DNA of 35,942 nucleotides from assembly GCF_023256195.1 (NCBI RefSeq), contig NZ_JAGDWX010000017.1, positions 1 through 35,942 on the forward strand. The letters run 5' to 3'. The translations under genes and the position numbers were made by a program. Below, piece after piece: positions 1 through 35,942 of this stretch. The notes under the pieces are model-generated. The model was given only the letters and a program-made list of their open reading frames with translations. It was not told where the DNA came from and did not search any database. Source of the stretch: Acidithiobacillus sp. (GTDB lineage Bacteria; Pseudomonadota; Gammaproteobacteria; Acidithiobacillales; Acidithiobacillaceae). Within the stretch, counting starts at the first letter, position 1, and every line of letters starts with the position of its first letter.

Positions 1-442
1 CACCGAGGCGATCTTTGATCTGCCGCCGATGTCGCAGTGGGATCAGAACGCAAGCATCTTCCACGGGATCTGGACGGACCATCCGAACTTTGCGCCCACG
101 CCCAAACCGATCCCCATCCAGATTCCCGTAGCTTTCAACCGGGGCAAGTGCACGAACGTCAAATTGCTGCGCCGAGAGGTGGGTATGACGGGCCACTCTC
201 TGAGCGGTCAATGGTTCCGCGAGCATGAGGATGCGCTCGAGGCGCATTTACCGCCCTTAGCAAAGGATGTCCGTTACAGTCCCACCACACTTCTCAAGGT
301 ACCTGGACCGGAACAGATGAAACAGGAATGGATCGCCAGCAAGGGCAAAGCTTCCTACGAGCGGGTCATGGCCTATATCCATCATCTGGCCGCGAGCCAT
401 GGTGCGCCGGTAGCGGCGTATCGCGCTGGCGAGGACGAGTAG
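1..442 (+). CDS. C-terminal fragment of a probable alkaline-phosphatase-superfamily phosphoesterase (5' end outside window)
   Basis: The reading frame is open from base 2 and ends with TAG at 440-442, so the start lies upstream. About 146 residues are visible. By eye the first 40 align with the C-terminal part of the phosphoesterase lipoprotein at 3250-6054. PMSQWDQNAS here matches PMNLMDLAAR there, and WTDHPNFAPT matches FGDRADLRPY. In that family this stretch follows the EDDxQDG metal-site segment, so the catalytic core would be off the left edge. The remaining 100 residues are basic, lack recognisable motifs, and end in a helical tail (KASYERVMAYIHHLAAS). Family membership is inferred from this short alignment only. 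The internal ATG at 29 is unlikely to be the start because the conserved segment begins before it. Confidence 0.55.
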   Translation, partial: TEAIFDLPPMSQWDQNASIFHGIWTDHPNFAPTPKPIPIQIPVAFNRGKCTNVKLLRREVGMTGHSLSGQWFREHEDALEAHLPPLAKDVRYSPTTLLKVPGPEQMKQEWIASKGKASYERVMAYIHHLAASHGAPVAAYRAGEDE

Positions 443-548
443 CGCGTGGGTGACGGTGGAGCCGTGCTTGGCGCGGCGCCCATCGTCGGCGCTCATAGAG
501 CCGCGAGCCTGGCCGGCGAAGACTGGATTTTGCGCCGGTTTGGCGCCA

Positions 549-577
549 TTGCCAGCCAGGGCGTGCTGGGATACACT
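549..577 (+). promoter_or_regulatory. sigma-70-type promoter for tRNA-Ser
   Basis: A TTGCCA -35 (549-554) and a TACACT -10 (572-577) are separated by 17 bp. The predicted start falls a few bases before the mature tRNA at 588, which suits a tRNA promoter. This is pattern matching only. Confidence 0.5.
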
Positions 578-587
578 CGCCGGCCAT

Positions 588-678
<91 letters not shown>

Positions 679-777
679 ATGTCCATCCCGTTTCACTTCT
701 TAGCGATCCCCAAGTCCGTCCTGCCGTGTAGCTCTTGTCGCGTTCGTGGTATCGCTTGTGGACGATTCACCCGAGTT

Positions 778-2001
778 TCAGGCCCCCATGGCCTTGTCTT
801 CCTCGCCTTCCTCGCTTTGTGCGCGTCGGAGCAGAAAGGCCTTGAGATAGCGTGCCTCAGGGACGGCGGGCGGGTAGGGGTGATCCAGATCCTGTCCGGC
901 CTCGGCCAAGACTCGGTAGCTGCCGCGCGCCGCGCCGCGGGCGATGGCCTGGAGCAGGGCGTCGCGGCTCAGATGATAGGAGCAGGAGGCGGTAAAGAGC
1001 AGCCCGCCCGGACGCAGCAGGCGCAGGGCTAGATCGTTGAGGCGCGCGTAGGCAGCGGTGCCCTCCCGCACATCCTTGCGCGATTTGATGAGGGCTGGCG
1101 GGTCGAGGACGATGAGGTCGAAGGACTCGCCGCGATCTCGCAGCACACGCAAGCTCTCCAGCGCCTCGCCCTCCTGACTGCGAATCTGGCTCAGCCCATT
1201 GCGGCGTGCATTTTGGTCCAGCAGGGCCAGGGCCGGCGCGGAGCGATCCACCGCCAGCACCTCGACGGCCCCTGCACGTGCCAGGGGCAGGGCGAATCCG
1301 CCCAGGTAGCTGAACAGGTCCAGCACCCGCCGCCCTGGGGCAAACTGCATGAGTCGCTGACGGTTGCTACGGTGATCGTAGAACCAGCCGGTCTTTTGTC
1401 CCTGTCTGGGGTCGAGGACGAAGCTGCAACCGTTTTCGAAGACCTCCAGATGCTCCGGGACCACACCGGCGAGCACCTCGATGCGTTCCGGCAGGCCCTC
1501 GACGCTGCGGGCCACACCGCTGCCCTTGAGGAGGATTCCGCGCGGTTGCAGCAGTTCCGTGAGAGCGGCAACGATCAGGGCCAGGTCCTGCTCCATGCCC
1601 GCACTGCCCGTCTGCATCACCAGATGATCGCCATAGCGATCTACCACGAGACCCGGCAAGCCGTCTCCTTCGCCGTGGACCAGGCGGTAGAAGGGTGCGT
1701 CGAACATGGCCGCGCGCAGCTCCAGGGCATCCCGCAAGCGGCGTGCGTAGAAGGCGAGATCGATGGCTTCCTCAGGATTGCGCGTCAGGAGGCGGGCGCA
1801 GAGGAGGGCGTGGGGATTGACGTGGGCGAGTCCCAGGGGCTGGCCACGATGATCCTCGACCCGACAGACACTGCCCGGGGTGAGACCGGAAAGGGGTGTG
1901 CGGCCGACATCCACCTCATTGCTGTAGATCCAGGGGTGGCCGATCCGCAGCCGCCGGTCCTCGTTCTTCTTGAGTCGTAAAGGGGGGATGGGGTGGGCCA
2001 T
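778..2001 (-). CDS. rlmI: Class I SAM-dependent 23S rRNA (cytosine-C5) methyltransferase, RlmI-like
   Basis: The 407-residue protein is close to E. coli RlmI (396 residues), which makes m5C1962 in 23S rRNA. An N-terminal PUA-type RNA-binding domain (about 5-80, with IGHPWIYSNEV) is followed by an EEHxxF-like linker and a Rossmann methyltransferase. SAM motif I is VLDLFSYLGGFALPLA (about 226-241). The NPPY-equivalent motif is VLDPPALIKS (about 297). The catalytic cysteine region is TASCSYH (about 337). The ATG at 2001 is preceded on its own strand by AGGA with 7-nt spacing. The gene is divergent from mtnA across a 92-bp gap. The fold is certain; the exact target base is inferred from the family. 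Confidence 0.9.
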   Translation of the reverse strand: MAHPIPPLRLKKNEDRRLRIGHPWIYSNEVDVGRTPLSGLTPGSVCRVEDHRGQPLGLAHVNPHALLCARLLTRNPEEAIDLAFYARRLRDALELRAAMFDAPFYRLVHGEGDGLPGLVVDRYGDHLVMQTGSAGMEQDLALIVAALTELLQPRGILLKGSGVARSVEGLPERIEVLAGVVPEHLEVFENGCSFVLDPRQGQKTGWFYDHRSNRQRLMQFAPGRRVLDLFSYLGGFALPLARAGAVEVLAVDRSAPALALLDQNARRNGLSQIRSQEGEALESLRVLRDRGESFDLIVLDPPALIKSRKDVREGTAAYARLNDLALRLLRPGGLLFTASCSYHLSRDALLQAIARGAARGSYRVLAEAGQDLDHPYPPAVPEARYLKAFLLRRAQSEEGEEDKAMGA

Positions 2002-2034
2002 GGTTGTTCCTGTAATGGTTGTATTGCGTACATT

Positions 2035-2062
2035 TTACAGTTTGTGGGGCCTTCCGTATATT
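2035..2062 (+). promoter_or_regulatory. sigma-70-type promoter for mtnA
   Basis: TTTACA (2035-2040) and TATATT (2057-2062) are separated by 16 bp, which would start transcription about 25 nt before the mtnA ATG. The element lies in the 92-bp divergent gap between rlmI and mtnA. Confidence 0.5.
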
Positions 2063-2093
2063 GCCTGCAAGCCCATGTCCACCGGAGAAAGCC

Positions 2094-3131
2094 ATGTCCC
2101 CCGCCGACCAGATCCGTCCCATACGCTGGCAAAATGAAGCCCTGGAGCTCCTGGATCAGCGTCGTCTACCCGCTGAGGAGTGCTATCTGCGCCTGGAGGA
2201 GCCGGAGGCGGTGGCGACGGCCATTGCCGACATGGTCGTGCGTGGTGCACCGGCCATCGGCATCACCGCGGCCTTTGGCATGGCCCTGGCGGCGCGGCGG
2301 GTCGCGGGTAAGGTCGACTGGCGCGAGTCCCTGAATCGCAGCGCCGATTTGCTGCGCCGGGCGCGGCCGACGGCGGTGAATCTGGGCTGGGCCGTAGAGC
2401 AGCAGCTGCACAACGCCGGACTCTGCGACGATGCCACTACCGCCGGCGAGCAGCTGCTGCACTGGGCCCTCGATCTCCTGGCGCAAGATATCCGCGACAA
2501 TCAGCGCATGGGCGCCCTGGGAGCCGAGGTTCTGCCGCCGGAGGGCGGTATCCTCACCCACTGCAACACCGGCAGTCTGGCCACCGGCGGCTTCGGCACC
2601 GCCTTGGGGGTGATCCGCGCCGGCATCGCTGCGGGCCGCAATTGGCGCATCTATGCCGATGAGACCCGCCCATGGCTCCAGGGCGCCCGACTCACCGCCT
2701 GGGAACTGCAAAAAGACGGCATTCCCTTTTCTGTGAATGTCGACGGCGCGGCGGGACACCTCATGGCCCGGGGCGAGATCCAGGCAGTGATCGTCGGCGC
2801 CGACCGCATCGCCGCCAATGGCGACACGGCCAACAAGATTGGTACCTATACGCTGGCGGTGCTGGCCCGTCACCATCAGATTCCCTTCTTTGTGGCGGCG
2901 CCCTTGTCGACGGTGGATTTTGCCATGAGCGATGGCAGCAGTATCGTCATCGAGGAACGGCCCGCTGCGGAAGTACGCCAGTGCGGCGGACGGGAAATGA
3001 CCCCCGCCGGTGTCTCCGTGCGCAATCCTGCCTTTGATGTCACGCCGGCGGCGCTCATCGCCGCTATCATCACCGAGAAGGGTGTGGTTCGCCCGCCCTT
3101 TCTCGAGGGCCTCGCCGCCCTGGGCAAGTGA
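2094..3131 (+). CDS. mtnA: Methylthioribose-1-phosphate isomerase MtnA
   Basis: This enzyme converts 5-methylthioribose-1-phosphate to methylthioribulose-1-phosphate in the methionine salvage pathway. The 345-residue product has the normal length for the eIF2B-alpha-like MtnA family. The catalytic cysteine is in THCNTGSLATGGFGTALG (about residue 160). The catalytic aspartate is in IVGADRIAANGDTANKIG (about 240). The substrate-binding VRGAPAIGITAA motif is near residue 50. The start at 2094 (MSPADQ) is supported by GGAGAA at 2084-2089. A longer open frame from 2019 would overlap the promoter. No other methionine-salvage gene is adjacent, so the pathway must be completed elsewhere. Confidence 0.95.
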   Translation: MSPADQIRPIRWQNEALELLDQRRLPAEECYLRLEEPEAVATAIADMVVRGAPAIGITAAFGMALAARRVAGKVDWRESLNRSADLLRRARPTAVNLGWAVEQQLHNAGLCDDATTAGEQLLHWALDLLAQDIRDNQRMGALGAEVLPPEGGILTHCNTGSLATGGFGTALGVIRAGIAAGRNWRIYADETRPWLQGARLTAWELQKDGIPFSVNVDGAAGHLMARGEIQAVIVGADRIAANGDTANKIGTYTLAVLARHHQIPFFVAAPLSTVDFAMSDGSSIVIEERPAAEVRQCGGREMTPAGVSVRNPAFDVTPAALIAAIITEKGVVRPPFLEGLAALGK

Positions 3132-3182
3132 TTCCGGATCCGCTCCGCGACGGCGTCTGGCCCCGTGGCGCTCGAGGAGCAC

Positions 3183-3211
3183 TTGGCCAGAACTCATAGA
3201 CGCCGTATATT
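3183..3211 (+). promoter_or_regulatory. Possible sigma-70 promoter for the phosphoesterase lipoprotein gene
   Basis: TTGGCC (3183-3188) and TATATT (3206-3211) have 17-bp spacing, about 38 bp before the start codon. The -10 decamer CCGTATATTG also occurs at the mtnA promoter. An inverted repeat, CGGCGTCT (3151-3158) with AGACGCCG (3198-3205), abuts the -10 and may end the mtnA transcript or act as an operator. Confidence 0.42.
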
Positions 3212-3249
3212 GAGCCCATAAAGAATCCGGATGTGTAGGGAGCGTGGAT

Positions 3250-6054
3250 ATGGGCGTGGGACGTAGATTGCTCGGGGTAGTGCTGCTCGCTTCGGCCGTG
3301 GCGGGTTGTGCGCACACGGGCGCACCAAAAGGTCCGGAGCAGCCCGGTCCCATGGCCTATGCCCAGCCCCTGGCGGCGACAGCAGCCGCGGTCTCGGCGC
3401 AGCCACTTGGCCAGCGTCTGCCCACGGGGCAGGTAGTCCGTCCTGCCGGTGAAGCTTTGATCTGGGGTGACAAGGCCCTGGAGAATCACGCCATCGACCT
3501 CGCTCTCTCGCCCGATGGCAAGCGAGTGGCGATACTTGGGCGCTTCGATGTCGCCCTTTTCGATGTGGCGAGTCGTGAGATGCTTGCGAGCTACGCCTTC
3601 GCCACGGATGTGCAGGGTCTGGGGACCTACGGTGGTGTCGCCTGGAGTGCTGACGGCCGAGAATTCTATGTGCCGGTGTCGCAGACCGACCGCAAGTTCA
3701 AGACGCCCAGCGATGGCGCGATTCTAGGCTTTCGCCCCGAGCGTGACGCCCAAGGACGCTGGCACTTGCCGCTGCCACGCTTTGTGGCCGTGTTTGCGCC
3801 GGAGCGCGATCGCCCCGCCTTGCCTACCGCCCTGACCCCGGCGGCCGATGGACGTCACCTGCTGGTGGCCCTCAATGGTCAGACCGCCATCGCCCGGATC
3901 GACCCCGAATCGGGTCGAATCCAGCGACTGCCTCTGCGGGAAGGGCGCTGGCCCAGCAGCCTCACGGAAAAGGATGGCAGGATCTTCGTGACCGAGTGGG
4001 CGGGGCTACCGCCCAAGGATCTGCGCTCGGCCGGCTTTGGCGGCTGGAACGATTACGCTCTCAAACTGCAGGAGTCGGTACGCGTGGACGGGACCACCGA
4101 CGTGGCGCGGGAGGGTTTCGTGGAGGTTCTGGGTGCCGACGGGCAGAGCCTGAAGCGTTTGCAGGTGGGGCTCTCACCCATCGGCCTCACCCAGCATCCG
4201 GAGCGTCCCTTCGTCTACGTGGCCGATGCCGGCAGTGACACGGTCTCGGTCATCGATACCCAGCGCCTGGAGGTCGTCGAGCGCATTCCGATGGGTCTGC
4301 CCGGGACGGCCTACGGCGTGGTACCCACGGCCATCCTGGCCAGTCCTGATGGCGAACATGTCCTGGTGGCACTGGGGCGGCTCAATGCCCTGGCCTGGGT
4401 TCGTCTGGGCCGGGACAGCGGTGGGAGCGGTGCTGTCCCCCGTAGTCGGGTGGAGGGTTACGTCCCCGTGGGCGAGTACCCCACAGGCCTCGCCTGGGCG
4501 GATGCAGGACGGTCGCTTTGGGTAACCAACCTGGAAGGCTTCGGCCCCTACGCCACCGTGCCCAGCGGCTTCGACAAGGCCTTTCGCAGCGATTATCCAC
4601 GCCCCGGCGAGCTTGAGGGTTTCGGTACCGACGGCAGCTACAATGCCCACCGTCAACAGAATGTACTCTCGGTCGTGCCTTGGCCGCCAAGCTCTGCTCA
4701 GCTGCTCCGTTGGACCCAGCAGGTGACGGCCGACCGTTTCCTAAGCGCCGCCCGCAGCCATGCCGCAGCCCTGCAGCAGCTGCCGCGTCCGGGAGTAAAG
4801 CCTCGGCCCATTCCGGAGCGGCTGGGCGAGCCATCGGTCTTTCACCACGTGGTCTACATCATCAAGGAAAATCGCACCTACGATCAGGTGCTGGGCGATC
4901 TGTCCCAGGGGCAGGGAGACCCGCAGCTGACGGTGTTTGGGCGCAGCATAACTCCCAACCACCACGCTCTGGCCGAAGAGTTTGCGCTGCTGGACCAATA
5001 CTTTCTGCCGGCCAAGAGTTCCGCCGAGGGGCACCCCTGGGCCACCACGGCCTTCCTCAGCGATTACGTCCAGCGCAATGTACGTGCCTGGTTCCGCGGC
5101 TATCCCCACACCATCCTCGACGCGCTGGTGCCGCCCAAGACGGGGTACCTGTGGGACGCGGCACTGGCGCGTGGTCTGTCGGTGCGAATCTACGGTGAGG
5201 CGACTCTGCCGGTGATGGCGCAGAAGCATCTCACCTGGCTCGACCTCTGGCAGTTGCGAGAGGAGGGCCGCCTGCCGGAAGCATTGGGCGTCGAGGGCAC
5301 TATCCCTGCCGTACTGCAGCATGGCCATCCGCTCTATCCCGGCGAGGATTATCGCTTTTCCGATCAGTTTCGTGCCGATCTCTTGCTCCAGGATCTCGCC
5401 CGCTTCGAGGCCCAAGGTCAGATGCCGAATCTGCTCATCGTCGCGCTCCCCAACGATCACACCGCCGGCATGAAGCCCTACTTTCCGCAACCGCAGGCGA
5501 TGATGGCGGACAATGACCTGGCTCTGGGGCGCATCGTCGAGGCCTTGTCGCGCTCGCGTTTCTGGTCCGATACGGTGATTTTCGTGACCGAGGACGATGC
5601 CCAGGATGGCTGGGATCACCTCTCGCCCTTTCGCAGCCTTGGCTACGTCATCAGTCCGTATTCACGGCTGGGGCGGGTCGAGCACCATTTCTACAGCCAA
5701 CTGGACATGTTGCGCACCATGGAACAGATCCTGGGGATTGCGCCCATGAATCTCATGGATCTGGCGGCGCGACCCATGATGGAGCTCTTTGGCGACCGTG
5801 CCGATCTGCGGCCTTATCAGCTGCGTCCCGCCACCCTCGCTCTGGATACCATGAATCCCGTCGCACCCCTGGCGGGTCGTGCTCCCTACCGCGATCCTTT
5901 GGGCCGGGAGCTCTATGCCAAGGCCCTGGCTATGGCAGCGCGCATCGACGACCCCGACCAGGACGAGCTCATGAACCGGATGATCTGGTACGCAGTCAAG
6001 GGCACGGCCCCCTACCCGGTGCAGGAACGGCGGATCTCCGCCAAGGACGACTGA
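3250..6054 (+). CDS. Lipoprotein with N-terminal beta-propeller and C-terminal alkaline-phosphatase-family phosphoesterase domain
   Basis: A 934-residue exported lipoprotein. The signal peptide MGVGRRLLGVVLLASAVAGC ends in lipobox VAGC with Cys20, predicting lipidation and anchoring to a membrane. Residues about 70-460 form YncE/YVTN-type propeller blades (for example RPFVYVADAGSDTVSVIDT). The phosphoesterase (PF04185-like) domain begins near 530 with VVYIIKENRTYDQVLGDL. It continues with SSAEGHPWATTAF (about 588), NDHTAG (about 735) and VTEDDAQDGWDH (about 775), the probable metal-binding elements. The architecture matches proteins annotated as bifunctional YncE/alkaline phosphatase family; the substrate is unknown. 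ATG 3250 is preferred over GTG 3244 because AGGGAG at 3237-3242 gives 7-nt spacing. The truncated gene at the left edge looks like a paralogue. Confidence 0.85.
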   Translation: MGVGRRLLGVVLLASAVAGCAHTGAPKGPEQPGPMAYAQPLAATAAAVSAQPLGQRLPTGQVVRPAGEALIWGDKALENHAIDLALSPDGKRVAILGRFDVALFDVASREMLASYAFATDVQGLGTYGGVAWSADGREFYVPVSQTDRKFKTPSDGAILGFRPERDAQGRWHLPLPRFVAVFAPERDRPALPTALTPAADGRHLLVALNGQTAIARIDPESGRIQRLPLREGRWPSSLTEKDGRIFVTEWAGLPPKDLRSAGFGGWNDYALKLQESVRVDGTTDVAREGFVEVLGADGQSLKRLQVGLSPIGLTQHPERPFVYVADAGSDTVSVIDTQRLEVVERIPMGLPGTAYGVVPTAILASPDGEHVLVALGRLNALAWVRLGRDSGGSGAVPRSRVEGYVPVGEYPTGLAWADAGRSLWVTNLEGFGPYATVPSGFDKAFRSDYPRPGELEGFGTDGSYNAHRQQNVLSVVPWPPSSAQLLRWTQQVTADRFLSAARSHAAALQQLPRPGVKPRPIPERLGEPSVFHHVVYIIKENRTYDQVLGDLSQGQGDPQLTVFGRSITPNHHALAEEFALLDQYFLPAKSSAEGHPWATTAFLSDYVQRNVRAWFRGYPHTILDALVPPKTGYLWDAALARGLSVRIYGEATLPVMAQKHLTWLDLWQLREEGRLPEALGVEGTIPAVLQHGHPLYPGEDYRFSDQFRADLLLQDLARFEAQGQMPNLLIVALPNDHTAGMKPYFPQPQAMMADNDLALGRIVEALSRSRFWSDTVIFVTEDDAQDGWDHLSPFRSLGYVISPYSRLGRVEHHFYSQLDMLRTMEQILGIAPMNLMDLAARPMMELFGDRADLRPYQLRPATLALDTMNPVAPLAGRAPYRDPLGRELYAKALAMAARIDDPDQDELMNRMIWYAVKGTAPYPVQERRISAKDD

Positions 6055-6161
6055 AGCCCGCTCTCGCGAAGCCTGCGGTTCGACGGAGGGGAGCAGTCGC
6101 GCCCCAAAGGCGAACATGGCATAATGTCGGGATGCTCTGTGTAGAAGGATAAGCAGCGTCC

Positions 6162-8705
6162 ATGGTGGACTTCGCCAAAGAAACCATCCCCGTCAGTCTC
6201 GAAAAGGAAATGCGCCAGTCCTACCTCGATTACGCCATGAGCGTCATCGTCGGTCGGGCTCTGCCGGACGCCCGGGATGGTCTGAAGCCTGTGCACCGGC
6301 GGGTGCTCTACGCCATGCACGAGATGGGCAACGATTGGAACAAGCCCTACAAGAAGTCCGCCCGTGTGGTGGGCGATGTGATCGGCAAGTATCACCCCCA
6401 CGGTGATGTAGCGGTCTACGACACCATCGTGCGCATGGCCCAGGACTTTTCCATGCGTTATCCCCTCATCGACGGCCAGGGCAACTTCGGCTCCGTGGAT
6501 GGTGACAGCCCGGCGGCCATGCGTTACACCGAAGTGCGCATGTCCCGCATCGCCCACGAGATGCTCGCCGATATCGAGCGCGAGACCGTGGATTTTGGCC
6601 CCAACTACGACGAGAAGGAAGTGGAGCCGCAGGTGCTGCCGGCGCGCATACCCAACCTGCTCATCAACGGTTCGGCGGGTATTGCCGTGGGTATGGCCAC
6701 CAATATCCCGCCCCACAATCTCAGCGAAGTCCTGAGCGCCTGCATTGCCCTGGTGGACGACGACGATCTGCCCGATAGCGAGCTGTTCCGGCTGGTGCCG
6801 GCGCCGGACTTCCCCACGGCGGGGATCCTTCTGGGTAACGAAGGAGCCATCGAGGCCTACCGTAGTGGGCGCGGGCGCGTGGTCATGCGGGCGCGGGCGG
6901 AGATCGAGACCGATGCCAAAAGCGGGCGGCAGACCATTGCCGTCAGCGAGCTGCCCTATCAGGTCAACAAGGCCAAGCTCATCGAGCGCATCGCCGAGAT
7001 GGTCAAGGAAAAGCGCCTGGAGGGTATCAGCGACCTGCGCGACGAGTCGGATAAGTCCGGCATGCGTATCGCCATCGAACTCAAGCGCGATGCCAACGCC
7101 GAGGTGGTGCTCAACAACCTCTATCAGCACACCGCCTTGCAGAGCGTCTTCAACATCAACATGGTCGCCCTGTTGGACGGCGCGCCTCAGACCCTGGGCC
7201 TGCGCGACGCCCTGAAGGCCTTCTTGCGCCATCGGCGGGAGGTGGTGACCCGGCGCAGTATCTTTGAACTCAAAAAGGCCAGGGACCGTGCCCACATCCT
7301 GGAAGGTCTGGCCGTGGCCCTGGTCAATCTCGACCCCCTTATCGCCCTCATCCGGGCCGCCGCCAGTCCCGCCGAAGCCAAGGCGCAGATGCTTGCACGG
7401 GTGTGGGAGCCGGGTCTGGTGGCCGCATTGCTGGCCGAGCGCGGTGAGCCCTCGGCGGGGCTGCAGGCGGACGGCTATCACCTGTCCGAGGCCCAGGCCC
7501 AGGCCATCCTCGATCTGCGTCTGCACCGCCTGACGGGGCTGGAGCAGGACAAGATCCGCGAGGAATATCTGGGCTTGCTGGAGCGGATCCGCGAGCTTCT
7601 GGAGATTCTGGGCTCCGATGCCCGGCTCATGGCCGTGATCCGGGCCGAGCTCGTGGCTATCCGCGACCAGTACGGGGATGCGCGCCGCAGCGAGATCATC
7701 GCCGACACCGGTGCCATCGCCACCGAGGACCTCATCGCCGAAGAGAACATGGTGGTGACCTTCACGCACGCTGGCTACATCAAGGCCCAGCCCGTCACCA
7801 CCTTCAACGCGCAGCGGCGGGGCGGGCGGGGCAAGGTGGCCACGACCACCAAGGAAGAGGATTTCGTTGAGCGGATGTTCTGCGCCTCTACCCACGCCAC
7901 GGTGCTGTTCTTCAGCAATCTTGGCAAGGTTTTCTGGCAGAAGGTCTACCAGCTTCCGCAAAGCGGCCGTAGTGCGCGGGGCAAGCCCATCGTCAATCTG
8001 TTGTCCTTGGCCCCCAGCGAAGGCATCACCACCGTGCTGCCGGTGCGGGAGTTCCAGGAGGGCCAGTTCGTCTGCATGGTCACCGCCCACGGCGTGGTCA
8101 AGAAGACGCCGCTCATGGAGTATTCCCGTCCCCGCAGTCAGGGAATCAATGCCATCAACCTGGACCCAGGCGACCGTCTGGTGGCCGTCTGTCTGTCCGA
8201 TGGTCAGCGCGAGTTCATGCTCTTCACGCGCAAAGGTATGGCCGTGCGCTTCCCCGAAGACAAGGTCCGACCCATGGGGCGGACGGCGCGCGGGGTGCGT
8301 GGAATCTCCCTGGATGCCGACGATCGCGTCATATCGGCGCAGATCGTCGATCCCCGTCAGGTCATCCTCACCGCTACCGCCCGTGGCTACGGCAAGCTGA
8401 CCAATGTCGAGGAGTACCGCCGTACCAACCGCGGCGGCAAAGGCGTCATCGCCATTCAGACCAATGCCCGCAACGGTCCGGTGGTGGGTGCACTGGCCGT
8501 CACGGAGTCGGACGAACTCATGCTGGTATCCAACAGCGGCACCCTCATCCGCATTGCCGTGCAGGGGATCCGCCGCACCGGACGCAATGCGCAGGGGGTA
8601 CGCCTCATCCATCTGGCCGCAGACGAGCAGTTGGCGGGTCTCGCCCTCATTGCCGATGCTCAGGAAGATGCGGGTCAGTGCGATTTTGACCTGGAGACCG
8701 AATGA
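6162..8705 (+). CDS. gyrA: DNA gyrase subunit A
   Basis: This is the breakage-reunion subunit of the A2B2 gyrase that introduces negative supercoils. The 847 residues contain the winged-helix and tower domains with active-site Tyr122 ([11 protein letters not shown]). The C-terminal pinwheel carries an intact GyrA box, QRRGGRGK (about residue 550), which distinguishes it from ParC. The quinolone-determining stretch reads [10 protein letters not shown], so position 83 is Val (codon GTA) where E. coli has Ser; Asp87 is kept. ATG at 6162 has AAGGA upstream (6145-6149). The stop overlaps the serC start as ATGA, so gyrA heads the aromatic gene block. Confidence 0.98.
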
Positions 8706-9784
8706 GTCGGACGATCTACAATTTTGGCGCGGGACCGGCGCTCCTGCCGGCGCCGGTCATGGCGCGGGTGCAGGAAGAATTTCGCGATTGGCACGGCAGC
8801 GGTATGTCGGTGCTGGAAATGAGCCATCGTGGCAAGGAATATCAAGGCATCATCCAACAGGCGGAGCAGGATCTGCGGGACCTGCTGGCCATCCCCGACC
8901 ACTATCGGGTGCTCTTTCTGCAGGGCGGAGCCAGTCTCCAGTTTGCCATGGTCCCCCTCAATCTGCTGGCGGGCCGGACAGCGGCCTACGTCGAGACGGG
9001 TGTGTGGTCGCGCAAGGCCAGTCAGGAGGCGCGGCGGTTTGGCGAGGTGGCCATTGCCGCCAGCAATGCCGAGGGCGCGCGCGAGGTGCCGCCGCAGAAG
9101 GAGTGGCAGTTACCCGAGGACTGCGCCTATCTGCACATAGCCGGTAACGAGACCATCGACGGTATCGAGTTCGACTTTATCCCGGAGCTGGGGGAGGTGC
9201 CCTTGGTGAGCGATGCCTCCTCGCACCTACTGTCGCGGCCGCTGCCGGTGGAACGTTTCGGTCTCATCTACGCCGGCGCCCAGAAGAACATCGGGCCGGC
9301 GGGCCTTACCTTGGTCATCGTGCGTGAGGATCTGCTGGGGCGGGCCGACTCCCGCACCCCCACCATGCTGGATTATGCCGTGCACGCCCGCGAGCACTCC
9401 ATGTATAACACTCCGGCTACCTTCGCCATTTACGTTGCCGGTCTGGTATTCCAGTGGCTCAAGGATCTGGGCGGTCTGTCGGCCATGGAAAAGATCAACC
9501 GGACCAAGGCAGAGCTCCTCTACAGGGCCATCGACGACTCCGGCGGCTATTACCGCAATACCGTGACGCCGCGCAATCGCTCGCGCATGAATGTGCCTTT
9601 CTTTCTGCACGACAGTGCCCTGGATGCCCGCTTTCTGGAGGAGTCCCAGGCTGCCGGGCTGCTGCAGCTCAAGGGCCATCGCCTGCTGGGGGGCATGCGC
9701 GCCTCCATCTACAACGCCATGCCCCTGGAGGGGGTGGAGGCGCTGGTGGCCTTCCTGCGCGATTTCGCTGCCCGCCATGGCTGA
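8702..9784 (+). CDS. serC: Phosphoserine aminotransferase
   Basis: A PLP-dependent class V aminotransferase. It converts 3-phosphohydroxypyruvate to phosphoserine (serine synthesis) and makes 4-phosphohydroxythreonine for pyridoxal phosphate. The 360-residue length equals that of E. coli SerC (362). It starts [16 protein letters not shown], a family signature. The PLP lysine is in [13 protein letters not shown] (about residue 196), and the C-terminus has [15 protein letters not shown] overlaps the gyrA stop by 4 bases. Its own 3' end overlaps pheA by 8 bases. The serC-pheA-hisC linkage is known from pseudomonads and beta-proteobacteria. Confidence 0.97.
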
Positions 9785-10871
9785 AGGCCTTCCCAGCCTC
9801 CCCGCAGAGCTTGCATCGCTACGCGCCGAGATCGATCGGGTCGACTCGGAGATCCTGAAGCTTCTGGGAGAGCGCGGACGGCTGACGGCGGAAGTCGGAA
9901 AGCGCAAGCACGCCGCCGGGACCACCCAATACTATCATCCGGATCGGGAGGCCGAGATCCTGCACCGCGTCATGGCGGACAACCCCGGTCCTTTCAGCGA
10001 CCAGCAGGTGGCCCGGATATTTCGGGAGATCATCTCGGCAGGTCTGGCGCTGGAGGAGCCGCTGAGGGTGGCCTACCTCGGCCCCGAGGGTACCTTCTCG
10101 CAGATGGCGGCAGAAAAGCATTTCGGTCGCTCCGCGCAATTTCATCCCGTCACCAGCATTGCCGAGATCTTTCGCGAGGTGGATGGTGGACAGGTACCTT
10201 TTGGCGTGGTGCCGGTGGAAAACAGCACCGAAGGCTCCGTCAACCTCAGTCTCGATCTCATGCTCGATCACCCGCTGCAGATCTGTGGCGAGGTGCAACT
10301 ACGCATCGTCCATAATCTGGTCGGGCGCGGTCCGCGCAGCGCCATCCGCCGAGTCCACGTCCACTACCAGACGCGGGCCCAGTGTCGTCTGTGGCTGGCG
10401 GAACACCTGCCGCAGGTGGAGCTCTGCGACGCCCCCAGCAATGCCGAGGCGGCCCGACGTGCCGCCGTCGATCCGGAAAGTGCGGCCATCTCCACACAGC
10501 GGGCAGCGGAACTGGCGGGAGTGGACATCCTGGTGCCCGGCATCGAGGATCAGCCGGACAACACCACCCGGTTCTGGGTCATCGGCGGCATCAGCACCCG
10601 CCCGACGGGCGCCGACAAGACCAGTCTCGTGGTGGCGGGTGCGCATCGGGCCGGCAGTCTGCACCACCTGCTGTCGCCCTTTGCCGAGGCCGAGCTCAAC
10701 CTGACGCGTATCGAATCGCGGCCGGCCCGCGCCAATATCTGGGAATACGTCTTCTACCTCGACTTCCTCGGCCATCGTCTGGAACCGCGGGTGGCCGCAG
10801 TCCTCCAGCGTATCGAGGCCCAGGCGTCTTTCTATCGGTGTTTGGGGAGCTATCCCCGGGCGGTGTTCTGA
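9777..10871 (+). CDS. pheA: Bifunctional chorismate mutase / prephenate dehydratase (P-protein)
   Basis: The protein converts chorismate to prephenate and prephenate to phenylpyruvate. The 364 residues comprise three domains. An AroQ chorismate mutase spans about 10-95 (LRAEIDRVDSEILKLLGER). A prephenate dehydratase spans about 100-275 (AYLGPEGTFSQMAAEKHFG, VPVENSTEGSVN, and the catalytic TRF motif in NTTRFWVIG). A C-terminal ACT domain spans about 283-360, with GSLHHLL and ESRP motifs that bind phenylalanine in homologues, predicting feedback inhibition. ATG 9777 lies inside the serC 3' end. The same frame stays open further upstream, but that part is antisense-free serC sequence without homology. 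The TGA overlaps the next ATG by one base. Confidence 0.97.
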   Translation: MAEGLPSLPAELASLRAEIDRVDSEILKLLGERGRLTAEVGKRKHAAGTTQYYHPDREAEILHRVMADNPGPFSDQQVARIFREIISAGLALEEPLRVAYLGPEGTFSQMAAEKHFGRSAQFHPVTSIAEIFREVDGGQVPFGVVPVENSTEGSVNLSLDLMLDHPLQICGEVQLRIVHNLVGRGPRSAIRRVHVHYQTRAQCRLWLAEHLPQVELCDAPSNAEAARRAAVDPESAAISTQRAAELAGVDILVPGIEDQPDNTTRFWVIGGISTRPTGADKTSLVVAGAHRAGSLHHLLSPFAEAELNLTRIESRPARANIWEYVFYLDFLGHRLEPRVAAVLQRIEAQASFYRCLGSYPRAVF

Positions 10872-11977
10872 TGCAGGACAATCCTTATCTGGAATGGGCC
10901 GTGCCGGCCCTGGCGCAGCTACGTCCCTACCAACCCGGCAAGCCCCTGGCCGAGCTGGAACGCGAGCTGGGTATTCGCGGGGCCATCAAGCTTGCTTCCA
11001 ACGAGAATCCCCTGGGGCCAAGCCCCAAGGCCCTGGCCGCTATCAGCGAGGCCCTGCCGACACTCGCCCTCTATCCCGAAGGCGCAGTCCCGCAGCTACG
11101 ACAGGCCTTGGCGGAAGCTCTCCAGCTGGATCCCCGGCAGCTGATCTTTGGCAACGGGTCGGACCAGATCATCGAGCTCCTGTGCCGTGCCTTTGCCGGT
11201 CCGGGGCGTGAGGTCATCCTGTCCCAGTACGCCTTTGCCGCTTACGGTATTGCGGCGCGATCCGTCGGAGCGACGGTGCGGGAGGCTCCGGCACAGGCCT
11301 TTGCCCACGATCTCGACGCCATGGCCGGCCTCATCAACGGCCACACCCGTCTCATCTTCATCGCCAACCCCAACAATCCCACGGGCACCTGGTGGCGAGC
11401 GGCGGAGCTGGAACGGTTCCTGGCCAGCGTGCCGGCTCACGCCCTGGTGGTCATCGACGAGGCCTACGCGGAACTCATGGAAGATCCGCAATATCCCGAT
11501 GCCCTGGCCTTTCTGTCGCGCTTCGAGAACGTGGTAGTGCTGCGCACCTTCTCCAAGGCCTACGGTCTGGCGGGTCTGCGCTGCGGCTATGGTGTCGCGC
11601 GGGCGGGGCTCATCGCGCTTCTGGAACGCATGCGTCAGCCCTTCAACGTCAATACCCTGGCGCAGGTGGCTGCGCTGGCTGCCCTGGGCGACCAGACCCA
11701 CCTCGCGGCCACTCGGGACAACAACCGCCTCGGTCTGCAGCAGCTGCAGCGTGGGCTGCTCGCCCTGGGATTGACAACCCTGCCGGCGGCAGGCAACTTT
11801 ATCACCTTTTTTGCGCCCGGGGGCGGGCGGCAGGTCTACGAAGCCCTGCTGCGGCGCGGTGTCATCGTCCGTCCCCTCGAGCCCTATGGTCTGTCCGAAT
11901 ACCTTCGGGTCAGTGTCGGCACGCCAGAGGAAAATCAACGCTTCTTGCAGAGCTTGGGCGAGGTGCTTTCGTCATGA
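10871..11977 (+). CDS. hisC: Histidinol-phosphate / aromatic aminotransferase HisC
   Basis: A fold-type I PLP aminotransferase of 368 residues. It has the KLASNENPLGPSPKA substrate segment, NPNNPTG, the DEAYAEL aspartate motif, and the PLP lysine in RTFSKAYGLAGLRCGYG (about residue 228). Its place between pheA and the DAHP synthase gene suggests that it transaminates phenylpyruvate and hydroxyphenylpyruvate, or acts on both aromatic substrates and histidinol phosphate, as proposed for HisC-type enzymes in aromatic supraoperons. That substrate range is inferred from context; the sequence alone does not decide. The start uses TGATG coupling with pheA, and the stop overlaps aroF as ATGA. Confidence 0.92.
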   Translation: MQDNPYLEWAVPALAQLRPYQPGKPLAELERELGIRGAIKLASNENPLGPSPKALAAISEALPTLALYPEGAVPQLRQALAEALQLDPRQLIFGNGSDQIIELLCRAFAGPGREVILSQYAFAAYGIAARSVGATVREAPAQAFAHDLDAMAGLINGHTRLIFIANPNNPTGTWWRAAELERFLASVPAHALVVIDEAYAELMEDPQYPDALAFLSRFENVVVLRTFSKAYGLAGLRCGYGVARAGLIALLERMRQPFNVNTLAQVAALAALGDQTHLAATRDNNRLGLQQLQRGLLALGLTTLPAAGNFITFFAPGGGRQVYEALLRRGVIVRPLEPYGLSEYLRVSVGTPEENQRFLQSLGEVLSS

Positions 11978-12990
11978 TCGTCATTGTCAAACCCGATGCC
12001 ACGGCGGCGCAGTTGGAGCAGCTGCTGGGTCGGATCCGTGAGCTGGGTCTCACCCCCATGGTCAGTCAGGGGGCCGAGCGCACCGTGGTGGGCCTTATCG
12101 GTGACGAGCGCCTGGTCAGCGACGGCGTCCTCGAGTCCTTGCCCGCGGTAGAACAGGTCATGCCCATCTTGAAACCCTATAAACTGGTCAGCCGAGAATT
12201 CAAAAAGACCGACAGTATCGTCGAGGTGCGAGGCATTCCCTTCGGTGGGCCCGAGATCCAGGTCATCGCCGGTCCCTGCTCGGTGGAGACGGCCGAACAG
12301 ATGCGCAAGGCGGCGGAGGCGGTGCGGGCGGCGGGCTGCCGCCTCATGCGCGGCGGTGCCTTCAAGCCGCGCACCAGTCCCTATACCTTCCAAGGCGTCG
12401 GCGATGAAGGTCTGGACTTTTTCCGCGAGGCGGCCGATGCCTACGACCTGCCCATCGTCACCGAGCTCATGGACGTCCGCAAGATCGACGTCTTTTTGGA
12501 AAAGAAGGTGGATGTCATCCAGATCGGCACCCGCAACATGCAGAACTTCGATCTGCTCAAAGAGGTGGGACGCCTGAACGTGCCCGTCATCCTCAAGCGG
12601 GGCATGAGCGCCACCATCAAGGAATGGCTGATGGCGGCGGAGTACATCGCCGCCCACGGCAACCACCGGATCATCTTTGCCGAGCGCGGCATCCGTACCT
12701 TTGAGACCCAGTACCGCAATGTGCTGGATGTCACCGCCATCCCGGTGCTCAAAAAGGAGACCCACCTGCCCGTCATCGTCGATCCCAGCCACGCGGGCGG
12801 CAAGGCGGCGCTGGTGGCACCGCTGGCCAAGGCGGCCATTGCCGCCGGTGCCGATGGTCTGCTCATCGAGTCCCACCCCTGTCCCGAGGAGGCTTGGTGC
12901 GATGCCGATCAGGCACTGAGTCCCGAGCAGTTGACGCAGCTGATGGGGGAACTGCGACGGGTAGCCGAGGCCATCGGGCGCACGCTGTAG
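11974..12990 (+). CDS. aroF: 3-deoxy-7-phosphoheptulonate (DAHP) synthase, type I-beta with N-terminal ferredoxin-like domain
   Basis: First enzyme of the shikimate pathway: phosphoenolpyruvate plus erythrose-4-phosphate give DAHP. At 338 residues it matches the Thermotoga maritima enzyme in length and layout. Residues 1-70 (MIVIVKPDATAAQLEQLLGR...) form the ferredoxin-like regulatory domain that mediates Tyr/Phe inhibition in that family. Residues about 90-338 form the TIM barrel. Metal- and substrate-binding motifs are AGPCSVET (Cys near 102), KPRTSPYTFQG, LKRGM, FAERGIRTFE and DPSHAGGK. It starts inside the hisC stop codon. Pseudomonad aromatic supraoperons usually lack a DAHP synthase at this position. 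Confidence 0.95.
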   Translation: MIVIVKPDATAAQLEQLLGRIRELGLTPMVSQGAERTVVGLIGDERLVSDGVLESLPAVEQVMPILKPYKLVSREFKKTDSIVEVRGIPFGGPEIQVIAGPCSVETAEQMRKAAEAVRAAGCRLMRGGAFKPRTSPYTFQGVGDEGLDFFREAADAYDLPIVTELMDVRKIDVFLEKKVDVIQIGTRNMQNFDLLKEVGRLNVPVILKRGMSATIKEWLMAAEYIAAHGNHRIIFAERGIRTFETQYRNVLDVTAIPVLKKETHLPVIVDPSHAGGKAALVAPLAKAAIAAGADGLLIESHPCPEEAWCDADQALSPEQLTQLMGELRRVAEAIGRTL

Positions 12991-13005
12991 GGTCGGGAGC
13001 ACACC

Positions 13006-13902
13006 ATTTCCACCTCGTGGCCGTTTCGTACCGTCGCCGTCCTCGGCCTTGGCCTCATGGGCGGAAGCCTGGCCTTGGCCTTGCGCCGGAGCGGCTATGT
13101 CGGTGTGCTGCTGGGGGCCGGCGGCAGTCCGGAGGATCTAGGTCTTGCCGCTGCGGCAAGGTACCCGGCGGCGGATGGAACGGCGCCGGTATTCGATCGC
13201 TGCAGCGATGATCCGGCGCAGCTGCCCTGGGCCACGGTGGATCTCGTGGTACTGGCGACGCCGCCGGCGGCACTCCCCGAGATGTTCCGACGCCTGCGGG
13301 AGTGGATTCCGGCGACGACGGTGGTGACGGATCTGGCCAGCGTCAAGGGCGAAATCGTCGCCACCGGCGCCGCGTTGCTGGGCAGGCGCTATCTCAGCGC
13401 GCACCCCTTGGTAGGCGGCGAACGCCACGGTTTTGCGGCGGCCACGGGAGACCTTTATGCCGAAGCTCTGGTCCTGCTCACGCCGGGTGCAGCGGGCGCC
13501 GACGAGCGGGCGCTGGGCTTGGTACCGTTCTGGGAAGGCCTTGGTTGCCGAGTGCGGACGATGTCGCCGGCGGAGCACGACGATGCTCTGGCGGCCACTA
13601 GCCACCTGCCGCACCTGCTGGCTTATGCCTTCATGGCCAGCCTGGGTGACAGCGACGCCCTGCGTGACCTGGGCGGCAGTGGCCTGAGGGATTTCAGCCG
13701 AATCGCCGAGAGCGACCCCGCGCTCTGGACCGACATCCTCCTGCACAACCGGGAAGCCGTACGGCGGCGCCTGCAGGCCTTGCGCCACACCCTGGATGAT
13801 CTCGACGCGGCACTGGCCGAGGCGCGCGCGCCAGCCCTGGAAGAGGTCCTTGCCAGAGCGCGAAGCCGTCGGCAACAATTTCATTTTCCACCTCGTACGT
13901 GA
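13006..13902 (+). CDS. tyrA: Prephenate dehydrogenase TyrA, probable AUU start codon
   Basis: Oxidative decarboxylation of prephenate to 4-hydroxyphenylpyruvate with NAD(P)+. The first ATG in frame (13057) falls inside the dinucleotide-binding motif VLGLGLMGGSLA and would remove the first strand and most of the glycine loop. Between the aroF stop (12988-12990) and that ATG there is no in-frame ATG, GTG or TTG. ATT at 13006 has GGGAG at 12995-12999 with 6-nt spacing and gives a 298-residue protein of normal length. Other family motifs are TDLASVKGEIV, LSAHPLVGGERHGFAAA (with the SAHP histidine) and DDALAATSHLPHLLAYAF. No ACT domain is present. Function is certain; the start codon is inferred. 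Confidence 0.9.
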   Translation: MSTSWPFRTVAVLGLGLMGGSLALALRRSGYVGVLLGAGGSPEDLGLAAAARYPAADGTAPVFDRCSDDPAQLPWATVDLVVLATPPAALPEMFRRLREWIPATTVVTDLASVKGEIVATGAALLGRRYLSAHPLVGGERHGFAAATGDLYAEALVLLTPGAAGADERALGLVPFWEGLGCRVRTMSPAEHDDALAATSHLPHLLAYAFMASLGDSDALRDLGGSGLRDFSRIAESDPALWTDILLHNREAVRRRLQALRHTLDDLDAALAEARAPALEEVLARARSRRQQFHFPPRT

Positions 13903-13907
13903 GATTT

Positions 13908-15206
13908 ATGGACTATAAGGTCAATGCCGGTGGCTGCCTGCGCGGCCAGATCACCGTCCCCGGCGACAAATCGATTTCCCACCGCGTCGTCATGCTGGGC
14001 GCCATAGCCGAGGGTGTGACCGAAGCCGATGGATTGCTCGAGGGCGCGGACGTTCTGGCCACCATCGCCGCGTTCCGCAGCATGGGGGTCCGCATCGATG
14101 GACCCCGACAGGGGCATCTGCGCATCGAGGGGGTCGGTCTGCACGGCCTGCGGGCCCCCGCCGACACCATCGACTGCGGCAACTCCGGTACGGCCATGCG
14201 ACTACTCACGGGTTTGTTGGCGGGGCAGAGCTTCGACTCGACCCTGACCGGCGATGACAGCCTGCGGCGGCGACCCATGGGGCGGGTGCTTACGCCGCTG
14301 GCGCAGATGGGTGCCGAGATCCACGCTCAGGACGGGCGCGCGCCCCTTCACATCCACGGCCGTCCCCTGCGTGGTATCCACTACGATCTGCCCGTGGCCA
14401 GCGCCCAGGTCAAGTCGGCGGTCCTGCTTGCGGGTCTCTACGCTACCGGCGACACCTGCGTGCGCGAACCGGCGCCTACCCGCGACCATAGCGAACGCAT
14501 GCTCCAGGGCTTCGGCCAGTCGCTGCGCGTGGATGGTGCGCAGCGCTGCCTGAGCCCGGGCGCGCATCTGCGGGGACAGAGCCTGCGGGTGCCCGGGGAT
14601 ATTTCCTCCGCGGCCTTCTTCCTGCTGGGTGCCAGTATCGCAGCGAAATCCGATCTCTTGCTGGAAGGGGTAGGTATCAACCCCACCCGCACCGGCATCG
14701 TCGAGATCCTCACGCGGATGGGAGCGCGTATCGATCTCCTGCGTCTGCGTGAGGTGGGCGGGGAGCCGGTTGCCGACCTGCGCGTGCGTCACGCACCTTT
14801 GCGCGGAATCGACATCCCCGCCCGTCTGGTACCTCTGGCCATCGATGAGTTTCCGGCCATTTTCATCGCCGCCGCTGCCGCCGATGGCGTGACCCGCATC
14901 CGCGGGGCCGAAGAACTCCGGGTCAAGGAGAGCGATCGCATCGCCGTCATGGCCGCCGGTCTGCGCAGCCTGGGAATCGTGGTGGAAGAACTCGCCGACG
15001 GCGCCATCATCCACGGCGGTGCCTTGGGCGCCGGCGAGGTGGACAGCCACGGTGACCATCGCATCGCCATGGCCTTTGCCATGGCCGGGCTCATCGCCCG
15101 CGGACCCATCCACATCCGCGATTGCGCCAACGTCGCCACGTCTTTCCCGAATTTTCCGGAACTGGCCCGCGCCGCCGGCCTCGATCTCGAGGTACAGTCC
15201 TCGTGA
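13908..15206 (+). CDS. aroA: 3-phosphoshikimate 1-carboxyvinyltransferase (EPSP synthase), class II type
   Basis: The enzyme transfers the enolpyruvyl group of PEP to shikimate-3-phosphate and is the glyphosate target. The 432-residue product carries the four motifs associated with class II enzymes: GDKS (PGDKSISHR), RDHSE, SAQVK and NPTR. The glycine loop is GNSGTAMRLL, retaining Gly where the glyphosate-tolerant CP4 enzyme has Ala. The catalytic region ESDRIAVMAAGLR is intact. ATG 13908 is used here. GTG 13899, overlapping the tyrA stop as GTGA, is an in-frame alternative adding three residues; neither has a strong Shine-Dalgarno, consistent with coupling to tyrA. The stop overlaps the cmk start. 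Confidence 0.95.
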   Translation: MDYKVNAGGCLRGQITVPGDKSISHRVVMLGAIAEGVTEADGLLEGADVLATIAAFRSMGVRIDGPRQGHLRIEGVGLHGLRAPADTIDCGNSGTAMRLLTGLLAGQSFDSTLTGDDSLRRRPMGRVLTPLAQMGAEIHAQDGRAPLHIHGRPLRGIHYDLPVASAQVKSAVLLAGLYATGDTCVREPAPTRDHSERMLQGFGQSLRVDGAQRCLSPGAHLRGQSLRVPGDISSAAFFLLGASIAAKSDLLLEGVGINPTRTGIVEILTRMGARIDLLRLREVGGEPVADLRVRHAPLRGIDIPARLVPLAIDEFPAIFIAAAAADGVTRIRGAEELRVKESDRIAVMAAGLRSLGIVVEELADGAIIHGGALGAGEVDSHGDHRIAMAFAMAGLIARGPIHIRDCANVATSFPNFPELARAAGLDLEVQSS

Positions 15207-15910
15207 CGGCATCGGTGCCGGTCATTACCCTGGACGGGCCGGGAGGCGTCGGCAAGGGTACCCTTGGTCGCCACCTGGCACGCCGACTGGGCTGGCACCT
15301 CCTGGACAGCGGCGCCATCTACCGCGCGACGGCTCTGGCCGCGGCACGGGCGCAGGTAGATCTGGAGGATGTCCAGGGCTTGGTGGCCCTCGCTCGGGAT
15401 CTGCCCTTGCGCTTTGTCGAGGCGGGCGATGAAACCCAGATCTGGCTCGGCGACGAACGCATCGATATCGCCATCCGCAGCTCGGACGTGGGGCAGTGGG
15501 CCTCGCGCATCGCGGCATTGGCACCTCTGCGCGCTGCACTGTTGCAGCGGCAGCGGGATTTTCGCCAGCCCCCGGGTCTGGTGGCGGATGGTCGCGACAT
15601 GGGTACGGTGGTGTTCCCCGATGCGGGACTCAAGGTTTTTCTCACCGCCAGTGTCGAGGTACGCGCCGCGAGGCGGCTAAAACAGTTGATGGAACAGGGA
15701 AGTAGTGCTAATCTGGCGACCATCGCAGCAGAGATCGCCGAGCGGGATCGTCGGGATCGTGAGCGCAGTGTCGCCCCTTTGGTGGCGGCCACGGATGCAC
15801 GGGTCCTGGACACCAGCCAGCTGAGTGTTGCAGAAAGTTTTCGGGTCCTTGAAGGTTGGGTGGTTGACGCCTTCGGGGAGATTTTCGTCCGCCAGTCCGC
15901 TGGCATATGA
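15203..15910 (+). CDS. cmk: Cytidylate kinase
   Basis: Phosphorylates CMP and dCMP with ATP. The 235-residue length is close to E. coli Cmk (227). The P-loop is GPGGVGKGTLGRHLA near the N-terminus. LLDSGAIYRA is the CMP-binding segment, and DGRDMGTVVFPDA is diagnostic for the family. The C-terminal RDxxDRxR-type lid reads ERDRRDRERSVAPL. The start is GTG 15203, overlapping the aroA stop as GTGA, with GAGG at 15189-15192. It precedes rpsA, a very conserved order in gamma- and beta-proteobacteria. Confidence 0.96.
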   Translation: MTASVPVITLDGPGGVGKGTLGRHLARRLGWHLLDSGAIYRATALAAARAQVDLEDVQGLVALARDLPLRFVEAGDETQIWLGDERIDIAIRSSDVGQWASRIAALAPLRAALLQRQRDFRQPPGLVADGRDMGTVVFPDAGLKVFLTASVEVRAARRLKQLMEQGSSANLATIAAEIAERDRRDRERSVAPLVAATDARVLDTSQLSVAESFRVLEGWVVDAFGEIFVRQSAGI

Positions 15911-15919
15911 GCAGTCCGT

Positions 15920-15939
15920 GGGGCAGCGGAAGCTGCCCC
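15920..15939 (+). promoter_or_regulatory. rpsA leader hairpin with GGAA tetraloop, candidate S1 autoregulation element
   Basis: A perfect 8-bp stem GGGGCAGC/GCTGCCCC closes a GGAA loop in the 53-nt gap between cmk and rpsA, 24 nt before the rpsA ATG. In gamma-proteobacteria the rpsA translation initiation region folds into hairpins with GGA-containing loops that mediate S1 binding and autogenous control. No T-run follows, so it is not a simple terminator. Confidence 0.5.
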
Positions 15940-15963
15940 GGCACATGAGGCCTATCGAATTTT

Positions 15964-17691
15964 ATGACCACCCCACAAGCAGAAGTCCTGTCCGAACCCA
16001 GTTTTGCCGAGTTGTTTGAAGAGAGTCAGAGCACCCAGGGTATCAAGCCCGGAGATCTCCTCACGGGTGTCGTCACCCGCGTCGACAACGATTTCGTCAT
16101 CATCGACGTAGGTCTCAAGTCCGAAGGCCCGGTGCCCGCGGAGCAGTTCCGCAACAGCGAAGGCGAACTCGAGGTGAAGGTGGGCGACCGGGTGGAGGTG
16201 TGCCTGGAGTCCGTCGAAGACGGCATGGGCGAGACCAAGCTGTCCCGGGAGAAGGCGCGTCGCGCCAAGACCTGGGAAGAACTGGAGAAGGCCTTTGAAG
16301 AGGGCGCCGTGGTGCACGGTTTCCTCACCGGCAAGGTCAAGGGCGGGTTCACCGTCAGCATCGATGGCGTACGCGCCTTCCTGCCGGGTTCGCTGGTGGA
16401 CGTGCGCCCCGTGCGCGATGTGGCCTATCTCGAGGGCAAGGATCTCGAGATGAAGATCATCAAGCTCGATCGCAAGCGCAACAACGTCGTGGTGTCTCGT
16501 CGCGCAGTGGTGGAGCAGGAGCAGAGCGCCGAGCGTGGAGCGCTGCTGGAGAGCATTCAGGAAGGAGCCATCCTTGAGGGTGTGGTTAAGAATCTCACGG
16601 ATTACGGCGCCTTCATCGACCTGGGTGGTATCGACGGGCTGCTGCACATCACCGATATGGGCTGGCGCCGTGTCAAGCATCCCAGCGAAGTCGTCAGTGC
16701 GGGCGACGAGGTGCGCGTCATGGTGCTCAAGTTCGATCGCGAGCGCGGCCGTATCTCCCTGGGCATGAAGCAGCTGGGCGAGGATCCCTGGCAGGACATC
16801 TCCCGCCGTTACCCCGAGGGCACGCGGATCTTCGGTAAGGTCACCAACATCACGGACTACGGTGCCTTCGTCGAGATCGAAGAGGGAGTCGAAGGTCTCG
16901 TGCACGTTTCCGAGATCGACTGGACCAACAAGAATCTCAATCCGGCCAAGGCCTTGCACCTGGGGCAGGAAGTGGAGGTCATGGTTCTCGACATCGACGA
17001 AGAGCGTCGTCGCATCTCTTTGGGCATCAAGCAATGTCTGCCGAACCCCTGGGAAGAGTTTGCCCAGAATTATCAGAAGGGCGACCGGGTATCCGGGCAG
17101 ATCAAGAGCATCACCGACTTCGGCGTGTTCATCGGCCTCGAGGGTGGCATCGATGGTCTCATTCACCTGTCCGATCTGTCCTGGGATCGCCCCGGCGAAG
17201 AGGCGGTTCGGGACTTCAAGAAGGGCGACGACCTGGAGGCCGTGGTGCTCAGCATCGACCCCGAGCGCGAGCGTATCTCCCTGGGCATCAAGCAGATGGA
17301 AACCGATCCCTTCATCCAGTTCGTGGTCGCCAACGACAAGGGCAGCCTGACCGAGGGAGAGGTCGTCTCCGTGGACGGTAAAGGTGCGGTCATCAAGGTC
17401 GCGGAGGGTGTGGAAGGCTTCCTGCCGGCACGGGAATTTGCGCGCGGCAATGCACCTGAGGTGGGAGACCGCATCGATGTGGCCATTGCCAGCATCGACC
17501 GCAAGAACCGTACCCTGACCCTGAGCACCAAGGCCCAGACCGTGCGCGAGAGCGGCGGCCACGGCGGCGGTGGCCATGAGGACAACTCGGCGCTGAATCA
17601 GCAGTACGCTCGCAGCGCGGCCACCGGAACGACCAGCCTCGGAGATCTGATCAAGGAACAGCTCAAGCGCAAGCAGGAAGAAGAAAGCTGA
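15964..17691 (+). CDS. rpsA: 30S ribosomal protein S1
   Basis: An mRNA-binding ribosomal protein needed for initiation on weak Shine-Dalgarno mRNAs. The 575 residues hold six S1 OB-fold repeats. Repeats start near [84 protein letters not shown] and [17 protein letters not shown]. The first two are the diverged ribosome-binding repeats. The C-terminal tail is acidic and Lys/Glu-rich. ATG 15964 has only GAGG (15947-15950) 13 nt upstream, so the initiation region is weak, as is usual for rpsA. ihfB follows after an 81-nt structured gap. Confidence 0.98.
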
Positions 17692-17710
17692 TCCCACGCC
17701 GCACTCTCTG

Positions 17711-17745
17711 CCCCGCGCCGCCAGCACGTCGGCGCGTGGGCGGGG
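17711..17745 (+). other. GC-rich hairpin between rpsA and ihfB
   Basis: CCCCGC (17711-17716) pairs with GCGGGG (17740-17745), and the inner GCCG pairs with CGGC (17717-17720 with 17730-17733). A competing stem, CCCACGC (17693-17699) with GCGTGGG (17734-17740), is mutually exclusive with it. There is no T-tract. This may attenuate or process the rpsA-ihfB transcript, but is weakly supported. Confidence 0.3.
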
Positions 17746-17772
17746 TTGCCGTTCAGAAGAGAGTTCATAATC

Positions 17773-18072
17773 ATGACAAAATCGGAACTGATCAAGCTCA
17801 TGAGTGCCCAGTATCCTCACGTCAGTATCCGTGACATCGAACTGGCGACGCGCCACATGCTCGACTACCTGAGCGATGCCCTGCGCGAGAATGAGCGCAT
17901 CGAGATTCGTGGTTTCGGCAGCTTTTCCCTGCACATCCGTCCCGAAAAACAGGGGCGCAATCCCAAGACGGGAGAGCCGGTCTGGGTCCCGGAAAAGCGC
18001 GTGCCCCATTTCAAGCCGGGCAAGGAATTGCGAGAGCAGGTGGACTATGCCCGTGCTGATGTGCAGGGCTGA
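17773..18072 (+). CDS. ihfB: Integration host factor subunit beta
   Basis: The 99-residue DNA-bending protein pairs with IhfA. It has the bacterial histone-like fold, with beta-arm [22 protein letters not shown] and IHF-beta-like C-terminal [14 protein letters not shown]. The start [10 protein letters not shown] at 17773 has GAGAG upstream (17759-17763). The rpsA-ihfB order is conserved and supports the beta-subunit assignment over HU. IHF is a plausible partner of the sigma-54 pilin promoter at 32.6 kb in this window. Confidence 0.95.
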
Positions 18073-18096
18073 GTCCCGGTTCTGAGCGACGCTGTC

Positions 18097-19242
18097 GTGA
18101 CCGCGTCCTGGTGGCTCGTCCTGTCGGCCGGGGTGCTGGGCGTGGGTCTCGGGTTGGCTTTTGCCTATTTCAGAGCGCCGCGACGCGGGCGGCTGGTTCC
18201 CGAAGTCTACGTCCAGGGCCTCAATCATCTCCTCAGCGATCGTAGCGATGAGGCGGTGGAGGCCTTTCTGGAGGCGTTGCGCCAGCACCCGGAGAGCTCG
18301 GACATCCTCATGGCCCTCGGCCGCCTGTTTCGTCGCAGGGGAGAACTGGAGCGGGCCCTGCGGGTGCACCAGTACTTACTCGAGCAGCCTGGGCTCAGTC
18401 TTTCGCTGCGGCAAGAGGTGCTTCTGGAGATTGCCCGAGACTATCTCAAGTCCGGCATTCTCAACCGCGCCGAGAGCATACTGAAGGAGTTGCTGCATCG
18501 CGACGACCGCTATGTGGACGGGCTCTTGGCGCTGGCCGAGCTTTATGAGCTGGGCGCTGATTGGCCTCAGGCGGTGGCGGTACGTCGACGCCTCGAAACG
18601 CTGGGACAAGGAGGACAAAAGGCGGTCATCGCCCTGATCTACGGTGAGATGGCCGAGGCATCCATCGCTCGCGGTGATGTGACGGCGGCGGAGCGGTATC
18701 TGGCCGAGGCCCGACAGGCAGATCCGGACGGTCCGCGCACGGCCCTCATCGAGGGCCGCCTGGCTTTCGCACAGGGTGCCTGGGAGCGGGCAGCGGGGAT
18801 CTGGGCGACACTGTTGGAGAGCGGCGCCTACCCGGTGCTGCTGCTGGTGGTGCAGCCCTTTCTCGAGGCGCTGAAGCGCTGTCAGGACCAGCCCGCCTGT
18901 CGTGTCTGGCGGGCGCATCTGCTGGAGCGCTGTGACGATACCCTGACCGTCTTCCGCGTCGCGCAGGCGCTGGTGGAGGTGGAGGGCGTGGACGCGGCGC
19001 GTGCCTATCTGCACCGCGCCCTGAGTCAACGCAAGGCGCTACCGGTTCTGCAGTTGTTGCTGCGTCTGGAAACACCGGCGCCAGACCTGCTGCCGCAGAT
19101 GGTCGAGGTCATTGGCGCCCTGCCCATGCCCAATCCACAGTTCCAGTGCGCACAGTGTGGTTATCGTACCAGTGAACACCATTGGCGGTGCCCCAGCTGC
19201 CGAAGCTGGGGCACCTTTACGGGCGGAGCCCTATGGACATGA
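18097..19242 (+). CDS. lapB: LapB (YciM): TPR protein regulating lipopolysaccharide synthesis
   Basis: In E. coli, LapB is an inner-membrane adaptor that directs FtsH degradation of LpxC and so tunes LPS synthesis. The 381 residues comprise an N-terminal transmembrane helix (about 5-25, [20 protein letters not shown]), a cytoplasmic TPR array (about 38-330), and a C-terminal rubredoxin-like zinc ribbon (CAQCGY...CPSCRSWG). All are diagnostic. It starts with GTG at 18097, 24 nt after ihfB, with only a weak Shine-Dalgarno. The partner gene lapA, usually between ihfB and lapB, is absent. The stop codon overlaps pyrF. Confidence 0.93.
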
Positions 19243-19985
19243 CACCCCTCATCGTTGCTCTGGATTGCGCCAGCGCCCGCGAGGCTCTGGATCTCGCGGC
19301 GCAGCTCGACCCCCGGCGTTGTCGCGTCAAAGTCGGCAAGGAGTTGTTCACCAGTGCCGGACCGGCTCTGGTAGAGGCGCTTCAAGACCGAGGCTTTCAG
19401 GTCTTTCTGGACCTCAAGTTCCACGACATACCGCAGACCGTCGGCAAGGCCTGCGCCGCCGCCACCCGTCTGGGGGTATGGATGCTCAATGTCCATGCCG
19501 GCGGCGGCCTCGCCATGCTGTGTGCCGCGCGCGAGGGCGTGGAAGCGGCGGCGGGTCCACAGCGACCCCGACTCATCGCTGTGACCGTCCTTACCAGTCT
19601 GGACGACGCAGCCCTGGCCGAGCTGGGCTGCCGGGACGGTGTGGAGGCGCAGGTGGAACGACTCGCCGCCCTGACCGCCAAGGCAGGCCTGGATGGCGTG
19701 GTCTGTTCCGCCCGCGAAGCGGCACGGCTCAAAAGGTTGCAGCCAGGGCTGCTGCGGGTGACGCCGGGGATACGCCCGGCACAGGCCGCGGGCGACGATC
19801 AGAAGCGGATCATGACACCGGCACAGGCCCTGTCCGCCGGCGCTGACTACCTGGTGGTGGGCAGACCCATCACGGCGGCGAGCGATCCGGCGCAGGCCCT
19901 GGCGGCAGTGCTCGCGGAAATCGATGGTGCCCTAGCCAGCAGCGACGCTTCTTCCACAGTCCACTTCAGCGAGGAATCCTCATGA
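19233..19985 (+). CDS. pyrF: Orotidine-5'-phosphate decarboxylase
   Basis: Last step of UMP synthesis, a TIM-barrel decarboxylase of 250 residues. The catalytic Lys/Asp tetrad is visible as LDLKFHDIP (about residues 58-66), with N-terminal IVALD and late TPGIR and YLVVGRPIT phosphate-binding elements. ATG 19233 has GGAG at 19224-19227; a second in-frame ATG at 19239 is possible. It overlaps the lapB stop by 10 bases and pyrE by 4. The lapB-pyrF linkage is conserved in enterobacteria. Confidence 0.96.
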
Positions 19986-20587
19986 GCCACGATGTTCCGG
20001 CCGCCGATGCCGTACTGGCGCTCTACGAGGAGGACGGTGCCCTGCTCCACGGGCATTTCCTCCTCTCGTCCGGCCTTCACAGCGACACCTACTTGCAATC
20101 GGCGCGGGTTTTGCAGCACCCTGCTCACGGCGCGCGCCTGGCCGACGCCATGGTGGCGGGAATTCCCGATGCCATTCGCGGCCAACTGCAGGTCGTCGTG
20201 GGTCCCGCCATGGGCGCGGTGCTGGTATCCTACGAGTGTGCCCGCAGTCTTGGGCGTCGCAGTCTGTTCACGGAGCGCGAAAACGGCCAGATGCGGCTGC
20301 GTCGGGGTTTTGCACTCGAGCCCGGTGAGCCGGTCCTGGTGGTCGAGGACATCACCACCACCGGCGGTTCCACCCGCGAATGCATCGACGCTGTCACCGC
20401 CGCCGGCGGTCGGGTGCTGGCGGTATCGGCCATCATCGACCGCAGTCCTGCTGGGATTGCGGACTTTGACGGTATACCCTATTTTCCCTTGGTGCGCCTG
20501 CCGGTGCAGACCTGGCGCCCGGAGGATTGCCCCCTCTGCGTCGCCGGTACACCGGCGGTAAAGCCCGGTAGCCGCGCCTTGCGTTGA
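19982..20587 (+). CDS. pyrE: Orotate phosphoribosyltransferase
   Basis: Condenses orotate with PRPP to give OMP, the substrate of the overlapping pyrF product. The 201-residue type I phosphoribosyltransferase has the PRPP motif [16 protein letters not shown] (about 119-134), the [11 protein letters not shown] substrate segment, and a C-terminal CPLC...KPGSR tail typical of one subgroup. The tail lacks the full four-Cys ribbon. ATG overlaps the pyrF stop as ATGA, so the two pyrimidine genes are coupled. Confidence 0.95.
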
Positions 20588-20607
20588 GCTGGACCGATCC
20601 TTTCCTC

Positions 20608-20616
20608 TGTTAAGAT
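20608..20616 (+). promoter_or_regulatory. Extended -10 promoter candidate for tig
   Basis: TGTTAAGAT (TGn plus TAAGAT) lies about 43 bp before the tig start codon in the gap after pyrE. No good -35 is visible at 17 bp, which is acceptable for an extended -10 element. Confidence 0.35.
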
Positions 20617-20658
20617 CCATATCAAGGTTTGAACCGAATGCAAAAAAAGGATGAGCAT

Positions 20659-21945
20659 ATGACCCTGCGCACCCCGGAAGGGGCCCCCCTGGAGCGTCAG
20701 ATCCAGATCACCGTCCCCGCCGCTGAAGTCGATGCCGAGGTCACCCAGCGTTTGCGACAAAAGGCGCGCAACGCTCGCCTGCCGGGCTTCCGCCCCGGCA
20801 AGGTACCGCCTGCCGTCATCGAGCGGCAGTTCGGCTCGGAGGCCCTCATGGAGGCCTTCGATCATCTGATCAACCAGTATTATGTCGAGGCCCTGCAGCA
20901 ACATGCCCTGCGCCCGGTGGCACGCCCTGAGGTGCAAGTGGACCAGGGTGGGCGCGGCCAGGATCTGGTCTTCACCGCCACCGTCGAAGTGTACCCCGAC
21001 TTCACCCCGGCCGTGCCCGAGGCGGTGGTGACGCGCAAGACCGCGGAGATCCTCGACAGCGATGTGGATGCGACTCTGGACATCATGCGACAGCAGCGGC
21101 GTGACTTCGTCGCGGTGGAGCGGGCAGCGCAAAGTGGCGATCGCGTGACGGTGGATTTTACCGGTCGGCAGGACGGCGAGGTGCTCCCCGGTGGCGATGT
21201 CAGCGATTACGCCGTGGTGCTCGGCAGTGGCCGACTGCTGCCGGAAATCGAGACAGCGCTGGAGGGAATGCGGGCCGGGGACGAGAAGCAGGTAGAAGTG
21301 ACCTTCCCGGCAGATTACCCCAATGCCGAGCTGGCCGGTCAGAAGGCGGAATTTCAGCTGAAGGTCAAGGAAGTGGCGGAGCCGCGCTTACCGGAACTGG
21401 ATGCCGAGTTTGCCCGTGCCCTGGGTATCGAGGACGGCGATGTCGCCACCCTGCGCCAGGAAGTGCGGGAGAACCTCGAACGGGAGGCACAGCGCATCAG
21501 CCGGGTGCAGGTCAAGGCCCAGTTACTCGATCTGCTGGTGGAGGCCAACCAGCCAGAGCTGCCCAAGCAACTGCTGGCCCAGGAACAGGAGCGCCTGAAA
21601 CAGGAACGGAAGGTAGAGGAGCTGGACAGCGAAGGCGAGGCCTTGGCCCGCCGGCGTGTGATCCTGGGGCTCGTTCTTTCGGAGATCGCCCGGCAGCAGC
21701 AACTGCGCGCCAGTACGGCCGAGATGGACCGCATGCTGCGGGAGATGGCCGAACAGTACGAAGACCCCGAGCAGTTCATCCGCTGGTATCGGCAGGATTC
21801 GCAGCGTCTCGCGGAGCTGGAGGCCATGGTGTTGGAAGATCGGGTGGTGGAATGGTTGCTCGAGCGTGTTAAAGTGTCGGATGTCCCCGTCAGCTTCAAT
21901 CGCCTGATCGGGCGTGAGCCGGAGCCCGCCGAAGCCAACGCGTGA
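20659..21945 (+). CDS. tig: Trigger factor, ribosome-associated chaperone and prolyl isomerase
   Basis: Binds at the ribosomal exit tunnel and shields nascent chains. The 428 residues give the usual three parts. The N-terminal ribosome-binding domain has signature GFRPGKVP (about residue 44). An FKBP-type prolyl isomerase domain spans about 155-235 ([31 protein letters not shown]). A long helical C-terminal chaperone domain follows. ATG 20659 is chosen because AAGGA (20647-20651) sits 7 nt away. The in-frame ATG at 20638 has no ribosome-binding site. tig-clpP-clpX-lon is a conserved proteostasis order. Confidence 0.97.
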
Positions 21946-21980
21946 CGGGCGGCGAGCATAACAGCGAGAAGGAGCAGCAC

Positions 21981-22625
21981 ATGAAGCAGTCCATGCAGGA
22001 ACTCCGTGCCGCCGAGATCCAGAATCTCGGCTACGTGCCCATGGTCATCGAGCAGACCGGCCGTGGTGAACGTGCCTTCGACATCTACTCGCGCCTGCTC
22101 AAGGAACGGGTGATCTTTCTGGTGGGTCCGGTGGAAGACATGATGGCCAACCTGGTGGTGGCGCAGCTCCTCTTCCTGGAAGCCGAGAACCCGGACAAGG
22201 ATATCGCCCTCTATATCAATAGCCCGGGCGGTTCGGTGACGGCAGGGCTGGCCATCTATGACACCATGCAGTTCATCCGTCCTGCGGTAAGTACCGTATG
22301 TATAGGACAGGCAGCGAGCATGGGTGCGGTGCTGCTGGCAGCGGGTGCGGCCGGCAAGCGTTATGCCCTGCCCAATGCTCGCATCATGCTGCACCAGCCC
22401 TCGGGTGGGTACCAGGGCGTGGCGCACGATATCGAGATTCACGCCAAGGAGATCCTGCGCATCCGGCAGCGCCTCAACGAGATCCTGGTGGAACACACCG
22501 GGCAGTCGCAGCAGCGCATCGAGCAGGATCTGGATCGAGATTTTTTCATGTCCGCCCAGGAGGCCAAGGACTATCACTTGGTGGACTCCGTGATCACGCA
22601 CCGGGGCGACAACGAAGGCGCCTGA
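21981..22625 (+). CDS. clpP: ATP-dependent Clp protease proteolytic subunit
   Basis: The serine peptidase forms the 14-mer chamber used with ClpX or ClpA. At 214 residues it is close to E. coli ClpP (207). The triad is Ser113 in [11 protein letters not shown], His138 in IMLHQPSGG, and Asp in [16 protein letters not shown] forms the oxyanion-side loop. ATG 21981 is preferred because AAGGAG (21969-21974) is 6 nt upstream. An in-frame GTG at 21942, overlapping the tig stop, lacks such a site. Confidence 0.97.
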
Positions 22626-22645
22626 AGACAGGCAGGAGTATAACG

Positions 22646-23929
<1,284 letters not shown>

Positions 23930-23935
23930 CCAGAC

Positions 23936-23971
23936 TGTGGCCGACATTGAAAAGTTCAGGTGTCGGCCACA
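23936..23971 (+). repeat. Perfect 11-bp inverted repeat between clpX and lon
   Basis: TGTGGCCGACA (23936-23946) and TGTCGGCCACA (23961-23971) flank a 14-bp centre. No T-run follows. It could be a factor-independent pause or terminator for clpX, or an operator, because the probable lon promoter lies within it. It differs from the CIRCE sequence. Confidence 0.7.
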
Positions 23972-23974
23972 TCT
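23946..23974 (+). promoter_or_regulatory. Heat-shock (sigma-32-type) promoter candidate for lon
   Basis: ATTGAAA (23946-23952) and CCACATCT (23967-23974) with a 14-bp spacer resemble the sigma-32 consensus CTTGAAA/CCCCATNT (7 of 8 in the -10). lon is a sigma-32 regulon gene in E. coli. A sigma-70-like TATAAC (23974-23979) is also present, but its spacing to TTGAAA is too long (21 bp). Confidence 0.5.
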
Positions 23975-24023
23975 ATAACGAGTCTGGGGATGTCCTGTCC
24001 CCACCCAATGAATGGAGTGAGCC

Positions 24024-26477
<2,454 letters not shown>

Positions 26478-26494
26478 TTCGATGCGCGGGGCAG

Positions 26495-26530
26495 ACTCTC
26501 TCCGATCGTCGGATCGGAGGGAGTTTTTTT
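26495..26530 (+). terminator. Rho-independent terminator of lon
   Basis: A 13-bp stem, ACTCTCTCCGATC (26495-26507) with GATCGGAGGGAGT (26512-26524), contains one G-U pair and a 4-nt loop, and runs straight into TTTTTT. Confidence 0.93.
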
Positions 26531-26597
26531 GTGAAGCTGCCAGTATTCGTGTGGAATAAAAAGCGTTTCCTGTCCGCCTTTTTTTGCGCGGACTTTC

Positions 26598-26627
26598 TTG
26601 ACAGGGCTTTTTTTTGCCTGCTATAAC
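26598..26627 (+). promoter_or_regulatory. sigma-70 promoter for hupB
   Basis: A consensus TTGACA (26598-26603) and TATAAC (26622-26627) with an 18-bp spacer lie between the lon terminator and hupB. The leader would be about 60 nt. Confidence 0.8.
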
Positions 26628-26691
26628 GTCAAGCACCTTGTGCAGTAACCCGTCTCGAAGCGTACCGTGGCCCATAACAGGAGAAAGGAAT

Positions 26692-26964
26692 ATGAACAAA
26701 TCCGAATTGATCGAAAAAATCGCAGAACACGCCGACCTGAGTCGCGCGGCGGCCGGCCATGCCCTCGATGCCGCCCTGAAGGCCATCACCGAAGCGCTCA
26801 AGGAAGGCGATCAGGTTACCCTGGTCGGTTTCGGTTCCTTTCTGGTAGCCGAGCGGGAAGCGCGCAAGGGACGCAATCCGGCGACGGGTCAGGAGATCAT
26901 GATCGCGGCAAGCCGCACCCCCAAATTCAAGGCTGGTAAAGCGCTGCGGGATGCCGTAAACTAG
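26692..26964 (+). CDS. hupB: DNA-binding protein HU
   Basis: The 90-residue nucleoid protein has the full bacterial histone-like fold: [42 protein letters not shown] (DNA-binding beta arm), and C-terminal [17 protein letters not shown] 26692 follows AGGAGA (26679-26684). It differs from ihfB in the window by its HU-type arm and tail. The lon-hupB order is conserved. tRNA-Val begins 12 nt after its stop with no terminator between, so a common transcript is likely. Confidence 0.96.
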
Positions 26965-26976
26965 CGCGTCTGGTTG

Positions 26977-27052
26977 GGGCGGTTAGCTCAGTTGGTAGAG
27001 CGTCGGCTTTACACGCCGAATGTCGGGGGTTCGAGCCCCTCATCGCCCACCA
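26977..27052 (+). tRNA. tRNA-Val(TAC)
   Basis: Acceptor GGGCGGT/ATCGCCC (one G-U pair) with encoded ACCA. Anticodon stem TCGGC/GCCGA, loop TTTACAC, anticodon TAC at 27010-27012. The T arm GGGGGTTCGAGCCCC is intact. 76 nt including CCA at 27050-27052. Confidence 0.97.
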
Positions 27053-27062
27053 AAAACATCGC

Positions 27063-27139
27063 GGGGTGGTAGTTCAGTCGGTCAGAATGCCGGCCTGTCA
27101 CGCCGGAGGTCGCGGGTTCGAGCCCCGTCCACCCCGCCA
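27063..27139 (+). tRNA. tRNA-Asp(GTC)
   Basis: Acceptor GGGGTGG/CCACCCC, discriminator G136 and CCA at 27137-27139. The anticodon arm GCCGGCCTGTCACGCCGG places GTC in the loop CTGTCAC. 77 nt. It follows tRNA-Val by 10 nt. Confidence 0.97.
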
Positions 27140-27146
27140 TATCCCT

Positions 27147-27176
27147 AAGGCGACCCTCGTGAGGGGCGCCTTTTTT
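27147..27176 (+). terminator. Rho-independent terminator after the tRNA pair
   Basis: AAGGCG-A-CCCT pairs with AGGG-G-CGCCTT around a CGTG loop and is followed by TTTTTT. It ends the hupB-tRNA-Val-tRNA-Asp unit. Confidence 0.9.
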
Positions 27177-27205
27177 CTTGTCGTGCTTGGCGCTACCATG
27201 GCCGG

Positions 27206-27231
27206 GACCGCAGGGCTGTGGGTCTGCGGTC
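27206..27231 (+). other. Hairpin in the leader of the PpiD-like gene
   Basis: A perfect 8-bp inverted repeat, GACCGCAG (27206-27213) with CTGCGGTC (27224-27231), and a 10-nt loop lie just before the ribosome-binding site GGAG (27237-27240). It could influence translation; no promoter of good quality was recognised for this gene. Confidence 0.35.
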
Positions 27232-27247
27232 GGCGTGGAGATCAATG

Positions 27248-28798
27248 ATGCTGGATGCCTTTCGAAAGCTGAGTCAATCCTGGGCAGCGAAGGTCGTGCT
27301 CGCTGTCATCGCGCTGTCCTTCGTACTCTGGGGGGTGAGCGGTTACCTGTTTTCCAACGATTCCGGGGAACAGGTGGTGGCCAAGGTGGACGGCGAGAAG
27401 ATCAGTGCGGCGCTCTTTCAGCAGCGCCTGCACGATGCCAAGGAGCATTACGCCCAGGTCTTTGGGCCCCAGGCGGCCGCCGAGATGGCCAAGGATCCGG
27501 GCTTTGCTCGCGATGTCTTGAACGGACTCATCGACAACCTGCTCCTCGCCCACGAGGCGCGCAAGCTTGGCCTGCAGGTGCCGGATTCCGCCCTGGCGCA
27601 GAAGATCGAGGGCATATCGGCCTTCGCCGACAAGGGCAAGTTCTCCCGCGCCAAGTATCAAGAAGTGTTGCGCGCCAATGGTCTGACGCCGGTGAAGTTC
27701 GAGGCCATGTTGCGCGACAGCATGCTTCTGGAACAACTGCAGGCCGTGCCGCAGATCCTGGCCGAGGCAAGCACCAAGGATGCCGAATCCGCCTGGTCCT
27801 GGTCGCAGGAATATCGCGATGCGCGCGTCGTACAGATCCCCGTCAGCAACTTCCTGAAGGCCGCAGAGCCTACCGACGCCGAGATTCGGGCCTACTACGA
27901 AAGCCACAAGTCGAGCTACCAGCTCCCCGCCGAGGTAGAGGTTCAGTACGTGACCCTGGGGCCCAGTGACTTCGGTCAGCAAGGCGGATCGGCCACGGCC
28001 ACGGCGGCGAGCACCTCATCCGTCGCAACCGACCACGGCTCGCCCCAGCTCGCCTTCGAGAGCCAGATCGAGAACTTCAAGGACAAGCTGTTCAGCGACT
28101 CCGGCAGCCTCGCCGGCGTGGCCAAGGCCTACGGTCTGAAGATCCATGACAGCGGCCCGCTCGTCGCCGGCAAGGTGGCGTCCAGTGGCGTCTTTGCGGA
28201 CCCAAAGGCCCTCGACCTCGCCTTCAGCAAGGCGGTACTGGCGGGCAAGAACAGCAGCGCCCTGAGTTTATCCAACGGCGATCTGCTGGCGGTGCATCTG
28301 GTCCACTACACGCCGCCCCGGACTCAGGATCTGCAGGCGGTGCGCCAGGATATCGCTACCAGCTTGGCAGAGCAGAAGGCGCGTCAGCTGGCCAAGGAAC
28401 GGGCCCGTGAACTTCTGGCCGCTGCCCAAAAGAGCAAGGATCCCAAGGATCTGGATCCCAACGGCAGCTACCCCGAAAAGCGCTACAGCGATCTGGCGCG
28501 CCATTCCTCCGTTGGTCTGGACCCTGCCCTCATGAATGCCATTTTTTTGGCACCGGCCCCCGAAGGGCAGGGTGCTCCCTCCTTCGGCATGGTGGATCAG
28601 AAGGACGGCTATGCGCTTTACGCCCTGACCCGGGTCATCCTGCCCAACCGAGCGCTGCTCAATCCCTCGGTCACCCAAGAAATCCAGCGCTCGCTGGAGG
28701 AGCAGCGAGCCCGGCTGCTGACGACGGGTTACCTGCAGGCGCTGCGGCAGAAAGCACGCATCCGCATCCATGACGACGTGCTCAAACGTTTCGAGTAG
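27248..28798 (+). CDS. PpiD-like membrane-anchored periplasmic chaperone lacking a parvulin domain
   Basis: The protein has 516 residues. A short cytoplasmic start (MLDAFRKLSQSWAAK) precedes one transmembrane helix (about 15-37). A SurA/PpiD-type N-terminal chaperone region follows (about 45-240, with VDGEKISAALFQQRLHDAK and NGLIDNLLLAHEARKLGL). The C-terminal part resembles the end of E. coli PpiD: SLAGVAKAYGLKIHDSGPLV, LQAVRQDIATSLAEQKARQ, SFGMVDQKDGYALYALTRV, and a closing ALRQKARIRIHDDVL. E. coli PpiD has 623 residues. The missing 100 or so correspond to the PpiC/parvulin domain, replaced here by an Ala/Ser/Thr/Gly-rich linker (about 241-265). ATG 27248 has GGAG 7 nt upstream; ATG 27245 is also possible. 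Confidence 0.8.
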   Translation: MLDAFRKLSQSWAAKVVLAVIALSFVLWGVSGYLFSNDSGEQVVAKVDGEKISAALFQQRLHDAKEHYAQVFGPQAAAEMAKDPGFARDVLNGLIDNLLLAHEARKLGLQVPDSALAQKIEGISAFADKGKFSRAKYQEVLRANGLTPVKFEAMLRDSMLLEQLQAVPQILAEASTKDAESAWSWSQEYRDARVVQIPVSNFLKAAEPTDAEIRAYYESHKSSYQLPAEVEVQYVTLGPSDFGQQGGSATATAASTSSVATDHGSPQLAFESQIENFKDKLFSDSGSLAGVAKAYGLKIHDSGPLVAGKVASSGVFADPKALDLAFSKAVLAGKNSSALSLSNGDLLAVHLVHYTPPRTQDLQAVRQDIATSLAEQKARQLAKERARELLAAAQKSKDPKDLDPNGSYPEKRYSDLARHSSVGLDPALMNAIFLAPAPEGQGAPSFGMVDQKDGYALYALTRVILPNRALLNPSVTQEIQRSLEEQRARLLTTGYLQALRQKARIRIHDDVLKRFE

Positions 28799-28875
28799 GG
28801 CAGCGCTCTCGGCCCCAAGCACGAGGTCGAGGCGCGTCCAGTGCGCGCGACCGCTATTAACCCTATGGAGCCGGA

Positions 28876-30006
28876 TCAGCCTGCTCGTGCAGCTGGATCT
28901 GGACCAGCAGATCCCGCCGCAACTCTATCGGGCCGTGGCCGAGGTCCTGGCCTGGGTGTACCGTCTGGAAGAGCAACAGCGTGGGCCGGCAGAGCCACCG
29001 GCGTGAGAGCCAAGTGGACACTGCGCGGGCTGGATTGTTGCGGCACCACCCGATAGGTCCAATGCAGGCTGGGCAGCGCCGAGACCGACTTCTGCGCTTG
29101 CGGTTTTGGCGCGCCACCGGCTGAAGCGGGGGCGTTCCAGGGCCCTGGGGCGCTGTGTACCACGGTGACGGGCGTGCCGTAGTGGAGGATGCCGAAGGCC
29201 TGCTGTGCCGCCTTGAGCGGCAGCTCCACGCAGCCTGCGCTCTGGGGAAAGCCATAGGCCGCGCGGGGATAGAAATGGACGGCGCGGCCACGGTCGAAGT
29301 AGTTCACCCAGCGGATGTCTGGGTCGTCGTAGGGCTGATAGCGCACCCAGTGGTGGTGATAGCGGCCAAAGTCGATATCCGCCACGTGAAAACCCGCCGC
29401 CTTGGCGGCATCGTAGAGACGTACCTGCCGCGCCGGCACCGGTATGGGAAAACTGCCCACCATGCTGGTATGGCGATCGCGCGCGTAGACGGGCCAGGTG
29501 CCGTCGGGCGTGCCGTGCAGTACGCCGGTGTTGCAATCGCTCTGCAGCACCCAGCCCTTGCCGGCGACGAAGACGTGGATGCGCTCGGGCCGCGGAAACT
29601 TGGTCACGAGCACCCAGGTCCAGGGCAGGGGATCGGGCTTGTGGGCCGCCAGCAGGGCCAGTTCCACCGCGGCCGGCAGGTCGCGGATACCGACCTTGCC
29701 CGGCTCTACGGGCAAGCCGTGCACACGCTCAAACTGATAGAGCGCGCCCAGGACCAGGGGATTCCACGGATCCTGCCAGGAATCGCGGCGGCTGAGGGCA
29801 AGCAGCGCCCGCGGCGGTACGAAATTCCAGGTGTATTGGCGGTGCACCCCACCGTGCGGTCCCAGATAATTTTCTGCCGTGAGGGGAAGGTAGCCCAGGC
29901 GGATCAGCAGATGGCGCGTCTTTTGGGCCGTCAGCAAGGGCTTGCTCACAGCGGCAGGCGCAGAAAGAGCCGCTGCGGTAACGGCTGGTGGCGGCAGGCT
30001 GTTCAT
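28876..30006 (-). CDS. L,D-transpeptidase (YkuD-fold) family protein with variant SAGC active-site motif
   Basis: The 376-residue protein has an N-terminal region resembling a peptidoglycan-binding module (about 25-125). A YkuD-type domain follows (about 130-285, with VFVAGKGWVLQSDCNTG and TPDGTWPVY). The active-site stretch runs from His244 (RAVHFYPR) to SAGCVELP with Cys259; the family consensus is SHGC, so the small-residue position is Ala instead of His. The C-terminal 90 residues are Pro/Ala-rich and probably disordered. No clear signal peptide is seen at the ATG at 30006, which also lacks a well-placed Shine-Dalgarno, so the start is uncertain. It would crosslink or modify peptidoglycan if exported. 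It is convergent with the PpiD-like gene. Confidence 0.7.
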   Translation of the reverse strand: MNSLPPPAVTAAALSAPAAVSKPLLTAQKTRHLLIRLGYLPLTAENYLGPHGGVHRQYTWNFVPPRALLALSRRDSWQDPWNPLVLGALYQFERVHGLPVEPGKVGIRDLPAAVELALLAAHKPDPLPWTWVLVTKFPRPERIHVFVAGKGWVLQSDCNTGVLHGTPDGTWPVYARDRHTSMVGSFPIPVPARQVRLYDAAKAAGFHVADIDFGRYHHHWVRYQPYDDPDIRWVNYFDRGRAVHFYPRAAYGFPQSAGCVELPLKAAQQAFGILHYGTPVTVVHSAPGPWNAPASAGGAPKPQAQKSVSALPSLHWTYRVVPQQSSPRSVHLALTPVALPAHAVALPDGTPRPGPRPRPDRVAAGSAGPDPAARAG

Positions 30007-30111
30007 GAGCGAAGTTTAACACTCCCGCGCGATCATCGCCTAGCTGGGGCCGGACGGCGGCCGCCATCGGCAGCGCGGCGGGAGCAGGGCCATCGTCATG
30101 ACAAAGGGTGG

Positions 30112-30120
30112 TGCTATACT
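30112..30120 (+). promoter_or_regulatory. Extended -10 promoter for the first diguanylate cyclase gene
   Basis: TGCTATACT (TGn plus TATACT) has no matching -35. The same extended -10 form (TGCTATAGT) occurs on the minus strand for the HTH-Sel1 gene at 32.3 kb. It places transcription start near 30127, supporting ATG 30186 over earlier in-frame codons. Confidence 0.5.
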
Positions 30121-30185
30121 CCACCCGATGTAGACCAATGTGGGCAGAGCCATCTCGCCCCATCGCAGAGAGCGCAACGCCACCC

Positions 30186-31760
30186 ATGACCGTTCCTCCT
30201 CCAGATCACCCGCCCGACGGGCAACGCCCGCGACGCAGCCTCTTTTCTTGGCGGGAAGGGCAGGCCAACGCCGCGATCCAGCGGCAACAGCAGCTCATGA
30301 ATCTGCGCGGGGCACTGGCGCTCGCGCTGCAGAGGGCAGCGCCCCTGCGCGACCTGGATATCCTCCACCAGTTCTGTGAGCTGGTGCTGCACCACAGAGT
30401 CGCACAGCACGCCTGGATCGGCCGCCCCGATGCGGAAGGAAACTTCCACACCCTCGCCCTGGCCGGTTCCCGCAGCATCCTGGCAACGCTGTGTGGCTCC
30501 CTCGATGCCGATCAATCCCGGGACCGCTCGCCCCTGGCCCTGGTCTGGCACGACCAGAAGCCCTACTACTCTCCGGCCCTCCCCCCCACCGGGGCCTTTG
30601 CGGACTGGTACCTGCAGCTGCGCCAGGTCAAGCTGCAGTCGGCGGCGGTCTTGCCCGTGCCGCGCGGGCAGCAGGATTGGGCGCTGCTGCTTCTGCTGCA
30701 CCGGGACCCCGAAGCCTGGACCGGCGACAGTCAGATGCTCCTGGAGGGCATCGTGCGCAACCTGTGCGACCTGCTGGAAGACTGGGACACCCAGCAACGC
30801 CAGATGATCCTGGGGGCCGCCCTGAAATCGGCGCTGGAAGGCGTGGTGCTCTGCGATGCGCAGCGCCGGGTGCTCTACGTCAATCAGAGCTCCTTTCTGA
30901 TGACGGGCTACCATCAGGACGAGCTGCAGCGCCATGGCATGTCCGTGCTCCAGGGTCCCAAGACGGACGTGCAGGAACTGGCGCGCATCGATCGCGCCCT
31001 GGCCGAGGGCAATTTCTACGACGGTCGGCTCATCAATTACCGGCGCGACGGCGAGACCTTCTGGAATCACCTCAGCATCGTCCCCATCCGTAACCGGGCC
31101 GGCGAGCTGACCCACTTCGTCGGTATCCAACGCGACATCAGCCGCGAGATCCAGCTCATGGAGCAGCTGGAGTACGAATCGCGCCACGACCGCCTCACGG
31201 GCCTGGCCAACCGTCGCGCCCTGGACGACGAACTGGAGGTCGCCATGGCTCGGGCCGGACGCAACTCGTCGCAGCTGGCCCTGTGCATGATCGACCTGGA
31301 TCGCTTCAAGCCCGTCAACGACCTCTACGGCCACGAGGCCGGGGACGTGGTCCTGAAGGTGATCGGTCGGCGGCTGCGCGACGCCCTGCGCCGTACCGAC
31401 TACGTGGCGCGTCTGGGGGGCGACGAGTTTGTGCTGCTCATCGAGGGCTACCACAACATGGAAGAACTGGGCCTGATCCTGGCCAAGGTCGAGGCGGTAG
31501 TGAACGAGCCCATACAGATCCGTGCCGATACGGTGGTGGGTGTGCGCCTCAGCATGGGGGTGTGCATCTACCCACACCCCAAGGTCCAGGATATGGCCGA
31601 CCTCCTGCGTTTTGCCGATCAGGCCCTGTACGCCAGCAAGGCGCGGAAAACCACGCGCCCGCGCTACTGGATGCTGTTTGACGAAGCCTTGACAGCGGTG
31701 CCCGGTGCCCAAACGCCGCCCAAACGCAGCAGGAAAACGCATCGCGACCCTAAGCCCTGA
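30186..31760 (+). CDS. Diguanylate cyclase with GAF-like and PAS sensor domains (DGC 1)
   Basis: Predicted to make c-di-GMP from two GTP. The 524 residues contain a GAF-like N-terminal region (about 30-205), a PAS domain with PAC tail (about 208-325; VVLCDAQRRVLYVNQSSFLMTGY, HFVGIQRDIS), and a GGDEF domain (about 330-495). The catalytic RLGGDEF is intact (about 411-415). The metal-binding MIDLDRFKPVND and an inhibitory-site RxxD (RRTD) five residues before GGDEF are present. There is no EAL domain and no transmembrane segment, so it is cytoplasmic. It is a close paralogue of the protein at 34062-35618. The start at 30186 is inferred from the promoter position. Confidence 0.9.
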   Translation: MTVPPPDHPPDGQRPRRSLFSWREGQANAAIQRQQQLMNLRGALALALQRAAPLRDLDILHQFCELVLHHRVAQHAWIGRPDAEGNFHTLALAGSRSILATLCGSLDADQSRDRSPLALVWHDQKPYYSPALPPTGAFADWYLQLRQVKLQSAAVLPVPRGQQDWALLLLLHRDPEAWTGDSQMLLEGIVRNLCDLLEDWDTQQRQMILGAALKSALEGVVLCDAQRRVLYVNQSSFLMTGYHQDELQRHGMSVLQGPKTDVQELARIDRALAEGNFYDGRLINYRRDGETFWNHLSIVPIRNRAGELTHFVGIQRDISREIQLMEQLEYESRHDRLTGLANRRALDDELEVAMARAGRNSSQLALCMIDLDRFKPVNDLYGHEAGDVVLKVIGRRLRDALRRTDYVARLGGDEFVLLIEGYHNMEELGLILAKVEAVVNEPIQIRADTVVGVRLSMGVCIYPHPKVQDMADLLRFADQALYASKARKTTRPRYWMLFDEALTAVPGAQTPPKRSRKTHRDPKP

Positions 31761-31808
31761 GGCGGACTGTCCCTTTCCATGGCTTTTCGGCGGAGATTCT
31801 TGCCGATT

Positions 31809-32324
31809 TCAGAGAGCCTGGATCTTCTGCAGCGCCAGGGTGTGGCCTCGCGCCGCCGCCTCGCCCAGCCACCTCAGGCCCAGCGCGACATTGCTCTCTA
31901 CGCCGACGCCCTGGAAGTAGCAGCGGGAGAGCCAGTCCATGGCATCGCTGTCGCCCTTGGCGGCGGCGGCTTCCAGCCAGAGCAGGGCGGTGGCGGCCTG
32001 ATCTTCGGCCAGAAAATAGAGCCCCACTTCGCGCAGGGCGTCGGCGGCGCCGGTATCGGCGGCGACGATGATGGCCATGCGTTCGGCATCCAGGGCCAGG
32101 CTCAGGTGGGGGATGAGGCTCGGCAGTTCGATGAGCAGCTTGACGCCGCCGGCGCCGCGCCGCTCGCCGTCCTTTTCCACACCGCGGATGTGCCCTTCGT
32201 CGGCCCAGCGCTGCAGGGTGCGCACGCTCTTGCCCGTGAGCAGGGCGGCGGTCTGGGTGCTGATGAGGTACTGCTCTGGGCCCGCTTTGCTCGGCATCCT
32301 GCGATTCCACGCCATCGACGTCAT
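31809..32324 (-). CDS. Putative regulator with HTH domain and Sel1-like repeats
   Basis: The product is about 171 residues. An N-terminal helix-turn-helix of MerR/excisionase type spans about 18-50 (LISTQTAALLTGKSVRTLQRWADEGHIRGV). A middle segment without recognised motifs follows. The C-terminus holds two Sel1-like helical repeats (about 105-171: LLWLEAAAAKGDSDAMDWLSRC and ALGLRWLGEAAARGHTLAL). Such a combination suggests a DNA-binding protein with a protein-interaction tail; its target is unknown. ATG 32324 overlaps the extended -10, so the true start may be ATG 32315 or 32297 (MPSKAG). It is divergent from the pilin genes and shares their regulatory region, and it is convergent with DGC 1. 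Confidence 0.72.
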   Translation of the reverse strand: MTSMAWNRRMPSKAGPEQYLISTQTAALLTGKSVRTLQRWADEGHIRGVEKDGERRGAGGVKLLIELPSLIPHLSLALDAERMAIIVAADTGAADALREVGLYFLAEDQAATALLWLEAAAAKGDSDAMDWLSRCYFQGVGVESNVALGLRWLGEAAARGHTLALQKIQAL

Positions 32325-32325
32325 C

Positions 32326-32334
32326 ACTATAGCA
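32326..32334 (-). promoter_or_regulatory. Extended -10 promoter for the HTH-Sel1 gene
   Basis: On the minus strand the sequence reads TGCTATAGT. No consensus -35 is seen; that position is occupied by the TGTCGC inverted pair at 32335-32355, so a bound regulator would occlude the promoter. Confidence 0.5.
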
Positions 32335-32440
32335 TGTCGCCCTGCAAGCGCGACAAACGGTGCCTGAAAAAACGCAGTAAAAGGGGACGTTTGGCCACGA
32401 TGACGCTCAAAATGGGCGACAACCCCTCGTCTTGTCGCCC
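32335..32440. promoter_or_regulatory. Four TGTCGC half-sites in two inverted pairs, candidate operator/enhancer
   Basis: Pair 1 is TGTCGC (32335-32340) N9 GCGACA (32350-32355). Pair 2 is the 9-bp inverted repeat GGGCGACAA (32414-32422) with TTGTCGCCC (32432-32440). Pair centres are about 82 bp apart, near eight helical turns. Pair 1 covers the -35 region of the HTH-Sel1 promoter. Pair 2 lies about 155 bp upstream of the sigma-54 -24 element, a typical enhancer distance. TGTC boxes are also part of known PilR sites in Pseudomonas (from memory). The rest of the gap (32441-32541) holds a G-rich tract with no assigned role. Confidence 0.5.
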
Positions 32441-32541
32441 TTGAAAGGCGTCATCCATAGGTGGTGGGGGTTTTTGGCGATGGCGGATAGGGGGCCGTCT
32501 GCGCCTTTTCCCGCCCGGACGTTCCAAATAAAACTATTGTA

Positions 32542-32554
32542 AATCAATTGGTAA
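32542..32554 (+). promoter_or_regulatory. IHF-like binding site upstream of the pilin promoter
   Basis: AATCAATTGGTAA matches WATCAANNNNTTR with one mismatch and lies in an unusually AT-rich patch (32525-32560), about 40 bp upstream of the -24 element. IHF bending between enhancer and promoter is common at sigma-54 promoters. Confidence 0.45.
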
Positions 32555-32594
32555 TGAATATGCGCCGCCGATTCTGGTGGGTTGTCCTCGCGGT

Positions 32595-32610
32595 TGGCAC
32601 GAACTGTGCT
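32595..32610 (+). promoter_or_regulatory. sigma-54 (-24/-12) promoter for the pilin genes
   Basis: TGGCACGAACTGTGCT matches the consensus TGGCACGN4TTGCW at all but one position (G for T before TGC). GG at 32596-32597 and GC at 32608-32609 have the invariant spacing. Transcription would start near 32620, leaving a 55-nt leader. Type IV pilin genes in Pseudomonas are controlled by sigma-54 and PilR. Confidence 0.7.
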
Positions 32611-32674
32611 TTGAGCTTAGCGACCCCGGCATGGTGCCTGGGGCTAGCTTTCGCAACACCGAAGGAGACATCTC

Positions 32675-33163
32675 ATGAGCATGTTGGTCAAGAAGGCGCA
32701 GGCCAGCGCCGAAGCGGGTTTCACCCTTATCGAACTGATGATCGTCATCGCCATCATCGGCATCCTGGCGGCCATCGCCATTCCGCAGTACGAGCAGTAC
32801 ATCGCCACCTCCAAGGCGACCACCATCACCCAGGATTTCCATCAGGCTGTGACGCAGGCGACGGCGGCCATAGCTGCAGCGCAGGCTGGTCAGACCACCT
32901 CTGTTCCCACGTATCCGAATCTACCCAATGGTTTCCAGCTGACGGTTACCCCAGATACCGGTACTAGTATTACCCCAACAACTCAAACGATATCGGTTGT
33001 TCTGACAGCCGGGACCGGCATTAATAGTCAGGTTGCCTCTGCACTCTCTGCTATGAATATGCAGGGAACGAGCGGCAACACCAGCACCATAACCTGTGCT
33101 CAAAATGACAACGGCGGTTGCACAGCCACCATCGATAATAATGGCGGAGTGTCCTACCAGTAA
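32675..33163 (+). CDS. Type IV pilin (major pilin candidate)
   Basis: The 162-residue prepilin has a class III signal. A 15-residue leader ends in Gly15, followed by mature [20 protein letters not shown] with Glu at mature position 5, required for assembly and N-methylation. PilD-type cleavage is predicted between Gly15 and Phe16. The helix continues to about residue 70. The C-terminal globular part is Thr/Ser/Gly-rich and carries Cys141 and Cys149, which could form a short D-region disulfide loop. ATG 32675 has AAGGAG at 32662-32667. It is first behind the sigma-54 promoter. No pilus assembly genes are in the window. Confidence 0.93.
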
Positions 33164-33184
33164 GGTCTTCCTCAGGAGACTATC

Positions 33185-33247
33185 GGCACCCCTCGGGGTG
33201 CCCCTTTCGGACAGGGCTTTGCTCAAGCAGAGCTCTCTCGGAAAGGG
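33185..33247 (+). other. Two consecutive hairpins between the pilin genes
   Basis: Hairpin 1: GGCACCC/GGGTGCC around CTCG (33185-33202). Hairpin 2: an inner stem of about 10 bp with two G-U pairs (33213-33236, TCAA loop) inside an outer CCCTTTC/GAAAGGG stem (33202-33208 with 33241-33247). There is no T-tract. They probably stabilise the upstream mRNA or attenuate readthrough. Confidence 0.5.
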
Positions 33248-33296
33248 TAGGCAGGATAGACCGCACGGGTTCGCAAGGATGTGCGCAGGGGCCGAC

Positions 33297-33791
33297 ATGG
33301 GATCGAACGCCGAAGGATTCACCCTCATCGAAGTGATGATCGTCGTTGCCATCATCGGGATCCTGGCGGCCATCGCACTGCCTCAGTATTTTCAGTATAT
33401 CCAGACGGCCAAGGCCCAGGCGGTGACGGCCAACTTCAAGATGGCGGTGGATGCGGTGACCAATGCTTACGCTGCCACCAACAACGGAGTGGTCAGCAAT
33501 GTCTACACCACCCTGAATGGTCAAAGTGCCAAGGATATCGCCGACCCGGTGTATGGTCGGGGCACGCCGGCCTTTCTGGTGACGGGTGGGGCGCCCGTCT
33601 GCGGGCAGGTGGCCATCACCAGCTCCGTCATCAGTGCCGCAGGCCCCGCCAGCGTCACCCTGACGGTGGGCACCTCCGGCTGCAGTGGCAGCCTTGGCCA
33701 TAGTATCTCCGCGGCCTTTTCCGCCGCCCAGTTTCCGCACGCCGCCAGCACCGGCGTGGTTGTCCAGCAAAACGGTAGGGTTCAGAACTAG
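33297..33791 (+). CDS. Second type IV pilin / pilin-like protein
   Basis: The 164-residue prepilin has a very short leader (MGSNAEG) before mature [20 protein letters not shown], with Glu5 present. The globular part is Ala/Val/Thr-rich with two cysteines (PVCGQV and SGCSGS) that may pair. It shares the N-terminal helix with the upstream pilin but diverges completely after residue 30, so it is a related but distinct subunit, perhaps a second major or a minor pilin. ATG 33297 has CAGGGG 5 nt upstream. ATG 33279 would add six uncharged residues. The usual basic leader residues are missing with either start. Confidence 0.88.
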
Positions 33792-33813
33792 CTTCACCAA
33801 AGGAGTCCACGTC

Positions 33814-34002
33814 ATGAATACGCAAGACCGCATCCACAACCTGCAACAACGCCGCCGTCACCTCCTGGCCCGGCGGGAGTGCCGCGGCGCGCCCATCGCC
33901 GCCCTGGATCTGGAACTCACCGTGGTGCGCAGCGAACTCTTGGCCCTCTATGCCAGTCAACGGGCCAGCCATGCCGCCATTCCTCTCGCGCAGACCAACT
34001 GA
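33814..34002 (+). CDS. Small basic protein of unknown function in the pilin operon
   Basis: The 62-residue product MNTQDRIHNLQQRRRHLLAR... has a strongly basic N-terminal half and a helical C-terminal half (LDLELTVVRSELLALYASQ) that looks capable of coiled-coil pairing. It has no signal peptide or transmembrane helix, so it is probably cytoplasmic. The start is well supported by AAAGGAG (33799-33805) with 8-nt spacing. It lies 22 nt after the second pilin and 59 nt before DGC 2, so co-transcription is likely. I do not recognise the family. Confidence 0.65.
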   Translation: MNTQDRIHNLQQRRRHLLARRECRGAPIAALDLELTVVRSELLALYASQRASHAAIPLAQTN

Positions 34003-34061
34003 GCCTGAGGCCCGGCCCAGCCGCGTAAGGTACACGAGGCGGCGGCGGAGCTTTGCTTGCG

Positions 34062-35618
34062 ATGCGTACGTCCGATTCCAACAGCCGCCGACGGGGCAGT
34101 TCGCTGCGGCGCTTTCTGGGCCTTGCCCCACGGTCTGGGGAGGAGGCCCTGGATCGCCAGAGTCGTCTGCGTGCGCTGCGCGATGCCATGGAAGGGTTCA
34201 TGGCGCCGCCCTTGTCGGAGTCGGAGGTGTTGCAACGGTTCTGTCAACTGATGCGCACCCATGGGCTGGCACAATGGGTCGCGGTTGTTCGGCCCGAGCT
34301 CGAGGATCGCTTGGACGTGTTGGCTCTGGCGGGCTCTCACGCTGTCCTGGCGGGACTGTCCTGGTCCTTCGACCCCGACGGGGACGGAGGCGGTGCACCC
34401 CTGGCCCTCGTCTGGCGCGAGCAGCGGCCATTTTATTCCGATCCACTTTTCCCCAGCGCCGCCCTGCGGCCCTGGCGGCAGCGCATGGCAGGTCACGGTC
34501 TGCACTCCACGGCAGTCCTGCCCCTTACGCGCCGTGGGCAGCCCTGGGCACTCCTGGTTCTGCTCCACCACGACGAGATCTACTGGTCCAGCGACAGCCA
34601 GATGCTGCTGGAGAGCATCGTGCGTTGGTTGTGTCAGACGCTGGAATACCGAGACCAGGAGTCGTTTCAGAATCTGCTCGGTCGCGGCCTTGCGGTCGCC
34701 AACGAAAGCGTGGTACTGACGGACGCGCAGCGGCGGGTACTCTATGTCAATCCGAGTTTTGAGCGCATGACCGGTTACAGGCTGGAAGACCTGAATGATG
34801 GCAGCTTGCGGGTGCTGCAGGGGCCCGATACGGATATCCACGAGCTCGCCGTCATCGACCAGACCTTGCGCGCCGGCCTTCCCTATAGCGGTACGCTCCT
34901 GAACTATCGCCGCGATGGCGAACCCTACTGGAACCAGCTCAGCATCGTGCCGGTGCGGGATCCGAACGGAGATATCCGCCATTATCTGGGCATTCAGCGG
35001 GATGTCAGTGCCGAGAAGAAGCTGGTGAGCCAATTGGAGTACGAATCCCGCCACGACCGTCTGACGGGGTTGGCCAATCGTCGTGCTCTCGACGATGAGC
35101 TGGAGATGGCCATGGCGCGAGCGGACCGTTATGGTACGCGCCTCGCGGCCTGCATGATCGATCTGGACGGGTTCAAGCCCATCAACGACTGCTACGGTCA
35201 CGACGCCGGTGATCAGGTGTTACAGGTAATTGCGCGCCGATTACGGAACAGCGTGCGGCGCTACGACTATGTGGCTCGCTTGGGTGGCGATGAATTCGTC
35301 CTGTTGCTGGAAAGAGTCAGCCACCCGGCAGAGCTGGAGCAGATTTTCATCAAGCTGGAGTGCAACGTCAACGAAGCCATCACCTTGCGTAATTACCAGC
35401 AGATCGGGGTACGCCTGACCATGGGGGTGTGTCTCTATCCCGAGCACGGTGCACGGGATGCTGGTGAACTACTGCGTTTTGCCGATCAGGCCCTGTACCA
35501 TGGTAAGGCGCATAAAGAGACGCGCGAGCGCTATTGGACCTACTATACTGAAACCATAGGTGCCCCAAGCCAAACCAATCCCCAGCTATCGGGAACGGAT
35601 AAAGGATGGTACCGATGA
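34062..35618 (+). CDS. Diguanylate cyclase with GAF-like and PAS sensor domains (DGC 2)
   Basis: The 518 residues have the same order as DGC 1: GAF-like (about 40-205), PAS/PAC (about 208-325; VVLTDAQRRVLYVNPSFERMTGY) and GGDEF (about 328-490). RLGGDEF (about 408-412), MIDLDGFKPIND and inhibitory-site RRYD are intact, so activity and product inhibition are predicted. Long runs are shared with DGC 1 (for example YESRHDRLTGLANRRALDDE), while the N-terminal sensor halves are much more diverged, suggesting different signals. The ATG at 34062 has GGAG at 34047-34050. The stop overlaps the next start as ATGA. Confidence 0.9.
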   Translation: MRTSDSNSRRRGSSLRRFLGLAPRSGEEALDRQSRLRALRDAMEGFMAPPLSESEVLQRFCQLMRTHGLAQWVAVVRPELEDRLDVLALAGSHAVLAGLSWSFDPDGDGGGAPLALVWREQRPFYSDPLFPSAALRPWRQRMAGHGLHSTAVLPLTRRGQPWALLVLLHHDEIYWSSDSQMLLESIVRWLCQTLEYRDQESFQNLLGRGLAVANESVVLTDAQRRVLYVNPSFERMTGYRLEDLNDGSLRVLQGPDTDIHELAVIDQTLRAGLPYSGTLLNYRRDGEPYWNQLSIVPVRDPNGDIRHYLGIQRDVSAEKKLVSQLEYESRHDRLTGLANRRALDDELEMAMARADRYGTRLAACMIDLDGFKPINDCYGHDAGDQVLQVIARRLRNSVRRYDYVARLGGDEFVLLLERVSHPAELEQIFIKLECNVNEAITLRNYQQIGVRLTMGVCLYPEHGARDAGELLRFADQALYHGKAHKETRERYWTYYTETIGAPSQTNPQLSGTDKGWYR

Positions 35619-35942
35619 ATACCGGCAACCGCCTTTCGCAATCCCCATCCCATGGCCCCAACCTACAGCGGCTTTTGCTACCGCGAACGGGGTTAAGTAT
35701 AGCCGACTATCATCAGCTGTTATTGGGGGATTTTGAGCGACAGCGGGTGGATGTGCTGCCGAGCGATTTGTGTACGGCAAGAGACGTGCAGGCGCTTGTC
35801 TTCGCCACGGATCCGGACGACGATGGCCACCGCTTCCGACTGTTGGGCTGTGATGCGGAGAGTCTTCGCCTTCGCCCGGTCGGCTCTGAGCCCTGGCCCA
35901 GCTATGGCAAGAGCCTCATCTTTGTGGAGTTGCCGGAGCATA
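35615..35942 (+). CDS. Unknown protein, 5' part only (runs off window)
   Basis: The frame is open from ATG 35615 to the end of the window, 109 codons. It is translationally coupled to DGC 2 (ATGA overlap) and has AAAGGA at 35601-35606 with 8-nt spacing, so it is a real gene. The visible sequence is hydrophilic with no signal peptide. It contains an acidic patch (ATDPDDDGH) followed by an apparent beta-rich stretch (RFRLLGCDAESLRLRP). I do not recognise a family. A c-di-GMP effector or partner of DGC 2 is possible from context only. Confidence 0.7.
   Translation, partial: MNTGNRLSQSPSHGPNLQRLLLPRTGLSIADYHQLLLGDFERQRVDVLPSDLCTARDVQALVFATDPDDDGHRFRLLGCDAESLRLRPVGSEPWPSYGKSLIFVELPEH

Follow-up and report, generated by a model that had tools for sequence, protein, structure and literature searches.

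A candidate AUU start codon for tyrA in the Acidithiobacillus caldus lineage

In Escherichia coli, infC starts at AUU and encodes IF3, so that its start codon closes a feedback loop. Few non-canonical starts are well characterized. An AUU start limits the expression of E. coli pcnB, according to the account of Binns and Masters (2002) given in PMC13009471, and IF3 represses initiation from non-canonical codons as well as reinitiation that lacks a Shine-Dalgarno sequence (PMC2268962). The sigR gene of Streptomyces starts at GTC, with SigR being lowered by extra IF3 and raised by mutations in IF3 fidelity (PMC5472188). In Staphylococcus aureus in poor medium, AUU and AUA starts work at ~10% of the level of AUG (PMC13009471).

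By its sequence, the tyrA gene described here would join this kind of gene, of which infC, pcnB, cvfC1 and sigR are known members, and it would add to them a core biosynthetic enzyme with a conserved AUU. Like infC of E. coli, it would have an AUU initiator, which belongs to the same class as the AUC of infC in the genomes studied here, but the product of tyrA is a biosynthetic enzyme, and the Shine-Dalgarno sequence of tyrA is shorter than that of infC in the same genome. The pcnB gene of E. coli is similar in being a chromosomal AUU-start gene whose product is not a translation factor, although it is a different gene. The S. aureus genes cvfC1 (AUU) and ccpN (AUA) have a non-canonical start that is conserved in the genus and preceded by a Shine-Dalgarno sequence; these are again other genes, with an extended Shine-Dalgarno sequence, and their starts were shown by ribosome profiling and reporters (PMC13009471). 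Likewise, sigR has a conserved non-canonical start that limits one operon product, but its codon is GTC and its IF3 dependence was shown experimentally (PMC5472188). Our literature search found no report on a tyrA with an AUU start, and the titles and abstracts on A. caldus held nothing specific on tyrA starts.

The tyrA start region

The window, by which we mean the whole stretch of 35,942 nucleotides that was analyzed, is contig C25 of an Acidithiobacillus sp. draft genome of 1.98 Mb in 37 contigs. The TyrA protein matches Pfam PF02153 and PF20463 above cut-off and prephenate dehydrogenases of the PDB at E 1e-40, and it has the PDH_N and PDH_C domains and the glycine motif that binds NAD (Table 1).

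Table 1. Features of the aroF-tyrA-aroA region in the window
Feature	Position	Strand	Remarks
aroF, DAHP synthase (PRK08673/TIGR01361 family)	11974..12990	+	
aroF stop TAG	12988-12990	+	in the tyrA reading frame
aroF-tyrA spacer	12991..13005	+	15 nt; also 15 nt in A. caldus, 11/15 identical
Shine-Dalgarno GGGAG	12995..12999	+	6-nt spacer CACACC to ATT; GGAG core also in A. caldus
ATT, proposed AUU initiator of tyrA	13006..13008	+	
tyrA, prephenate dehydrogenase (PDH_N + PDH_C)	13006..13902	+	298 aa counted from AUU
NAD-binding motif GLGLMGGS	13045..13068	+	holds the first in-frame ATG (13057)
aroA (EPSP synthase)	13908..15206	+	next gene in the operon-like cluster

Direct reading found no ATG, GTG or TTG in the tyrA frame between the aroF stop and the ATG at 13057, as the initial annotation had claimed, and its placement of this ATG within the glycine motif and of an ATT 6 nt downstream from GGGAG also proved correct in coordinates and spacing. 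The codons that follow the TAG are GGT CGG GAG CAC ACC ATT TCC ACC TCG TGG CCG TTT CGT ACC, continued by GTC GCC GTC CTC GGC CTT GGC CTC ATG. Since aroF and tyrA share a frame, tyrA cannot use a start upstream of the TAG. Within these bounds, the ATT is the sole start with a Shine-Dalgarno sequence ahead of the NAD motif, and no in-frame ATG, GTG or TTG is able to yield the complete protein.

Runs of 22 codons free of ATG, GTG and TTG are not rare, occurring by a rough estimate about one time in three in random DNA. Thus, our case rests on the homology anchor and on conservation in A. caldus, not on absence alone. GGAG at a spacer of 4-9 nt precedes only 5 of the 187 ATT triplets on the + strand of the window (2.7%), but the hybridization energy of the tyrA Shine-Dalgarno sequence is only moderate, with 14% of those + strand ATTs being equally good. 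Nor is it extended, unlike that of infC in the same genome or those of the S. aureus cases.

The start codon in A. caldus and in other genera

We compared two genomes of the genus, that of the window (G000) and that of its nearest relative, A. caldus ATCC 51756 (G001), which has a chromosome of 2,777,717 bases and was identified by two non-chromosomal contigs that are 100% identical, over 9 kb searched, to the plasmids of A. caldus ATCC 51756. TyrA of A. caldus is 76% identical to that of the window. Its start region reads TAA-GGCGCGGAGCACGCC-ATT (in frame, TAA GGC GCG GAG CAC GCC ATT TCC ATT CAG TGG), and ATG, GTG and TTG are absent up to the equivalent Met of GLGLMGG. Common to the two genomes are the aroF stop, the 15 nt, the GGAGCAC core and the ATT, which is therefore found in both genus species examined (2/2). 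Conservation of the ATT alone is a weak argument, since the genome of the window has ATT in 57 aligned Ile pairs, and A. caldus shares it in 21 of these. However, the third codon positions of tyrA are only 57% identical (43% differ), which means that there was time for the single substitution back to AUG, yet neither lineage made it.

Outside the genus, at the loci of genera g2, g3 and g4, the tyrA start is canonical and the ATT start is absent. The canonical start lies 11-12 codons ahead of the glycine motif at 23 of 25 loci, while the other two (both g3) have ATG 19 codons ahead; in g2 and most of g4 it is an ATG at 12 codons, compared to 13 for the ATT of the window. The residues that follow the ATT resemble the N-termini of relatives (window STSWPFRTVAVLGLGLMGGS vs relative L004 TAFPFQRIAIVGLGLMGGS). 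The ATT is accordingly a near-cognate codon that occupies the homologous start position and follows a properly spaced Shine-Dalgarno sequence. In most relatives from other genera, tyrA starts one base past the aroF stop, and its Shine-Dalgarno sequence is usually weak, whereas in the A. caldus lineage the 15-nt spacer with its GGAG core intervenes. Since tyrA starts canonically in the other genera, the AUU start is derived in the A. caldus lineage, whose ancestor used a canonical codon. At one g4 locus (L009, genome G009), the start is apparently TTG, 11 codons ahead of the motif. This TTG, together with the ATT of the genus, indicates that the tyrA start codon has changed more than once in the family. 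We found no tyrA match in G013 (g4, 91% complete) or G019 (61% complete), possibly because of missing contigs, and a scan of genome contigs gave only three distant relatives, which were uninformative for the tyrA start.

The initial annotation had proposed AUU as the likely initiator and had called for the codon to be compared in related genomes. This comparison, with ATT in the congener and ATG in more distant genera, answers the concern over a sequencing error and supports the proposal well, through the A. caldus codon, the Shine-Dalgarno core, the lack of alternatives and the nearby canonical start in other genera.

infC and other candidate non-canonical starts in the same genomes

The infC start is ATC, in the context ATC GCG AC(A/G), in both genus members (loci L044 in G000 and L048 in A. 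caldus) and across the family (L037-L056). Thus, a start type sensitive to IF3 is already in use in these genomes. In the genus, GGGGAGGGTAGGACT stands ahead of this ATC. From the ATC onward, 27 codons of the genus infC are free of ATG, GTG and TTG.

We also scanned ~215 kb per genome in pairs, about a tenth of each genome, obtaining 125 non-overlapping ortholog pairs, of which 93 are likely coding by composition. The BLAST-extension screen over-calls, since alignments of close relatives extend through intergenic DNA and overlapping frames; it flagged 29 of the 93 likely coding pairs, which were then inspected by eye. By this judgment, tyrA and infC were the only genes in the scan whose first canonical codon lies inside a conserved domain. 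The pcnB gene was rejected as a second non-canonical candidate in this genus, as TTG codons are available.

Proposed initiation at AUU and its possible consequences

We conclude, with a probability of roughly 0.86, that tyrA is translated from the AUU at 13006, by an initiation that would be weak and sensitive to IF3 and would draw on its own Shine-Dalgarno sequence and probably on ribosomes terminating at aroF. The observed basis is the lack of alternatives, the homologous position, the conservation in two species and the AUC of infC in the same genomes; from it we infer actual initiation at AUU, the coupling to aroF, the low yield, the IF3 sensitivity and any selective reason.

We considered that TyrA might be made as an AroF-TyrA fusion by readthrough of the one stop that lies between the two frames. 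These frames do coincide in both genus members, across the 15-nt spacer, and translation through the aroF stop is otherwise open. Nevertheless, we consider readthrough improbable: the window has TAG where A. caldus has TAA, so that the codon has changed but is still a stop, the GGAG at Shine-Dalgarno distance would be superfluous, and in other genera AroF ends at the corresponding place, with tyrA having its own start out of frame with aroF. Another non-canonical codon, for example the GTC at 13030 or 13036, is a slimmer prospect still; although GTC starts exist, as in sigR of Streptomyces (PMC5472188), these two fall within the first beta strand, correspond to ATC in A. caldus and, by eye, lack a Shine-Dalgarno-like sequence at the right distance. 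The ATG at 13057 is the first canonical codon and might be thought to yield a truncated TyrA, but its Met is residue 18, while the alignment of solved prephenate dehydrogenases to TyrA begins at residue 6-10. A start there would therefore cost TyrA its first strand and half of the glycine loop that binds the dinucleotide, a loop conserved in relatives and in the solved structures, and we rejected it as hardly credible. Finally, an ATG lost through a sequencing or assembly error could be imagined in a draft of 37 contigs, but the equivalent ATT in the independent A. caldus genome excludes it, and we give it virtually no weight.

For initiation at AUU, we envisage that the initiator tRNA would read the codon as formyl-Met, with the GGGAG and its 6-nt spacer bringing the ribosome to it, probably helped by ribosomes that finish aroF 15 nt ahead of the AUU. 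The non-canonical codon should hold TyrA synthesis low relative to the neighboring genes and, as is expected from published non-canonical starts (infC, pcnB, sigR), should make it sensitive to IF3; both expectations follow from the published work on IF3 and on AUU and AUA starts. The lineage would have lost its canonical ancestral start, gained AUU and then kept it.

Why AUU was kept is a separate matter. What is known of IF3 makes it plausible that tyrosine synthesis is linked to IF3 by regulation, and drift is an equal alternative. It is an even bet that the AUU start, though real, has no regulatory role and arose by neutral drift, with the Shine-Dalgarno sequence and reinitiation from aroF giving enough TyrA; this reading concerns the reason only and is compatible with an AUU start. 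It is favored by the variety of tyrA start codons among family members (ATG, a TTG in G009 and the ATT of the genus), by the presence of ATT in only two species and by the lack of a regulatory structure: RNA folding was no better than shuffles in both species (z 0.25 and -0.14), and an Rfam search of window positions 8000-18000 gave no match to an RNA regulatory element. Against drift, AUG is one substitution away and is absent in both species despite the divergence at third positions. We regard as doubtful the more specific idea that AUU puts tyrosine synthesis in the A. caldus lineage under IF3 control, with TyrA increasing when free IF3 runs short and decreasing when it is abundant. If true, the supply of a biosynthetic enzyme would follow the condition of the translation apparatus, in the same cells in which infC (AUC) regulates itself and in a cluster that reaches rpsA. 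The replacement of a canonical start by ATT inside a single family is a lineage event that makes it possible to test what selective value a weak start has. In practice, gene callers that assume ATG, GTG or TTG would truncate tyrA.

The order of the cluster is gyrA, a class-V aminotransferase gene (serC-like), pheA (chorismate mutase/prephenate dehydratase), a class I/II aminotransferase gene (hisC-like), aroF, tyrA, aroA, cmk, rpsA and the gene of a histone-like/IHF protein. One stop parts the same-frame aroF and tyrA in both genus members, and its loss would fuse them. Although tyrA and aroA (13006-15206) are separate genes here, a single model of a bifunctional prephenate dehydrogenase/EPSP synthase (NF011381) provides the best match for both, in different parts.
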